A DNA stretch of 59,851 nt, taken from contig CAKZMM010000009.1 in the NCBI GenBank assembly GCA_937128505.1, positions 1 through 59,851 on the forward strand. Reading direction: 5' to 3'. The notes under the pieces are model-generated. The model had not been told where the DNA came from, did no database searches, and was given only the letters and a program-made list of their open reading frames with translations. The DNA is from an uncultured Thermogutta sp. (GTDB taxonomy: Bacteria; Planctomycetota; Planctomycetia; Pirellulales; Thermoguttaceae). A program made the position numbers and the translations under genes. Positions 1 to 59,851 of this stretch are shown piece after piece (within the stretch, counting starts at the first letter, position 1; each line of letters begins with the position of its first letter).

Positions 1-112
1 ACTCAGTCCGACAGCTCGGATGGCTCGGGCGGCCGCCGACTGGGGGAGGTACCGGGGTCCGCTTCCTTTTGACTTAGTTTCGCCAACTTGGTAAGGGGCT
101 CATAAAAGCAGA

Positions 113-141
113 GACGCCCGATGGCGAAACCACCGGGCGTC
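113..141 (-). terminator. Hairpin downstream of the histone-like gene
   Basis: An 8-bp inverted repeat (GACGCCCG at 113-120 and CGGGCGTC at 134-141) encloses a 13-nt loop. Read on the minus strand it lies about 65 nt after the stop of the histone-like gene and is followed by CTGCTTTTA. This resembles an intrinsic terminator with a weak T tract. Nothing else is seen in bases 1-205. Confidence 0.45.
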
Positions 142-205
142 CCTTTCTCGTCGGGTCACAAGGCACGTGGGTTCTGAGCAAAACCCACAGCAGACGACGC
201 GAAGG

Positions 206-313
206 CTATTTCTTCTTGGCGGTCTTGGGTGCAGCCTTCTTGGTCGTCGTCGGCTTCTTGGCCACTTTCTTGGGTGTGGCCGCCTTCTTGGTCGTAGCCG
301 TCTTCTTGGCCAC
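206..313 (-). CDS. Lys/Ala-rich histone-H1-tail-like small protein, 35 aa
   Basis: This short basic protein is built almost only of Lys, Ala, Thr and Pro, with repeated AKK and TTKKAA units and a C-terminal run of three lysines. That composition matches the tails of bacterial histone-H1-like (Hc1/Hc2-type) nucleoid proteins, which bind DNA without sequence specificity. I choose a GTG start at 313 because GAGGAGG sits 7 nt upstream and because the longer open frame, reaching to 472, adds an unrelated Arg/Gly-rich stretch with no ribosome site. Only the tail is present, with no folded domain. It stands alone, with a terminator-like hairpin behind it. DNA binding is inferred from composition. 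It could also be the remnant tail of a larger nucleoid protein, but the clean ribosome site argues for an independent gene. Confidence 0.7.
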   Translation of the reverse strand: MAKKTATTKKAATPKKVAKKPTTTKKAAPKTAKKK

Positions 314-1867
314 CTTTGAACCTCCTCTAACTAAAACGTCCCGGGCGTGACCTGGCCGACACTCGGGCTGGGGCCGAAACTCGTCAGGTCGGTCGCCCCT
401 TCCAACAAACCACTCAACCGTTTTGCTCCGACCCTTATGTTGGCCACCTTCGGGTCGAGAGCATTTATACACCTACTTAGTTCGAGTCTTGTCCATTACT
501 CACACGGCTTGATGAAGCCAACGATGCTTGGCTTCACCGCAGTGCGTGCTCACCACTGTGCATCCTACCACACTACGTGCGACCCATGATGAATTGTTAA
601 AGACCTTCTCTGGAACATATCCTACAGGAATTCAAAATTCTTGCAAGTACTTTTTCGCGCCAACATGCAAAATTTTTTTCTTCGAGTCCTTCGAAGGAGG
701 TGGATTACCAGTTTCACTTCGATGATTGCCTCATCATATGCACCGTTCTTTCTCTCTTGTTTCGCATATGTTCTTTCGCGTAGATCATCGACGAAGGATA
801 CCGCCTACGCACTTGGATACAACAGTTCACTGGGAACCCACTCCAACTGTGTGCCCACAACATCAGTTGCCGGTATATCGAAGCCTTTGAGGGTTGCATT
901 GGCCCAAGGTCAAACAAACTTCGTATCAATCAACTTCGGATAGGCTGCAACCCGGGTGCTAATCACGTTGCCTGACTACGTGATGCGCTCCCCCAAGGAG
1001 CGCAAAAACACGTATTTTTGCGGGAAAAACGCACTCTTAGCGGCTTACCGGCTCGAATTGCAGAAGCAACCTACGGCTTGCAGCCAAGAATACGAAGAAG
1101 TTGCGCACATGTCACGGTGGGAATTTACCACTCTTGCCTTTAAACAAATAAGAAAGGGAGTGGGATTTCGAACTCATCGTAAGATCACGCACTTACGACT
1201 TGGGCTCTTCTTAACAGGCTTGAGACCGGCAGATAAACGGGTTTTTGATATGAGTCTGGCCTTTCGCCTAGACCTTAAGTTTCGGAAAAGAAAGATCAAC
1301 CGACACCAAAAGCTCATAAGGCATGTTGGGGAGCCTATAACGTTTAAAGCTTGTGAAAAAACCTAGAGCTATCTCTGATAAGCTCGAGCATCCTCTAGAT
1401 CGGTCCTCTCCCAATGCTGTACGGCCTTCAAGACCGAGAAAACTCTAGATCTTTTAAGCGCTCATCAAATTGTGCCTCAGCTTTCATCCGTTTACATCCA
1501 CACTTCGAAATGCCGACGTCTTGTTGGGGAAGCGAGCGTAAAACCCGAAGAACTACGCTCTCCGCCAGATTCGCGGCGCATCCAGAACACATCGCCCGGA
1601 TGCCTCAAAAGCTCAAAGAGGAAGGTAAGTCGCCCGAAAACTGATTTCGAATAAGGCGATTAACCCCCGATTTGGCTGCGCGAAAGACCAAAGTTACGGC
1701 GGATTAACTAAGGGCGTATGCTCCGCGGCTTCGCCTTCCATGGGGATTGCGAGCGGAGAGGGAAAAATTTTGGGGAAAGAAGGAGTCTCTTTTCGATCCT
1801 GACGGGTTTCCCGGGCTAATTCACCCCAATTTTGGAAAGAAGCTTGCTTTCTCAGTCTTCCTGATAC
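314..1867. other. Non-coding stretch, about 1.55 kb
   Basis: No convincing gene is visible. Open frames here (for example 956-1366 on the plus strand, basic and with a GTG start) lack a ribosome site and any recognisable motif. A clean hairpin at 513-536 is listed separately. A weak repeat of GCG(G)ATTAAC occurs near 1656 and 1701. I see no RNA gene. Confidence 0.6.
513..536. promoter_or_regulatory. Perfect 9-bp-stem hairpin
   Basis: TGAAGCCAA (513-521) and TTGGCTTCA (528-536) form a perfect inverted repeat around a 6-nt loop. There is no T run on either side, so it is not an obvious terminator. It lies about 200 nt upstream of the histone-like gene on the minus strand and could be an operator or leader hairpin. 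Its function is unknown. Confidence 0.4.
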
Positions 1868-2581
1868 CTACGTCGGCTTCAGAAGGAAGTTGCATCCTTC
1901 GCCCTTGGGCTCCGTAAGTTGCTGAGGCAGCCCATCGCCCACCGATAACCGCGTCAGTTGACCGGCTTCCAAGTGGAATAGCACATCGCCGAGCCTTGCG
2001 GCCTCGTAAGGATTGTGGGTCACGTGGAGGATGGTCGCGCCGGTTTTTCGTCGGACTTCCGCCAGAAGCTGACACATTTGTTCGCGGGTTTGCTCATCCA
2101 AAGCGCTCAACGGTTCATCGAAGCAGAGGATCTGAGGGTTAAAGGATAGGGCGCGGCCCAAGGCAACGCGCTGCTTTTCACCGCCGCTTAAACCCTCCGG
2201 ATACCGGCCCAGCAGCCCCGTGATCCCCAGCAGTTCCGCCAGCTCGACACTTCGCTGCCGGATGAGCTTGATGGGCCATCGGCGAATCCGCAAAGCAAAA
2301 CCCAAGTGCTCTTCGACGGTCATCATCGGAAAAAGCACGGCATCCTGAGGCACGTAACCGACGCCGCGCTCCGCAGGCCTCAAAGTCGTCACATCGCGAC
2401 CGTCCAAGAAGATGCGCCCCGATTGGATGGGCCTTAGCCCGCAAATGGCCTCCAAAATCGTGGTTTTCCCACATCCGGTTCGGCCCATTAAGACGGCGTA
2501 CGCTCCCCGCGGCACCTCGAAAGAAAGGGCCCCCAAACGAAAATCCCCCTGCTGAATGCTCAACTTGTCAACTCGAATCAT
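1868..2581 (-). CDS. ABC transporter ATPase, molybdate/tungstate type
   Basis: This 237-residue protein is the cytoplasmic ATP-hydrolysing subunit of an importer. Motifs follow in the right order: Walker A GRTGCGKTT near residue 33, Q-loop in YVPQD near 79, signature LSGGEKQR near 131, Walker B ILCFDEP near 151, and the switch histidine in THNPYEA near 189, where the usual Asp after His is Asn. It has no C-terminal TOBE domain, so it is shorter than ModC. I choose ATG at 2581; a TTG at 2599 is the alternative and neither has a clear ribosome site. It is the third minus-strand gene after the fused binding protein and the permease, but 464 bp separate it from the permease. Molybdate or tungstate as substrate is inferred from those neighbours. 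Confidence 0.85.
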   Translation of the reverse strand: MIRVDKLSIQQGDFRLGALSFEVPRGAYAVLMGRTGCGKTTILEAICGLRPIQSGRIFLDGRDVTTLRPAERGVGYVPQDAVLFPMMTVEEHLGFALRIRRWPIKLIRQRSVELAELLGITGLLGRYPEGLSGGEKQRVALGRALSFNPQILCFDEPLSALDEQTREQMCQLLAEVRRKTGATILHVTHNPYEAARLGDVLFHLEAGQLTRLSVGDGLPQQLTEPKGEGCNFLLKPT

Positions 2582-3045
2582 GGGCAATTCGCGAATCAAC
2601 TACAAACATCATCGGTTTGGTCTGCGGGCACGCTCCGGCTACCGTGTCTTGCAAGTGCCGATGGGGAGCGATTTTTGTGCAGATTTTTGCTAAAGCAGCT
2701 CAGGGATGCCAAGGCCCAAACGGCTCGGGTGAGATTCTTACTGATTATGTCCCACGCACTTCTGCGATGCATCGCCGATTGATGACGGAATTTACCCGCG
2801 ATTGGGCCGTAGTCCCATTTCGCACACTTGGCAAATAATGAAGCTAACCGTTGCACGCCAATATTTCATTTCGCGGACTTATTTCCTCGAGGACGTTGCC
2901 GAGGGGCCCATGTGCTTGTAACACTTACCGCTACAAAATGCGTGGCCGCTCGTAGCCTAATCGATCACCTATCACTGCTGCCCTCTTCTCCTATTCTACT
3001 CTTCCTGTTTCCTCTTCCTATGTTAGCCGGAGCGTCCCTGCCCGA
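2582..3045. other. Gap between permease and ATPase genes
   Basis: About 460 bp without a credible gene separates the permease from its ATPase, although the two genes run the same way. I see no strong terminator and no good minus-strand promoter. It may hold an internal promoter or a decayed gene. Confidence 0.5.
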
Positions 3046-4005
3046 TTAAAGGCGTAACCATTCCCGCGAGCCTGCTGCCCTGGTGATCACCAGCACGACG
3101 GCGGCGGCGACAATCATGATCAGCGAGACGGCGACTGCGGCCGGCAAATCACCGATACTCAACTCCAGGAACACACTGGTCGAAAGCACCTCGGTTTTCA
3201 TTCGGGTTGCCCCCGCGAAGATCAAAAGCGGGCCGAACTCTCCCAACGAGCGTGCCCAAGCCAGGGTAAAAGCGGTGAGCATGCCGCGACGTGCCTCCGG
3301 AAGCACGACATTCCAAAAAGCCTGCGCGCGATTGCACCCGAGGGTTAGCGCCACTTGCTCGCGACGCGGATCAATCAGCGTAAAACTTGCCTGCATGGTG
3401 CGGACAGCAAAAGCGCAGGCAACCGTGAACTGAGCCAAGATGATCGCCGGAACCTGATAAACGACTGCTTCCCGAATGATCCGCGGAAAAAACTGGAAAA
3501 GGATCAGCAGACTGAGTCCGATCACTAGGGGCGGCAGTAAGATCGGAATATCGACGATGGTGTCGATCACCGCCCGACCTCGAAATTCAAGCCGCGCGAG
3601 GCAGTAACCCAAAGGAACGGCAATCCATAAGCAGAGGATTGCCGTAAGGGTGCACGAAACCAGGCTGAGAACGATCGAGTATTGAATCTCCGGTTTCGAA
3701 AGGGCGGCCACCAGCGGATGATTGAGCCATTTTGCCCACCCCGGATACCGCACGAAAAACTGCGGACTTAGCACCGTGCGAGTCGGCTCGCTGGTAACCA
3801 AGTAGGCAACATCGGCCAGAAGACACAGAAGGATGAGCACAATGTAGCTGCCCCCCAGAATCCCAAGCGACCAAAAAAACCACACGTCCCGGGGGGGACG
3901 GTGGTCAGGTTTCGCTCCGGTGGAACGGCCCGCGCGGTTTCCGGCTACGGACGGGCAGGATTCGGGCTGGGAAGCAGCTTCGTTGGACTCGTATGGGCTG
4001 TCCAT
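3046..4005 (-). CDS. ABC transporter permease, ModB/TupB-like
   Basis: This 319-residue inner-membrane protein would form the channel of the importer. Five to six hydrophobic segments are visible, the first starting with FWSLGILGGSYIVL and the last being LPAAVAVSLIMIVAAAVVLVI. Between them is the cytoplasmic loop that docks on the ATPase, with the EAA-type pattern ALTLGCNRAQAFWNVVLPEA followed by ARSLGEFGPLLIF, which is typical of molybdate, tungstate and sulfate permeases. The N-terminus is a charged extension of about 40 residues. The ATG at 4005 lies inside the end of the upstream binding-protein gene (61-bp overlap) and has no clear ribosome site, so translation may be coupled. A TTG at 4023 is the alternative. 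Confidence 0.87.
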   Translation of the reverse strand: MDSPYESNEAASQPESCPSVAGNRAGRSTGAKPDHRPPRDVWFFWSLGILGGSYIVLILLCLLADVAYLVTSEPTRTVLSPQFFVRYPGWAKWLNHPLVAALSKPEIQYSIVLSLVSCTLTAILCLWIAVPLGYCLARLEFRGRAVIDTIVDIPILLPPLVIGLSLLILFQFFPRIIREAVVYQVPAIILAQFTVACAFAVRTMQASFTLIDPRREQVALTLGCNRAQAFWNVVLPEARRGMLTAFTLAWARSLGEFGPLLIFAGATRMKTEVLSTSVFLELSIGDLPAAVAVSLIMIVAAAVVLVITRAAGSREWLRL

Positions 4006-5600
4006 GGTTCTAACAAACAACAACTTAGTCCAAATTCAGAGTCTTGAAGCCGGAATTGAAAGCCCGCCGTTTTGAATCGCTGCGCATTCCGAACCAAAGC
4101 ATCGAACAAACGCCGGGCCAAATTCTTATATTCAGTCGATCGAGCGATCGCAAATGGCTGTATCGCCTCCGTATAAGGCGAAGGGATTTGGATCACATCT
4201 ATCCGAGCCGATTCCGCTTGAGCATCGGTGGCATACGCCAGGGCAACATCGGCCGCCCCGGTTGTCACCGCCGGCACTAGCATCGCGGAGGTCGGCGTCT
4301 GCGAGACCACATTTGCCATCACGCGATCGTACAAACCCTCTTGCTGGAGCAGGCGTCGCGTCAAAGCCCCAATGGTGCACTGCTCAGGCTGCCCGACAAC
4401 CACCCGTATCCCAGGCCGAGTGAGATCCTCCAGGGAGCCAATCTCCTTCGGATTGCCTTTCGGCACCACCATCACGACTTCGGTGTTCGAGATGTTCACC
4501 GCTTCTTGGAACCAATCCCGGACATTATCCAGGTAATAGACGTCGCAGGCCAAATAGGCATCCGGAAAGCCGCTTCCACCCTTTTCCCGGATCGAATGCA
4601 TTTGGGCGGTCAGAATTCCGCAACCATTGTACACGGTATTGACCACCACCCCTTCGCGATTCTGAAATTCCTTAATCGTTTCTTCGATCGCGCGACGATT
4701 TACCGAGCCTACGAAGAAGTTGATCTCCGGCACTTCGGCCCAGCAATCTCCCTCCACGATCGCATAACCCAAACTTCGGAAGACCTCAAGCCCGCGGTCC
4801 TTCGCCGCCAGATATCGGGCAAAATGCAGTGCGGCCGTCGGATCCTTGGCAAACCGGAGCACACAGATCGCCGCAGTGCTATTGCGGTTGAGAACCGGCT
4901 CGGTCAACCCCTCCACACTTGGGTATTGCGGAAGGATGGCGTCCCAAACCACCGCCGCATCCACGCCCCCTAGCGCGACATCGCTCGCACTATCGGCAAC
5001 GGTCGGCTTAAAGACACCCTGAGTCCTTACCAACTCTTCGACCGCCGGCCAAAGCCCCGACTCTTCCAAACAATCCCGGGCCAACTTCCCGCAGGCGGCT
5101 TGATCGGGATTGGGGAAGGCCAAACGAAGCCGTTTTTCGAGGATGGTCTCGAAGCCGGTAATTTGCTGCGGATTGCCACGCGGAACCGCCAACACCGGTC
5201 GGAGGCTGGCCACCGGGATGACCTCTTCGATCAAGCCCTTTTTTCGACCCAAGTGAGCATAGCTGCTTTCCGGCGCAAGAAACAGGTCGCCCGTCTGACT
5301 TGCCTCAATTTGCGATAGCAACGTGTTACTCGGCCCAAACTGAAGCCGCACACTCACCCCATAACGGTGACTGTAATCGCGGACAATCTGCTCAGCCGGT
5401 ACCCGCAAGCCCGCCGCACAATAAAGCAAAAGGCTCTTTCCACTTACAGACCGATCGACTCGGTTAATCCCGATCAAAAGCGCCGTAAGAGCGGCTGCTA
5501 CAAGCACCGAACCTGCGGCCAGCACGGTGAGCCGCACTGCACCGCCGCTTTCAGCCCGCTTTGCCCGCAACCCATCCCACCAAAGCTTGGATCGCTTCAT
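3945..5600 (-). CDS. Tandem ModA-like substrate-binding protein (two fused domains)
   Basis: This 551-residue exported or membrane-anchored protein has an N-terminal hydrophobic segment (about residues 25-47) followed by two periplasmic binding domains of the molybdate type. Domain 1 (about 55-305) starts with KSLLLYCAAGLRVPAEQIV and has FGPSNTLLSQIE. Domain 2 (about 310-530) starts with INFFVGSVNRRAIEETIK and has YNGCGILTAQM. Each domain repeats the same later blocks, such as VVPKGNP in the second and AVPRGNP in the first. A usual ModA has one such domain of about 250 residues. GGAGGG lies 6 nt before the ATG at 5600 (3 nt before an ATG at 5603). It heads the transporter group. The C-terminal 40 residues overlap the permease gene and look unconserved. 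The ligand is inferred; tungstate or another oxyanion is possible. Confidence 0.85.
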   Translation of the reverse strand: MKRSKLWWDGLRAKRAESGGAVRLTVLAAGSVLVAAALTALLIGINRVDRSVSGKSLLLYCAAGLRVPAEQIVRDYSHRYGVSVRLQFGPSNTLLSQIEASQTGDLFLAPESSYAHLGRKKGLIEEVIPVASLRPVLAVPRGNPQQITGFETILEKRLRLAFPNPDQAACGKLARDCLEESGLWPAVEELVRTQGVFKPTVADSASDVALGGVDAAVVWDAILPQYPSVEGLTEPVLNRNSTAAICVLRFAKDPTAALHFARYLAAKDRGLEVFRSLGYAIVEGDCWAEVPEINFFVGSVNRRAIEETIKEFQNREGVVVNTVYNGCGILTAQMHSIREKGGSGFPDAYLACDVYYLDNVRDWFQEAVNISNTEVVMVVPKGNPKEIGSLEDLTRPGIRVVVGQPEQCTIGALTRRLLQQEGLYDRVMANVVSQTPTSAMLVPAVTTGAADVALAYATDAQAESARIDVIQIPSPYTEAIQPFAIARSTEYKNLARRLFDALVRNAQRFKTAGFQFRLQDSEFGLSCCLLEPWTAHTSPTKLLPSPNPARP

Positions 5601-5801
5601 CATCTACCCTCCGACACCTGCGATGGATTCCATCTCCGAAAATAGCCCGCATCGAAACCCGGCCGGACCACGCGGGCGTAATCGGAGTTATGAGTTCCCT
5701 GACTATCCGTCATTATGGTTAGCCAGCTTTTTTCGCCGCCTTTTCAATCGATGCCCTGCGAGATTCCCTATTCGGGCACGCTTCTTCGGCTAACATTGTG
5801 T

Positions 5802-5832
5802 GAATGCTCGTATTGTAAGAATGCTCGCATTT
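5802..5832. repeat. Direct repeat pair, period 17
   Basis: GAATGCTCGTATTG at 5802 and GAATGCTCGCATTT at 5819 are near-identical adjacent units between the ModA-like gene and the DUF1080 gene. Confidence 0.6.
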
Positions 5833-5845
5833 TCGGCGGGAAATT

Positions 5846-6547
5846 TCACGGGCCGGTACGCGGAATTTCGCGAATAAAAATATTGCGGAATTCGATTGGA
5901 CTACCGTGCGCCTGCAACTCGATGGGCCCCACGGGAAAAATCGGCCGGTTCCGCTCCCAGTAATTTTCCATTACGACGTCGTCGACGACAAGCCGCCCAT
6001 TGAGCCATACGCTGACCTTTTCGCCAATCATTCGGATGCGAAACGTGTTCCACTCGCCCACCGGGCGATCCGCACAAACCGCAGGCTTCGACGGATGCTT
6101 TCGATTATTGTAAAGCCCACCGGATCCCTCCGGATGCCGGGCCGGATCCCAGATCTGCACTTGAGGCGTTCCCCGCAGATAGATGCCGCTATCCCCGCCC
6201 GCGGTGATCTTCCAATCCACCCACAACTCGAAATCCCCGAATTCTTCCACACTGACCAGGCTGCGTCCTTTGCCGTCGAATTTCAAAATACCGTCTTCCA
6301 CCCGCCAATGTTGCCGCATTACCTCGTCGGCTTCTTCCTGCAAGGCCGCGAGCTTTTCTGGTGAAAGCTCGGCGCGCCGCAAGGGATTGTCGTACGGCGA
6401 ACGGAGCAACCCTTTCCATCCCGAGTGATCCTTCCCGTTGAAAAGCGCGCGAAATCCCGGCGGCGGTTGGTTATCTTCTCCGCGGCTCACACCGCAGAAA
6501 ATTCCTAGCAGCAAAACAATCGCGGTCAATCGCAGGTGAGTTTTCAT
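5846..6547 (-). CDS. DUF1080 (3-keto-disaccharide-hydrolase-fold) exported protein
   Basis: This 233-residue protein begins with a signal peptide (MKTHLRLTAIVLLLGIFCGV, then SRGED). It goes straight into the family's hallmark opening GFRALFNGKDHSGW (about 31-44). Later blocks also fit: WRVEDGILKFDGKG, DFELWVDWKITAGGDSGIYL, EWNTFRIRMIGEKVSVWLNG and GPIELQAHGSPIEFRNIFI. The fold is a concanavalin-like beta sandwich linked to carbohydrate binding or hydrolysis, and planctomycetes carry many copies. The ATG at 6547 is preferred because GGAG lies 8 nt upstream, while the ATG at 6562 has no ribosome site and would put extra residues before the signal peptide. It appears monocistronic. The exact substrate cannot be read from the sequence. 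Confidence 0.88.
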   Translation of the reverse strand: MKTHLRLTAIVLLLGIFCGVSRGEDNQPPPGFRALFNGKDHSGWKGLLRSPYDNPLRRAELSPEKLAALQEEADEVMRQHWRVEDGILKFDGKGRSLVSVEEFGDFELWVDWKITAGGDSGIYLRGTPQVQIWDPARHPEGSGGLYNNRKHPSKPAVCADRPVGEWNTFRIRMIGEKVSVWLNGRLVVDDVVMENYWERNRPIFPVGPIELQAHGSPIEFRNIFIREIPRTGP

Positions 6548-7040
6548 CCCTGTTTCTCCCATCTTGTGGCAAAGAAAACGCTTTACACCCTCGCAAAGCG
6601 AGGTTACTCAGTTCTTCACACGGTCCTTCTTGGCAGCGTACTTGGGACGATCCAGATAATCAATACTTGTCGGCCGGCTCCGTCGGTTTAGGCCCACTTG
6701 ATCCGTGGTTGCCCAGGAACTACCTTTAACCGAAGGCGAAAAGACGCCGGATCATTTGGTCTCATGTTTCCCCGCAAGCGGGAGGATGCTGTTAAGCAGC
6801 AGGAAAAAACGCAAGAGCGGGACATGTTTCCCCGCAAGCGGGAGGATACTTTCCCCGATGCGAAGCAGCTCGCATAGGAGCGCTCGAAAGATGCCAGAAC
6901 AACGCGGCGACCGATCCAGACGAGTAGTGCGCGTTCCCGCCACGAAATTGGCCCATTTGCAGAAGAAGCTTACGCGGCGAAAATTCGAAGCCCTTCGCCA
7001 GCGTCGACCGCCCCAGTCGGGCCGAAAAACAAACGGTTAG
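6548..7040. other. Intergenic stretch with a 60-bp-period repeat
   Basis: About 490 bp without a credible gene. It contains the exact 25-bp repeat pair described separately and runs into the broken WD40 gene. Open frames across it are Arg/Ser-rich and lack ribosome sites. Confidence 0.55.
6763..6847. repeat. Exact 25-bp direct repeat pair, period 60, with hairpin core
   Basis: The 25-bp unit CATGTTTCCCCGCAAGCGGG plus AGGAT occurs identically at 6763-6787 and 6823-6847, separated by 35 bp. The core CCCGC-AA-GCGGG is self-complementary. Only two copies exist, and there are no cas genes in the window. Confidence 0.85.
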
Positions 7041-7640
7041 CCGCCGGGGGCCCCGGGGGGTTGTTTCGCGGAAGCAACCGGTACTTTTCTTCTCAAAACC
7101 GGGGAGGATAGCTCTCGCTTCGCCATTTATCTCGCGGAATCTAGTACGGCACCGTCTGTTAAGAGAGCGGTTTTATGGAACGTACAGCCGAGCCGGAAAA
7201 TCCACACCTTCCAAAGGCATACTCATGATGTCAAGTCGATTGCCTTTATCCGCGATGGTCGCCACGTGCTAATGGGATCACAAGAAACAGGGGCCATCTC
7301 ACGGGATGTCCCGTCCGGTGAGATCATTCGTACCTTCCAAAGGCACACTGGTGGAGTGGGTTCTGTTGGGTTCGCCCGGGATGATCGCAAGATTATCACG
7401 CGTTCATCCGACGGCAGCACCTGGATGTGGGATGTGGCATCGGGCAAGTGCTCAATCATGCTTTTCACTTGGGGGTACGGGCGGTATTGGCTGGCCGTAA
7501 CCCCGGAGAATTACTTCGACGGCTCTGAGAGGGATATCGCCGAATTAGGGCTTCGTTCGGCGCACACGGGAGATCTTGTCCTGAACGACGAAAAGATGAA
7601 CTATCGCCGCCCCGACAAAATCCGCGAAGTCTTGCAATAA
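7041..7640 (+). pseudogene. Fragment of a WD40-repeat protein
   Basis: The frame is open from just after a TAG at 7038 to a TAA at 7638 but has no plausible start at its beginning. It encodes the end of a beta-propeller. A blade fragment (VLWNVQPSRKIHTFQRHTHD) precedes a decayed blade (HVLMGSQETGAIS) and a better one (VGSVGFARDDRKIITRSSDG, then MWDVASGKC). The tail WLAVTPENYFDGSERDIAEL and YRRPDKIREVLQ matches the segment that follows the WD40 repeats in planctomycete WD40 and caspase-like proteins. The upstream blades, signal sequence and any catalytic part are missing. Some blades have lost the usual WD pair (for example SRDVPSG where WDVxSG is expected), suggesting relaxed selection. An internal ATG at 7272 would give about 120 residues but has no ribosome site. 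I read this as a gene remnant. Confidence 0.7.
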
Positions 7641-7682
7641 TCGCAACTCCCCCAGGAGGTTTATACCCCTTCATCGGCTCCA

Positions 7683-9137
7683 TCAGCCCACGGGGGAACT
7701 GACGCTTTGCAACAACTCCACGGATGCCCGGGTCAATTCGCCGCCTGCGTGGGCCGCAAATGGGGGCAACCCCAGAATCTTCGGCACCGTGAGGGCTGCG
7801 TATTCGCCTTTCTCGTAAGCTTTCGGATCCGTCAGATATCCGATGAAATGATTGGCATATCCCACAACCAAAGTGGTGGGCACCGGCGAGCGGTGGCGAA
7901 TGGCCAGCCCATAGAAGCTGTATAATTCGGAAGGATGAAATAGAAAAGCAACTCCGCCGATCCGCAGGGCGGCGAGTTCCACCGCCAGATGATCCTTCGA
8001 GCGATCTTGCCTCTTGGCGCCTGCGTACCATGCGGCCGCAAACCCCGCGTCGACCCAGTGTCCGGACCGGCACGCGTTGGGGTCGTTCTCGTAGGCAGCA
8101 ATCCATTGATCGAAGATTTGCCAGTCCAGCGGAAGTGACACAAACCGAGTGATTGCCGCTACTTCATCGGGTCGGACACGCCGGGCGCTAGCCACCGCAT
8201 CGGCCACGGCCTTGTAGACAATCTCGGCCGTTTTTTCCGCCGGCCCGATGAACGAACTGCCGTCGCCCGGGTTTACATCGCCCGCATGCCCCTGCAAGTA
8301 CGAGGGGATCGTCCCCGCCCCCGCCGCCTGATGGTCCTTCCAAAGGGTCTCGACCAACCCGGGCCAATCCGGTCCTGCCAAGCTATCGCGGAAACAAACC
8401 GGATGACAGGAAAAATGATACCAGACCAAATCCGGCTTGCCCCCGGTCCGCTCCAAACGCAGCACATGCACCGCGCGGTCGAGCCAGCGGTCCTCGTCGC
8501 TCGCTTGTTCGGTGAATTCGTTTTCGGTCTTGTATTGAGGGCTGGTTCGATTGAAACTTGCCCCGGGTGCCAGGCTTTTCCCCAAATAAAGGGCGGCGGG
8601 AGCGAGATCCTCCACTGCCCGGCAAACCACCTCCACCAGCTTATTTTCAACCTCTGCTTGATAAGGTTCAGAGACCGCTCCCCACTGCAAAAAGGGGTAA
8701 AATGTCGGGGCACTATGCGTATGGGTGGCCACCAGATGAACATGGGCGGGGGGGATGCCGGTCTTTTCGGCAATTCTCTGCCGCACTCGGTCGGTCATCC
8801 ACTGCGACAGTCCGGCGATATCCAGCGATACGATGGCCGCGCTCCACCCCCCGAAACGAATCGCTAAGGCCCGGGCCGCCAGCGGTTGTCGAATTCCCGT
8901 TACCACCCGCGGATTTTCCGGCGGTCGATGGAACCCCGCCAGCTCCACGCCCAACGGGGGTGAAATATCCACCACGGCCTGACCGGCCTCGAGCTCGGCA
9001 AGACGAGCACTTCCGTGCGCCATCTTTTTCGTGAACGTAGTCCCAAGGATTAGGCCGCTTAACCCGCGACCAATAAACTGGCGACGTGAGGACTTGCGGA
9101 CGGCTCCACCGGCTGCTCGGGAAAAGGCTTGATTCAT
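7683..9137 (-). CDS. Neutral/alkaline ceramidase-like exported protein
   Basis: This 484-residue protein begins with a twin-arginine signal (SSRRQFIGRGLSGLILG, residues 16-32), so it is probably exported folded. The body follows the neutral ceramidase N-terminal-domain family: VDISPPLGVELAGFH (57-70), a metal-binding VATHTHSAPTF (137-147), FSCHPVC (242-248), GHAGDVNPG (283-291) and, late, GYANHFIGYLT. Ceramidases cleave the amide bond of ceramide using zinc; the histidines of THTHS and FSCHP are candidate ligands. It lacks the C-terminal immunoglobulin-like domain of full ceramidases, as is usual for the short planctomycete members, whose substrate is unknown. The ATG at 9137 follows a GGAG 10 nt upstream that lies inside a duplicated 28-bp unit. 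It sits downstream of the giant fusion gene but 334 bp away. Confidence 0.87.
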   Translation of the reverse strand: MNQAFSRAAGGAVRKSSRRQFIGRGLSGLILGTTFTKKMAHGSARLAELEAGQAVVDISPPLGVELAGFHRPPENPRVVTGIRQPLAARALAIRFGGWSAAIVSLDIAGLSQWMTDRVRQRIAEKTGIPPAHVHLVATHTHSAPTFYPFLQWGAVSEPYQAEVENKLVEVVCRAVEDLAPAALYLGKSLAPGASFNRTSPQYKTENEFTEQASDEDRWLDRAVHVLRLERTGGKPDLVWYHFSCHPVCFRDSLAGPDWPGLVETLWKDHQAAGAGTIPSYLQGHAGDVNPGDGSSFIGPAEKTAEIVYKAVADAVASARRVRPDEVAAITRFVSLPLDWQIFDQWIAAYENDPNACRSGHWVDAGFAAAWYAGAKRQDRSKDHLAVELAALRIGGVAFLFHPSELYSFYGLAIRHRSPVPTTLVVGYANHFIGYLTDPKAYEKGEYAALTVPKILGLPPFAAHAGGELTRASVELLQSVSSPVG

Positions 9138-9146
9138 GACCCATCG

Positions 9147-9197
9147 ACTCCACTGGTTGGTTAATCACCCACCAACTCCACCGGTTGGTTAATCACC
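9147..9197. repeat. 23-bp tandem repeat covering the ribosome site of the ceramidase-like gene
   Basis: ACTCCACTGGTTGGTTAATC ACC (9147-9169) and ACTCCACCGGTTGGTTAATC ACC (9175-9197) differ at one base and have a period of 28. On the minus strand the GGAG used by the ATG at 9137 belongs to the first unit, so the second unit carries a duplicate ribosome site. The duplication could affect expression or serve as paired operators. Confidence 0.8.
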
Positions 9198-9471
9198 TTG
9201 TTTGCCTTGCATGAAACAACGTAGCCATCAGCCGAGTTCATCAAAATTCTCGTGTGCGGCATGACCGACAATACCTCGGCGCAGACACCATTGTATCGAC
9301 ACTATTTTGAATGATGCGCTTTTCTCAGGGGCCAAGTGCATTCTTGGTTTCGCGATCGCGATCGCAACAGATCGAAATTAGCTCGGCCTTCAACTTCAGA
9401 AAGCTTTCGGCCAATTTCAGAAAACCATCGGCGGGCCGGTATTCCTGAACGGCGAGTTTCAACCGCGAAAC

Positions 9472-12400
9472 TCAGTCCGCTTCTTCTTCCATAATCACAC
9501 GAAACCCCACGTTGAAGACTGGTTGGTACGGCTGATAAGCCATCCGAAAAGCAGCCCGCGCACGGTGCGGTCGGTCGTACCAAGACCCACCCCGCACCAC
9601 CCGAGGTCCCACCGCATCGAGATCGTTGCGCCCATCATCCTCCCGATACGGATAAGCCCAATAAAGCGAGCGGGTCCACTCCCATACATTACCATGCATG
9701 TCGTATAACCCCCAAGCATTGGGCATGTACTGACCGACCTCGGTGCTCAGGAATGCCCCGTCATCATAGCGGTCCTCTTTCGGGGTCCAATCGTCATAAC
9801 GATTAGGATTGCCGATCACCCTTACCCAAATGTAGGTATCCAATGCGAACTCTCTGAGCCGGGAATCCCCCAGATTGGCAAAGCGGGAAAAGTCGTCCTC
9901 TACCCCGCCGTAGAACATCGGCGAGCTTGTCCCCGCTCGACAGGCGTATTCCCACTGGGCTTCGGTAGGGAGCGAAAACCGCAAGCCGGTGCGCCGGCTC
10001 AGCCACCGACAAAACTCCATTGCCTCCTGCCAGGAAACCCTCACCACTGGCTGCCGGGGCCGATTCACCGGGTAACCGTGAATGCCGAACTGATAACCAC
10101 GCATCGGCTCGACCCCGCTATCGTGGGCCGGATCAAAAAGTGCAAACTGTTCGTTGGTCACCTCGAAGCGGCCCATCCAAAAACCCCGCGAAATCTTCAC
10201 CACTGTCGCCGGCTTTTCATCCTCTAATTCCGCCGGATCCCCGATCATCACCTCCCCCGGCGGAATCCACATCAGCTCCAAACTCACCGATTCGTTCAAT
10301 CTTATCGTCCGCTTCGACTCCCTCAGTGCTCGCTGGAGCTCCTGCGTATTGGCATCTCCAGACACCGCTCCTTGGCTCGATGGCACCGACTCAGGACCGG
10401 TATCCAGGGCCGGCGAATCGCCCCGTCGATCCGCCGCCTTCAAACTCGCTAAGAAAACCTCGCTTGGTTGCCGCGACAACTCCCCCGATACCGGGGCTAG
10501 CCCTTGCGGTATTTTCGCCGTTGAAGACCCCGGGGACCGAGCCCCTGAATCATCCTCCCGCACAACAATCGCCGAATCATCGGCGCCTTGACGCACGCCG
10601 AAGATCCGATCCGCCAGCGTTAGCTGTCGATCGAGCCCCACATCTTCGAGAATATCGGTCATGGATGTATAGCGGCGGCGCATTTCCCAAGCACGCCGGG
10701 CCACCGAAACGACCGTCTCCGGCCCCACAATTTCCCCCCAAGTGCCGTGATACGGGGCATTGAGATCGATCCAGGTGATGAGCCGGTCCCACGCCTCCGC
10801 ATCCAACTGAACGCCGTAGTGTCCCTTGCGAAGCATCTGCACCAGCTCCGTGGTGGAGGCATGGAATTCCATCGGAGTCAGTAACCGGATATTGCTCTCG
10901 ATACCCGGGTGACGGACGTAGCGGTGCAACTCGGCGTAAGCCGCGGAGAATTTCCCGCCGATTCCGACTTGCACATGCCCCGAGATCTGCGTGGACCAAT
11001 CGTCAATCATTCGCTTTCCGCTTAAATCCGGCAATTTCCTGCCCGCATCCGCGGTACCAGCCGGCACGTCGTGACATGGCAGGCACCAGCGGTCGATGAC
11101 CGGCTGCACTTCCCGCGCGAAGCTGAATCCCCGCACTGAACCGTACCAAGGCTCGATTTTCTCAGGCGGCTTCTGGGCGGCCAAAGTAAAGCGATTCAGT
11201 GCCGCGGTATTGGCATGCTCGTGACATCCCACGCACGAGAGCACCTCGCCCGGCATTGCCGTAAACCAACTCCGCATCAGTTGGAGCGCTTGACCATCTG
11301 CATCCAACGGCTGCACAGAGATCGGCGTATACGCCGGTACGCGGAAAAGAGCGGAACCATCTGGCTGCACCGGCACGGTTCCCAATACCCGCTTGATATC
11401 CCAGGGACCATCCATGCCGATCGCCCCCAATAAGCCCCCCATCCCGCGATAACTGAACTGATAGGTAAATAGCCGCAGCTTCTTCACCGTTCCGCGAGGA
11501 ATTCCTTTCAGCCCTCCACCCTGATAGATGTCGGTCAAATAAACGATTGCATCCTGCCGATCGCGACTGACTCGGTCGGCCAGAATGGGCGGTGCCGGTA
11601 TCCGGCGCAACGGCGTGGGCTCCAGCAGGGCATAACCTGGCGTCGCTTTGATCAACACGAAATTATCGAACACATCGACCAAATAAATCCCCCACGGCGA
11701 GTCGGGAGTCAATTGGGCCGATACAAGAAAGTATTTCTCATCCAGCGGATACGGATGGAGGAATTGTGGCCACACCCCATCCACCAAATTATCCCGAATG
11801 AGGCTCGCCACCGCCCGGTTACGACCCGGAATCTCCTGAACTACCCCCATTGCTTCCTCCCGTCCTTGAGCCGGATCTATGATCAGCAGACGCCCCGCAC
11901 GCTGTACCCCGTGGTGACCGGTGGCAATCCCCACGACTTTCGTCGGATGTCCGGGAATAGGTCGGGCGTAAAAGAATGAATTGGGGAAGTACGAATTGGT
12001 CCCATAAAGAGCCATCTGTGCAGTACCGTCGGGATTCATGGAAAAAAGCCGCCGCGAATTCGAGTGGGGTAAATCCGTATACTCCCACCGCAGGTACATC
12101 ACGCGGCCGGAGTTCATCACCACCGGGCACCAATCATGCTCCTGATCGACGGTTAGTTGCCGAATCGAACCCTCTCTTCCCAGGAGGTAAAGGTTGGTGA
12201 TATGGGAACCGCCATAAACACAGGGCACCCCGAGAAAAGTCGCCGTTGACGTAAAGATTATCCGCCCATCAGGCAAATAACACGCGTCGTAATTGTCCAC
12301 ATCGGGTTCGCGGATCAAGGGCAACTCACGCAGCCTGGTCCCATCCGTGCGAATCTCGAACACCTGGAATCGATCGTACGAGCCGGGCATGGAGAAAAGC

Positions 12401-13956
12401 ACCCGCTCGCCATCCCAGTGCAACTCGACATCGCCGACAAACCGACCATCTTCCGGCTGAAACAGCGTCGTCAGTTCTCCCGAAGGGTTTATCGGCGAAA
12501 GGATCGCCAACCGGTTTTCGTATCCGTGAGTGGGCAAACTGGAGTTGCTTTCCCAATTCGCCATAAGCCCTAGCCGATCCTGGCGGCGATGAACCACCAG
12601 AAGCCGATCGAAATCCAGCAAGGGATTGGCCAAAAGAGCCTCGGCTTTCAAGGATTCAAACTCCGAACGAATCCTCTCCAACTCCAAGTCCTGCTGCCCG
12701 AAAAGATCATCTGAATTTGCAGGCAAGGAAAGCGTGGTCGCATCCGGTGGCAAACCCCTTTCCACCGACTCTCGAGGAGCGAGTGAATTTCCCTCCCTCC
12801 ACGGATCCGAAAGCAGCAATTGCTGCTGCTCCCGCAAAGCAGCCAATTGGGCCAAGAATCGCCCGCCATTCGGATACTGCGGACCGAAGCGATCGCTCAA
12901 ATCCCTTACCGCCAGCTCCAACGACTCCCATTCCGCGGGGGAGACCGGCGCAAATTTCCTACCGGGCAAAGTCCCCGCTTCAATCCACACCGGCCACCAA
13001 CGCTCCGGCTGGGCCAAGTAACGCAAAATATTCGCGGTCAGCCTCTCCAAGTTATGCCGAAAGCGGTTAGTTCGAAGACCGAAATGCGGCAGCCGCCACC
13101 CCAATGCAATGGCCCGACCCGAGCCCACCTTGTATTCCACTAAAGGATTTTCCGAATGATTATGGGCCCTGGCCAGCAAAAGGCCCCGGCGAGGCCCACC
13201 GGTTTGGAAGAAATCAGCCGATGCCGGATAACCACCGCTGGTCAGGAAGATCGCTGCCCCCGGCAAGTTCGGGTAAGCCTCCAAACCCTCAAAAATAGGA
13301 TGCGTGGCCCATTCGGCGATGATGGCTGCCTGGTAATCGTCGCGGCCTGCACGAAGGGTTCGCAGCTTCACCGGTTCCCAACCCAGCTCATTGAGGAGCA
13401 GCGTCGCCGCTCCCGAAAGAAAAACTCCTCGTCCGCGCCACACTGCACGCCAAAGCTCCCGAAGGAAGCGCGGATGCTGCCACGCCGCAGGCAGTACCGC
13501 CTCATCCGCCTGATGAATCCAAAGCACCTCAAACTGCCCGAGATCGCCCTCTGGACCTTCCTCGCAAATCACCCCGCCATTCGGCCCCACTTCAAGCAGC
13601 CGACATTCCGTCCACCGTTGAGCCAACTCCCAGGCCGCATAGGATTCGGCACTAAGCGCCTCCGGACGCAACCCGCCGCAAAACAGCCCGACCGTTGGTT
13701 TACTTGATCCAGTCGGCTGAGGATCGCCGCCTTTGGCAATCGTTCCTGGAGCCAGGATCGCCAACACCACAATACCCAAAGGCAAAAGACGCCTCAAAGC
13801 CTCGCCAAAGGCAGCCCTACCTTCGAGCGATTTCTTCCCGAGTTGTTGACCGAGCTTAGGGGCAGGGCATCTACCCATGCCATCCGCCCGAAGTGGCCCT
13901 CCAAGCCTCTGGGCAGGAAAATACCTCATAGCAGTAAGCCGTGCCGGAATGCGCAT
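9472..13956 (-). CDS. HzsA-like diheme protein fused to a formylglycine-generating-enzyme-like domain
   Basis: This 1494-residue protein is probably exported. A hydrophobic segment (LLPLGIVVLAILAPG, near residue 57) precedes an amidotransferase-like region (about 85-340; FEVLWIHQADEAVLP, RGRGVFLSGAATLLL, HPIFEGL). A beta-propeller (about 440-890) follows, with blades such as YLPDGRIIFTSTA and SMNPDGTAQ like the hydrazine-synthase-alpha middle domain. Two c-type heme sites, CVGCH at 908 and CLPCH at 958, come next with the EMLRKGHYGV-type tail (here VQMLRKGHYGV). A low-complexity linker leads to a SUMF1/EgtB-like domain (about 1220-1494; MWIPPGEVMIGD, FEVTNEQF, LPTEAQWEYACRAGT, DMHGNVWEW, VVRGGSWYDRP, NVGFRVI). 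The two catalytic cysteines of true formylglycine-generating enzymes are absent (GGSWYDRPHRARAAFR). The ATG at 13956 has GGAG 9 nt upstream; the frame extends to 14049. Hydrazine synthesis is not implied; the function is unknown. Confidence 0.88.
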   Translation of the reverse strand: MRIPARLTAMRYFPAQRLGGPLRADGMGRCPAPKLGQQLGKKSLEGRAAFGEALRRLLPLGIVVLAILAPGTIAKGGDPQPTGSSKPTVGLFCGGLRPEALSAESYAAWELAQRWTECRLLEVGPNGGVICEEGPEGDLGQFEVLWIHQADEAVLPAAWQHPRFLRELWRAVWRGRGVFLSGAATLLLNELGWEPVKLRTLRAGRDDYQAAIIAEWATHPIFEGLEAYPNLPGAAIFLTSGGYPASADFFQTGGPRRGLLLARAHNHSENPLVEYKVGSGRAIALGWRLPHFGLRTNRFRHNLERLTANILRYLAQPERWWPVWIEAGTLPGRKFAPVSPAEWESLELAVRDLSDRFGPQYPNGGRFLAQLAALREQQQLLLSDPWREGNSLAPRESVERGLPPDATTLSLPANSDDLFGQQDLELERIRSEFESLKAEALLANPLLDFDRLLVVHRRQDRLGLMANWESNSSLPTHGYENRLAILSPINPSGELTTLFQPEDGRFVGDVELHWDGERVLFSMPGSYDRFQVFEIRTDGTRLRELPLIREPDVDNYDACYLPDGRIIFTSTATFLGVPCVYGGSHITNLYLLGREGSIRQLTVDQEHDWCPVVMNSGRVMYLRWEYTDLPHSNSRRLFSMNPDGTAQMALYGTNSYFPNSFFYARPIPGHPTKVVGIATGHHGVQRAGRLLIIDPAQGREEAMGVVQEIPGRNRAVASLIRDNLVDGVWPQFLHPYPLDEKYFLVSAQLTPDSPWGIYLVDVFDNFVLIKATPGYALLEPTPLRRIPAPPILADRVSRDRQDAIVYLTDIYQGGGLKGIPRGTVKKLRLFTYQFSYRGMGGLLGAIGMDGPWDIKRVLGTVPVQPDGSALFRVPAYTPISVQPLDADGQALQLMRSWFTAMPGEVLSCVGCHEHANTAALNRFTLAAQKPPEKIEPWYGSVRGFSFAREVQPVIDRWCLPCHDVPAGTADAGRKLPDLSGKRMIDDWSTQISGHVQVGIGGKFSAAYAELHRYVRHPGIESNIRLLTPMEFHASTTELVQMLRKGHYGVQLDAEAWDRLITWIDLNAPYHGTWGEIVGPETVVSVARRAWEMRRRYTSMTDILEDVGLDRQLTLADRIFGVRQGADDSAIVVREDDSGARSPGSSTAKIPQGLAPVSGELSRQPSEVFLASLKAADRRGDSPALDTGPESVPSSQGAVSGDANTQELQRALRESKRTIRLNESVSLELMWIPPGEVMIGDPAELEDEKPATVVKISRGFWMGRFEVTNEQFALFDPAHDSGVEPMRGYQFGIHGYPVNRPRQPVVRVSWQEAMEFCRWLSRRTGLRFSLPTEAQWEYACRAGTSSPMFYGGVEDDFSRFANLGDSRLREFALDTYIWVRVIGNPNRYDDWTPKEDRYDDGAFLSTEVGQYMPNAWGLYDMHGNVWEWTRSLYWAYPYREDDGRNDLDAVGPRVVRGGSWYDRPHRARAAFRMAYQPYQPVFNVGFRVIMEEEAD

Positions 13957-15160
13957 AGGAAACCGCTCCAAATTGATTTCTTGTTTCTTCCCCAAAGCCA
14001 CCAATCTTGCCTGACGCGAATTCCTTCCCGGACCAAAACTCGGGCCCAATCGGGCAATGTACCTCCCAACTGCTGCATCCTCACCGAGGCAGAAAACGCG
14101 GGATTTCTGACCGATCCGAACCTTTGCGGTCTAAGCTGGCCAGGAACCGGGAGGCTAAAAAGCGATCGAACCGTTCTTAAAGCGATAGCAGTTTAACCGA
14201 TTTCCGAGAATTTCGTTGCGGAGGTTTATTTTCGCGAAGCTTCTCTGCCATTTCGTGAAGCAAGCTGGTTGAAACCCGGTTATTTCCCAATTCGGAGAAA
14301 AAGCTGCTGGGGAAGGAAGCTTGTATTTGATAGGAGTTTTCGCCTCTTCTGCTGCCGTCGCCATCCTCGCCCACCATTTGCCTGAGTGCCGGGGTAAAGG
14401 GACTGCCGCGATCAAGCTTCACCTATCGCGATTCGACTGCTCGACTCCATGGGCGAGCACACCAGGCAAGGGTAGCCAAATCCACAGTCGCCGTTGCCGG
14501 AAATACCACGACCCCTATAATGGTCCCTTCATACTAATGGTCCCTTCCTACAAAAAAACGCTAACCCACCTTTTGTTTATTTAAAAGGGGACATTTCAAC
14601 GGAGGCATAACGGCTCCTGCAGGCTCCCATCGACCGCCGGAAGAAGTTACCAAAAGACCTGAAAGTTCATCGCTATAGCGTAATTGGAAAAACACAGCAT
14701 GACGGCCCTCATACACCGCGTATTTTAAAGACCACCGGTGGTGAGATTACCAGCTACTATACCACTTGTGACCATGCCCGGGCACAACTCGAAAGCTTGG
14801 AAAACTCGTGTCCGAAAAAAGCTTCACCGGCTGTCGGAACTCTTTGAGGGCCTGAGGGTTATTCCAAACAGCTTGACGCCCTAAAAAATTTTTTGAGAAT
14901 GTTCGCAATTTAACTTCGAGGAGAAATAGACGGCAAAAAACACAAAGACCAATAAAAGTAACAAAGACAGTGCAAATAGGATGAATACACAAAAGGCGCA
15001 CAACTGCAAACTCAGGTTCCTCTGTCAGGAAGCAATGAGTTGAGGCAATCATTTGCCTACCTCACTTTAGATCACCCATGTGCGCCTTTACGCCAGACCT
15101 ACTGACACCAAAGAAATACTGAACTGGCACCAAAGAAATACTGACGCCAAGGAGCTCGCT
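13957..15160. other. Non-coding stretch, about 1.2 kb
   Basis: No credible gene. It contains a direct repeat TAATGGTCCCTTC at 14518 and 14535 (period 17) and a 22-bp-period repeat near the end (15102-15144). The minus-strand part next to 13956 should hold the promoter of the giant fusion gene, but no clear one stands out. Confidence 0.55.
15102..15144. repeat. 21-bp direct repeat pair, period 22
   Basis: CTGACACCAAAGAAATACTG A at 15102-15122 and CTGGCACCAAAGAAATACTG A at 15124-15144 differ at one base. The pair lies immediately upstream of the ribosome site of the zinc ribbon gene. Confidence 0.8.
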
Positions 15161-15301
15161 ATGGGACTGCGTGAACGTACGAAATTGGTCAAAGAATTGA
15201 AAGCCCGACGATGCTCGCGCTGCGGCGCCCGCTTAGGTCGCCACGATAAGCGGTGCAAACGCTGCCACGATGTGCAGCCCCGCCCACGACCCAAACGTTG
15301 A
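15161..15301 (+). CDS. Small zinc-ribbon protein, 46 aa
   Basis: The protein is a basic helix-like N-terminus (MGLRERTKLVKELKARR) followed by two cysteine pairs, CSRC at 18-21 and CKRCH near 32-36, spaced as in a zinc ribbon, and a Pro/Arg-rich tail (PRPRPKR). AAGGAG lies 6 nt before the ATG at 15161. The longer frame starting at 15080 would read through the tandem repeat and has no ribosome site. The family is not one I can name. Zinc binding is inferred from the cysteines, and nucleic-acid binding is possible given the strong positive charge. No operon partner is near. Confidence 0.65.
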   Translation: MGLRERTKLVKELKARRCSRCGARLGRHDKRCKRCHDVQPRPRPKR

Positions 15302-15984
15302 CCTGTCCGCATGGTCATTAAAGTACTTCGCCAAAGTAACAATAACAATAACGATGAAGGCCGGGACAGGTCCCTCGCGGCGCTGCGTCCTGAACCAGGG
15401 CACGCTCCGCGAATTTGAACCACGGAGTAGCCCCGCCAACCTTTTTTACTACCAGAGACCAACTCCTTCTCCCGCCCTCCTTCGTATTGCTCGTGCGCTA
15501 CTAAATTTCCTATCGCTCATGCGCTACCCAACTTCAACTCTTATTACTCACGTGCTACTAACCTTCTCATTGTTCATGCGATACTAAATTTTCACCGTGT
15601 CCTACTAATAAAATAACTATTGCTTATACGCTTCTGCTTATACGCTTCATTGCTTGTGCGCTTCATTGCTTGTGCGCTAGAATTCCCTCGTTAACCCGCT
15701 AACATTCGCTTTCGGATCCGCTCGCATCCGCCATAGCCTTGTGCCCACCGATTTAAGGTGGTTCAGTCAGCTGGCGAACTTCCTTTCCTAGCGAAGATAC
15801 CCCCTCTCCGGTTCGACATCCCGAGCAACTCGCGCCATAAGTCTTCTAAAGAATTTCGAATTTTAAGAAATTTCGATTTTCGGCCCGAGCACTCTTGATA
15901 TCTTGTCCGGTAAACACGCCTTATTGCAAACACTGGGTCAACGGGTCTCATCATGTACCCCACGGATAACCTCTTAGCATCACA
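15302..15984. other. Intergenic stretch dominated by a minisatellite
   Basis: About 680 bp without a gene between the zinc ribbon gene and the flavodoxin gene. A degenerate tandem array fills 15485-15682. The rest shows nothing recognisable. Confidence 0.6.
15485..15682. repeat. Degenerate minisatellite, about 8-9 units
   Basis: Four longer units start at 15485, 15511, 15542 and 15568 around a core TTGCTCGTGCGCTACTAA. They decay into short units at 15621 (TTGCTTATACGCTTC), 15636, 15651 (TTGCTTGTGCGCTTCA) and 15667. Unit length falls from about 26-31 bp to 15-16 bp along the array, with neighbouring units most alike, as expected from local slippage or unequal exchange. Confidence 0.75.
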
Positions 15985-16803
15985 TTACAGCTGTGCTGAT
16001 CCGATCCACCGCACCGCAAGCGTCGCCAATCGTTGCCCTAAGCGGTGGCCACTTTCCAATTCTTTTTCTGAAACCCCAGGATCCAAGGGACCGGTCATGG
16101 CGCCCGCCCCCGGCTCTCCCCAAATATCCTCGCCTGTTTCATCCTCGAAGAGTGGGCCGGCTACCATCATCCGGTTGGAAAGCATAAACAAAAGCAACGA
16201 TACCATCGCGTGTTCTTTGCCCCCCATTTGCCCGCCGCCGGTCGCGAAAGCTCCCCCGATTTTGTCCGTAAAATCCACCTTCCACTTCCAATTCCATTGA
16301 TCCAAACACTCTTTCATGATCCCAGGGATATTGGCGAAATAAGTCGGGCAGCCTAGCGCAATCGCATCCGCCCAATTCAGATCCTCTTTATTGACTGTGG
16401 TTACCTCCCGAAGGAGGACCTCCGTGCCTGGGACCGACCGTGCCCCCTCCACCACAGCTTCGGCCATCTTAAGAGTGTTGCCACTGCGCGAATAGTACAC
16501 CACTAGCACCCGGGCAGTCCGCCTCGGTTGCCCCGAGGAACCCACCACTTTGGTGGGTTTACCAGCGGGTTTACCGAACGAACTTGCACCCAAGCCCTGC
16601 TCCGCCGAAGAAGCTTGATCGACTCCTGCTGGACCACCGTTGACCGTCGCCGCCAAATGCCCGGCAATGACCATCGCCGCAAGCCCAAACGCGAAAAGCG
16701 TTGCCAGGGCAAGAAAAGCCGGCATCGTAAGCACACCGGCTACGTACCCAAGCTGCTTTCCTCTCGAAGCCGTTCTATTCCTCAACACCCGGTAGACCTT
16801 CAT
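15985..16803 (-). CDS. Membrane-anchored WrbA-like flavodoxin-fold protein
   Basis: This 272-residue protein has one N-terminal membrane segment (about residues 24-50; MPAFLALATLFAFGLAAMVI), a Gly/Ser-rich linker to about 95, and a flavodoxin-like domain to the end. FMN-binding loops are visible: VVYYSRSGNTLKMAE (phosphate loop), LGCPTYFANIPG and FATGGGQMGGKEH, matching the layout of WrbA and related NAD(P)H:quinone oxidoreductases. The tail GPLDPGVSEKELESGHRLGQ also matches WrbA. The ATG at 16803 is preferred: AAGGA lies 8 nt upstream, and the TTG at 16809 lacks spacing. Usual WrbA proteins are soluble and about 200 residues, so the anchor is an addition. It probably faces either the cytoplasm or the periplasm depending on anchor orientation. 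Quinone or metal reduction is inferred. Confidence 0.83.
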   Translation of the reverse strand: MKVYRVLRNRTASRGKQLGYVAGVLTMPAFLALATLFAFGLAAMVIAGHLAATVNGGPAGVDQASSAEQGLGASSFGKPAGKPTKVVGSSGQPRRTARVLVVYYSRSGNTLKMAEAVVEGARSVPGTEVLLREVTTVNKEDLNWADAIALGCPTYFANIPGIMKECLDQWNWKWKVDFTDKIGGAFATGGGQMGGKEHAMVSLLLFMLSNRMMVAGPLFEDETGEDIWGEPGAGAMTGPLDPGVSEKELESGHRLGQRLATLAVRWIGSAQL

Positions 16804-17303
16804 AAGCAAAATCCTTGGAAACCTCCCCGGCCCCTCTTACCGTCCGTTTTGAGAAAACTCAGGGGGTACGCCTGAAAAAGCGATCCCCTAACGCTCAATT
16901 CTCGAAATCCAAAACTCTTCATTCATAAATCCCAAAGGTTTGATGACTTTCAATGCCGCAAGCTTTCAGGAAGCAGAATTCACCCCTGGGCGGGAATCGG
17001 CTTTTGGTAAGAGAAGGCTTCAACCTCCTTTCCACCTCACCAATCCCCGCGAAAAACGAAGGTTGCAGTTGTGCTGCCATCCGCTCTTCATACGCTTCCT
17101 TCCGCTGTACACACGCTGGTTTCCGAGATAAATTATCTGCGATACATGACAAGGGGGCAGACGTCGGCCTTCCCAATACCTCGAGTTCTGGGGATCGCAT
17201 TCCGAGAGCCGTCCAGATATCGTCCTCCTTTCAACGATTCAGGTGGAGCCTCCCAGCGGGCCGCTTGAGCCCGGTTCACTTCGCAAGCAAAAGTCGGTGC
17301 CAA
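16804..17303. other. Non-coding stretch, 500 bp
   Basis: This lies between the flavodoxin gene and the end of the FloA gene. No credible gene, terminator or RNA is seen. Confidence 0.5.
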
Positions 17304-18341
17304 TCAGCTCGGTCTTTCTGCGTCGGTCGCTTTCGCCGAAGTCTCGGGGGTGGAAAGGGGTGGATTCCCCGGGCCACTACCCGCTCCTGCCGGCGAAATT
17401 CCCCGCAAGTTTCCCTGCCGAAAAGCCGCCGCCAATGCCCGCGGAACCTCGGCCTCGGCCAGAATCCGTTCGGCCATTTGGCGAACCACTTCCGCTTTGT
17501 TCTCCTGTTCCGAAGCTTCGCCGAATGCACGACGCTGTTCCGCCGCAGCTTGAGCCACCCGCATATCCGCTCGGGCTTGGTCCCGGGCCAATCGCGCCCC
17601 GATATTCTCCCCCACATCGATATCAGCGATATCGATAGAGACGATCTCGAAGGCGGTTTGCGCATCCAAACCCTTGCGCAACACCGCCTCGGAGATAGAA
17701 TCCGGGTTCGCCAGCACCTCCGAGTGACTATTGGCGGAACCAATAGCCGTAATGATACCTTCGCCCACCCTCGCGATGATCGTTTCCTCGGTAGCCCCGC
17801 CGATCAGCCGCTGCAAATTGGTCCGCACGGTCACCCGGGCCCGGACTCGTAGCTCTACACCATCTCGGGCAATGGCACTCAGAAAAGGCTCGGGCGATTT
17901 TTTCGGGTCGGGACAATCGATGACCTTCGGATGCACACTGGTCTGCACCGCATCCCAAACGTCGCGACCCGCCAGATCGATGGCTGAGGCGCGATCAAAA
18001 TCCAAGTCGATCCCCGCACGATGAGCCGCGATCACTGCCCGAATCACCCTCTGCACGTTGCCGCCGGCTAGGTACAGCCCCTCAAGGCGGCTGGTGGTAA
18101 TGCCGCTTTGCCGCTCGCGACCTAACCCGGCTTGAACCGCCATGATTTTGCATTCGACAATTTCCCTGGCATCGACCCGCCGTAAGCTCATCCCAATCAA
18201 ACTGAGAATACTCACGTTGGCCCGGCACATGTACGCCCGGAACCACAGGGGGCCGTATACCCACACAATGACACCCATCAGCCCCAGCAGGGCCAATAGG
18301 GCGATAATTAGTCCTAGCGAACCCGGCTGAATGAACGCCAT
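17304..18341 (-). CDS. floA: Flotillin-like protein FloA
   Basis: This 345-residue protein has an N-terminal membrane segment (about residues 10-35; [20 protein letters not shown]) followed by the strongly conserved body of the FloA/YqfA (UPF0365) family. That includes [71 protein letters not shown] and [19 protein letters not shown], then an Ala/Glu-rich coiled coil (about 250-310). FloA scaffolds membrane microdomains and affects secretion and lipid organisation. The length is slightly over the usual 330 because of a Ser/Pro/Thr-rich tail. GAGG lies 7 nt before the ATG. In many bacteria FloA follows a membrane serine protease (NfeD family) gene; none is present here. The divergent neighbour is a dynamin-like GTPase, also a membrane-remodelling candidate. 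Confidence 0.93.
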
Positions 18342-18865
18342 TTGCCTGCCTCAACAGCCTTCACCTAAACGAAATGCCCTGGACAAATCTCCGAACTCTG
18401 GTTGATGATGCCCACAGGTGTAAACAGGTTATAACGACTAATTGAGATCTGTATTCGTAAATCACCCTACCCTAATACTCGAACGAGTGCGCTTCGAAAA
18501 CGGCCGAATCATTCCCTCAAACAAGCGAACTGAAACACCGCAAAAGCCCCGATCGCCCAAGACGCAACCGCTCCAACCGCTGTGACCGTCGCCTGTTATC
18601 CTCAGCCTTCGTCCGCCCTATTCAGGATAGCTTCGCGCTGTTCAGGTTTCCACGGGTCCGCCATTTGTAGGACGGCTTGACACGATCCCCATCAAGGACT
18701 AGCCTTTGGAACGATTGATGATGCCGGGAAGCGGCTTAAGGGTTCCGCACACCCATGGTGAGCGAGCCGTATAGGCTCTGATTGGTTCTCCCACTTCCTT
18801 CAGGGCAGGATTAGAGCGAACGGAGCGGCTTTCGGCCGGCCGTAACAGCCGGTGTGCACCGCTTG
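18342..18865. other. Divergent intergenic region with a structured segment
   Basis: About 520 bp separates the divergent FloA and dynamin-like genes. The part at 18733-18863 has several tight inverted repeats: CACCCATGGTG, GAGCC-GTATA-GGCTC and GGTG-TG-CACC, the last just before the GTPase start. It vaguely recalls the segment preceding group II intron reverse transcriptases, but no such gene follows. Confidence 0.4.
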
Positions 18866-20935
18866 ATGTGTCTTGCCAAGTTAAAGGACCTTCAGGAGGC
18901 CTCAAAGGATGTTGAGCCTTTCTTGCTGCAAGGAGTGGAAGGTCCTAGCACGATTACGAGAACACAAACACAAACGCTAACGAGACAGATCTCAATCCCG
19001 GACCCCGAAGCAAAACTCACCACTTTAAATGCGGAAGATCGGAGAATTACTTTGCCCGTGGTGTCCGCGGAATATCGCTTGCGAAAAGCGGCGGAATTAT
19101 CTCCAAAAAGTGATGGCGGTATGGACCCCGAATTGCTAGCGGCCAAACTCGAGGTGCTTCATGCGGAGCTATCAACCTGGCTCAAGACAGCACCCCCGTG
19201 GGTTGCTGCCCGATTTGCGGAAAAGCACTTTGCCTTGCTGGGACCGCGGGTCGAGGCACTCAAAAAGCGGATCACAGCACCGCTGATCGTCGGGATCATT
19301 GGGGGCACCGGCACTGGCAAAAGCGCATTGACCAATGCCCTCGTGGCCCAAGAATTAGTAGAAGTTGGAAAACAGCGGCCGACGACGAATCAACCCGTCT
19401 TGGTATCGCCCGACGAATGGCCACCGGAGTTTCTGGGGATCGACCCCGACTTGGTGCACTGGCGACCGTGCCGCTCAAAAGTCCTGGAAAACCTTGTGCT
19501 AATCGATTGCCCGGATCCCGACACCACCGACATATCGCTCCTAGATTCTTCTGGTGAGCCGGGAAAAACCAACCTCGACCGGCTCCGACAGATCCTCCCG
19601 TTTTGCGATGTGTTGATTGTCACGGCAACTCAGCAAAAATATCGCAGTGCCTGCGTATCGCGGGAGCTGGCTCAAGCGGCGGTCGGAGCACGGCTCATCT
19701 TCGTGCAGACCCACGCCTCCCAAGACGACGACATCCGCGAAGACTGGCGCAAGCTTTTGGAAGGCCAATACGACGCAGGTTATCTGTATCTGGTCGACTC
19801 CGAGAAAGCCCTCCAAGAGATTGCTGCCGGACAATCGCCTACCGGCGATATGGCCAAATTGGTCAAATTTCTTTCCGAAAATTCTTCGGGAACTTTGGCA
19901 ATTAAGGTCCGCTTCGCCAACTATTTGGATCTCGTCGAGCAATTTTTAGCAAGCACGCAACAGCAAGCCGCCGAATGCTTGCCCGGTGTCCAGAAATTGG
20001 AAATGCGGCTGGAAGAGTGGCGGCGATTGTGGCGGACCCAAATGGCCGCGTGGCTCGAGCGGGAAATTCTCCCCTTGAAACATGATCTGGAGCGGCGGGT
20101 CTTAGACTCGATTTGCTCCCGGCTTGCCATGAGCCCATTGAGCCTGCTACTACGTCACTGGAACGCGCTCAGTTGGCTAGTGGCCGGCTGGCTGATGTGG
20201 TCCTCGCGATCGCTGGTTCGGACCGTTCTCCTAGCCGGGGCGCAAATGCTTCAGCAATTGAAGCAGTTTCAACTCGAGCGACGTGCCCAAAAAGCTTTTC
20301 AGCAACTGGCCGAGCTCAACCCGCCGCTGGAGCATATCAGCAAGGAAGCCGGCATGATCCTGCCGGGTTATCTGCGAGAAGCAGGGTTGGCCCCCACGAC
20401 GATTTCCGCTGCGAAACTTGAAGCAGAGCACAAGCAGGCGGTGATGAATTTTATGACATCCGCGATGCAGGATCTGGATGAAACCATCGGCAACTCCGCA
20501 CAATCGTGGCCCGTCAAAATAGCGCGTTGGACCGGCGAGCTGCTTCTTTTGGCGGCGATTATTCTGGTGGTGGGACGCTTGGCCAAAAACTTCTTCTACG
20601 ACTCCTGGTTAGCCACTCCACCTCAACCGATCTTTGGATTATCCGTGTACCTGATTTCTGCGGGATGGCTCGCCGGGATTGCGCTAGTGATCATTTGGCT
20701 ATTTACAAGAAGTGTTAGCCGATTTTCGCATCGTGCCCTCAAGCAGCTTGCTCAGCGTTGGCAATCCGGCGGCGTCACCGCCCCCCTATTTGCCCACATT
20801 CAAGAGCAGATCGATCGCATCCGGCAATTCTGCGACACGCTGGACTTTTGGCGGGCAAGCATCCAGCGAGAGCACGATCAAATCCGCAGCCAAATCACCG
20901 GTCTTGGTGCCGCCAAGCCGCGCGAATCGCGGTAG
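18866..20935 (+). CDS. Dynamin-like membrane GTPase
   Basis: This roughly 689-residue protein has a long N-terminal region, a P-loop (LIVGIIGGTGTGKSALTNAL, near 141-160), a switch region around RPTTNQPVLV, and a G3-like block VLIDCPDPDTTD (near 211). The expected DxxG is DCPD, and where NKxD or TKxD would follow only FVQTHASQDDD is seen. The C-terminal half has long amphipathic helices and three hydrophobic stretches (ALSWLVAGWLMWSS; LLLLAAIILVVGRLA; FGLSVYLISAGWLAGIALVI). This layout fits bacterial dynamin-like or membrane-associated GTPases. The start is uncertain: a GTG at 18854 and this ATG both lack a ribosome site, while a strong AGGAGG at 18894 serves an out-of-frame ATG at 18909 that encodes 23 codons. 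GTP binding is clear from motifs; membrane remodelling is inferred. Confidence 0.8.
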   Translation: MCLAKLKDLQEASKDVEPFLLQGVEGPSTITRTQTQTLTRQISIPDPEAKLTTLNAEDRRITLPVVSAEYRLRKAAELSPKSDGGMDPELLAAKLEVLHAELSTWLKTAPPWVAARFAEKHFALLGPRVEALKKRITAPLIVGIIGGTGTGKSALTNALVAQELVEVGKQRPTTNQPVLVSPDEWPPEFLGIDPDLVHWRPCRSKVLENLVLIDCPDPDTTDISLLDSSGEPGKTNLDRLRQILPFCDVLIVTATQQKYRSACVSRELAQAAVGARLIFVQTHASQDDDIREDWRKLLEGQYDAGYLYLVDSEKALQEIAAGQSPTGDMAKLVKFLSENSSGTLAIKVRFANYLDLVEQFLASTQQQAAECLPGVQKLEMRLEEWRRLWRTQMAAWLEREILPLKHDLERRVLDSICSRLAMSPLSLLLRHWNALSWLVAGWLMWSSRSLVRTVLLAGAQMLQQLKQFQLERRAQKAFQQLAELNPPLEHISKEAGMILPGYLREAGLAPTTISAAKLEAEHKQAVMNFMTSAMQDLDETIGNSAQSWPVKIARWTGELLLLAAIILVVGRLAKNFFYDSWLATPPQPIFGLSVYLISAGWLAGIALVIIWLFTRSVSRFSHRALKQLAQRWQSGGVTAPLFAHIQEQIDRIRQFCDTLDFWRASIQREHDQIRSQITGLGAAKPRESR

Positions 20936-21307
20936 ACATGGCGGACGGGCTTTGATTGGCGGCTCTCGTCAGAAGTGAGCAACGGACATCGGTGATAGGC
21001 AATCGGCGCCAATGGCGGGGTAACTATGTTCGTCTGAAAAATGGGACCCACCCACACTGGTCTAGAGTCAATTGAACTAATGCAAGATCAATTGAAAAAG
21101 TAGCCCGAATTCCGCATCGGCTCCTGCCGGCATCGTAGCCTTTGGGCTTTTCGGAGGCTTGCGACCCGGCGGCCCCGCCCTCGCTGCGGGACTACATCAC
21201 TCCTATTTGATCACTCGTATTTGTATCGAACTGTGCCCGGCACCGGCAATCCACCGTCAAAATTGGAGAATTGGCCCGCTTTTTATGTGCTCCCCTCCCG
21301 CATGCGG
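20936..21307. other. Convergent intergenic region with tandem repeats
   Basis: 370 bp lie between the convergent GTPase and thioredoxin-like genes. It holds two repeat pairs: TCAATTGAA at 21068 and 21088, and ATCACTCCTATTTG / ATCACTCGTATTTG at 21196 and 21210. No clear terminator is seen. Confidence 0.6.
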
Positions 21308-21859
21308 CTATTGAGCCATTCGCCCTTGACGCCCTTGGGTGGCAACCTTTCCGGAGGAAACCACTCCCTGCCCGAGGTCCGACGAAGTAACATCGGGGCT
21401 TGACGAGCTTACCGACGCCGCTTCGGTCGGCTTATTCTGAAAATCACTCTGGGCAGTCTGTGAGGCTATATTGGGGCCGACCACGCGTGCCAATGTCTTT
21501 TCCACAACTCCCGCATCTTGGAGCCCGATTAGGCGGGTCAACCGCCACCCCAGCGGTGTGCGGCGGTAGAAGAGCATCTGGGGGAGCGGTCCGTTACCAA
21601 TTAGTTTTTGCCCGAGGGATTGCTCCCTGTCAAAGTCCACGACCGCAAAAGCCACTTTGCTGAAAGCCCCTTGATTTTTCAACCGCGGGACGACTTTCCT
21701 TTCCATAACCACACACGCGGGGCACCACTCCGCGCCGATAAGGAGCACAAGCGGCCGACCCTCGGCCACGGCCAAGCGATAAGCCTCCCCGTAGCTTAAG
21801 CCGCCTTCTTGCGAAAAGAGCATTCCTGCCGCAGCAATCAACACGAAGTCTCCTGCCAT
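21308..21859 (-). CDS. Exported thioredoxin-like protein
   Basis: This 183-residue protein has a short hydrophobic start (AGDFVLIAAAGMLFS), then a thioredoxin-fold domain: LSYGEAYRLAVAEGRPLVLL, the redox motif WCPAC at 45-49, FAVVDFDRE and PLPQMLFYR with the family's cis-proline. Such proteins reduce or isomerise disulfides outside the cytoplasm. The last 50 residues are a Ser/Gln/Thr-rich tail. GGAGG lies 6 nt before the ATG at 21859, which is why I reject an ATG 6 bp upstream that would directly abut the ribosome site. It appears monocistronic. The partner protein is unknown. Confidence 0.85.
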   Translation of the reverse strand: MAGDFVLIAAAGMLFSQEGGLSYGEAYRLAVAEGRPLVLLIGAEWCPACVVMERKVVPRLKNQGAFSKVAFAVVDFDREQSLGQKLIGNGPLPQMLFYRRTPLGWRLTRLIGLQDAGVVEKTLARVVGPNIASQTAQSDFQNKPTEAASVSSSSPDVTSSDLGQGVVSSGKVATQGRQGRMAQ

Positions 21860-23298
21860 CTGCATCCTCCAATTCTGTTCCTTGTCGATCTGGTCCTTAT
21901 CGTCCGCGAACCATCCTCGCGTTTTTCCTCGCCTTTGTACAACGCGATTTACACCTGGGGAAGCAGCGAATCCTCCCGGAGCCGAGTGTCCGAGTTCGAC
22001 TCCAAACGCCGTTGCTAACCAATCGGAAACAAAAATGCTCGCAGAGCTTTTCGCCGCAAGCTCGGGTTAAGCTAAGTCCGTGACCCCGGCGAGCCGCGAG
22101 AAACCTGCCGAAGCCCTTCGCGAAGGCAATTCCCCTCCCGAAGTGCACGGCAACTACCCCAACACCGTGGCGCGCTATCTCGGGAACGTCGCGATCCGTC
22201 ACGTGGAATGACGCCTTACGTTTCGGAAAGCCACAACAATCGGGGAAACGATCGGGCGGGAAAACCCCCTACCAGGCGGGGTAATTTGTCGGACAAATTT
22301 CACAATAAGTTTGCCTGGATTTTCCCCAAAGTCAACTCTCAAATCCCAATTTTCGGAGCATACATCCTTCAGAAAACGCGCAAGCTTGCAAGGCTCGGAA
22401 ATCCAGGGAACTTGTTCCGGGTTATAAAAACCTTTTCCGAGGAACGAGAGATTTTAGCTAGCTTAATCCGTTGATAGAAGTAATTCCGGATGCTGCGCTC
22501 GATACTTATTGCTCGAAGAATCATCGCGCCTCCCAGAGTCACTTGCGTTTTACGCCGCCCACCCTTGCGCCGCGATCCCCGCCACCAACGAGAAGGTTAT
22601 GCATTTCAGATGCACCTGACTGATAAGAAGGTTAGAATAAAAAGCATAGGAAAGTGAAATAGCTGGGAAAACTTGAGTTGACAAAGTAAGCTGCGTTTCA
22701 AATTTCCCGCATATCTACGGTAAATGCTTCATAAACGTAATCCGTCTAGCCGCTTTGGAATAACGACCACGCGGGCGTTCCGAGTACACAAGGATACTTC
22801 AAAAAGCTGATCCGTCCCTACCTTCCATTGCACTTGCCGGGGGTCGGTAAATGCGGGAGAATTGAGGCGTTTCCACAAAATAAACAGATTTAAGGAGCGC
22901 CGGTGCTTTGGGAGCTTTGCGAAGGACTGCAATACGAGTGAAGACAGGAAGAACGTCGATGGTGATTCATTACCATTCGATTGCCGGAAGCCACAAAACC
23001 GCCGCGCGCCAAACGAAGGTACTGCGTGCTCTATGTCCGAACCAAAGTCAACGGGTAAAAGCGGGCACAACCCGGGCTGCATTCTTTCTGCGTCAAAATG
23101 CACCGGCTATCGACCAAAATAGAAACGATTCAGAGACAAACAGTGGCAAATCGCTTCTGGTGCGTCGCCCGAATTGCTCCACCCCACATTTCGCATCGGC
23201 AACTCATCATTTTCAGAGCCTAATTTGGCTCCGGCTTTGGCGTACCGCGGGGGAAGCTCCGCCGAATCCGTCTGTCTCTTTGCCCCCCGAGTGTGTAG
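21860..23298. other. Non-coding stretch, about 1.4 kb
   Basis: No credible gene in either direction. Open frames here are short, Arg/Ser/Pro-rich and lack ribosome sites. One clean palindrome at 22283-22299 is listed separately. Confidence 0.55.
22283..22299. promoter_or_regulatory. 17-bp perfect palindrome, operator-like
   Basis: AATTTGTC-G-GACAAATT is an 8-bp perfect inverted repeat around one base, the size and form of a dimeric repressor operator. It is immediately preceded by an ACCCC...GGGGT inverted repeat. The nearest gene it could serve is the thioredoxin-like gene, more than 400 bp away, so the target is unclear. Confidence 0.4.
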
Positions 23299-24144
23299 TT
23301 AGCCAAGGATCTGACGCTTGAGATCCTGGAGCAGTTGAACGGCGTAACCAATCTCCCGCTTTTGTCGCTCGGGTTCATGCGGGATTTCCCGTTCGATCGT
23401 CAGCGCCCCATTGTACCCTAATTCCGCCAGAGTCCGCAGGAATTGCTCGATTCCCACATCCCCCTGACCCAGCGGCACTTCTTGCCCCCATTCTTTGCCG
23501 GGATTAGCCGCCCACTTGGCATCCTTGCAATGGACGCTACGGACATAACTGCCGACTTTTCGCAAGGCCGAAATAGGCTCGCCGGAGCCATAAAGGATCA
23601 TATTGGCGGGATCAAAGTTGACGAACAGATTGCTCCGCCCTACATCCTGGATGAAAGCTAAAAGCGCGTCGGCCGTCTCTTGCCCCGTTTCCAGATGGAG
23701 CCGCTGCCCATTCCGCGCACAATGATCGCACAGCTCTTGGGTCACGGCCACAATCTCCGGATACTGGGGGTCATTACGATCGTGAGGGATAAACCCTAGG
23801 TGCAGGGCCACCACATCACAACCAAGAACCCGGGCAAAATCGGCGATTTCCTTCATCTCAACCAAGCGTTCCGCGCGGGTCTCAGGCGGCACAAGGCCAA
23901 CGGTGCGGACCACCGTCGGAATATCGGCGTAGCTTTCCCCCTCAAAACCCCCGAAGACCGCCGTCAGCGTAATCCCCAGTTCTTTCAAGCGATCCAAAAA
24001 CCTCTTGGCTTGCTCCGGAGTACGAGTTTCTTTTTTCGGGGCATGAAGCTGAATCGTGGGAACTCCCAACTCGTGAGCGACCTCGAGCTTCACCCCCAAG
24101 CCTGCATCGATGCTCGTGAAAACGCCGATCGGCCATTTTTCCAT
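23299..24144 (-). CDS. Sugar phosphate isomerase/epimerase-like TIM-barrel protein
   Basis: This 281-residue cytoplasmic protein belongs to the xylose-isomerase-like (AP endonuclease 2) TIM-barrel family. The four expected metal ligands are visible in order: Glu152 (HLETGQE), Asp178 (NFDPANM), His205 (VHCKD) and Glu251 (TIERE). Family members isomerise or epimerise sugars or inositols using a divalent metal. AGGAG lies 8 nt before the ATG. Its length is typical and no residue seems missing. It is a single gene flanked by long gaps, so context does not narrow the substrate. Confidence 0.9.
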   Translation of the reverse strand: MEKWPIGVFTSIDAGLGVKLEVAHELGVPTIQLHAPKKETRTPEQAKRFLDRLKELGITLTAVFGGFEGESYADIPTVVRTVGLVPPETRAERLVEMKEIADFARVLGCDVVALHLGFIPHDRNDPQYPEIVAVTQELCDHCARNGQRLHLETGQETADALLAFIQDVGRSNLFVNFDPANMILYGSGEPISALRKVGSYVRSVHCKDAKWAANPGKEWGQEVPLGQGDVGIEQFLRTLAELGYNGALTIEREIPHEPERQKREIGYAVQLLQDLKRQILG

Positions 24145-25115
24145 GTTTGATTCTCCTACTTGCTACTCGGTGTTGGTACCTGCCGATTCTGCTTACGTTT
24201 CGTCGAAGACGCCCTCTGCTTGAGGTGTGCCGCCGCCGCTAACTCTCGAAGCTATCCAATGGCACGCCTGATCGGAAGCCACGTGTCGTAAGCCTTACTC
24301 GCCCGAGTTTTCCCCGCTCCGCGTGGGCACCGTCTCCTCTTTTTAACCGCACCGCATCCGGCGCTTAACCCCGCCACCACTCGACCGCAAGTCTTTTTAG
24401 CAAGTTGTCAGCCTGTCGAGAAGCCCCAATGGCGGCCAAACCCAGTTGGCGAACCCTTATCGGGAAACCTCGCGATCCTCCCGGCCCTCAACCCCCAAGT
24501 CCATCACGCCGATTCAAAATCCATGCTTCTTTCTAAAGCTCTGACGCACCGGACGATGCCGCACCGCCGGACCTCCCCGAGCCGACCGGGGGCGTATTTG
24601 AATCGAATGAGTCTGCCACGGACTTTTCAAACCTTGAGCCGACTTCGGGAGTGCGGAAGTTCCGATCTCTTGCCAGGAAATGGAGATCACACCCTTTGTC
24701 GCCTCTCTTCTGAGCCCGGGACCCGGACGCGGCAGGTCAGCCACTTTTGAACCATTGACTCATGACGGATAATCATCCTGTGATTGGACTCCACGAGCCC
24801 TATTCCCGACTAACCCGAACAAATTTCCCGTGCTTAATTTCCCCCGTGATTTCTGAATGTTACCGGCAGGATAACCCCGGCTAATTGTTTCTTGCGTCAG
24901 AGGGGACTCGGCCTCCTTCGCAAAAAGATCCAACTGCGAACGAAGTACGGTTCAGTGACTTTTCTTATTTCCGGTCTTATTTCGGAGCTCTGCCACTGAT
25001 TGATAGGCTCTGAGAGTCTCTTCCAAAAGACAATGAGAGTTTCTTGCAAAAGACAAAAAGACAAGGATTTCTCCCCCTAATATCGCAACCGCTTGCCGGC
25101 CTTGCCGCGGCTCAT
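24145..25115. other. Non-coding stretch, about 970 bp
   Basis: No credible gene. A 22-bp repeat pair (GAGAGTCTCTTCCAAAAGAC AA at 25012 and a two-mismatch copy at 25035, period 23) lies near the end, downstream of the sulfatase-like gene. Confidence 0.55.
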
Positions 25116-26444
25116 TCACTCGGGAATCGTCGTAAGCGACTCGTCCAGAGGGAGATTCTTATCCCAGGTCCCGGCTTCCATTTGCCGGTGGGCTTGCTCG
25201 GCCAATTCGGTCAATCGTTCGACGATCTCTTGGCATCGAACGGCCACGTTATTGAAATCCCAAAAATCGTAGGGCTTTACGAAAAGCTCCGGCGGATCGA
25301 CCAAGCGGAAAAACCAAGCCGGGGTGCGTAATGCCCGCTCGCCAGAAAACCCCTCGAGGCACAGCAGTTGGCGCACGGCCTGTTTTTCCTCGCGAATCAG
25401 CGGAAGCAAACTGGCGGCCACTCGGGAAGAACGCACCTCCGGAATCCCCGCCATTTCGAGAATGGTTGGAAAAAGATCCACAGGTTCCACCAACCCGAGT
25501 ACCCGCCAGGCTCGCGATTGTAAGGGCGGCGGACAAAGCATAAGCGGCACGTGGACCAACTCCGAATAAAGTTGTGACCGAGCCGGTCCGATCCACCCAT
25601 GCTCCCCCAAAGGCAACCCGGAGACTCCGCCGAAAATCAACGTCGTTCGCCCCGCTTGTTGCCAAGTTCCCCACCAATCCAAAAGGGCCTCAACACATCC
25701 GTCCAAAACGGTCATTTGACCCGCATAGGCTTGGAGAATGCTCAACCAAAGGTCCGGGTCATCCTCTTTGGTGAAGGAGCAATCGGGCACCGATACCCCG
25801 GCGTAAGCCGGCGGATCACCCTCATCGGCGTATTGTTCCCGCCAGGCCAACGGAGCATCCCACACATGACCAAGTCCCCGAAGATGAATCCAAACAAAAA
25901 ACGGCGACTCCAGCCGCTCCAATCGCTCCAACACCCGGGTAAAGACGCCGGCAAGGTAGGTTTGTTCCAAACTTGTCGCCGGCGTATCGGGAAAGGAAAC
26001 TTCCACAAGCACTTGCTCCGCAAAGCCCGCGGCCAAAGGATCGGCGATAACCGCTGGGTCATCGCTCAAAAGTACGGTGCGCCATCCCCGCTCCTGAAAG
26101 AGTTGACCCAACGTGGAATTCGGCTCTCGTTTTTCCCAAGGATGCCTCCCCGTCCAGCACGCCCGACAAAAAGGGCCGATCTGCGGCGATTCGATCCAGC
26201 ATTGATCAAAGACCACGGCCTGCCACGCCAGGCGGTCGAAATTGGGCGTTTGAATCCAAGTGTTTCCATAAGGCCCTAGATAACCCACGTGTACCCGGTC
26301 AACCATCAGGCAAACAACGTTACTGCCCGGGATCAGCGAGCCCAGTGGATTCCCGGAACAATCGGGCTGATTTGCCGCCGAATCCGGATCGGAACCAGCC
26401 TTGGAGGGTTTATCTTCAGGGGGGGGAGAAATCTCAGGGAACAT
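25116..26444 (-). CDS. Sulfatase-superfamily protein lacking catalytic motifs
   Basis: This 442-residue protein keeps the alkaline-phosphatase/sulfatase fold signature (VVCLMVDRVHVGYLGPYGNT, TPNFDRLA, TGRHPWE, TLGQLFQERGWRTVLLSDDP, LGEHGWIGPARSQLYSELVHVPLML, DLFPTILEMAGIP). Key residues are missing. The usual metal-binding Asp pair near the start is VDR. The C-x-P-x-R box that carries the formylglycine becomes IGPFCRACWTGR, with Ile at the modified position. The late SDHG/DNG metal site is GGVSG. There is no signal peptide. I choose ATG at 26444 (weak GAAGAG upstream; a TTG at 26453 is the alternative). It may bind a ligand or act as a regulator or scaffold rather than hydrolyse sulfate esters. 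Being full length without frameshift argues against simple decay. Confidence 0.83.
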   Translation of the reverse strand: MFPEISPPPEDKPSKAGSDPDSAANQPDCSGNPLGSLIPGSNVVCLMVDRVHVGYLGPYGNTWIQTPNFDRLAWQAVVFDQCWIESPQIGPFCRACWTGRHPWEKREPNSTLGQLFQERGWRTVLLSDDPAVIADPLAAGFAEQVLVEVSFPDTPATSLEQTYLAGVFTRVLERLERLESPFFVWIHLRGLGHVWDAPLAWREQYADEGDPPAYAGVSVPDCSFTKEDDPDLWLSILQAYAGQMTVLDGCVEALLDWWGTWQQAGRTTLIFGGVSGLPLGEHGWIGPARSQLYSELVHVPLMLCPPPLQSRAWRVLGLVEPVDLFPTILEMAGIPEVRSSRVAASLLPLIREEKQAVRQLLCLEGFSGERALRTPAWFFRLVDPPELFVKPYDFWDFNNVAVRCQEIVERLTELAEQAHRQMEAGTWDKNLPLDESLTTIPE

Positions 26445-26504
26445 TACCGGCAAGCTCTTCGCGGCTAAAAATTCCGACTCTCAAAACAATATCAACCCAA
26501 AAAA

Positions 26505-26544
26505 CTTCGACTTTATTCTTCGACTTTATTTCCTCGATTTTATT
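26505..26544. repeat. Three 13-bp tandem units
   Basis: CTTCGACTTTATT at 26505 and 26518 is exact, followed by CCTCGATTTTATT at 26532. These lie in the 220-bp gap between the SDR and the sulfatase-like gene. Confidence 0.7.
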
Positions 26545-26664
26545 TTCCTCACAACTGCCACCTATCTGCTTGGGCCATCCCATCGCCGGGTAATTTTGCA
26601 TCGGTTTACGATCCGACGCGGCCCGCTACGCACCTCCCTTAAAAGCAATTTGCTCGACGAAGGT

Positions 26665-27396
26665 TCAGGTGAACTCTTGATAAGTTGGTAGGACCACAAG
26701 TTCCGGAACCACGACACGATCGGGCAGCTTAGCCACGGCAATCACCAAGGCCGCCACATCTTCCGGCTGGAGCATCCGCGCAAGTCGCTCCGGCGGAACC
26801 GGCACCGGGCGGTGGGCCAAAATCGGCGTATTCACTTCGCCTGGAAAGATGTTCGTTACCCGGATTCCGTGGTCCCGCTCTTCCAGCCCCACCGCTCGGC
26901 CGAAACCGCTTAAGGCGAATTTTGAAGCGCAGTATGCGGCCCCAGCAAAGCCGACCGTCCGCATTCCCGCAATCGAGACAATGTTGACAATCAGCCCCCG
27001 CCCCCGCCGACGCATCCCAGGCAAAACGGCGAAAATCGTGTTGAAAGCCCCTGTGGCATTCACCGCCAGAATTCGGTCCCAGTCTTCCGCCCGCATCGCG
27101 TCCAAAGTCCGATTGGGAATATTGATTCCCGCACTATTAACGAGGATATCCGGTAGCGAATCGCGCCGTTCCAACTCCTCGATCTGAGCGAAAACACTCT
27201 GGCGATCCGTCACATCGCAGGGGGTAGCCACGATTGGATGAGCCCCCGAGGACTGGCGGACAACCTCGGCGAGCTTTGCCGGGTCACGCCCCCAAATGAT
27301 CACCCGGGAACCCTCGGCGGCAAATGCCAAGGCGATCGCTCGGCCAATCCCGCTTCCACCACCTGTTACCAGCACCCAGCAATTCATCAAATCCAC
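26665..27396 (-). CDS. Short-chain dehydrogenase/reductase
   Basis: This 243-residue cytoplasmic oxidoreductase has all classical SDR elements. The dinucleotide-binding TGGGSGIG is near residue 11. An Arg (GRDP) after the second strand suggests NADP preference. CDVTD and NSAG (usual NNAG) follow. The catalytic Ser (VSIAG), Tyr and Lys (YCASK) are near 140-157, and FPGEVNTP comes after. I favour the GTG start at 27396 because AGGAG lies 6 nt upstream. It lies 114 bp downstream of the DapL-like gene in the same direction, with a hairpin between them, so the two may be co-transcribed. The substrate is not readable. The closest general description is an SDR like YdfG or NAD(P)-dependent alcohol dehydrogenases. 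Confidence 0.92.
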   Translation of the reverse strand: MDLMNCWVLVTGGGSGIGRAIALAFAAEGSRVIIWGRDPAKLAEVVRQSSGAHPIVATPCDVTDRQSVFAQIEELERRDSLPDILVNSAGINIPNRTLDAMRAEDWDRILAVNATGAFNTIFAVLPGMRRRGRGLIVNIVSIAGMRTVGFAGAAYCASKFALSGFGRAVGLEERDHGIRVTNIFPGEVNTPILAHRPVPVPPERLARMLQPEDVAALVIAVAKLPDRVVVPELVVLPTYQEFT

Positions 27397-27459
27397 ACGA
27401 TCGGCTCCTGGTGTCTATCGAACGGTATCTTCCGGGACCAACTCTCGTCAAAGGCACCG

Positions 27460-27479
27460 AGGCTTGCCCGCGCAAGCCT
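27460..27479. promoter_or_regulatory. 8-bp-stem hairpin between DapL-like and SDR genes
   Basis: AGGCTTGC (27460-27467) and GCAAGCCT (27472-27479) form a perfect stem with a CCGC loop in the 114-bp gap. There is no T run on the minus strand, so it may be an RNA-stabilising or attenuating structure rather than a terminator. Confidence 0.4.
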
Positions 27480-27510
27480 TCCCCCCGTTTCGCCGGAACT
27501 CGAAGCGAGT

Positions 27511-28764
27511 TCAGTCGAACTGAAAGCGGATAGCACCGAACCGGGCCTCCGTCTCCTGCATCAAGGCGTCCTCCTCGGCTTCCGTGGCGGCCTCGTAAGT
27601 GACGGAAAATCGAAGGTAAGGCCCCGCATCATCCCACGGGACGGTGCACACCGAGTGTTCGGTGATCAGAAACTGACTGGCTGCCTCGGCGTTCTCGAAG
27701 CGTGGGCCACCCACCACGCCCTGTGGGCTGCGGACGTAAAGGAAGTAAGTGCCCCCCGGCATCCGACAATCGAAGCCCGCGCGGCGAAGAGTCTCTACCA
27801 ATTTCCTAAGCCGCCTTTCGTATTTGGCCCGGGCTTGCTCCGGGATTTCCGGGTGCTCCAGCGCGACAATACCCGCCCTTTGAATGGCGATGAATTGTCC
27901 CGAATCGCAGTTATCTTTCACATCGGCGAAAGCCCGCACAATACGCTGATGGCCGCACACCCAGCCTAAACGCCAGCCAATCATGTGCCAGCCTTTAGAC
28001 AAGGAGTGAACTTCGACCCCGACTTCTTTAGCCCCGGGGACTTGCAGGAAGCTGAACGGCGGACGTCCATAGGAGAACATCACATGCGCGGCATCCTGGA
28101 TCACGACCAACCGGTGCCGAAAAGCAAATTCGATCACCTCTCGATAAAAGCTCTCCGTGGCCACCTGGCCCGTGGGACTATTCGGATAATTGAGCACCAG
28201 CAGCTTCGCGCGGCGCAGCACATCCGGCGGAATGATGGAAAAGTCCGGGTAAAAATCATTCTCCGGCAGTAGGGGCAGACGAAACACCTCTCCGCCGTAA
28301 TACCGCGTGTGAGTTCCCGCCACCGGATACCCGGGAACGGTGATTAACGTCACGTCGCCAGGATTGATGAATACCGCAGGCAGCATCGCCAAAGCGCTCT
28401 TCGAGCCGATGCAATGGTTGATCTCCAACACCGGATCGAGCTGCACGCCAAACTGCCGGGCCATAAATCGGGCGACGGCGTCTTTAAAATCTTGTATCCC
28501 ATTATCGGCATAACCGCGGTTCTCGGGACGATGAATCTGCCGAGCCATTTCCTCGCGAACCACGGCGGCCGCCATTTCGTCATTTTCCCCGATTCCAAAA
28601 TCCAGAAGCCGCCGGTCGGGATGCTCCGCCAAAGCCCGCCGCTTAGCCCGCTTGATCTTTTCAAACTTGTAGATCTCGGTGTTTTTCCCGTAGTTTGGAC
28701 CGCCGATTCGGTCGGCGAAAAGGGCCTGAAAATAAGGATCGCCATCACCGGTATTGGCCATCAT
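27511..28764 (-). CDS. dapL: LL-diaminopimelate aminotransferase-like enzyme
   Basis: This 417-residue fold-type-I PLP aminotransferase reads like DapL throughout: DPYFQALFADRIGGPNYGK, TEIYKFEKIKRAKR, LLDFGIGENDEMA, RGYADNGIQDFKDAVARFM, INHCIGSKSALAMLPAVFIN, NYPNSPTGQVA, the PLP lysine in HSLSKGWHMIGWRLG, and GGTYFLYV. DapL transfers an amino group from glutamate to tetrahydrodipicolinate, giving LL-diaminopimelate for lysine and cell-wall synthesis in one step; planctomycetes and chlamydiae use it. The ATG at 28764 is chosen because GAGG lies 5 nt upstream (8 nt from an adjacent ATG) and the family N-terminus begins here; upstream starts to 28809 add unconserved residues. No other dap genes are in the window. 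A related aminotransferase role cannot be excluded. Confidence 0.86.
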   Translation of the reverse strand: MMANTGDGDPYFQALFADRIGGPNYGKNTEIYKFEKIKRAKRRALAEHPDRRLLDFGIGENDEMAAAVVREEMARQIHRPENRGYADNGIQDFKDAVARFMARQFGVQLDPVLEINHCIGSKSALAMLPAVFINPGDVTLITVPGYPVAGTHTRYYGGEVFRLPLLPENDFYPDFSIIPPDVLRRAKLLVLNYPNSPTGQVATESFYREVIEFAFRHRLVVIQDAAHVMFSYGRPPFSFLQVPGAKEVGVEVHSLSKGWHMIGWRLGWVCGHQRIVRAFADVKDNCDSGQFIAIQRAGIVALEHPEIPEQARAKYERRLRKLVETLRRAGFDCRMPGGTYFLYVRSPQGVVGGPRFENAEAASQFLITEHSVCTVPWDDAGPYLRFSVTYEAATEAEEDALMQETEARFGAIRFQFD

Positions 28765-30248
28765 CGGAACCTCAAAGGCTGTTTTCAGTCTCATCAAAAT
28801 TCCAACCACCCTCGATTGGCCTCATCTGAATTCCAACTCGCGCGATCCTCACTGGGGCAACGCTTGCAGATTCGGGTACCGGGAGCACACGAGTTTCCCC
28901 GGGAACTGACGAAGTCAGAAAATAAAAATACATGCACCCCGATGAAGGGGATCCATGCCGGGGCGCTCCATTCCCGCAAATGTAAGAAATTTGTGAATAT
29001 CAATCGTTTGATCTTCGGTTTGCCACGAAATCTCACGCTCTTGGCAAACCCATCGTTTTGGCAAACCTGGAGTTACCGTACTGGCGGATTTGGCGGTTAT
29101 CTTCCAAATATCTTTCAGACCCCGCGGCTTGACGGAAATTTACTTTACAGCCAATCGCGAGGTCGGTTATCACAGGGGACCGACGTTAGTCCGATAAGTT
29201 TACCAAACCATGGGGGCTTTGTGTGGGGGTTGATCCTGTTTTTCTGTACCTCCATCAAACGAACTATTTCTTGTCCCTTCCGTTTTAGTCAAACGAAGTA
29301 AACTGCGGGTCAATCCCCTCATGAAGGTTGAGGATGCCATTCGGAGCTCCCACCCCCTTAAGCCTGCAAATTGACACCCGCCGTATTGCCTTTGAACCCG
29401 CCCCAGCCGCCCTAACTTGGAAAACCTCGGCCCCAACGATTTAGACCTCCATGGGACACCCAAGTAACGCTCGTGCCCACCTTTGAGGGGTCCGGCAAAA
29501 CCAGCTATCTCCCCACTGAAATACCCCTTGCTACTGGGAGCCGCCCCTTGCGGAGAAAGCGGCCGATTGGCGTCGGCTTGTGCCGAGGGATGGGGAAGGC
29601 GAACGGTGGGCCAAGGTGCCATCCCCGCGATTATTTCGAAGCCCCTAATGCCGGCAAGCCTCTGAACCCGGTCCGCGAACTGGTTGTGAAAAGGACCATC
29701 GGGGGCTGAGATCACCCCAAAAATCAAAAATCGCGTCTGTCGGATAAGCAGTCGGGCAGAACTTCGAGATGGGCCAACTCGTGAATTTGCCGGGAAGATT
29801 TCACGTCCGAAGCTCTGGGGGGATTGGGTGGGAATGACGGGCCGAAACCGCTGTGGATCAGGCGTACCGGGGCGGATTAGATGTTGGTTAGGATGACCGT
29901 CGGCGGTCTCAGCCGATCGGTTGCCAGGCAGATCGGTCATCTTGACCCAGTCGTCAGAGCCGGATTTGTGTTTTTCACGTTTTCCCCGACAATTCCGTGT
30001 CAGGGGAAGTAAAGACGAAGCAGAATCTTCTTGAGTGCTGGGGAGATTTAAGATCAAGAATTCTTACTCCGATTCCCACCGCTAATTCTCCCCCAACCCC
30101 CGAGCGTCCTTCCACACCACTAAAAAACGGGAGGCGTTAAGAGGAGTTTTCGTCATTCTTACGCTTTTTTGAGCTAAATGGCGGAATTCTTGCAATCCGT
30201 GAGCTAAAAGGCTGATCCCACAAGTTATGACGAAATGACGGTGCCCAT

Positions 30249-30280
30249 CCGCCGTCTGATCATTCCGCCGTCTGATCATT
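30249..30280. repeat. Exact 16-bp tandem duplication
   Basis: CCGCCGTCTGATCATT occurs twice head to tail (30249-30264 and 30265-30280). Confidence 0.85.
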
Positions 30281-30859
30281 CGGTGGGGCAATGGTTGACG
30301 GGGTTCCGCCGGTTGGTTCCAGCAAAATCCAGCTCAAGCACTAAATCTTGATGCCCCAGAAAATCTGCCGCTACGTCAGTAAGTTTGTTATTCTTACACA
30401 CATTTTGTGCGAAAATGTTAACGGTGATAACTTCTACCATTACTGGAACTGTTGCAATTTACTGTAGCAAAATAAAACATGTTACGAATTTGAGCATTCA
30501 TGTTTGATTTTCAAGTATGAAAAAATGAACTTCTACCCGTTTAGCAATTGGCGGCTACTGTCCCGTAAGTCTATTTACAGAAAAAGGTTATGACCAAAAA
30601 TTTTTCGTATAAATTAATCGGCACATCTTTTGCTGTAAAAACTACCTAAATTTTCCTGGTTTTTTCTAAAGTCTTTTTGAAACGGTGATCTCCGCATTAT
30701 CGTCGAAGGATCTAGAGGTCATAAACATCTAATTGATCATTGATTCAAAGATCTTTTGCAACTTTGGCGAGGATAAGCTGGGGCTTACTAGGTATGGGTT
30801 TTGCAACCTGAAAACCGTTTGCGTGTGAGCCGGAACTTCGGATCAATTCCAGCAAGCGT

Positions 30860-30978
30860 TCTGCAAAAAACCATATCTGCAAAAACCATAATTGACAGAT
30901 TCTGAATTCTTAATCATCTGCTTAGCTTGGAGAATAGTTCAATTTCCATAATATTTATGTTTTGAGTTATGTTTTGAG
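30860..30978. repeat. Two tandem duplications upstream of the FHA gene
   Basis: TCTGCAAAAAACCATA at 30860 is followed directly by TCTGCAAAAACCATA at 30876. TTATGTTTTGAG is exactly duplicated at 30955 and 30967. Both lie in the AT-rich leader of the FHA gene. Confidence 0.8.
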
Positions 30979-31064
30979 ACATATTTTTTTATTTTCTCGT
31001 GGAGTTTCTTGGTCGTTTTTTTCGCTATCATTCTCCGTGGATTTGCAGAAGGGGGAGCGGTCTC

Positions 31065-31367
31065 ATGCGTCGCTTAGAATTGCTCGGACAAAATGGACTG
31101 ACAGGCAGCCACCGCTTCATTTTGGAGAAATTTCCCGTGGCGATCGGCTCAAGTCGCGAGGCCGGTGTTCAACTCGTCGATCCCGACGTCAAGCCCAAGC
31201 ACTGCGAACTTATGCTGTCGAATGGGGGGTTCGTGGTCAGGGACCTCAAAACCGAGGGCGGGACGTACGTCAATAACCGGCGGGTTGAATCGGCCAAACT
31301 CCGCTCGGGGGACAAGATTCGGGTGGGTTCAAGCGTGTTTGTGGTCAATGTCTTGGAAGATTGGTGA
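31065..31367 (+). CDS. FHA-domain protein, 100 aa
   Basis: The protein is a single forkhead-associated domain, a phosphothreonine-binding module used in Ser/Thr kinase signalling, which is abundant in planctomycetes. Visible elements are FPVAIGSSREAGVQL (the GR-x-S region, about 23-37), VKPKHCEL (His46, though the Ser usual three residues earlier is Lys), LKTEGGTYVNNRRV (Asn70-Asn71) and LRSGDKIRVGSSVF. GGAG lies 7 nt before this ATG, and the open frame to 30999 has no ribosome site. The domain fills the whole protein, so it is a minimal adaptor. The Ser-to-Lys change may alter phosphopeptide binding. The neighbouring tsaE lies 617 bp downstream, so linkage is doubtful. Confidence 0.88.
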   Translation: MRRLELLGQNGLTGSHRFILEKFPVAIGSSREAGVQLVDPDVKPKHCELMLSNGGFVVRDLKTEGGTYVNNRRVESAKLRSGDKIRVGSSVFVVNVLEDW

Positions 31368-31984
31368 TGGCCGCTCTTTGGGCCAGATGGGCCACCGCCG
31401 TAAGCCGAATCCTCGCCGTCTGAAACGAAAAAGTATTCTCAACTGAGGGTACCCGTTGACGGATTCGATTATGGGCTTGCTCCCGGGGCAATGACCCTCC
31501 CGACCAACTTTTCGCGCCACTAAGCCTCGTATCTCCGCCTTTTACACCTCTTAGTTTCCTCTTATCGCTGGAAAACTAGCGGTGGTTGTCGGGTGTCCTT
31601 CCACTTTCGCCTCTGGGCGGAATCGCCTCGGTTCAGTGAAACGCAACATGCGGGTTGCCCCTTTCGCCTGTGGGGGTAATCCCGATATCCTGCCTAATGG
31701 ATTTGACCTGAAGTTTTTGCCTCTTACATGCGGGCGAAAACCGCGCTTCAGCAGTACAATGCATTCATCGGAGAAAGAAATGTGTTTCTGGAGAAGGTAT
31801 GGGCGAATTTTCTGCAGCGGTATGTTTCTAAATACAAGATCATCCAAATGGGCTTAGGGTACTACTTTCTTACATTGCCTATTTCTTACATTGCCTATCA
31901 CTTTTAGATCGCGCATCAACCACCAAATTGTTCGGCGAAGGAAGGGATTGTAAAAAAATTGTTTTGGGAGCCGATCACGGGTCC
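31368..31984. other. Non-coding stretch with a 16-bp-period repeat
   Basis: About 620 bp without a credible gene. TTTCTTACATTGCCTAT occurs at 31866 and again at 31882, the copies sharing one base. Confidence 0.55.
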
Positions 31985-32515
31985 ATGATGAAGAATGTCA
32001 CCTTTTTGGCTCAGGACGAGACGGCGACAGCAAATTTGGGTAAAGTGCTAGGCCAGCTTTTGCCGGACGGCACTGTGGTGGCCCTTTATGGAACCCTTGG
32101 GTCCGGGAAAACTCGGTTGGTTCAGGCGGTAGCGAACGATTTGGGGTGCGACCGGCACCAGGTCACAAGCCCTACATTTGTTCTGATCCAGCATTATGAA
32201 GGGAAGCGACGGATCCACCACGTGGATGTATACCGGGTGCGGGACGGGCGTGAATTCCTGGAACTTGGGGTAGAGGAGCTGTACGAAGACAGGGGGCTTA
32301 TTTTCATTGAGTGGGCGGATCGCGTCGAGCCGTTTTTGCCATCTCGCCGAGTCGAAATCCACATCGAAATCGCCGGTCCCACAGCACGGCAGTTTACATT
32401 GTGCACACTAGATCCGGGTTTGGAAGACATCCTCCTTGAAATCGGAACGACCCTGAAAGGTAGCGACCGTTTTGCCCGCGAAAATCAAGATACAACAAGA
32501 GGGGGAACGCGGTGA
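31985..32515 (+). CDS. tsaE: tRNA N6-threonylcarbamoyladenosine biosynthesis ATPase TsaE
   Basis: This 176-residue cytoplasmic ATPase works with TsaB and TsaD to make the t6A base of ANN-decoding tRNAs. Motifs: Walker A GTLGSGKT (36-43), TSPTF (61-65), the conserved HHVDVYR (78-84), LGVEELYEDRGLIFIEWADR (94-113), where the EWADR motif is characteristic, and FLPS. A C-terminal extension of about 25 residues is polar and unconserved. The start is uncertain: the frame opens at a TTG at 31928, but family alignment begins near the ATG at 31985, where GGGAG is 14 nt upstream, further than ideal. tsaB and tsaD are not in the window. It is preceded and followed by non-coding DNA. Confidence 0.92.
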   Translation: MMKNVTFLAQDETATANLGKVLGQLLPDGTVVALYGTLGSGKTRLVQAVANDLGCDRHQVTSPTFVLIQHYEGKRRIHHVDVYRVRDGREFLELGVEELYEDRGLIFIEWADRVEPFLPSRRVEIHIEIAGPTARQFTLCTLDPGLEDILLEIGTTLKGSDRFARENQDTTRGGTR

Positions 32516-33274
32516 CCAAACGGCATCTGGAGTGTTAATTTGCGGAGATTAGGACCTTTAGATAGAACGCGAAAATTAATCCCGAGATTCAGCGCTTAGC
32601 TGATATTCCGAGGATGCCGCCGACGATTAGATGCATAGGAATGCCTTTGTTGTAACGATTTGTGCAAAAACGCGTAAAGTCGGGAGCAAACAATCATCTA
32701 ATGACCTCGTCACAAGTTTTGATTTCCTGAATGGAGATTCCTCGCACGATACTTTTGAAAGTAAAGGGGGTTAGTATCGATTAGAAGGGAACCCCACTGT
32801 CGCTTAAAATACGTGGGATTTCGCCGGGCAAAACGCAGGCCCTGAGGTTTGCGCCCCCAGCTAAAAAACATTTTGGTAAAGATATTTCTCCAAGTTTCGG
32901 CCAATAATCTCCTAATCTCCCGTCGGACCTTAAAATTTGTCGCTGAAAAATTTGTCGCTGATGTGGGCTTGTCGTCGCTGACAATCCCAATGCGTGATAA
33001 GCGTGACGGTATCTGATACATGGGTCCTGACTCAAGGGTGACGGTGTCAGGATGGTATCAGGATAAGGAAGGAAGTGGACACGCGACCGAAGGGCAAGTA
33101 TTAGGATGCCTCGGAAGCCACTAAAATTAATTTGAATAATTTGAATAATTTAGTGTGAATTGGTTCCTTACGTTACGGAGGTTTCGATCGGCGGGCGTAG
33201 TCGGTGCAATCGGACTCAAGCGCGTAAGGCACCGCGGTCCATTCGAGAAACGAGAAAAAAGCGGAGATACTTCG
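32516..33274. other. Non-coding stretch, about 760 bp, with tandem repeats
   Basis: No credible gene. Repeats: AAAATTTGTCGCTG at 32932 and 32947 (period 15), and AATTTGAAT at 33129 and 33138 (period 9). The latter lies in an AT-rich patch that may contribute to the promoter of the BON-domain gene. Confidence 0.55.
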
Positions 33275-34081
33275 ATGGGTGCAAGAAAGCATCTGACTTT
33301 GGCCATCGGGTTCGTGACTGTGGTGGGTTGGGCCCTTGCTGCCTCATGCCCGGCTTATGCTCAGTTCAACCGCAGTTCGCGGACCTCGACAAGCGGGCTT
33401 TCGCCGCTGAGCTCCTCGGGGATGCAATCTTCAGCAACGGGGCCCTTTGGGACTCGTACCTTTGGCCAGGGAATGAACGCACGTTCGAGCACAGGGGGAC
33501 TGACCGGCGGTGGAAGTTCCCTTGCAAGCGGGCTCAGTGGTCTGAGCAACATGGGCTCGCGGACCGGCACCGGGATGCAAGCGGGCCGTCAGGCCGGGCA
33601 ATTCGTGGGCGCCGATACGCGCGATATCCGCAATCTCCTTGGATTTGTCACTAACCCGCAGCAGGGTACCCAGGCTTGGCGTTCGGGCTTGTCGGGAATG
33701 CGGACAAGAACGGTGGAACAACCGACGCAAACCGGCGGTCGGGGCGGCGGGCGGGGTACCAATGCCGAGGTACCTGCCGTGATTCAGCTGGGTTTTGATT
33801 TCCAGCCGATCGCCGCACCTACCTTAGAAACGACGCTTCAACAGCGCCTTGAAAGGTCCGGTGCCATTCGGAGCGTTGAGGGCGTGAGCGTAGCCGTCGA
33901 GGGAGATACGGTCGTCCTTCGCGGCACCGTGGGAAGCGATTACGAACGCCTGTTGGCAGAGAATCTGGCGCGACTAGAACCCGGGGTCCGGCAAGTCCGC
34001 AACGAGTTGAAGATTTCCACGGAACTACCCTCGGCCAATTCCACAGGTCGAGCGTCTGAATCGAATGCCGAAGCCCCGTGA
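33275..34081 (+). CDS. Exported BON-domain protein
   Basis: This 268-residue protein has a clear signal peptide (LTLAIGFVTVVGWALAASCP, cleavage near AYAQ, residue 30) and a long Ser/Gly/Thr-rich low-complexity region (about 31-170, with GRGGGRG near its end). Its C-terminal BON domain (about 175-250) carries LQQRLERSGAIRSVEGVSVA, GDTVVLRGTVGS and GVRQVRNELK. BON domains bind phospholipid or sit in outer-membrane and secretin-related proteins. GGAG lies 8 nt before the ATG at 33275; the upstream extension of the frame to 33155 has no ribosome site and delays the signal peptide. It converges on the lipoprotein/secretin pair 260 bp away, which suggests, but does not prove, a shared envelope role. 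Confidence 0.85.
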   Translation: MGARKHLTLAIGFVTVVGWALAASCPAYAQFNRSSRTSTSGLSPLSSSGMQSSATGPFGTRTFGQGMNARSSTGGLTGGGSSLASGLSGLSNMGSRTGTGMQAGRQAGQFVGADTRDIRNLLGFVTNPQQGTQAWRSGLSGMRTRTVEQPTQTGGRGGGRGTNAEVPAVIQLGFDFQPIAAPTLETTLQQRLERSGAIRSVEGVSVAVEGDTVVLRGTVGSDYERLLAENLARLEPGVRQVRNELKISTELPSANSTGRASESNAEAP

Positions 34082-34340
34082 CGAAAGCCTATTGGTCTGC
34101 TTTGAAGCCGATCTACGTTCCTCGCTCTTCGACTTTTCCCGCGATAAGGAGCCTTCGACTCCCACTAAGCAAAGCAGTCTTCGAGCCGCTCGCGCTCAAT
34201 AACTTTGATGACGTGGGTTGGCATGCCTGCCTCACCGCAAAATCGAGTCCTTGACGCGCGAGCACGCAAGGACAGCTCGCCGGCACGGATTTCCGCCGAT
34301 GGATTGGCCCCTTGAGCCGCCAGCATGCAAAGACTGCCAT

Positions 34341-35282
34341 TTACGGGGTTTTCGTTGCGGGCGGGCTCGAGAGGTCCTCGCTTGATGCACTCGGATGTGA
34401 GGAGTGCAGGCTCGAGGTGCGTTGATTTGACCGAGCCATCAGTTGCGAGGTTTGTGGCGAAAGAGAAAAAGTCGCCGTGAACATTTGACGCATCGGACCG
34501 CGGGATGGTTGAGGATTTGCGGTCCCCAGGGTATGCGTCTGGGTAGTGGCTTGCTCGAGTCGTTCGCTCTTAAAGCCCGGCGGGTTCGATCCGTTCACCG
34601 CAGTATCGGTGCGGGAACGGGCGGGGGGAGTGCCAAAGGGCTCGGTGTGGGAATTGGCCGCGTGTTGCCAGCCGCGGGGAAGTGGAGTTGTCCAAACTTT
34701 GGGCTGGGGGGTGTCGGTGGCTCTCGCCGGGTCAACCGTCGCGGCTACCGCCTCCGACGCGGGGGTTGTTCCCGGCAAAACAATTTTCGTTTGCGGACTT
34801 ACCACAGTAGGGCCCTTGATCGGGGTAAAACAGACGATGAGGCTCACTTCTCTTTGCGGCCCCCCCAGTTCGTCCCACGGCACCCAAATACTATACGAAT
34901 GTCCCAGCGGAGTTTGGCTATAACATCGGGCTAGTTCCTCCTGGGTAAACAGATATTTCCGATCCGCGGCGATCCGGGGCGTAGACGTCGAGGACTCCTC
35001 ATAAGCATAGACCACGAGGTTACCATCGACTTTGATCGGTCTGGGACTGTGCTCTTCGTAGAACATCAGTCGGGCGCCAAAACCCCGGAGCGGTGGGCGG
35101 TCGGGGAATTGGCCGACGGCATAACTCCAAACGGCCACGACCGCGCTCGGCGTGCCCGGGGCTTCGCGGGCCCACCATTGGGTCGTTTTTTCCGGGAGCT
35201 TGCTCAGGCTCGTACAACCCGCGATCAGAAGAGCCATCAAACTGCTCAACAGGATTTTTGTGGATAACGGGGGGAGACTCAT
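34341..35282 (-). CDS. Predicted outer-membrane lipoprotein
   Basis: This 313-residue protein starts with a lipoprotein signal (ILLSSLMALLIAGC, lipid Cys at residue 23). A conserved-looking domain follows (VVAVWSYAVGQFPDRPPLRGF, ARLMFYEEHSPRPIKVDGNLVVYAYEE, SYSIWVPWDELGGPQREVSLIVCFTPIKG) and then a 130-residue Pro/Thr/Ser-rich disordered tail. I choose the ATG at 35282, which puts the lipobox at the usual place; an ATG at 35312 is possible. Neither has a strong ribosome site. It lies 109 bp downstream of the large secretin gene in the same direction, so the two probably form an operon. By analogy with secretin-associated lipoproteins it could help assemble or anchor the pore; that role is inferred. 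Confidence 0.8.
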   Translation of the reverse strand: MSLPPLSTKILLSSLMALLIAGCTSLSKLPEKTTQWWAREAPGTPSAVVAVWSYAVGQFPDRPPLRGFGARLMFYEEHSPRPIKVDGNLVVYAYEESSTSTPRIAADRKYLFTQEELARCYSQTPLGHSYSIWVPWDELGGPQREVSLIVCFTPIKGPTVVSPQTKIVLPGTTPASEAVAATVDPARATDTPQPKVWTTPLPRGWQHAANSHTEPFGTPPARSRTDTAVNGSNPPGFKSERLEQATTQTHTLGTANPQPSRGPMRQMFTATFSLSPQTSQLMARSNQRTSSLHSSHPSASSEDLSSPPATKTP

Positions 35283-35391
35283 AGTACGGTCTGAGCGGGG
35301 CTTTTGCTCCATGCCAGCACAGATTATCCGATCGAATCATTCGGTTACCGAAAAAATGAATCGTCCAATCACTCCAAAAAGGTGTTCGCCG

Positions 35392-38300
35392 TCACGGAAC
35401 CGGGGGTTCGACGACAAACGGCGTGTCGGGCGAAGACTGACGCAGCCGTGGGTTCCCGCCGGTTGCCGTCTTACTTTCCGGAAATGCCGGGGCGGTTGGT
35501 GCGGCACCACTGGGCTGCGCCGGTGCAGGCAAAACTTCTACCGGCTGCGGAACGTTGGGGGCCGGGATGCTCTCCGGGGCTATAGCGGGAGCGGGGGTGG
35601 GCTCTGCCGGGCGGTAGTGCACCGAGGTCTGCCAGCCAGCGGCTTGCATCTGGCGCGAAGTCAAACCATCGGCTCCATGCACCTCGATCACATCCCGCAG
35701 GCACCAATCCATTCGCGCCGACTCCATTTGCTTAATGCGATCAACATCGGCCTCGGTGGTCACGATATGCGGTGTCATGATGATCAGCAATTCCGTCCTT
35801 CGCACGACCGAGGCATCGTAGCGGAAAAGCCGGCCTAATAGCGGCACATCCCCCAAGAAGGGAACCTTCCGCTGAGTGCGCGAATTGCTCTTGGTAATCA
35901 GCCCACCCAAGACGACCGTTTGGCCATCCATCGCACTGACCACCGTGCGGGCCGAAGTCGTATTGATCCGCGGCGCGCGGATGACTTGACCCTGGGCAAC
36001 CGACACCGGAATTCCTTCAGCCTCCGGTCCCACATCGGACTTGGTAGCGTCGATTTCCATCACCACCAAACGATCGGGGCTAATCCGCGGAGTCACTGTC
36101 ACGATCAACCCCACGCTCCGCCATTGAATGGTGTTAATCTGCCCTCCCAAATCGGTGAATTGGGTACCGCTGATGGTGGGCACTTCCTGACCGACGAGAA
36201 TCTCCGCGGTTTGATTATCCATAGTCATGATTTGTGGCCGGCTGAGCACATCGAGGCGGCGGCATTCCTTCAAAGCGCGGAGCAAAATGCTGACCGATTC
36301 GCTGGAAGCCGACAGCACCAGGCCGCCGTAGCCCAATTCGCTATTCAGCCGCCCGACGCCCAAATTGGCAATCCCTTGGGTACCGATCCGATCCGATCGG
36401 GCAAGGGCCTCGGTACTATTGCTGTTCCCGAGAGGATCCGTGGAATTGAAAAGGAAGCCGGGGATGTTTGTTCCCGCGAGGGTTCCCGTGCCGGCCACAC
36501 TGCGGTCAAACAAAATGGAATCTTGTAAGCCGAGCTCCACGCCGAATTCATCGGTATCCCCCAGGGCCACCTCGGCAATGAGGACTTGAATGAGGACCAT
36601 GGGCGGCCGCTCGTCCAATTGCTCGACCAAGCGGATGACATCCTCGAAAAATCGCGGCGTTGCACTCACAATCAAGGCATTGCTCACCGGCTCGGGGACA
36701 ATCACTACCTCGCGCTCAATCTGCTCGAATGCGCTAACCAGGCCAGGAGCGATTTGCTGCAATTGGCGTTCGCTTCGAAGGAATTCATTCAGCGCCGAGG
36801 AAACGTCGGAAGCCGGCGAATTTTTCAGCCGGAATACCTTGTTCATCCGGGCTCTGACCTCGGTGGTATCGAGCCGCAACAGGAGGGCTTCCACCACCGC
36901 CAAATCACCGGCGGTCCCCGAGGCAATGATGCTGTTGGTGCGGACATCGACGGCGAAGCGAACGGGGACCAGGGCACTTTCGCCCACTTGGGCCCCGGTC
37001 CGCACCGCCACCTGGGCTTGAGCGGCCACCTGCTGCCCGAAGATCGCCTGAAGCATCTCCGCCATGTTCTGAGCATCGCCGTTGACCAAGGTGAAGACTT
37101 TGATTTGCGCCTCGGCCACGGGAAGGCCGTCCAGTTGCTCGATCAAAGCCGCAATGAGGGGCATGCTTTCCGGGCTGGCGGTGACGATCAAGGAGTTGGT
37201 GCGGGTATCGGCGGTGATGACTGCATCGGTGAGGATTCCGGAATTAATCATCCGCTCTCCGCGCTCATCGACCATGAGGAAGCGAAGCACAGCGGATTTA
37301 CGCTCTTGCTGTTGAGCCGCCGCCCCGACGCCAACCTGCCCGGCTTGACCGGCGCGGCGTCCGTAGGCTTGACCGCTGATGGCATCTTGGAGAATAGGGG
37401 CCAGTTCCGAGGCCAACGAATTTTTCAGCTTAAACACGCGGATTTCGCTGGTGGCCTCCGTTTGACCGACGTCCAGGCGGTTGATCATTTCGGAAATTTC
37501 CGCCATATCTCGCGGACTGGCCTCGACCAACACCGAATTGGAGCGGAAGTCCAAGGAAATTCGTAGCCGGGTGCCGAGCCCACCACGGTCGGCATAAAAA
37601 TCCTCAAGCGTCGTCTGCACCTGCTCCGCGGGGGCATGACGAAGTCGGAACACCCTGAATTGCGTCTCCGGGGCTACGGGCCGATCCAACTGCTTGGCCA
37701 ACTCTTGCACGGTTTGAACGTTCTCCAGTCGGCCGGCGATGAGTAACGCATTGGGCTTCACAAGCGCAAGAACCAGCACGGAGCCCAGCCGGGCCTGATA
37801 AACCTGCTGATAAATCTGGAGGATTACCGTGGTAAGGGCTTCGCAATTCACATGGCGGAGCGGATAAACCACTACGGTGGGCACGGTCTCCACACTCATG
37901 GCTTCGATCTGCTGAATGAGCTCCGCCACTCGCTGCACATCGCGCTCATGACCGCGAATGATCAGCACATCTAACCCTTCCAGCCACTCGATCTGGACCG
38001 GGCCGATCAAGCCGGCGGCCTCCTCCATTTGGGCCTCCGGGGCCGGCGCCTGACCCGGCTGCACGCCTTGACCAGGATCCGGGGGCATTGGCTGCCCGGC
38101 TCCCTGGCCTCTGGGACCAGGCGGCGGTTGGGCAACGGCGGGCGACGGAGTGCCCGGTTGACCTAACGTCTGACCTCCGGGAACTTGCTGGGCCAAAAGC
38201 CCAACGGCTCGTTCAGCACGCCCAACTCCCGCCGCACCTTCAGGTGGAGTAAGGGGGGGCGATGTTTCCACCAGCTCGGGCGAAGCCATCTGTGTGCGGG

Positions 38301-39324
38301 GAACCGCCGGGCCAGCGGTAATCTGCGACAAGATCTCCAGTGCCTGGTCGAGCTGGGGAATTCGCCCCCGCTGGAGCGAGACCATCGCAAAATTTCGTTG
38401 GTTTGCTGACCATTGATCGAGGAAACGCACTAAAGCCGCTGCCGAACGCGCCGAGGTACCTGTGCCGCGGACCATCACCAGCCGATTTGCCGGATCGATC
38501 AAAAGCAGTACTTGCTCCGGTGCATTGACGCGAAGTTCGTAGCCTATTAGGCCGCGGCCCTCTGCTTTTACGGGTCGCAAACGTCCAGGAAAAATACGCA
38601 ACAACTCCGCCTCGAACTGCTCGCTCGTAAGCTGCTGCAAGGAGATCACCTCGAGTACCGGGGCGGCCGATCCGGCGGCAAGCACTTCAGTTGCCCGAGC
38701 TGCATCCGTAGGTCCCGCCAGAGGTGGGGAAGATGCCAGCGTTTCGGAGCGGCTTGTCGGCTGCGATTGCGCAGCTTGCAGGTTCCGAAGCTCGCCGTCG
38801 ATCAGCATCTGCGATGCCGGTGGGGCCAGCACCAGGATCTGACGCGTCCGCCGGTCGGCAACAATCCGCACATCGGGAAAATGGCCGAACCTTTCGCGTA
38901 AGCGTTCCGCCAACGGTGTGGGATCACCCGCCACGGGGTATTGGCGGAGGACTTGAGCCTCGCCTTCCTGTGAATCCGCCGATGCGGCATGGGACTGAAG
39001 AACGGGCGAACGGGTGTCACCTGGATGCGCGCCGATCGGCCCCCCCAACCCCGATTTAGGTTCAGATGCCTGAGCACTTTCCATGAACTGGCTTAAGGCG
39101 GAATCGACTTTGCCAGCACTTCGAACGGTCCCGGAGGTCTCAGCCGCTGCCCTGTCCGGGGGCAACCCACCGGCGCCTTGACCGGATCGGGCCATGCCGC
39201 CAGACCAAAACCCGAGCAGAATCAAGAGCACCGCAAGCAGGGTCAGACCGAGAAGTCCCGGAGGCCGGGTTAGCCTCAGCAAATGTTCACGAAAGTCGGA
39301 CAATTGCACACGACTGGAACTCAT
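35392..39324 (-). CDS. Large secretin with five N1-type repeats
   Basis: This 1310-residue protein has an N-terminal hydrophobic segment (LGLTLLAVLLILLGFWSGG) and Pro/Ala/Gly-rich linkers, then two divergent N-terminal modules. Five secretin N1-like repeats follow, each of the form LxxxxAxxLxxxL...RxNSLIVxAxP...LIxxLD, for example DFRSNSVLVEASPRDMAEI, DTRTNSLIVTASPESM and VSNALIVSATPRFFEDVI. Then comes the pore domain: VGQEVPTISGTQF, RSVGLIVTVTPRIS, VLGGLITKSNSRTQRKVPFL and VPLLGRLFRYD, ending LLIIMTPHIV. A Pro-rich tail closes the protein. GspD and PilQ have fewer N modules and about 650-700 residues. Secretins form outer-membrane gates for type II secretion or pili. The ATG at 39324 is chosen over a GTG at 39336. 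No other secretion genes are nearby except the lipoprotein. Confidence 0.9.
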   Translation of the reverse strand: MSSSRVQLSDFREHLLRLTRPPGLLGLTLLAVLLILLGFWSGGMARSGQGAGGLPPDRAAAETSGTVRSAGKVDSALSQFMESAQASEPKSGLGGPIGAHPGDTRSPVLQSHAASADSQEGEAQVLRQYPVAGDPTPLAERLRERFGHFPDVRIVADRRTRQILVLAPPASQMLIDGELRNLQAAQSQPTSRSETLASSPPLAGPTDAARATEVLAAGSAAPVLEVISLQQLTSEQFEAELLRIFPGRLRPVKAEGRGLIGYELRVNAPEQVLLLIDPANRLVMVRGTGTSARSAAALVRFLDQWSANQRNFAMVSLQRGRIPQLDQALEILSQITAGPAVPRTQMASPELVETSPPLTPPEGAAGVGRAERAVGLLAQQVPGGQTLGQPGTPSPAVAQPPPGPRGQGAGQPMPPDPGQGVQPGQAPAPEAQMEEAAGLIGPVQIEWLEGLDVLIIRGHERDVQRVAELIQQIEAMSVETVPTVVVYPLRHVNCEALTTVILQIYQQVYQARLGSVLVLALVKPNALLIAGRLENVQTVQELAKQLDRPVAPETQFRVFRLRHAPAEQVQTTLEDFYADRGGLGTRLRISLDFRSNSVLVEASPRDMAEISEMINRLDVGQTEATSEIRVFKLKNSLASELAPILQDAISGQAYGRRAGQAGQVGVGAAAQQQERKSAVLRFLMVDERGERMINSGILTDAVITADTRTNSLIVTASPESMPLIAALIEQLDGLPVAEAQIKVFTLVNGDAQNMAEMLQAIFGQQVAAQAQVAVRTGAQVGESALVPVRFAVDVRTNSIIASGTAGDLAVVEALLLRLDTTEVRARMNKVFRLKNSPASDVSSALNEFLRSERQLQQIAPGLVSAFEQIEREVVIVPEPVSNALIVSATPRFFEDVIRLVEQLDERPPMVLIQVLIAEVALGDTDEFGVELGLQDSILFDRSVAGTGTLAGTNIPGFLFNSTDPLGNSNSTEALARSDRIGTQGIANLGVGRLNSELGYGGLVLSASSESVSILLRALKECRRLDVLSRPQIMTMDNQTAEILVGQEVPTISGTQFTDLGGQINTIQWRSVGLIVTVTPRISPDRLVVMEIDATKSDVGPEAEGIPVSVAQGQVIRAPRINTTSARTVVSAMDGQTVVLGGLITKSNSRTQRKVPFLGDVPLLGRLFRYDASVVRRTELLIIMTPHIVTTEADVDRIKQMESARMDWCLRDVIEVHGADGLTSRQMQAAGWQTSVHYRPAEPTPAPAIAPESIPAPNVPQPVEVLPAPAQPSGAAPTAPAFPESKTATGGNPRLRQSSPDTPFVVEPPVP

Positions 39325-40594
39325 TGCGCTGCGCACCCTTAATCAATAGCAGATTCCTGCCTACCCCCTTCTCGGCAAACTTCCTCCGAAACGAATAATC
39401 GGCACAAACGTTAAAGCTTCTCTAATCCTTCCGGTGAAAAATTGGTGGATTGCCAGATTTGGGGGCGAATTTTTTGACTACGGCAAGATTGCTGCTCAGC
39501 GGACCTGGTCCCCCATGAAGGCGACCCCAGTTAGGGCGGAAATCTGCTGCGCGAGGTCAACGCCATGACCAGCGAAGTTCGCAATTCGCTCACTTAACCA
39601 GCTTCCACCATTTGCCCAGTCAGCGCCGATTAAAGCCGCAAGGGAGGTCAGGGCTGAGGTATGTCAACATAAAGTATGTCAAGATAATTGAAACTCGCGT
39701 GAATGGTCCCCCGGTGCACCGTGCTTGGCAGCAATAACCGTACTTTGTGAGGACCATGAGGGTACCAGGATAGCCACCGAGGGCGCGAATACTCCAGGCT
39801 TAAAGTGAAGACCCCGGAAACAAGTCAGCAAAACCGCGCGACCGAACCGGCAGACACCCACTTCCTATTCGCTCGGCCAGAGCCTTCTCGTAAAAATGCA
39901 ATCCATTGGCCAAAAGTGCTGGCTTATTAACTCTGCCGGAGGCAAACCGGAGTATTCAGCCCCTTGGGCGCGGGAGCCAGCGAGGTTCACCAAAAGTGCT
40001 GTCACTTCACGCCGCTTGCCCATCTGGACTGATTGGTGCTGACTAACCCAGCAAGAGGTCTCGTCGAAAAGAGAGAGGAGGTCACCGCCAAAACGTGCGT
40101 CAGCAAACAAAAAGTCGGCACCTCGCGCGAGCTGGCCCAAAAGCGCTAGCTGAAAAAAGGGAAAGTTTCGTGCCAAGAAGCTAAAAACTGGAAAAAGATG
40201 AAACAAGCGTGAGGGGCACTCTCTCGCCCATCGTTTGCGAAGCAATCGGCAAAAATTCTCACATGCAACCCAATAGGAAACCGGCGAAATTTGCGGCGAC
40301 AAAACCACCGGGCTACGCCGCAAAAATAAACGATTTATTCGGATTCCTAATAACGTTGCCGTGGTGATATCAGCAAACATTCTTCCCGATTAACTTCGGT
40401 CTTAGTGAGAAAAATTCTGCGGTGTGCGCAGGCCCGGTAAGGTCCGCCGCCATATCTTTTCTCCGGTCCGGTTCTCGTCGCTTCGATTGTCTTGACGAAC
40501 GTTGATCGAATCTGCTAAAGTCGATCTTGGTTAAAGAGTTTTTGGGGGGGTAGGTCGCCGTCAAGAAGGGGCTAACTCTTGGAGGGCCAAAGCC
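39325..40594. other. Non-coding stretch, about 1.27 kb
   Basis: No convincing gene. A 171-codon minus-strand frame (39865-40380) has an ATG but only a very close GGGAAG and no family I recognise. GTATGTCAACATAAA / GTATGTCAAGATAAT are adjacent at 39659 and 39674. The promoter of the next gene lies at 40492-40521. Confidence 0.5.
40492..40521 (+). promoter_or_regulatory. Sigma-70-like promoter of the nucleotidyltransferase gene
   Basis: TTGACG at 40492-40497, an 18-bp spacer, and TAAAGT at 40516-40521, about 75 bp before the ATG at 40595. The -35 box and spacer length match those of the stronger promoter at 45482. Confidence 0.55.
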
Positions 40595-41353
40595 ATGGCC
40601 TGGATGCTGAAGACGGTCTGTCTGGTAGATGCCTGTTATAAGTCGCCTTCCCCACGAGCTCGCGCTGCCCGGAAAATCGGCGGTAAATCGATCCTGGAGT
40701 GGGTGGTGCGTCGGACCACTGATGCCCAACAAGTGGAAGGTGTGGTGGTGGTGACGACCGACGACCCGGAGAACCAATTCCTCGATCGTTTGGTGCCGCC
40801 GGATGTACCGATCTTGCGGGCCCCCACCGGGGATCCCCTGCGGGCGTTACTGGTTGCTGCCGAGCGCCTCTCGGCGGAAGCCGCCGTCCGGGTGCGGCCT
40901 CTTTTTCCGTTTTTGGATTCCGCGCTTCTCGATCATTTGATCATTGCCGCCCAGTCGCTAGAAAACCCTGATTATGTGACGTTTTGTCACCGGGACGGCC
41001 GTCCGGTGCTCTTTTCGCCACTCGGGCTATTTGCCGAATGGTTCCGCTGCGACGCCCTGCGACGTGCCGCGCGGCGGTTTCGGGGAAAACAGTGTTTTCA
41101 CGAACCGACGGAATGCATACTATCGCGTCCTCACGAGTTCCGGGTGCAAATGATCCCCGTTCCTGAGGAAATCGACCGCGAAGATATGCGGTTGGTGATC
41201 GGCGACGAAGAAGATTGGGATACCACGGAAACCATTTATGAAGCGCTCGGCCCGGAGCGCTTGGATTGGCACGCCATTGTTAGGCTCGTGAATCAGTGCC
41301 CACAACTCCGCCAACGGATGGCCGCGTTAAATCAAGCCCAGGCGGCTCGGTAG
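40595..41353 (+). CDS. SpsF-like cytidylyltransferase/nucleotidyltransferase-family protein
   Basis: This 252-residue cytoplasmic protein resembles the CMP-sugar and spore-coat (SpsF) nucleotidyltransferase family. The substrate-binding KIGGKSILEWVVRRT (about 27-41) stands where the usual R-L-P-G-K-x-L segment lies. VVVVTTDDPEN and FLDRLVPPDVPILRAPTGDPL follow, and VRVRPLFPFLDSALLDHLI replaces the usual RxxGDxPFxDP. The expected Asp that binds metal after the third strand appears changed (RPLFPFLD). The C-terminal half has EIDREDMRLVIGDEEDWDTT, a match to the DxxxDxxRL(V) region that ends these proteins. GGAGG lies 9 nt before the ATG. It would activate a surface sugar with CTP, but the altered N-terminal loop (ACYKSPSPRARAARK) and the missing Asp make activity uncertain. 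Confidence 0.75.
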   Translation: MAWMLKTVCLVDACYKSPSPRARAARKIGGKSILEWVVRRTTDAQQVEGVVVVTTDDPENQFLDRLVPPDVPILRAPTGDPLRALLVAAERLSAEAAVRVRPLFPFLDSALLDHLIIAAQSLENPDYVTFCHRDGRPVLFSPLGLFAEWFRCDALRRAARRFRGKQCFHEPTECILSRPHEFRVQMIPVPEEIDREDMRLVIGDEEDWDTTETIYEALGPERLDWHAIVRLVNQCPQLRQRMAALNQAQAAR

Positions 41354-41436
41354 TCCGGTCACTATGGGGTCCGACTCATCCGGCGGATTCATCTGCGGAC
41401 CAAGGAAGGTTTCAACTAAGCCAAGGAGGGTTGAAT

Positions 41437-41556
41437 ATGCTGCTCAATAGTCGGCTGAAAAAGCTCCTCGATCGATTCTCTCCGGTCCTCTTACTCAACG
41501 GAAGGCTCAAAGCGTTGCCCTCAGGCTCAGGCTACCTCCTCGAACTTCGGAGATAG
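41437..41556 (+). CDS. Possible small protein, 39 aa
   Basis: The frame has an ideal ribosome site (AAGGAGG, 7 nt before the ATG). It encodes a short protein rich in Leu, Arg and Lys (MLLNSRLKKLLDRFSPVLLL, then NGRLKALPSGSGYLLELRR). It could form one amphipathic helix. I do not recognise a family. It lies 83 bp downstream of the nucleotidyltransferase gene on the same strand. Only the ribosome site and composition support it, so it may be chance or a gene remnant. Confidence 0.42.
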   Translation: MLLNSRLKKLLDRFSPVLLLNGRLKALPSGSGYLLELRR

Positions 41557-41704
41557 CTTATACCCCCGGGGCGGGGAAGGCTGCGCTTGACAGGGTGTCT
41601 CCTTTATCGGCAGAGCAGCTTCTCCCCAGCGCAAAGATAGGTGCATTATAGACAACAATGCGCCCATACATTTTAGAGCTTTTCCCCCGGCGCAAAGGCG
41701 GGTG
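41555..41704. repeat. Three degenerate copies, period about 61 bp
   Basis: AGCTT followed by a C-rich then G-rich block occurs at 41555, 41617 and 41677. Examples are AGCTTCTCCCCAGCGCAAAG (41617) and AGCTTTTCCCCCGGCGCAAA (41677). The first copy, AGCTTATACCCCCGGGGCGG, is more diverged and overlaps the end of the 39-aa frame. Confidence 0.55.
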
Positions 41705-42135
41705 ATTTCCAGCTCCATCACGTGCGGTAAGCGTGCAGTCCTTAGATCGTCCCGACGAGGCAAGCTTTTGGGGTTCGATCCCACGGGTCTTTCAATCGGG
41801 CTCAATCCACCTCCTACACTGGGTGAGGCACTGACGAAAACCTCCGGACAAGCTTGCCACTTGCGAAAGACAGCTTGATCGGCGAGCTAAAACCCCGGTT
41901 CCATTCTGCAAGCATCAACCTCGCTTATCATCAGTACCCTCCTCAATAAAGCAATTTCTATTACGTTTTTGCGAGGCAAATTCGATGAGCGTCTTAGGGG
42001 AGCCTGAGCATCCAGGGCGAACCATTTCGATCGGAACCGCGGCGAGAAATCTCTGTTGGTGTCGTCAAGCTTTGTTGCTATCGTCGACCCCCACTACCGA
42101 TCATCAGACCGCTACCCTTTAAGCTTTGGGAAACC
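41557..42135. other. Non-coding stretch, about 580 bp
   Basis: It contains the 61-bp-period repeats at its start. The GGGGTTCGATCCC near 41770 looks like a tRNA T-arm but no acceptor or anticodon arm fits. No gene is seen. Confidence 0.5.
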
Positions 42136-42147
42136 TTGAGCACCGCG

Positions 42148-42366
42148 ATGATCGCTCCCATCAAACAGACGTACGACGGCTTAACAGAACCGGAGGAGGC
42201 AAGCGGCCTTGAGTCGAAGCAGCCGCTGCCGGTATTCATTCTGGAAGCCCAAATGGCCGAAGTCGTGCGGCCTCAGCGGGTAGCCCCGTGGCGAGTGTGG
42301 CTACTGGTCGGTTGGGCTTTTGCGGTAACCGCGCTTTATTTGGCGCGGCTTGCCGGCCTCTGGTGA
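42148..42366 (+). CDS. Small single-pass membrane protein, 72 aa
   Basis: An acidic, polar N-terminal half (residues 1-45; TEPEEASGLESKQPLPVFIL) is followed by one C-terminal membrane segment (WRVWLLVGWAFAVTALYLAR, about 48-68). I choose the ATG at 42148; a TTG at 42136 is possible, and neither has a good ribosome site. It lies 270 bp upstream of the GT-C membrane protein on the same strand and could be its accessory subunit. I do not recognise the family, and no function is suggested beyond membrane location. Confidence 0.5.
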   Translation: MIAPIKQTYDGLTEPEEASGLESKQPLPVFILEAQMAEVVRPQRVAPWRVWLLVGWAFAVTALYLARLAGLW

Positions 42367-42636
42367 CAAGTCCCACGTGATAGCCCCAAAGTCATGGCCA
42401 AAATTCGGATTTAATCGAGGGAAAGATGACTTAGTCGAAGGCAGTACATCTAGGCAGCGGCCGCCGCTACGACGCCTTTCGGCGGAGCCACGCAAATCAT
42501 AACCCCAGCCACGCAAGCAAAAACCAAGGAGATCAACTGCCAAAGGTGCTGAAGTCAGGGCGGTATCTGATTTTCGATCCCGCACCGGTCAACTCCGCAC
42601 TTTCGGCGATCTTACGCCAATTCAGAGATCCTGCGT

Positions 42637-44970
42637 ATGCTCGATTCCTCATTGTCGCTAGTCAGCACGCTCGCGTTGCTCCTGGCCGCTTATGGCCTCG
42701 GCTATCCGGTGCTTTACTTGCACAAAGGGCAAACCACCCCCTTCGAAGAAGCAATCCTGGCAACGGCCGTTGGTTTAGTTTTGGCGGGAAGCGCTCTGGC
42801 TGCGTACGGGCTGGCAGGCTTATGGAGCTCCGATCTTATCACAGCCTTAACCATTCTCTTGGCAAGTTTCGGTCTCATGACCTTGGCAAGGCAGTATTTT
42901 GTCTTGACGGTTCCGCCAATCGCCTGGCGGAAAAATCCGTCGGGCTCGCTCCACTCCAAAAATGACCCGTCAACGCCCTCGAACATTCTCGCGACGCCGA
43001 TTGTGGCAAAGAGTGCTTCGCTTCAAGCGCGCTGGTGGTCGCCCGGCACTTCCGGCAGAATCTACCCGGAGCCCGAGCATGGCTTCTCGGAATTCCAATC
43101 GCTCGGTATAGGGCCTTGGCCACTGGAAGAATTTGCGCCCGCCACTCCCCCGGCACAACTCGAGGTGGCGATTGATTCACCCTCGGTTTCCTCTGATTCT
43201 TCACCCTCAGGTTCCTCGGTACCCCATGCAGGATACCTTTCCACGAAGTTAGGGGGATTGTTCGAAGCTCCTTCGGCGACTTTCCCATCCAAGCGCACCT
43301 TCTGGGAAGTTTTCCGGGGGTACACGATTCCCTTCGGAGCCACGGTTGTGGCCGCGACTCTTGTCTCCGCATTGGCCCCACCGACAGATCCGGCGGCCCT
43401 GGCCGATCAACTCGCGATTGCCAAGCAGTTTTTGCTCACAGGCCGCATCAGTTATCTGAGCGGGATCGAGTCGGCTGCCGGCCCCCGCCTCACTGAAATG
43501 CTTTACCTGTGGGCCCTGGTGCTTGACGGCCCGGTGTCGGCGCAACTCCTCCACTGGGCCATGGGCTTACTGCTGGTGGCCGCCAGCGTTTTCCTGGCTC
43601 GGGAAATTCTCGATGCCCGCGCCGCACGGTGGGTGGGCTTAAGCGTGCTGGTGGTCCCGGGAGTGATGTATCAAATGACGGCACCGCTTGCCGATCTTGC
43701 GATGGCCCTTTGGACCACACTGGCGGCCTACCTTGCGAGCCGATCGTTTCGCAAAGAGGAAAGCTTAGGACCGGTGAGTCTGGGAATTTTCTTGGGAGCT
43801 GCCTTGGCCACGAAAAGCACGGGGTGGATTTTCGTGGTGAGTCTTGCTGCGGTCCCGGCGATCGCCGGCCAGATCGGAAGCATGCCTTTTCAGCGGCTGC
43901 TCCGCGCTGCGGGCACGATCGCGGCTATCGCCATCGCCCTCTACACGCCCTGGTATTTGCGATTAACCGCTCAATCAACCGAACCTCTTCAATCACCAAG
44001 GGCACTCCATAAGACAACCGCGCAATTAGAGCTGCCCTCCAATAACCCGGATACTGGACATTTACACCCTATTTCGTTTTCAGGGGTAGCCCGCTCGCCC
44101 AGTACATCGCGGGATGACGCGTTCCCTGGCCAACCGAGCCTTCTAAGCAAATTGATCTTCTTAGTAGCCAGCCCCTGGCAGGTGACGATGACCCCCGAGC
44201 AATTCGGACCTGAGGAATACCGGCTCGGGCTCCTCCCCCTCGCGCTTCTGCCCGGGCTAATATTGATCGGCACTGCGAGTCGGCTGCGCCCCTGGCTTAT
44301 TGCCGGCGGAGTGTATTGGGTGCTATGGTTTTTCGTGGACGGGAGATCAAGCGGCCTTTTCCCCCTCATTCCCTTCGTCGCGATTGGGTCGGTAGCAGTC
44401 TTGATGCAACTTCCGCTTGCACCTCGGGGGGCTCGCCATGCACTTTGGGGCCTATTTCTGGGGCTTTCCACGCTTCAGGGCGCATGGTCGATTTGGCAGG
44501 CCCGGCACCACTTAGGGGTCGCGACCGGTGTCGAAAGCCGGCAGCAATATCTGGCAGGCCATGAGCCGACTTGGCCGGCTGCTCAGGCTCTTGCCCTTTG
44601 GCCTCAAGGTCAGGTGCGGCTCCTTTCGCAGGAAAAATCTGGAGCTTATTTTCCGTGCCCCACAGTACGAGCCGATCTCCTAGGGCGGATCATCCCCAAG
44701 GCGCATCTGACCGACCAACCGGACGCGTTGCTCCGCCTTCTGGTCGAACGACAATTCACCCACCTATTTTTGGTGGCCCCGGCAACCCCCGATTCCTCCG
44801 AGAATGGTTCTCAGCCGACCGGCAATCCCCTAGAGCTTTTGGCCCAGGAAAGCGATCACCCCCTCGGTGGTTACCGCGTGCTTAAGCTCCTGGATTACCG
44901 AAGGGTGGCCCGAGACGGGATTGAGCGGTACTACCGGCTCCTGATGATCGCACCGGGAGAAAAGCCTTAA
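42637..44970 (+). CDS. GT-C-fold membrane glycosyltransferase-like protein
   Basis: This 777-residue polytopic membrane protein has three hydrophobic segments at 5-90, then an inserted Ser/Pro-rich soluble stretch (about 95-225). About eight to nine further segments follow (for example FGATVVAATLVSALAPPTDP, LLHWAMGLLLVAASVFLA, WVGLSVLVVPGVMYQMTAPL, GIFLGAALATKSTGWIFVVS, LALLPGLILIG) and a C-terminal soluble domain (about 620-777). The pattern, with Asp residues in the first large loop (PPTDPAALADQLAIAKQFLL), fits the ArnT/PMT-like GT-C superfamily, which transfers sugars from lipid carriers outside the cytoplasmic membrane. The catalytic acidic residue cannot be assigned with certainty. The ATG at 42637 has no strong ribosome site. 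The nucleotidyltransferase upstream suggests a shared glycan pathway, which is inference. Confidence 0.78.
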   Translation: MLDSSLSLVSTLALLLAAYGLGYPVLYLHKGQTTPFEEAILATAVGLVLAGSALAAYGLAGLWSSDLITALTILLASFGLMTLARQYFVLTVPPIAWRKNPSGSLHSKNDPSTPSNILATPIVAKSASLQARWWSPGTSGRIYPEPEHGFSEFQSLGIGPWPLEEFAPATPPAQLEVAIDSPSVSSDSSPSGSSVPHAGYLSTKLGGLFEAPSATFPSKRTFWEVFRGYTIPFGATVVAATLVSALAPPTDPAALADQLAIAKQFLLTGRISYLSGIESAAGPRLTEMLYLWALVLDGPVSAQLLHWAMGLLLVAASVFLAREILDARAARWVGLSVLVVPGVMYQMTAPLADLAMALWTTLAAYLASRSFRKEESLGPVSLGIFLGAALATKSTGWIFVVSLAAVPAIAGQIGSMPFQRLLRAAGTIAAIAIALYTPWYLRLTAQSTEPLQSPRALHKTTAQLELPSNNPDTGHLHPISFSGVARSPSTSRDDAFPGQPSLLSKLIFLVASPWQVTMTPEQFGPEEYRLGLLPLALLPGLILIGTASRLRPWLIAGGVYWVLWFFVDGRSSGLFPLIPFVAIGSVAVLMQLPLAPRGARHALWGLFLGLSTLQGAWSIWQARHHLGVATGVESRQQYLAGHEPTWPAAQALALWPQGQVRLLSQEKSGAYFPCPTVRADLLGRIIPKAHLTDQPDALLRLLVERQFTHLFLVAPATPDSSENGSQPTGNPLELLAQESDHPLGGYRVLKLLDYRRVARDGIERYYRLLMIAPGEKP

Positions 44971-45481
44971 GCGGACAGCCGGGTCGCACGAAAAGCTGCC
45001 CCGAAGATGAGATATTTCGACTCTTCTGAACCTCCGCAGGATCGTGTTTCGAGCCATCTATGGTCGCGGACAGTGGCCTCAGCAGTGGGGACGACACCAG
45101 ACGCCGCGCGGAAATCGGAGGAAAAGCTCCCGGGGCTCCCGCCCCAAGTTATTGATATTCGTTACCCCATTGCCCCGGGGAATGGCTCCCCCAGTCGATC
45201 AATCATATCGGTCATATCCACCATTAATCAAAAATCGCGCCGAAACCCGCCATTTGTCAACTTCGGTTAGTCCCCCTTTTCTCGGGCCACTTAAGCCCTG
45301 ACAAATTCATCAAAATTTGCTCCTCTTTTCCCCCTTTTGAAGCACTCCCAAATTTAGTTTTCTTTCAAAACGTGCTTTTAAGCAAACAATTGGCCGCACC
45401 ATCCGAGGAATAGATTACAGTTTGCCAGAAATATTTGTTGAAAACCGACGTTCCCGTTTTTTAGTTTTTTTCGTCGAGTTG
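44971..45481. other. Non-coding stretch before the DUF1559 promoter
   Basis: About 510 bp becoming AT-rich toward 45480. No credible gene and no clear terminator for the upstream GT-C gene. Confidence 0.5.
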
Positions 45482-45511
45482 TTGACGACACCGTGCGGCC
45501 TTATTTATAAT
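45482..45511 (+). promoter_or_regulatory. Strong sigma-70-type promoter of the DUF1559 gene
   Basis: TTGACG (45482-45487), an 18-bp spacer and a perfect TATAAT (45506-45511). It is the best promoter match in the window and implies a transcript starting near 45518, giving a leader of about 210 nt before the ATG at 45732. Confidence 0.8.
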
Positions 45512-45517
45512 CCTTTC

Positions 45518-45731
45518 TTTGTGAGACTGCGGCTTGGGGGGTGTGGCGCCGTTCCCCGACGGGGAGATCGAAAGGCGATCCGGGGAAGACCTCTCGCGCA
45601 GACTCAAGGGCAAGAGGACCTTCATGAGGCGGCATACTCCGCCCAAGGCCGGTAACAGAATTGGTTCTTTTTCGTTTGTCCGTCGTTTCGGGTTTTTTGT
45701 GTCCCGCTCTTTATTCAAAGGAGGGCCGACC
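45518..45731 (+). promoter_or_regulatory. Hairpin-rich 5' leader of the DUF1559 gene
   Basis: Four stems follow each other: TCCCC-GAC-GGGGA (45553-45565), GATCG-AAAGG-CGATC (45566-45580), CCTCT...AGAGG (45590-45617) and GGCGG-CATACT-CCGCC (45628-45643). A U-rich stretch then leads to the ribosome site AAAGGAGG (45717-45724). It matches no riboswitch I can name. It may control stability or translation of an abundant message. Confidence 0.5.
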
Positions 45732-46844
45732 ATGCCTCGAGTTTCCTGTCATCGCATCAGGGGGTTCACTCTGGTAGAGCTTTTGGTGGTGATTGCGATT
45801 ATCGGGATTTTGATCGCGCTTCTTTTACCGGCGGTCCAAGCGGCTCGCGAAGCCGCCCGGCGTTCTCAGTGCGTTAATCACTTGAAGCAGCTCACCTTGG
45901 CCTTGCACAACTATCACGACGTGTACAAAGTATTCGTGTATCGAAGCGGAGGCACCTTGCCGGGGGCTCCGTTCAATTCCGGGCGTCGAGCGGGCTTCGT
46001 GTCGCTGCTGCCATTCATGGAGCAGACCCCGATGTGGGAGAGCATTCGGGCAGGTGATCCGGCAAGTGGCATCCCGCCTGAGGGTCCCACCCCTTGGTCG
46101 AGCTGGGCACCCTGGAACATTTCTCCCCCGATTCTTAAGTGCCCGTCCGATAACGGTTACCCCACTGCCTCTGGGCCGTATAACAGCTACGCCTTCAGCA
46201 TGGGTGATGTGGCGGAAAGTTTGATGGACGGCTTTGGCAGCCCGCGCCGGGCGCGGGGAATTTTCGCGACCCGCCCGAGTACCACCACGACGCACGTGAT
46301 GTACAGCATGGCGGATGTGCTCGACGGGACCAGCAACACGGTTGCGTTCAGCGAACGGCTCTGCCAGCAGAACACGCCGTATCGGGCGATGGATCCTGTC
46401 TCCATCTCGGGTCAAACGGTTGAGCATGTCCTGGGTGTTCATCAACGAGTAACTGGGATTGTGCAGAACCCGGCATTGTGCTTTACGGTGAGCGACGGTC
46501 GTTACTTTGTTGCCGGCACGCTTGTGCAGTGCCGATTCGGGATTCGTTGGACGGACGCCCAACCCATGTACTGTGCCTTTAACACGGTACTGCCGCCCAA
46601 TGCTCCGGCCTGTTGCGATGGTGGGCAGTATGGCGATTCGCACCACTGCGTCCTGCCCCCGGCGAGCCGGCATCCCGGTGGAGTGAACGCCTCATTTGTC
46701 GATGGCTCGGTGCGGTTTATCAGCAACTCCATCGACACAGGAACCCTGAGCGTTTACCAGCCGGAAACGGGTCCCTCGCGCTACGGTGTTTGGGGTGCCT
46801 TGGGCTCGCGAGCTGGGGGTGAAGCCGTCAGCGTGCCGAATTAA
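45732..46844 (+). CDS. DUF1559 prepilin-like protein with H-X9-DG motif
   Basis: This 370-residue protein has a type IV prepilin leader: the processing site falls at RG/FTLVE (Gly11/Phe12, with Glu at +5), followed by a hydrophobic helix ([20 protein letters not shown]) and the family segment [18 protein letters not shown]. The globular part is the DUF1559 (SBP_bac_10-like) domain, ending with an exact H-X9-DG motif (His in [19 protein letters not shown]). Planctomycetes hold dozens of such genes; they are thought to be pseudopilin-like surface proteins. AAAGGAGG lies 7 nt before the ATG at 45732. An in-frame ATG at 45624 has a weaker site and would bury the leader. The strong promoter and structured leader suggest high expression. 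A transthyretin-like lipoprotein follows, a common pairing. Confidence 0.95.
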
Positions 46845-47472
46845 GCCCGGGATGGATTGAATAGCCTCGGTATAAACTCCGACGCAGGTCTACCGCTAAT
46901 AAGTAGCCAGTGCGCTGATTGGCAGGAGATGCCAGATCCCGCACGCGAATATTTCGGGGTCAGTTGAGCGGCTGCCCCTTGAGTCCGTTAGGACAGAGGG
47001 GGTTGCGCGGCTGATTGGCGGTCGAAAAAGTCTGGCCCGGGCCAGATTTCAGTCCTTCCGGGTCAGGTTTCAGTCCTTCCAAGGTCCAACTGTTGCCCGG
47101 ATTTAATTTTTAATTGGCGGTCGCAACGCGCCAGGTTATGTGAAGACGGAGGTCACGACTGAGCGGCTCATCGTAATTCCGGTTCCTTACGAACTTCATG
47201 AGCCCGGTTCGTTATAAGCTCGGTGTGTTGGCGTTCCCGTGAGTAACTTGGCTCGCGCAGCGTCAGATATGATTCAGTGTGTTGATCTGGAGCAGGGGGC
47301 CGGTAAAAGCTGCTCGCCATGAAATGGGCGGGCAGCAGGTGGGCAAAGCGCGACGTTTGTAGGGTTGTCCATCACGCCTCCATAACGCGCCGGTCGTGTG
47401 CCTTCGGTGCATGGCTCAAAAACGGAAATGGCCCGTAAAGCGTAAAAACCGAATCGAAGGAGGGTTTTCGAA
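46845..47472. other. Intergenic stretch with repeats and a palindrome
   Basis: About 630 bp without a gene. Besides the palindrome at 47031-47046, it holds CAGATTTCAGTCCTTCC at 47043 with a one-mismatch copy at 47064. ATTGGCGGTCG occurs at 47014 and again near 47112. Confidence 0.55.
47031..47049 (+). terminator. Perfect 16-bp palindrome followed by TTT
   Basis: TCTGGCCCGGGCCAGA is fully self-complementary and followed by TTTC. It lies 190 bp after the DUF1559 stop codon. It could terminate that transcript, although the T tract is short, or be a protein-binding palindrome. Confidence 0.4.
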
Positions 47473-47970
47473 ATGAGTAAACCTTGGATTGCTGCCGGTT
47501 GCTTACTCGCTTTGGGAATCTGGGCGTTAGCATTAGGCCCCGGTTGTGGAGGGGGCGGTTCGGCCAACACTGTTCCCGTCACTGGAACGGTGACCTACAA
47601 CAATCAACCCGTGGAAGGGGCGGTGGTTTCTTTCATCCCCGTCCGCGAGGGTCAAAGCGCAATCGGCAAAACCAACGCCTCAGGACGCTACACCATGCGA
47701 ACTGCGCAAAGCGACGGTGTCGTGCCCGGCCAGTACCGCGTGAAAATCGAAAAGTTTGAAGGCGGAGAACGAGCCACCGGCCCATCCGGCCCCACGGTCG
47801 AAGAGTATCCAGCCGATTATGCCGAAACAGAAGCCCAGGCCGGTGCAGCCCCCACGCCAGCCCCCAAGCATTTGCTTCCTGCAAAGTATGCCGATCCGAC
47901 CACCTCGGGTTTCACCGTAACAGTCAGCTCCGGCCAACAGAATACTTTCGATTTCGCTCTGACGGACTAG
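47473..47970 (+). CDS. Lipoprotein with carboxypeptidase-regulatory-like domain
   Basis: This 165-residue protein has a lipoprotein signal (LLALGIWALALGPGC, lipid Cys25) and a short Gly linker. A beta-sandwich domain of the transthyretin/carboxypeptidase-regulatory type follows: VPVTGTVTYNNQPVEGAVVS, GKTNASGRYTMRT, GVVPGQYRVKIEK, ending FTVTVSSGQQNTFDFAL. Such proteins commonly sit next to DUF1559 genes in planctomycetes and may bind surface structures. GAAGGAGG lies 9 nt before the ATG. It has its own 500-bp upstream region, so it may be transcribed separately from the DUF1559 gene. Confidence 0.9.
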   Translation: MSKPWIAAGCLLALGIWALALGPGCGGGGSANTVPVTGTVTYNNQPVEGAVVSFIPVREGQSAIGKTNASGRYTMRTAQSDGVVPGQYRVKIEKFEGGERATGPSGPTVEEYPADYAETEAQAGAAPTPAPKHLLPAKYADPTTSGFTVTVSSGQQNTFDFALTD

Positions 47971-48166
47971 CGACCGGTAGCCGTATAGCCGCAAGCCGTT
48001 CCGCGCAAATAGTGCCCTTCTCGGCGACGGCTTGCGCCGCGGGCTGAAAAGCCGGCAAGTGGTGCGCGGGTATCAATCGCGAATAAACGAGTTTCGGACA
48101 ATCCGCACCGGTTTTTCGGGCGAGCCCGGTACTATTTTTCAACCTTAAACAGTCACAAACCGCCTT

Positions 48167-48604
48167 TCAACGGTCGAATCCCGTTGCGCCCGAGGTCGGA
48201 CCTACAGATCTGACCTCACCCAATTGAAACGGCGTTTCCACCGTAAGCGGTTTCTGCCGGTGCAAAAAGACGCGGATGCGGACCAGCCAGAGGATTTTCA
48301 CAATCGCGCCCTGGTAGCTTAAAGGTCCGGCAGGAAGTACGGTGCTAAAACGGCCGGGCTGACGCGGGTCCAGCCAATCTCCCAGCTCTGTGGCATATCG
48401 CCAGAGGGCATGGGTGCCGGTATCGGTCTCGCCCTTTCCCTCCGTCCGCCACAACACGCTTACTTCCAAGCCCTCCAGGTCCCGTCGGCTAATCCCCTCC
48501 AGGCGATACTCTCCAGAGAGGGTTTCCCCCGGTTGGTACACGCCATCATGGCGGTCCAAACGCAGAATTACGCGCGGTTGATCGGCCAAAGCTCGTGTGC
48601 TCAT
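48167..48604 (-). CDS. Arrestin-like-fold protein coupled to the DUF3592 gene
   Basis: This 145-residue protein reads PRVILRLDRHDGVYQPGETL and SGEYRLEGISRRDLEGLEVS near its start, then VLWRTEGKGETDTGTHALWR, and ends as a beta-rich domain. The YQPGETLSGEY pattern is typical of the first strands of arrestin-like sandwiches. It resembles the C-terminal part of its upstream neighbour (PFLPGQEYQLFISQSGRLKL). Its ATG overlaps the upstream stop codon by one base (TGATG), so translation is coupled. I see no signal peptide in this form; a longer frame to 48703 would run inside the upstream gene. It probably acts in complex with the DUF3592 protein. The function is not known. Confidence 0.75.
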   Translation of the reverse strand: MSTRALADQPRVILRLDRHDGVYQPGETLSGEYRLEGISRRDLEGLEVSVLWRTEGKGETDTGTHALWRYATELGDWLDPRQPGRFSTVLPAGPLSYQGAIVKILWLVRIRVFLHRQKPLTVETPFQLGEVRSVGPTSGATGFDR

Positions 48605-49914
48605 CAGGCACCCGTCCCCACTCCCGGGGGGTAAACCGCCAAGAAAAAAACCCGCCGCAAACACGGCGAACCTTCGGAACTTCCGCTGACCACGATGGAC
48701 CAACGAATCTCATTGTGGGCAGACCTGAAGGAATGCATGGCCCCTGCCGGCATGCTCACGGGAAAAAGGGCCTCGAAAGGAACCCCCATTTCGATTTGGA
48801 AAGCCTCGCGCCGAAGAATCGGCACCGATACCACGCACCGGGATTCCACGCGAACTTCGGTCCCCTGACAGTACATGGCCCGTTCGTCACAGACCAACTG
48901 AACCTCCAGACAATCGAGCTTTAATCGGCCCGATTGCGAGATGAAAAGCTGATACTCTTGTCCGGGAAGAAATGGTTGCTGCGAGACCTCAAGCACCGTG
49001 GGACCGACCATCGTTTGGGCCCACACCTGGCGAAGCCACCAAACGGCCCAAAAAATTCCAACCGCAAGTAAAGCCGCGACAAAACCCACGTACACCCAAT
49101 CGGGCCGCCCCCGAACCACCCCCTGGATCGCAAACCCGGCGAGCATCACACTCAAGCCGTTCCACAACAGGCAACCCGCCCCGAATGCCCCGAGGGTCCA
49201 AAGCCCACCGGAGCTGACCGGCAGTCGCACCGCCAACCGGGTGCCTGGACTTTCCTGCGGGGTAATGGCTTTCGGGAGCGTGGCCAATAAAGTTCCGTTA
49301 GGGGAATCTCCATCCGGTCGCCTGCGACGCAGAGGTTCCCTATTCAAAACCGCTCCCAACCACCCGCCGAAAAGGCCCAGATAGGTCAGCCCGGCAATTC
49401 CCAAGAGTAAAAAAGAAATAGGGACCAACCCCACCACCCAAATCCACCAGGGAATCCCCCGCACCAAGACGGCCTTTGCCGGATTTTCCGGATCGTAGTA
49501 AATACGGTAAGATCGGCCCGGCTGAACCGAACGTAAGATCCGTAGCGCCTGGCGTCGTTCGGCTAAGAATCCGTTGCCTGCTAACGTCTGAACATCATAA
49601 GTCCAAATTTGGTAAGTGGTCCCCCCCAGCTCATATTCGATGAAAATCTCGGGTCGAAAGAGACGGTTTTCCCCGTCGGCTTGCTCGGCAATTCTGGTAT
49701 CAAGTACCCGGGCCCAATGCGGCCGAAATTGGTGGGTTGCACGCCAATATGGCCATAAGTAACCGACGACGATTATTAAAACACCGATAATTCCAATTAC
49801 GATCAAAGAAGTAAAGAAAGCTGCCTCAATGACGAACGCAACCCGGGGCGATACCGTCCGCCGGTGTCCCCGTTTTTTCTCGAATATCCTGAGCCAAAAC
49901 CGACGCCGACCCAC
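48604..49914 (-). CDS. DUF3592 membrane protein with C-terminal arrestin-like region
   Basis: This 436-residue membrane protein has a first membrane segment at about 28-53 (IEAAFFTSLIVIGIIGVLII). An extracytoplasmic DUF3592 domain follows (ARVLDTRIAEQ, RPEIFIEYELGGTTYQIW, GRSYRIYYDPENPAKAVL), then a pair of segments (WWIWVVGLVPISFLLLGIAG; WLGAVL) and another pair (LWTLGAFGAGCLLWNGLSVM; VYVGFVAALLAVGIFWAVWW). The C-terminus is a beta-rich arrestin-like region (VLEVSQQPFLPGQEYQLF to SIVVSG). The start is a GTG at 49914 with a weak upstream site. It is translationally coupled to the small arrestin-like gene behind it. DUF3592 has no assigned reaction. The repeated beta domains suggest a membrane-bound protein-binding assembly. 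Confidence 0.8.
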   Translation of the reverse strand: MGRRRFWLRIFEKKRGHRRTVSPRVAFVIEAAFFTSLIVIGIIGVLIIVVGYLWPYWRATHQFRPHWARVLDTRIAEQADGENRLFRPEIFIEYELGGTTYQIWTYDVQTLAGNGFLAERRQALRILRSVQPGRSYRIYYDPENPAKAVLVRGIPWWIWVVGLVPISFLLLGIAGLTYLGLFGGWLGAVLNREPLRRRRPDGDSPNGTLLATLPKAITPQESPGTRLAVRLPVSSGGLWTLGAFGAGCLLWNGLSVMLAGFAIQGVVRGRPDWVYVGFVAALLAVGIFWAVWWLRQVWAQTMVGPTVLEVSQQPFLPGQEYQLFISQSGRLKLDCLEVQLVCDERAMYCQGTEVRVESRCVVSVPILRREAFQIEMGVPFEALFPVSMPAGAMHSFRSAHNEIRWSIVVSGSSEGSPCLRRVFFLAVYPPGVGTGA

Positions 49915-50732
49915 GATCCCAACCCCGTCAATATTGTCTCGGCCGGAATTCTCTCGCCCGCATAAATGTCGCTAACTCCGTAGTGGCCCCAAAATCTGCA
50001 AGCAAATTTTCCGGCACAATCCTGGCGTCGTGAAATCCGCTCATTCCGGTCGATCGCGCCCTCAAGGACCGATCTTTTTTTTTCAAAAAAACCTTCTCTT
50101 TTGTTTCCGATTTGTTTCCGACAAAAAACCAGAAATTCAAACCATCCGTTAAGAATCAAGGGATTGAAACCGTCCTTTAGCGAAGAAATAAACTTTCGAA
50201 CGGCTCAACGCAAATTCTAATATACCGAGGGCAACTTCCGCTGCGAAAGCACCCCAATGCCGAGCCTTTTCTTCCGAAAGTTGTGCTTTCCCTAGCGGGG
50301 AAACCGCGCAAAGTTCTACTTGCGACAGCATTTTTGCCCCGCGTCCTTCACTGTCTTATCTTTAATCACACAACTCTCTTTAGATCTCCCAACTTCCTGA
50401 GTTGCCGGAGTCTTCCCGTTATACCCAAGCCACCGGTTGTTACTCACCTACTGGGGCCTATTCCGCCTTCTTGTAGGTAACGATATGTGTCCGTTTTTGT
50501 GCGTCGTACAGCTTATGCCTGGATCAGCCCCCTGTAACCAAGGGAGCCGGGGCCAAATTGGGGGGGCTGCAAAAAACAAATGCTGGCCCAAAGAATTGCA
50601 GCAACCTATTGCTGACCGGTATCTTGAACCGGTGAAGTAAGAGCAGCTCACACGAGGGAAAACAAGAGGGAGCAAGACCGAGGGCAATCACTTGGTGGGC
50701 GAAACAACGAATTACCCGTGGAGAAGCGCTAA
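49915..50732. other. Non-coding stretch between divergent genes, about 820 bp
   Basis: This should hold promoters for the DUF3592 gene (minus) and the 151-residue protein (plus). No clear promoter, RNA or gene is seen. An A/T run of 9 T lies near 50075. Confidence 0.5.
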
Positions 50733-51188
50733 ATGCCGAAGGAGTTTCGTCACAAAGGGCTCGGGTTCCTTTACCCCGATAACTGGGTTTTGGACGAAGA
50801 AGAATGGCTGGCCGGCCATCGCTCCGTGACGGTCCACGCCCCAGGAGGTGGCTTCTGGAGCGTGGCTTTCTACCCGCCGGAGACCGATCCTCAGGAATTG
50901 GCCCAAACTGCCGTGAGGACCATGCAATCAGAGTATAAAGGAGTCGAAGCAGAAACAGTCCAAGAAACGGTCGCGGAGCGCGAGTTGATCGGTTACGACT
51001 TTGCCTTCTTCTATCTCGATTTCATTGTCGCAGCAAAAATCCGTTGTATCCGTACCGATCGATTTACCCTCGCCGTTTTTTGTCAAGCAGAGGATCGCGA
51101 GTTCGAGACGATTGGACCGGTCTTTCAGGCCATGACCACAAGCCTTGTGCAGAGCATCCGTCCGCTCCGCTACGATTGGCCTGACTAG
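50733..51188 (+). CDS. Conserved-looking protein of unknown function, 151 aa
   Basis: This soluble protein has no signal peptide or membrane segment. It starts FRHKGLGFLYPDNWVLDEEE and continues SVTVHAPGGGFWSVAFYPPE, LAQTAVRTMQSEYKGVEAET, LIGYDFAFFYLDFIVAAKIR and TLAVFCQAEDREFETIGPVF. The alternating beta pattern and the opening 'F...YP..W' recall small PsbP/DUF1795-like folds, but I cannot assign it. GGAG lies 9 nt before the ATG. Codon use matches its neighbours. It converges with the exonuclease gene. The function is unknown. Confidence 0.8.
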   Translation: MPKEFRHKGLGFLYPDNWVLDEEEWLAGHRSVTVHAPGGGFWSVAFYPPETDPQELAQTAVRTMQSEYKGVEAETVQETVAERELIGYDFAFFYLDFIVAAKIRCIRTDRFTLAVFCQAEDREFETIGPVFQAMTTSLVQSIRPLRYDWPD

Positions 51189-51330
51189 CCGCCGGCGGCC
51201 TTAAGCGCTACTCTGGATCAGCCACAAGATGCCTTGTCGCCCAGCGAGCCAAGCCATTCTCGTCTTTAGAGGCTCCCCAGCCGCCGCATCACTGCCGTAA
51301 AAAGCCGCAATAGTCCCAGTTAGGATCCGC

Positions 51331-52158
51331 TCAGCCTGCGATGGATTCCCAAGGATTCACCCAAGTACCCCAGTGGGCAAGGTACATTCGGTAACCGGGC
51401 ACTTGATCGGCCCGAGATTCCAGGAATGCCCGAGCTTCCCGGACCCTTTCTTGCTCGGTGGCCAGATCCAATTCTCCCACCAAAACCCGGGTTCGCAAAA
51501 ACACGAAATACGTGTCCAAGACATCGCAACGGCAGTAGTCGTTGATCCGATCCAATTGTCCGGCAAAATAAAGGTCCTGGACCATGTGCCCCTCAATCTC
51601 CATTTTGCCGGGCTTACCTAGTAGATTGGCCACGAGGTTTAACCCGCCGTTGAAACGCGCCGAACCAAAGTTGGTCAAAAGGTCGCACAGGTCCAGATGC
51701 GCTTGGGTATTGTAGCGATTTCGCGGCTGATCCATCGCGCGGAGGTTGCTGTCGAACCACCCCGGCACACTTACGCCGTAGCGAAAAGCCGCCAGCTCCA
51801 GGAGCGGAATATCGAAGGCGCGGCCGTTAAAGCTCACCAGGGTAGGCCGCCGATAGGCCTCCCAACCTCGCCAGAAGGTCTGGGTGATGACCGGCGGTCG
51901 ATAGTTCGGCTCGTCGAGCACCACTAAATCCACAAGGCGAAAATCGGCAGTAACCTTGGCAATGGCCACGGCAACCGGCACCTGAAAAGTGTAGGGGATG
52001 AAATCGCTATCGTATTTCTCCATCAGTTCGGCCCGGTAGCGGCGCACCGCTTCCTCCCCCGAAAGGTTTTGCCCCGGGTATCGCAATCGGGCCACAAGCT
52101 CCGGATCGGCCACACTTTCTACATCGAAAACCAAATACCGGATCGCCGTTCCGTTCAT
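51331..52158 (-). CDS. DEDDy-type 3'-5' exonuclease (PolB-like)
   Basis: This 275-residue protein belongs to the predicted 3'-5' exonuclease family related to the proofreading domain of B-family polymerases. The DEDDy acidic residues are visible: Asp12 and Glu14 in VFDVESVADP, an Asp in VSFNGRAFDIPLLEL, and Tyr and Asp in the YCRCDVLDTYFVFLR motif. HLDLCDLLTNFG lies between. GAGGA lies 8 nt before the ATG at 52158, so I reject the start 15 bp upstream. It would degrade DNA or RNA from the 3' end with two metal ions. No repair operon partner is present. Confidence 0.9.
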   Translation of the reverse strand: MNGTAIRYLVFDVESVADPELVARLRYPGQNLSGEEAVRRYRAELMEKYDSDFIPYTFQVPVAVAIAKVTADFRLVDLVVLDEPNYRPPVITQTFWRGWEAYRRPTLVSFNGRAFDIPLLELAAFRYGVSVPGWFDSNLRAMDQPRNRYNTQAHLDLCDLLTNFGSARFNGGLNLVANLLGKPGKMEIEGHMVQDLYFAGQLDRINDYCRCDVLDTYFVFLRTRVLVGELDLATEQERVREARAFLESRADQVPGYRMYLAHWGTWVNPWESIAG

Positions 52159-53056
52159 GAGAGTCTTCCTCACGGCGTGCCCAGTCAGCCCAAAATCGCA
52201 TGATACAGGACCGGCGCCCTAGCCCAGGAAACCGGTGGCGAAATGCCGAATCTCAGGGTGGCAAGCACTTCGGGAAGGGTGGGCTCAAGCGCGGACAACA
52301 CTCGCAGGGGTATGCCCCGGAAGCCGAAATCCAAATCGCTGCGGCAGGCGGCTGTGCATCTAGCGCCTCAGTGTACTAACGTGAAGATTTGCCGAGCCGG
52401 CCCCGGCGCAGCAGGCAAAACTCCACCGATTCGGATGGCTGCGCGCTATCGCGGCCGTGGCTTAAAAGACGCCTCCGTCTCTTTAACGAATCCTCCTTCC
52501 CAAGCCCTTCCCGAAGAGCTTCATCCGCGTTTGTGCCATCCATCCTCCTATGGTGCTATCTATCCTATTTCTTAGTGGCTCGATACGTAGTTTCATAGTG
52601 GTTCGATACGTAGCCGGATAGGGAATGGATCGAAAAAAGATGCGGAGGGAGAAAGATGATATTGACAGAGATATTTTAGAGATATTTTGGAAGATACTTT
52701 GGATGATGAGAGAAAACCCGGAGCACAGGCCGAAAAAGGGCAGGAAAAAATCAACTCCGTTCTCTCCGGGCAGAAAAATAGGGGGGAAAGCCGCGCGGTT
52801 AAGAGGGTCCGTTTAGGATCTGGCAGATTCTTGAGAGCACAAGAGGCAGATTGTTGAGACCCTATAAGATTTCGGCTCAAGATTCTCGGCTCAAGCCCAC
52901 AGGTTTTCAAAAAGGTTAGCAGCCGAATCGCCCGTTGTGTTTCTTAGTTTCCCAATTGAAGCGTTTTGGGAAAAAAGCTCGAAAAAACAAATGAGGCTAG
53001 GGGCCGAGAATTCCTGATAAGTCCTTGGCCGAGTCAAAAACAATTCCTTTGTCGGG
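52159..53056. other. Non-coding stretch, about 900 bp
   Basis: No credible gene. A repeat pair TAGTGGCTCGATACGTAG / TAGTGGTTCGATACGTAG lies at 52573 and 52596. An AT-rich purine segment follows near 52630-52760. Confidence 0.55.
52573..52613. repeat. 18-bp direct repeat pair, period 23
   Basis: TAGTGGCTCGATACGTAG at 52573-52590 and TAGTGGTTCGATACGTAG at 52596-52613 differ at one base and are separated by TTTCA. Confidence 0.85.
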
Positions 53057-53608
53057 TCAAATCGCCCCGGATTCATCCGAATCGGATTCTGCTAAATCCG
53101 CAAGCTTTGCAATCCGCTCGAGGAGCCGGACCTGCTCGCGGAGCAAGCGGATATCGGCAAAACCCGCGGAGGACGATTCTTTTGGATCTGCGCCAAAGGC
53201 CGCAACCGTTGCCCCCTCCTCGGCAAGCGCCAAACGCCGTCGGCAATGGGCCAGAAGATCCAGCGGTCGATCCTCGGGGATACCCGCGGCATGCCACTGG
53301 CTGCGGAGCCGGGTCAAGAGCTGAACTTGTTCCTCCGTAACTAGTCCCAGATCCCGAAGCGTTTGGGCAAGCTTGGCCAGCTCATCGGCCGTGATATGTC
53401 GCAGGTCGTACCGCCGGGCCAACTTTTGCAAAACCTGGAGTCTGTCTGGGGCAATTGCCGCCGAGAGATCTCCGGTATCCGATGCAGGCTCCGCTTCGGC
53501 GGTGGGTTTTTGTGCGGACTGAGCCGAGTTTCCCCACCGGCTCAATACGCTTAGAACTTGCTGGGCCCCAACGGCCGATAGCAAACCGAGAACACCTGCC
53601 GGGATCAT
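53057..53608 (-). CDS. Protein of unknown function, 183 aa
   Basis: A short hydrophobic start (MIPAGVLGLLSAVGAQQVLS) leads into an Ala/Glu-rich linker and then two helix-rich blocks, LQVLQKLARRYDLRHITADE with LAKLAQTLRDLGLVTEEQVQ and a later LLREQVRLLERIAKLADLAE that looks like a short coiled coil. The first block resembles a small helical regulatory domain but I cannot name the family. GGAG lies 12 nt before the ATG, slightly far. Flanking DNA on both sides is non-coding. The function is unknown. Confidence 0.7.
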   Translation of the reverse strand: MIPAGVLGLLSAVGAQQVLSVLSRWGNSAQSAQKPTAEAEPASDTGDLSAAIAPDRLQVLQKLARRYDLRHITADELAKLAQTLRDLGLVTEEQVQLLTRLRSQWHAAGIPEDRPLDLLAHCRRRLALAEEGATVAAFGADPKESSSAGFADIRLLREQVRLLERIAKLADLAESDSDESGAI

Positions 53609-53852
53609 CTCAGAATCTTCTCCCGCTTCATCCGAGGGTAGTGGACTTCTCCGCCCGATTTCCTGGCTTAATTTCGGAAGGGATGGCAGTACCGCATGGG
53701 GATCTCGCCTGAATGGCTCACTTGACGGCTGCGAAAAGATACGTGGCGTTGGCTCTGAAAACCTTTGCCCTTACCCTCACGACGTTTAGCGTTAGCTTTC
53801 GGCGGGCGAGAGTCTCGAGAGTCTTCCCTCGACCTTTCGGGCCCCATATCCG

Positions 53853-53893
53853 GAAGTAGCCCAAAAAGATCTTTAGAAGTAGCCCAAAACGAT
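53853..53893. repeat. 18-bp direct repeat pair, period 23
   Basis: GAAGTAGCCCAAAAAGAT (53853) and GAAGTAGCCCAAAACGAT (53876) differ at one base. Confidence 0.8.
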
Positions 53894-54296
53894 TTTAGGA
53901 TAAGTGCGGCTTCAATTCTCAACCGCTTCGCCTATCCGGCAAAGCACAAGCCAATTGACAAAAAAGTTATGCCGTTCGGGAGGAATACGGAGACTCCTTT
54001 AGCAGAGTTTCGTCGTAACCCTTGACCTTAAAGCCACTTAAGAGATTCAGTGGTTTGCCGCCCCTTGAAGTAACTCTATGACTCATCCCTGAGCCCGGCC
54101 CTCAAGATCTCCGGCAGAATCTGCGGCAAAAAGTGCAGGATTGTGGCAAAAAAAGCCGGTTTCACCCATTTCGTTCTTCCGTTCAGGAGACACTCCCCTT
54201 TTAGAAGTAAACCCCCTTCCGAGAGTAATTTGAAGGGCGAAAAGGTTCGGGGTTCCGGGGTTCCTCGGAACGTGCCGCAGCGGAGAAGGAGGCCGA

Positions 54297-54441
54297 CCGG
54301 CGAGCGGGATCCTATCCTCTAGGGGGTATGGCTGTGACCACAGACGAAGGGAAACACACACGCGAGGGGTAACCTATCCTCCAGAGGCTACGGCTTTGAC
54401 ATAAACGGAATGAAACGCACCGGCGGACGGAATCCTCTTTA
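54297..54441. repeat. Degenerate repeat, about 62-bp unit, 2.3 copies
   Basis: CCTATCCTCTAGGGGGTATG GCTGTGAC at 54311 recurs as CCTATCCTCCAGAGGCTACG GCTTTGAC at 54373. The flanking GAAGGGAAACACACACGCGAG and GGAATGAAACGCACCGGCGG segments also align, and a partial third copy follows near 54423. Confidence 0.7.
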
Positions 54442-54810
54442 AGAAAGGGCGATTGCCGGCACGATCCTGGCTTTGTTCTGCATTGCCCTCAAACCATCCA
54501 ATCTGTGCAGCTTGCTCATTTCATCGTTAGAGGGCTTCGCTATTTTTTTCCTGGACTGTACACGTTTTTCGACTCCGATCCTTCACTCACGGGAAGTAGC
54601 CATCCATCGGAACCAATGGAACGCTCCTTTCAACTATCTCCTGCAGCACAAGTGCGTATCTTCTTCTCCGGAGCATGAATTCGAGGAGACCTCGCTCATC
54701 CTTTGAATTCATCCTTTGAATATCTTCCGAAGCAAGAGCATATCTCCCGCCGGAGGCGCAATGCGGCTTGTCGCACCCGGGCTCCGCTTCCCCAAATCTC
54801 CACGGCATCT

Positions 54811-54898
54811 CTTCCCGTTGCCTGGATGGACGGAGGTTGTTGGCGACGCCGAAACGCGAGCGATTGTTCCTCTCCCCGTTGCCCGGGTGGACGGAGGC
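54811..54898. repeat. 27-bp direct repeat pair, period 61
   Basis: CTTCCCGTTGCCTGGATGGA CGGAGGT (54811-54837) and CTCCCCGTTGCCCGGGTGGA CGGAGGC (54872-54898) match at most positions. Confidence 0.75.
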
Positions 54899-55031
54899 CT
54901 AAACTCATCTCCTAGAAAGCTTCCCGAAGTGAAAGCAAGAGCTTGCAAAAGCCCGCGACCTCCGAAATTACGGGCAAAACAATTGCCAAGGCAGGCGGCC
55001 CAACTTTTTCGCTAAAGTTTCCCTGTTCCAT

Positions 55032-55080
55032 GAACCGACAACTAGGCGAACCGCCGAGAACCGACAACTAAGGGAACCGC
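55032..55080. repeat. 23-bp direct repeat pair, period 26
   Basis: GAACCGACAACTAGGCGAAC CGC (55032) and GAACCGACAACTAAGGGAAC CGC (55058) differ at two bases. Confidence 0.8.
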
Positions 55081-55483
55081 GAATTAGACTGACTCACTTT
55101 GAAGGTTCACGTTGACTTTGGCGGTTTCCGAGACGCAATTGGTGTTGCTCCGCTTCGGCGGCACTTTTCCTACTCTTATAGTTCCTTTTGTTTATCTAGT
55201 TAGTTTTATTCGTCCTACTACTTTTTTTCATCCTACGTTCGACGCCTGCTCCTAAAGGGGGTTTGAAGTAAAGAAACGAACGAACCCCACGGCTTTGTCC
55301 GATCGCGATCCCGGGGGTTTGTGCCCGGGTTTTGTCGGCGGGATTGCGCGGCCGATCACCTGTAGAAACGTATCGTGAAGAAAACTTTTCAACCGAGCTT
55401 TTCCCAGCGAAGTGGCCTTGGCCGGCTCCTCCCCATCGCTCGGGGCCGACAGGTCGACTCAGTAACTCGAGGAGTGATTGTTC

Positions 55484-56041
55484 ATGTTCCTTAGGATCTT
55501 CGGTTGGCTTCGGTTTGCCTGGCAACAAACGGTCTTGGCAGCCGATGCCCTCAACGGGCCGCATTCCCCTAAGCACTTGGCGTGGGGATTCATCCTCGGA
55601 ATGCTTCTGGGACTTGTTCCGAAGGACAATCTCACGGCGGTGATCCTCGGGCTACTCCTCCTGGTTCTGGAGGTAAATCTCTCGGCCGGACTTGTGGCTT
55701 CCTCAATTTTTTCGCTAGTCGCACCGTGGATCGATCCCCTGGCTCACCGCCTGGGGTATTGGCTTCTGACATGGCCCGTGCTCCAGCCTTTTTGGAGTGC
55801 GATTTATCAGTGGCCGCTTGTCCCCTGGCTTAAATGGCATAATACGGTAGTACTCGGGAGCTTGCTGGTGGGGTTGTGGCTGGCTTATCCGGCCTTTGTG
55901 ATCGTTCAGCGGATCGCCCAGCGATGGGGCCCGACTCGCGCGGCAGCCGATCTTGGCCCGGCAAGCACCTCGAGCCCCCAGCAGTCTGCCCCTGCCGTCG
56001 ACACAGGCCAGTATTCTGCCGCGGGAGGTCCCCTCGTATGA
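55484..56041 (+). CDS. TIGR03546-like integral membrane protein
   Basis: This 185-residue protein reads like the small TIGR03546 membrane family (related to DUF2062): LNGPHSPKHLAWGFILGMLL, GLVPKDNLTAVILGLLLLVL, then further hydrophobic stretches LVASSIFSLVAPWIDPLAHR and VVLGSLLVGLWLAYPAFVIV, and a disordered tail. GAGGAG lies 9 nt before the ATG at 55484. Its stop codon overlaps the start of the next gene (ATGA), so the two are translationally coupled. Family members occur next to TIGR03545 proteins in diverse bacteria with no known function. A shared envelope role is inferred. Confidence 0.85.
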   Translation: MFLRIFGWLRFAWQQTVLAADALNGPHSPKHLAWGFILGMLLGLVPKDNLTAVILGLLLLVLEVNLSAGLVASSIFSLVAPWIDPLAHRLGYWLLTWPVLQPFWSAIYQWPLVPWLKWHNTVVLGSLLVGLWLAYPAFVIVQRIAQRWGPTRAAADLGPASTSSPQQSAPAVDTGQYSAAGGPLV

Positions 56042-57942
56042 AACAGATCATTCGCTGGAAATACGTCCTGCCCCGAGTGCTTATCATCGGTGGTCTGATC
56101 GCTCTCATTTGGTTTGGTCGCAATTGGTTTCTCAAACACCTTCTCATAACGGCCGGCCAAAAGCTCCTGGGGGCGAAACTCGAAATCGGAAGCCTTCAGA
56201 GCTCACCTTTGAGTACAGAGATTCGAATCGATCAACTGGTGGCTGCCCATCCTCGAAAACCTTACACGAATCTTTTCTCAGCCGACCGGATCCAATTGAA
56301 AATGGACCCAAAGGCCTTGTGGGCGGGCCGGTATGTGGTGCGCGAGGCCCGTATTGAAGGGATCCGGGTCGGGACTTCCCGCGGGGATCCCGGGCAATTG
56401 GAGGAGGATGATCTGTGGTTTTGGCTGCCGCCCTTTGACGGGGAAGAACTCGCGGAAGCCTTGCTTAAGCCGCTCGGGAATTTCGTGGAATCACGGATCC
56501 AGCAAGAGCTGGATGCCTTAGAATCGCCCGGGTTAATGAAGGAGCTTTTGGCACGATGGCCCGCCCATTATGCGGAGCTACGCGAGCGTGCCGAATCGCT
56601 GAAAAATCGCGTGGGACACCTCAAGTCGCTCGCCAAAGCGTTCGAAGAGTCCACCAAAAAGCCCAACCGCAACCCCGCAGAAATCCTTGCCAATTGGCAA
56701 CACCTGATCGACGAATTGGGGGCCACTTATTCCGAACTGCAATGGGTCCGCCAACGCCTTGAGCAGTTGCCGGGGGAGGTCCGTTATGATGTAAATCGCG
56801 TGCTTGCCGCGAAAGATCGGGATTTGGCGCACATCCAGCAGCGGGTCCAACGCTTCGCCGAACATCCGGAAAGGCTTGCGGAATTCTTGGTAGGGCCGGA
56901 GGTCGCGGAACTTTTGGTCCAACTCAAGCAGTGGGTGCTTTGGGTGCGGGAGTACCTCCCCTACTTAGCCCTCCCCAGTCCTGAACGATCCCGCGGGATC
57001 GATATCGTACCTGTGAGAATATCCCGGGAGCCCAAGTGGGCCATCGAGCTGGCCCGGCTTCAGGGGGAGGCAAAGCTGGGAGATTACTTTTTCCGGTATT
57101 CCGGGGAGATGACGGGACTTTGCTCCGAGCCAGAGCTCGCCAATAAGCCGCTTGAGCTTGAGCTTGCGATCGCCGGTCCAGTGCAACTCCAGGCAACGGC
57201 AGTGCGACGTTTCTCCGGCCCGCAAACCGAAGATGAAATCACCGTTTCGTGCGGTGATTGGGCAGTCCGTGAGCGAACTTTCGGTAAGCCTGAGAAATTC
57301 GCCCTCACCCTCTCCGGAGGTCGGGGGCACGTTTGGGTCCGCGTTCGCCGCTCATCCCAGGGGACATTCGGAGAGATCCTCTGGCAGCAAACCCCGGTGA
57401 AGTTGGCTCTAAGTTGGCCTAGGGCCAACGAAAGGGCGTGGATTGCGGAAAGTCTCCGGCATGCTTTGGCAAACATTTCGGAGCTCCGGGTAGCTGCCCG
57501 GTGGCAAAGGGAGGGAGACGAGCTTGATTGGAAGCTCGAAAGCAATCTGGAACCTCAGTTGGCCAGTGCGTTTGAAGCGGTTGCAAGATCGGCTCTCGAG
57601 CAACAACGAATGGAATTAATCCAGGCACTGGAAAAGCGATTAGCGAAGCAACTCAGCGAGTTTGAAGTCATCCTCACTTTGGCCCAACGTGAAATCTTGA
57701 CCCGACTCGATTTCGGCGAGCAGGGACTTGCGGAACTTCGGCCACTGCTTGCACGCGGACCGGCTGGCGGTCTCCCCATTTTGCCACGGGGGAGGGAGTC
57801 GCTATCGCCGTTTTTGGAGGCTGCCGCCGCAGCAGGCCTGCCGCTCCTCGAAAAATCCGTTCCCGTGCCTGGCGGGCTGCCATTGCCGTTTCCAACCCCC
57901 CCCAATTCTCTCGCCACACCGGAGGAAAAGCGCCGGTTCTGA
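56038..57942 (+). CDS. TIGR03545-like AsmA-type membrane-anchored protein
   Basis: This 634-residue protein has one N-terminal membrane segment (VLPRVLIIGGLIALIWFGRN, about 11-30) and a periplasmic region. Its first part (LGAKLEIGSLQSSPLSTEIR, NLFSADRIQLKMDPKALWAG, YVVREARIEGIRVGT) looks like the AsmA/TamB-type beta strands of lipid-transport and outer-membrane proteins. A long helical middle (about 150-310, Glu/Leu-rich, LARWPAHYAELRERAESLKN) may be a coiled coil, followed by another beta-rich part and a Pro-rich C-terminus. GGAGG lies 9 nt before the ATG, inside the end of the upstream gene. Paired with the TIGR03546-like gene, it may bridge membranes or move lipid; that is inference. Confidence 0.85.
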   Translation: MKQIIRWKYVLPRVLIIGGLIALIWFGRNWFLKHLLITAGQKLLGAKLEIGSLQSSPLSTEIRIDQLVAAHPRKPYTNLFSADRIQLKMDPKALWAGRYVVREARIEGIRVGTSRGDPGQLEEDDLWFWLPPFDGEELAEALLKPLGNFVESRIQQELDALESPGLMKELLARWPAHYAELRERAESLKNRVGHLKSLAKAFEESTKKPNRNPAEILANWQHLIDELGATYSELQWVRQRLEQLPGEVRYDVNRVLAAKDRDLAHIQQRVQRFAEHPERLAEFLVGPEVAELLVQLKQWVLWVREYLPYLALPSPERSRGIDIVPVRISREPKWAIELARLQGEAKLGDYFFRYSGEMTGLCSEPELANKPLELELAIAGPVQLQATAVRRFSGPQTEDEITVSCGDWAVRERTFGKPEKFALTLSGGRGHVWVRVRRSSQGTFGEILWQQTPVKLALSWPRANERAWIAESLRHALANISELRVAARWQREGDELDWKLESNLEPQLASAFEAVARSALEQQRMELIQALEKRLAKQLSEFEVILTLAQREILTRLDFGEQGLAELRPLLARGPAGGLPILPRGRESLSPFLEAAAAAGLPLLEKSVPVPGGLPLPFPTPPNSLATPEEKRRF

Positions 57943-58147
57943 CGCCCGTATCACTCCCGATACCTTTCCTCCAAGCCAAGGGACAAACGACCAACCAGTC
58001 TCCGCCGGGCGAAGGCTTGCGGCACCTTCAGGTGAAGCAAAGCCGCGGATCAAGAAGATCATCCTCGGCCAATTGCGACAAAGTCATCTCCGGCGAAATG
58101 CTGCCACAAGGGGCGGAAGCGCCCCGAGGCAGTCGGGCCCTGAGCCC

Positions 58148-58762
58148 TCAAGCGACCACCGCGGGCGAGGAGGCCATGGAGGCAATAATGGGGGCTGCGA
58201 AGACCTCGGAGGCCGGCTGGTCATCGCTTGAGGAGCGCGGTGAGGCAAAGGGATTTAAAAACTCGTCAATAGGCCGGGCCATCGATCGGAAGAGCCGAGC
58301 CGGAACAGCCACCGTCCCCCAACGCGGCGAAATCCCCCGAGCTGCCGCCGCGTACTGGGCAAGTGGTAGCCCGAAAAACGCGTAAAGGCGATCTTGAAAC
58401 GGGAAGAGTCGGGCCGGCTCCAACGGCAAACGTGGACCGGTGACCAGGTAGGCAAAAGCGAATAGTCCGCAGAATTGTTGGCCGAAAAGCCGTTCCCACT
58501 CGGCCAACCCCCGAAGGTCCTCGAGCGTGGACCAATTGGTCCAATATCGCTTGTGATGACCACCTCCTGGAAATCGCCGTCCCTTGACATCGACCAGCCA
58601 TCCGGAGCCATTCCCCGCCGCCACGATGAAGTCGAGGCTTTTCAGACTTTGGCCGGCTATGCGGAGGGTTCGCTTGGCTTCATCTACCGCCACGTACGGG
58701 ATGCCGAAGTGCTGGAGATAAGCTTCAAAGGCCGCCTCGTAGGGATTAGCACGGTTGGCCAT
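58148..58762 (-). CDS. HYExAFE-family protein with PD-(D/E)xK-like residues
   Basis: This 204-residue soluble protein opens with the family motif variant NPYEAAFEAYL (residues 6-16), in which the usual His is Pro. Spaced acidic residues follow: Glu9, Asp44 in SLDFIV, and Asp58 with Lys60 in WLVDVKGRRF. Their order E...D...DxK is the layout of PD-(D/E)xK nucleases, so a restriction- or repair-type nuclease core is plausible. The C-terminal 50 residues are Ser/Ala-rich and probably disordered. AGGG lies 7 nt before the ATG. It has no obvious partner gene. The family has no assigned function, and nuclease activity is inference. Confidence 0.83.
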   Translation of the reverse strand: MANRANPYEAAFEAYLQHFGIPYVAVDEAKRTLRIAGQSLKSLDFIVAAGNGSGWLVDVKGRRFPGGGHHKRYWTNWSTLEDLRGLAEWERLFGQQFCGLFAFAYLVTGPRLPLEPARLFPFQDRLYAFFGLPLAQYAAAARGISPRWGTVAVPARLFRSMARPIDEFLNPFASPRSSSDDQPASEVFAAPIIASMASSPAVVA

Positions 58763-59851
58763 GGGTTCGCCCTGGGTCTGATCGGAAAGGGATTCTCCGC
58801 CGAAAGCACGTCGCTTTCACTGGGTCAGCCCGGCCCAAATTCCGCAAAAACGCTTAGGCTTGCCGTATCAACAAGTAGCCTTACCGAATCAAAAGGTTTG
58901 CAACACCATTAACGGCTCAATTGGGCAGGTAATCTTTTTTTCTTTTGTGCTCGCACGTGATCACGTCCGGGTAGCACCGCTGGGCAAACGGAGGCTTATG
59001 CACCGAAACTGACTTCATTAATATCAGCAAAACGTGCCCTGGAAAAGGTGTAAGAATCTTAAAATATCCAAAGTTTTCTCAACATTTGCCTTAGGAGAAC
59101 ACAAGGCTTTGACCAAACAAAATCACCAAAAAACACTATTGTTATTATATTAGAAACCATTGTGGGTCTTGCGTCTACGAGTTTAAGCTTTCGCCATCCG
59201 CAAAATTTCGGCAAAATTTTCAATTTAGGTTGACTGATTGAAAAGGCAAAGAATCAACGTAAGATATAGTGACTGTACAAAAAGCTAAATATCTGCGGAA
59301 ACCGCTAAATTTGGTTGGCCGATGGGCCACTTCGGTCGAAAACTTGGTTATAGGCTCCCCGCAGTGGGTGGGCCTCGCGCATGAAGTGCGAAAAACCCTC
59401 GCTTGCCTCGGCATTGGGAGGAGCTTGCCGGGGGCGTCCGATCTATGACGTATTACACGGCGTTTAACCCTGCGATAGGTGGTAGCATCAACGGGCGGTT
59501 TGAACACGCCCAAGCCGCGGTTTCCTAGAACTAGATCTCTAATGTAAAGAACCTACACACCCACAGGGTCAGTTCGCTTGATTTCGGAAATCGGGTTTTA
59601 GCAAATCTTGGTGTCATTGAGAGCTTTCGGTACGCGAACCAGGCATTCCCCGGTACCATTCAAAGGTGTACAAGGGTCTCAGAGGGCTGGCTTAAAAGCC
59701 TAACGAAACGAAGCCTTAAGTTTCGATGGAAGTTGGCTCGAACCCCGAAAGCACCCCAAAAAGGGAGTTTGTAGCGAAAATATCGGATTGGTAGACTTGC
59801 CTTTCCCTCACGGAGACCTCGCGTAGCCTTTCGCGGAATATAGCGGAATAT
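58763..59851. other. Non-coding end of the window, about 1.1 kb
   Basis: No credible gene. Short tandem repeats occur: GCAAAATTTCG / GCAAAATTTTC at 59200 and 59211, and GCGGAATAT at 59833 and 59843. No tRNA is found; the TCGAACCCC near 59738 lacks the other arms. Confidence 0.5.

Follow-up and report, generated by a model that had tools for sequence, protein, structure and literature searches.

What is a relative of hydrazine synthase alpha (HzsA) doing in an uncultured Thermogutta sp., joined in one chain to a domain with the fold of the formylglycine-generating enzyme (FGE)? The gene in question lies at 9472..13956 on the minus strand of the window (the whole 59,851-nucleotide stretch of contig CAKZMM010000009.1 that was analysed). 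As the first-pass annotation had it, the gene encodes one protein of 1494 residues, and the reading frame has no internal stop. From its N-terminus it comprises a DUF4960-like module, an HzsA-like propeller with two heme c domains, a disordered linker and an FGE/PvdO-like domain. This anatomy is well supported; its chemistry we infer.

The gene and the fusion family

At its longest the ORF would begin with a TTG at 14049; which start codon is really used is uncertain, and the TTG at residue 54 reads as another candidate. A hydrophobic, signal-like segment at residues ~57-76 (13729..13788, minus strand) reaches a 12-mer hydropathy of 3.0 at residue 57, and a crude hydropathy test finds a hydrophobic 12-mer within the first 95 residues of 63 of 73 five-prime-complete fused relatives. 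The fusion protein is probably exported. A promoter and terminator scan was uninformative, with no promoter-like sites and 5 terminator-like sites against 6.7 in shuffles.

Counting the domain order, a check proposed in the first-pass annotation, gives 82 single-ORF fusions in 77 of the 80 best loci (a share biased by a locus query built from fusions), and the joined form is therefore established. The idea that the halves are normally separate and were joined here by error is rejected, though they do also occur apart: of 10 HZS_alpha genes in the same genome, 8 are unfused, as are 2 of its 4 FGE-fold genes, and the genome encodes a second HZS_alpha/FGE fusion. Chance joining is excluded because fused orthologues exist, the nearest being 72% identical over the HZS part. 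A profile search of the phylum finds the full-length fusion in at least 4 of 149 genomes; these counts are lower bounds from genomes at least 80% complete, with up to five candidates scored in each. Nor is the combination peculiar to this genome, for it is present in several bacterial phyla. The fusions form nearly one clade on a quick LG+G4 tree in which several long non-fusion branches are uncertain, and the family appears to have spread between phyla. Distances of the two halves are correlated (Mantel r 0.57, a value reached in 0 of 999 permutations).

Conservation is quoted below from 79 aligned rows, the window protein and 78 of the 82 fused ORFs. The rows dropped, whose alignments start more than 40 residues into the query, are the first copy of L062, L081, L086 and L088 (the last, Parabacteroides gordonii, was kept in another alignment). 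ORFs follow a longest-ORF rule, under which false ORFs arise in GC-rich contigs. Two locus sets overlap, as judged by a shared 300-residue stretch (L016=L053, L019=L055, L020=L052, L028=L110), and are not summed. No precedent for the fusion was found in the open-licence PMC literature, which is weak evidence of absence; in the accessible text of the one paper where "hydrazine synthase" and "formylglycine" both occur, they stand apart, in a figure legend and a table.

Heme core and FGE-fold domain

The AlphaFold2 model of residues 426-1494 has a pLDDT of 88.3 and a pTM of 0.89. Superposition, the other check proposed, was done in two pieces (residues 426-1494 and, separately, 71-490), and within the first of these the leading half falls on HzsA (Z 33) and the second on PvdO (Z 29.9). 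The core at residues 426-1100 (10657..12681, minus strand) consists of a beta-propeller, a heme alpha-I-type domain and an alpha-II-type cytochrome c domain, in the same order as in HzsA and with both CxxCH motifs. It superposes on 5c2v_A 52-802 with Z 33.0 and rmsd 3.1 over 563 residues (VIA-align; few rival heme-domain folds were compared), a range that takes in the propeller, alpha-I and alpha-II regions alike. The core profile matches 5c2v at E 1.3e-13, with the next match at 0.024, and Pfam HZS_alpha (PF18582), a middle-domain model, scores 108 bits against a cut-off of 26.6 at residues 822-913 (11218..11493, minus strand). The likeness to HzsA seen at first reading is borne out, with one correction of position: the propeller had been equated with the HzsA middle domain, but according to the available text of Hagglund et al. 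2025 (PMC12758564) the propeller is N-terminal in HzsA and heme alpha-I belongs to the middle domain.

Both predicted heme motifs are where they had been placed, in CVGCHEHAN (908-916) and CLPCHD (958-963), and exactly two CxxCH occur in all 82 fused ORFs. Motif 1, CVGCH (residues 908-912; 11221..11235, minus strand), is the equivalent of heme alpha-I; motif 2, CLPCH (residues 958-962; 11071..11085, minus strand), is that of heme alpha-II and is invariant in 79 of 79 rows. The tyrosine suspected to be missing after motif 1 is indeed gone. Asn916 occupies the position of HzsA Tyr591 (H+4), where the rows have N in 63 of 79, S in 8, others in the rest and Y in none; all 12 anammox HzsA loci compared have Y there. 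With Tyr591 absent in all 79 rows, the known hydrazine-forming step is unlikely to take place. Membership in hydrazine synthase is rejected on the same count and on the equivalog model NF052339, for which the window protein scores 25.7 bits against a cut-off of 800; in keeping with the non-anammox setting first proposed, the genome yields no match to this anammox HzsA model at E 1e-100. Loss of Tyr591 in non-anammox HzsA-like proteins is already published, stated for clades I-III in the accessible part of PMC12758564.

H1046 (10819..10821, minus strand; HYGVQL...WIDL) is invariant in 79 of 79 rows and is a candidate distal ligand equivalent to HzsA His772. It stands at +84 from the heme His, and the HzsA residue at +83 in 12 of 12, with W[IV]D following both; hhalign places H1046 one column off the HzsA distal His. 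It is likely, from alignment, that H1046 is the distal His of heme alpha-II, an assignment new here. In clade I HzsA-like proteins, by contrast, His772 is reported absent (PMC12758564, as far as its accessible text goes). R895, W897 and E904 around heme 1 are also invariant. So, in 79 of 79 rows, is each of C579, H631 and H682 in the propeller (11911..12222, minus strand), spaced 51-52 residues apart, a putative metal site that is possible on this pattern.

A linker at residues 1104-1198 (10363..10647, minus strand; pLDDT mostly <50) leads to the FGE-sulfatase/PvdO-like domain at residues 1228-1488 (9493..10275, minus strand), where Pfam PF03781 scores 163 bits against a cut-off of 23.3. The single model keeps its pTM of 0.89 despite the disordered linker, and the FGE-fold domain may dock on the heme core, a relative placement taken from pTM alone. 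The closest structures are PvdO (5hha, Z 29.9) and Tvp1 (2y3c, Z 29.8), with PorK at Z 26.8.

That this domain lacks the catalytic cysteines of FGE, as the first-pass annotation held, is confirmed. It shares with SUMF1 FGE its fold, its Pfam family and a conserved NxxEW segment, a calcium site in FGE. The copper-binding cysteines of SUMF1, C336 and C341, correspond to D1461 (Asp in 70 of 79 rows, Cys in none) and A1466 (Cys in 12 of 79); since the first position is never Cys, no row has the pair. D1461 lies within GGSWYDRP (residues 1456-1463; 9568..9591, minus strand), and PvdO has Glu at this position, an acidic likeness of one aligned position. PvdO is free-standing; the fusions are marked by residues of their own. 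H1278 (10123..10125, minus strand) is invariant in 79 of 79 fusions; of 11 other FGE-like proteins, just 1 has His at that position. R1306, N1361 and D1364 are found in 76, 79 and 79 of 79 rows and in 0, 0 and 0 of those 11 (PvdO not among them), in which the N1361 and D1364 positions are mostly gaps. Neither the PvdO equivalog NF051459 (95.3 bits against 500) nor the EgtB model TIGR03440 (63.1 against 360) reaches its cut-off.

Variable N-termini and gene neighbourhoods

The N-terminal module, residues ~85-318 (13003..13704, minus strand), has a flavodoxin/GATase/ThuA-type fold like that of DUF4960, a levan-binding family (AF2 mean pLDDT 76.5). Its best Foldseek match is 8aa2_G of the levan utilisome, at E 8.6e-9 with a TM of just 0.43, followed by STM3548 (2gk3) and ThuA-like 1t0b, and its profile matches the DUF4960 chain 8aa2_T at E 1.9e-6. 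PF16324 (DUF4960) is matched at E<=0.1 by 17 of 18 rows (best 2.1e-7); the window's own protein, at 13.9 bits, does not reach the gathering cut-off of 29.2. The module thus resembles a glycan-binding-type module, related by fold and profile to DUF4960 and sharing its fold, with a weak sequence match, with DUF4960 levan-binding surface proteins (8aa2, 8a9y). The region had been called amidotransferase-like. The GATase/ThuA-type fold stands, but amidotransferase function is rejected: the fold is common to both, and DUF4960 is nearer by Foldseek and profile. Levan binding by a DUF4960 protein has been shown experimentally (PMC10076258, in the part available), and the module may target glycans in vivo.

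A DUF4960-like N-terminus is found by BLAST to the window in 18 of the 82 fusions, while 24, including all seven Bacteroidota, have a short N-terminus, too small for such a module. Pfam matches among 35 other long N-termini (rows may overlap) are F5_F8_type_C, F5_F8_type_C_2 and CBM_6 (4 each), Laminin_G_3 (3), and NPCBM, Laminin_G_2 and CBM_35 (1 each); at least 16 of the 35 have no Pfam match at E 0.01. On the core tree the label "DUF4960-like" requires at least 6 changes (72 rows labelled; shuffles average 16.3, with a lowest of 13 in 100), and a three-state label 13 changes. Judged by these comparisons, the N-terminal slot is where relatives differ, and it is exchangeable. The DUF4960 likeness is new here, as are the CBM6/CBM35/F5/8C/NPCBM/LamG-type modules predicted in the N-termini of relatives.

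Most fusion loci show no recurring neighbour. Four window neighbours that were compared have no homologues in the 80 loci except for a weak match to a solute-binding protein in L115. An operon with the ceramidase-like gene is rejected, since a 334-base gap intervenes and the window neighbours do not recur near fusions. Pfam families were tallied for 101 proteins adjoining fusions and, as the comparison set, for 101 encoded four or more genes away within those loci (ORFs <150 or >700 aa omitted; the far set is the first 101 of 125 drawn from 178). Propeller/MauG-type families top the near list, the commonest with 6 near and 2 far; CCP_MauG has 3 near and none among the 25 far families shown. 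Gfo/Idh occurs in 10 loci but is not enriched (2 near, 3 far).

A beta-gamma-like gene (YVTN-propeller/MauG-type diheme) lies within ~9 kb of the fusion in 9 of 77 loci, namely L045, L080, L092, L094, L100, L108, L114, L119 and L122, and directly adjoins it, on either strand, in five (L045, L080, L100, L119 and L122). The beta-gamma-like gene of L122 ends at the contig edge and shows no heme motif. Of the 12 loci in the BLAST cluster with these genes, three were left out: L051 and L123, whose genes are of a three-heme CCP type and lack a YVTN start, and L056, where the propeller neighbour has no heme motif. The two clear beta-gamma-like genes of the genome under study sit on contigs with no HZS_alpha match.

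Possible functions

The protein is neither a hydrazine synthase nor an FGE. Our tentative reading, which we hold with some reservation, is that of a secreted diheme oxidoreductase directed to glycans, in which the PvdO-like domain would bind or oxidise a substrate and pass electrons to the hemes. The exchangeable glycan-binding-type module (here DUF4960-like) would keep the protein on a polysaccharide or on a glycan of the cell surface. Of the two c-type hemes on the HzsA-like core, heme 1 probably has ordinary CxxCH His ligation with no Tyr, and heme 2, probably bis-His (H962/H1046), would serve electron transfer. The docked PvdO-type domain would bind or oxidise the substrate and hand over electrons, which would leave the hemes for a partner, in some genomes perhaps a nearby YVTN-propeller/MauG-type diheme protein resembling HZS beta-gamma. 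A "modification enzyme", as first proposed, is possible. Against the redox reading, no biochemistry for any family member was found in the open-licence literature, and FGE folds elsewhere (Tvp1, PorK) serve as binding or structural domains. The lack of a recurring neighbour in most loci, the short N-termini of 24 fusions, the long N-termini with no Pfam match and the sub-threshold DUF4960 score of the window's protein also count against it.

It is possible, if somewhat improbable, that the protein is instead a non-catalytic surface or periplasmic electron-transfer and adhesion protein, with the FGE fold as a C-type-lectin-like binder or structural domain, the N-terminal module as a second binder and the hemes relaying electrons. 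The tie of Tvp1 with PvdO, the PorK match, the absent cysteine pair and the sugar-binding-type N-termini would all suit such a protein; the fusion-specific invariance of H1278, R1306, N1361 and D1364 and the invariant R895, W897 and E904 around heme 1 tell against it, though a conserved interface would still be compatible with both. It is unlikely that the fusion is a subunit of a hydrazine-synthase-like complex, in which a beta-gamma-like partner does peroxide- or NO-linked chemistry at its heme and the fusion follows with a second reaction, on a small molecule or a protein/glycan. The nine neighbourhoods described above point this way, as does the same pairing in other HzsA-like clades (PMC12758564, in the text available), but in 68 of 77, loci often being short, no such gene is seen, Tyr591 is absent throughout, and the genome under study keeps its genes on different contigs. 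The reading as a genuine sulfatase activator (formylglycine-generating) or EgtB-type enzyme that has gained a cytochrome is largely refuted: despite the FGE-sulfatase Pfam score, all 79 rows lack the cysteine pair, the EgtB and PvdO scores fall far below their cut-offs, and at E<=1 Pfam shows no additional domain, for instance an iron domain of the DinB type. An artefact joining two genes, which a draft assembly of 198 contigs might suggest, is refuted by the recurrence of the fused ORF in 77 of 80 loci, in this genome and across the phylum.

CBM-bearing redox enzymes such as cellobiose dehydrogenase combine a sugar-binding module, a heme domain and a second domain. The glycan-directed oxidoreductase would follow a similar general plan, with a different heme fold and no flavin domain found. 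PvdO has the fold closest to that of the C-terminal half. A 2018 review (PMC6206403, in its accessible part) describes it as an oxidoreductase of the periplasm, inactive and with no detectable cofactor once purified, and with an electron pathway still to be clarified; a covalent PvdO-like/cytochrome fusion would supply such a pathway. The wider proposal is a new class of secreted, glycan-active oxidoreductases. Their PvdO-like domain, poor in cofactors, would oxidise a group linked to a polysaccharide and pass the electrons directly to an HzsA-like diheme relay in the same chain, with exchangeable carbohydrate-binding modules directing the enzyme to its target. This proposal is speculative and rather unlikely to hold in full.

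HzsA was once thought to have no homologues outside anammox, and numerous non-anammox relatives with no known function are now described (PMC12758564, available text); its clades I-IV share with the fusions the same core and an occasional beta-gamma-like linkage, and its main text, where accessible, does not contain the words formylglycine, sulfatase or SUMF1. The fusion branch offers functional hints in its variable sugar-binding-type slot, its PvdO-like domain and a heme alpha-II that is, by alignment, probably intact and bis-His. Two fusion loci carry the titles of named strains (Parabacteroides gordonii MS-1 and Bacteroides cutis Marseille-P4118), which puts laboratory study within reach. 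The branch gives a testable guess both for the role of the HzsA fold outside anammox and for the electron pathway of PvdO; a glycan-active oxidoreductase, if real, would show how PvdO-type domains dispose of their electrons and would reveal what HzsA-type folds do beyond anammox.

Anatomy and predicted fold

The open reading frame runs from 13956 to 9472 on the minus strand, encoding 1494 residues without an internal stop, and carries CxxCH sites at residues 908 and 958; coordinates, length and heme sites are as described in the first-pass annotation. Its start codon is uncertain; the N-terminal ~50 residues are unconserved in the alignment, and around residues 57-70 there is a hydrophobic, signal-like segment. 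Pfam at E <= 1 reports HZS_alpha (822-913, 108 bits), FGE-sulfatase (1228-1488, 163 bits) and nothing else. The structure prediction proposed with that annotation, carried out for residues 426-1494 with AlphaFold2 and 78 relatives (pLDDT 88.3, pTM 0.89), yields halves that superpose on hydrazine synthase alpha and on FGE-fold proteins. Its long low-confidence stretch is the linker 1104-1198; the high pTM suggests that the halves would hold a fixed mutual arrangement. Likeness to hydrazine synthase alpha extends over nearly the whole 5c2v_A chain: the first half superposes on its residues 52-802 (Z 33.0, rmsd 3.1, 563 residues), Foldseek returns it at E 2.7e-26 (target TM 0.60), and the HZS-half profile finds it at E 1.3e-13, with the next match at 0.024. 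The second half superposes best on PvdO (Z 29.9) and Tvp1 (29.8), then on PorK and FGEs. The anatomy of the fusion protein is secure.

Occurrence and history of the fusion

A single-ORF joining of these two halves might be a sequencing error, but it is genuine, as 82 fused ORFs at 77 of the best 80 loci attest. Among the relatives of the window protein first listed (at least 40), 17 of the 25 genomes of the window's family and a single genome outside that family yielded ORFs containing both halves; match rows add one further case in the window's family (G007:C788). A search of ~85,000 species genomes, queried with the alignment of the fusions, gave at least 524 confirmed relatives, from which the best 80 loci were taken, and all 82 fused ORFs have exactly two CxxCH. 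At the three loci lacking a fused call, the sequence of L059 stops shortly past the HZS part, while called ORFs of L060 and L074 gave no match; a simple gene caller is likely at fault for these two, because tblastn matched query 79-1490 and 439-1492 respectively. No print precedent for combining HzsA-like and FGE-like parts was found in the open-licence literature.

Record titles of the 77 loci name Planctomycetota (38), Hydrogenedentes/Hydrogenedentota (11), Verrucomicrobiota (9), Bacteroidota (7, among them Parabacteroides gordonii and Bacteroides cutis), Lentisphaerota (3), Acidobacteriota (2) and seven single titles. Some of these records are probably misbinned MAGs. One titled Candidatus Nealsonbacteria (L055, JABMRB010000785.1) holds the same fusion as L019 from genome G018 of the window's family, on a contig of identical length (27519), and is probably mislabelled or misbinned. 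Across the phylum the distribution is patchy: 144 of 149 genomes match the profile somewhere, in the rows listed mostly by the FGE part, and at least four (G000, G056, G077, G173) have the full-length fusion, one in several copies. The window's own genome has ten HZS_alpha genes (L129-L137), two of them FGE fusions; the remaining eight are unfused and carry two or three CxxCH. Two 1751-residue open frames elsewhere (G103:C1:4838418-4840274, G084:C1:2805585-2807426) show two separate FGE-like-part matches.

With 80 fused and 19 unfused cores placed on one tree, two changes of the fused label suffice, against a shuffled mean of 17.7. The fusions form nearly one clade with strong support, the one nested unfused ORF being that of L059, which ends near a contig end. 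Phyla are interleaved within the clade, suggesting either misbinning or horizontal transfer. Pairwise distances computed for one half correlate with those for the other (Mantel r 0.57, a value reached in 0 of 999 permutations), as expected if both stayed together.

Heme sites and the FGE/PvdO-like half

The 12 anammox HzsA compared all read CxGCHxGSY, where the Tyr at H+4 ligates heme alpha-I and the CxxCH His binds zinc (PMC12758564, PMC12607021). The reported lack of this Tyr is borne out: H+4 after heme motif 1 is Asn in 63 of 79 aligned rows and Tyr in none. Since clade I-III non-anammox homologues are already published as lacking Tyr591 (PMC12758564), the loss is no peculiarity of the window gene. 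Distal His772 of heme alpha-II is absent in clade I (PMC12758564), whereas the fusions keep a candidate equivalent, H1046, invariant in 79/79 rows. Its distance from the heme His is 84 residues in the window and 58 to 107 among fusions, against 83 in 12/12 HzsA; both His precede a W-[IV]-D segment, and the profile alignment places H1046 one column off the HzsA His. The motif HxGV...W[IL][DE] occurs in six of the nine other HZS_alpha proteins of the same genome (one being the second fusion), in looser form in one and in neither form in two. Judged from sequence, H1046 is a likely candidate for the distal ligand of heme alpha-II. In the propeller, the invariant C579, H631 and H682 may, from their spacing of 51-52 residues, make up a metal site.

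In the second half the FGE cysteines are missing as claimed, the copper pair being absent in 79/79 rows (D1461 and A1466 in the window). D1461 is Asp in 70 of these and aligns to a Glu in PvdO; H1278, R1306, N1361 and D1364 mark the fusions against 11 other FGE-like proteins.

Glycan-type modules, neighbouring genes and possible function

The N-terminal region, annotated at first as amidotransferase-like, does have a predicted fold of flavodoxin/GATase/ThuA type (pLDDT 76.5); its first structural match is a levan utilisome chain (8aa2_G, E 8.6e-9, TM 0.43), and its profile matches a chain annotated as DUF4960 domain-containing protein (E 1.9e-6). DUF4960 matches at E <= 0.1 in 17 of 18 rows, the window itself falling under the cut-off, and PMC10076258 describes experimental binding of levan by a DUF4960 protein. 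Other fusions fill the same slot with F5/8C, CBM6, CBM35, NPCBM or LamG-type modules. Of 35 N-termini scanned, 16 or more lack any Pfam match at E 0.01; in 24 of the 82 fusions the N-terminus is short. On the core tree, the DUF4960-like label changes no fewer than six times. It would seem that at least part of the family is aimed at glycans by exchangeable modules, and we tentatively favour, short of even odds, a diheme oxidoreductase that is secreted, directed at glycans and equipped with a PvdO-like domain. Tandem fusion pairs occur at L049 (8911-16102), L098 (242-7419) and L106 (6148-13541); in the first two, one copy has a DUF4960-like N-terminus and the N-terminus of its neighbour is short, a natural comparison for what the N-terminal module does.

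PvdO is described in a 2018 review (PMC6206403) as a periplasmic oxidoreductase, purified without detectable cofactor or activity, its electron pathway not clarified as of that year. The natural fusion to a cytochrome suggests that PvdO-like domains could pass electrons to c-type hemes. A non-catalytic binder or electron relay is a somewhat less probable reading of the protein.

The sole recurring partner, within ~9 kb at 9 of 77 loci (directly adjacent in five; one of the nine cut by a contig end), is a YVTN-propeller and diheme MauG/CCP-type gene fitting the published description of HZS beta-gamma-like homologues. No beta-gamma-like or similar neighbour lies in the window, and none of its four neighbours compared recurs beside fusions, apart from one weak hit. 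An HZS-like complex linked to a beta-gamma-like protein is the other main rival to the favoured reading, less probable than the non-catalytic one. Separately, L138 (G000:C145, 604-5282) encodes a 968-residue, ten-CxxCH protein matching the HZS beta-gamma-like query, beside a gene that by eye is CRTAC1/FG-GAP-like, much as described for clade I (PMC12758564); its contig has no HZS_alpha match.

For the favoured glycan-directed oxidoreductase, the exchangeable glycan-type modules are the strongest functional hint for the family. In the Parabacteroides gordonii and Bacteroides cutis records (L088 8593-12800, L107 8713-12928) a ~300-residue gene almost directly follows the fusion and by eye resembles a propeller lipoprotein. 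Diheme enzymes of this sort may deserve attention in Parabacteroides and Bacteroides hosts.
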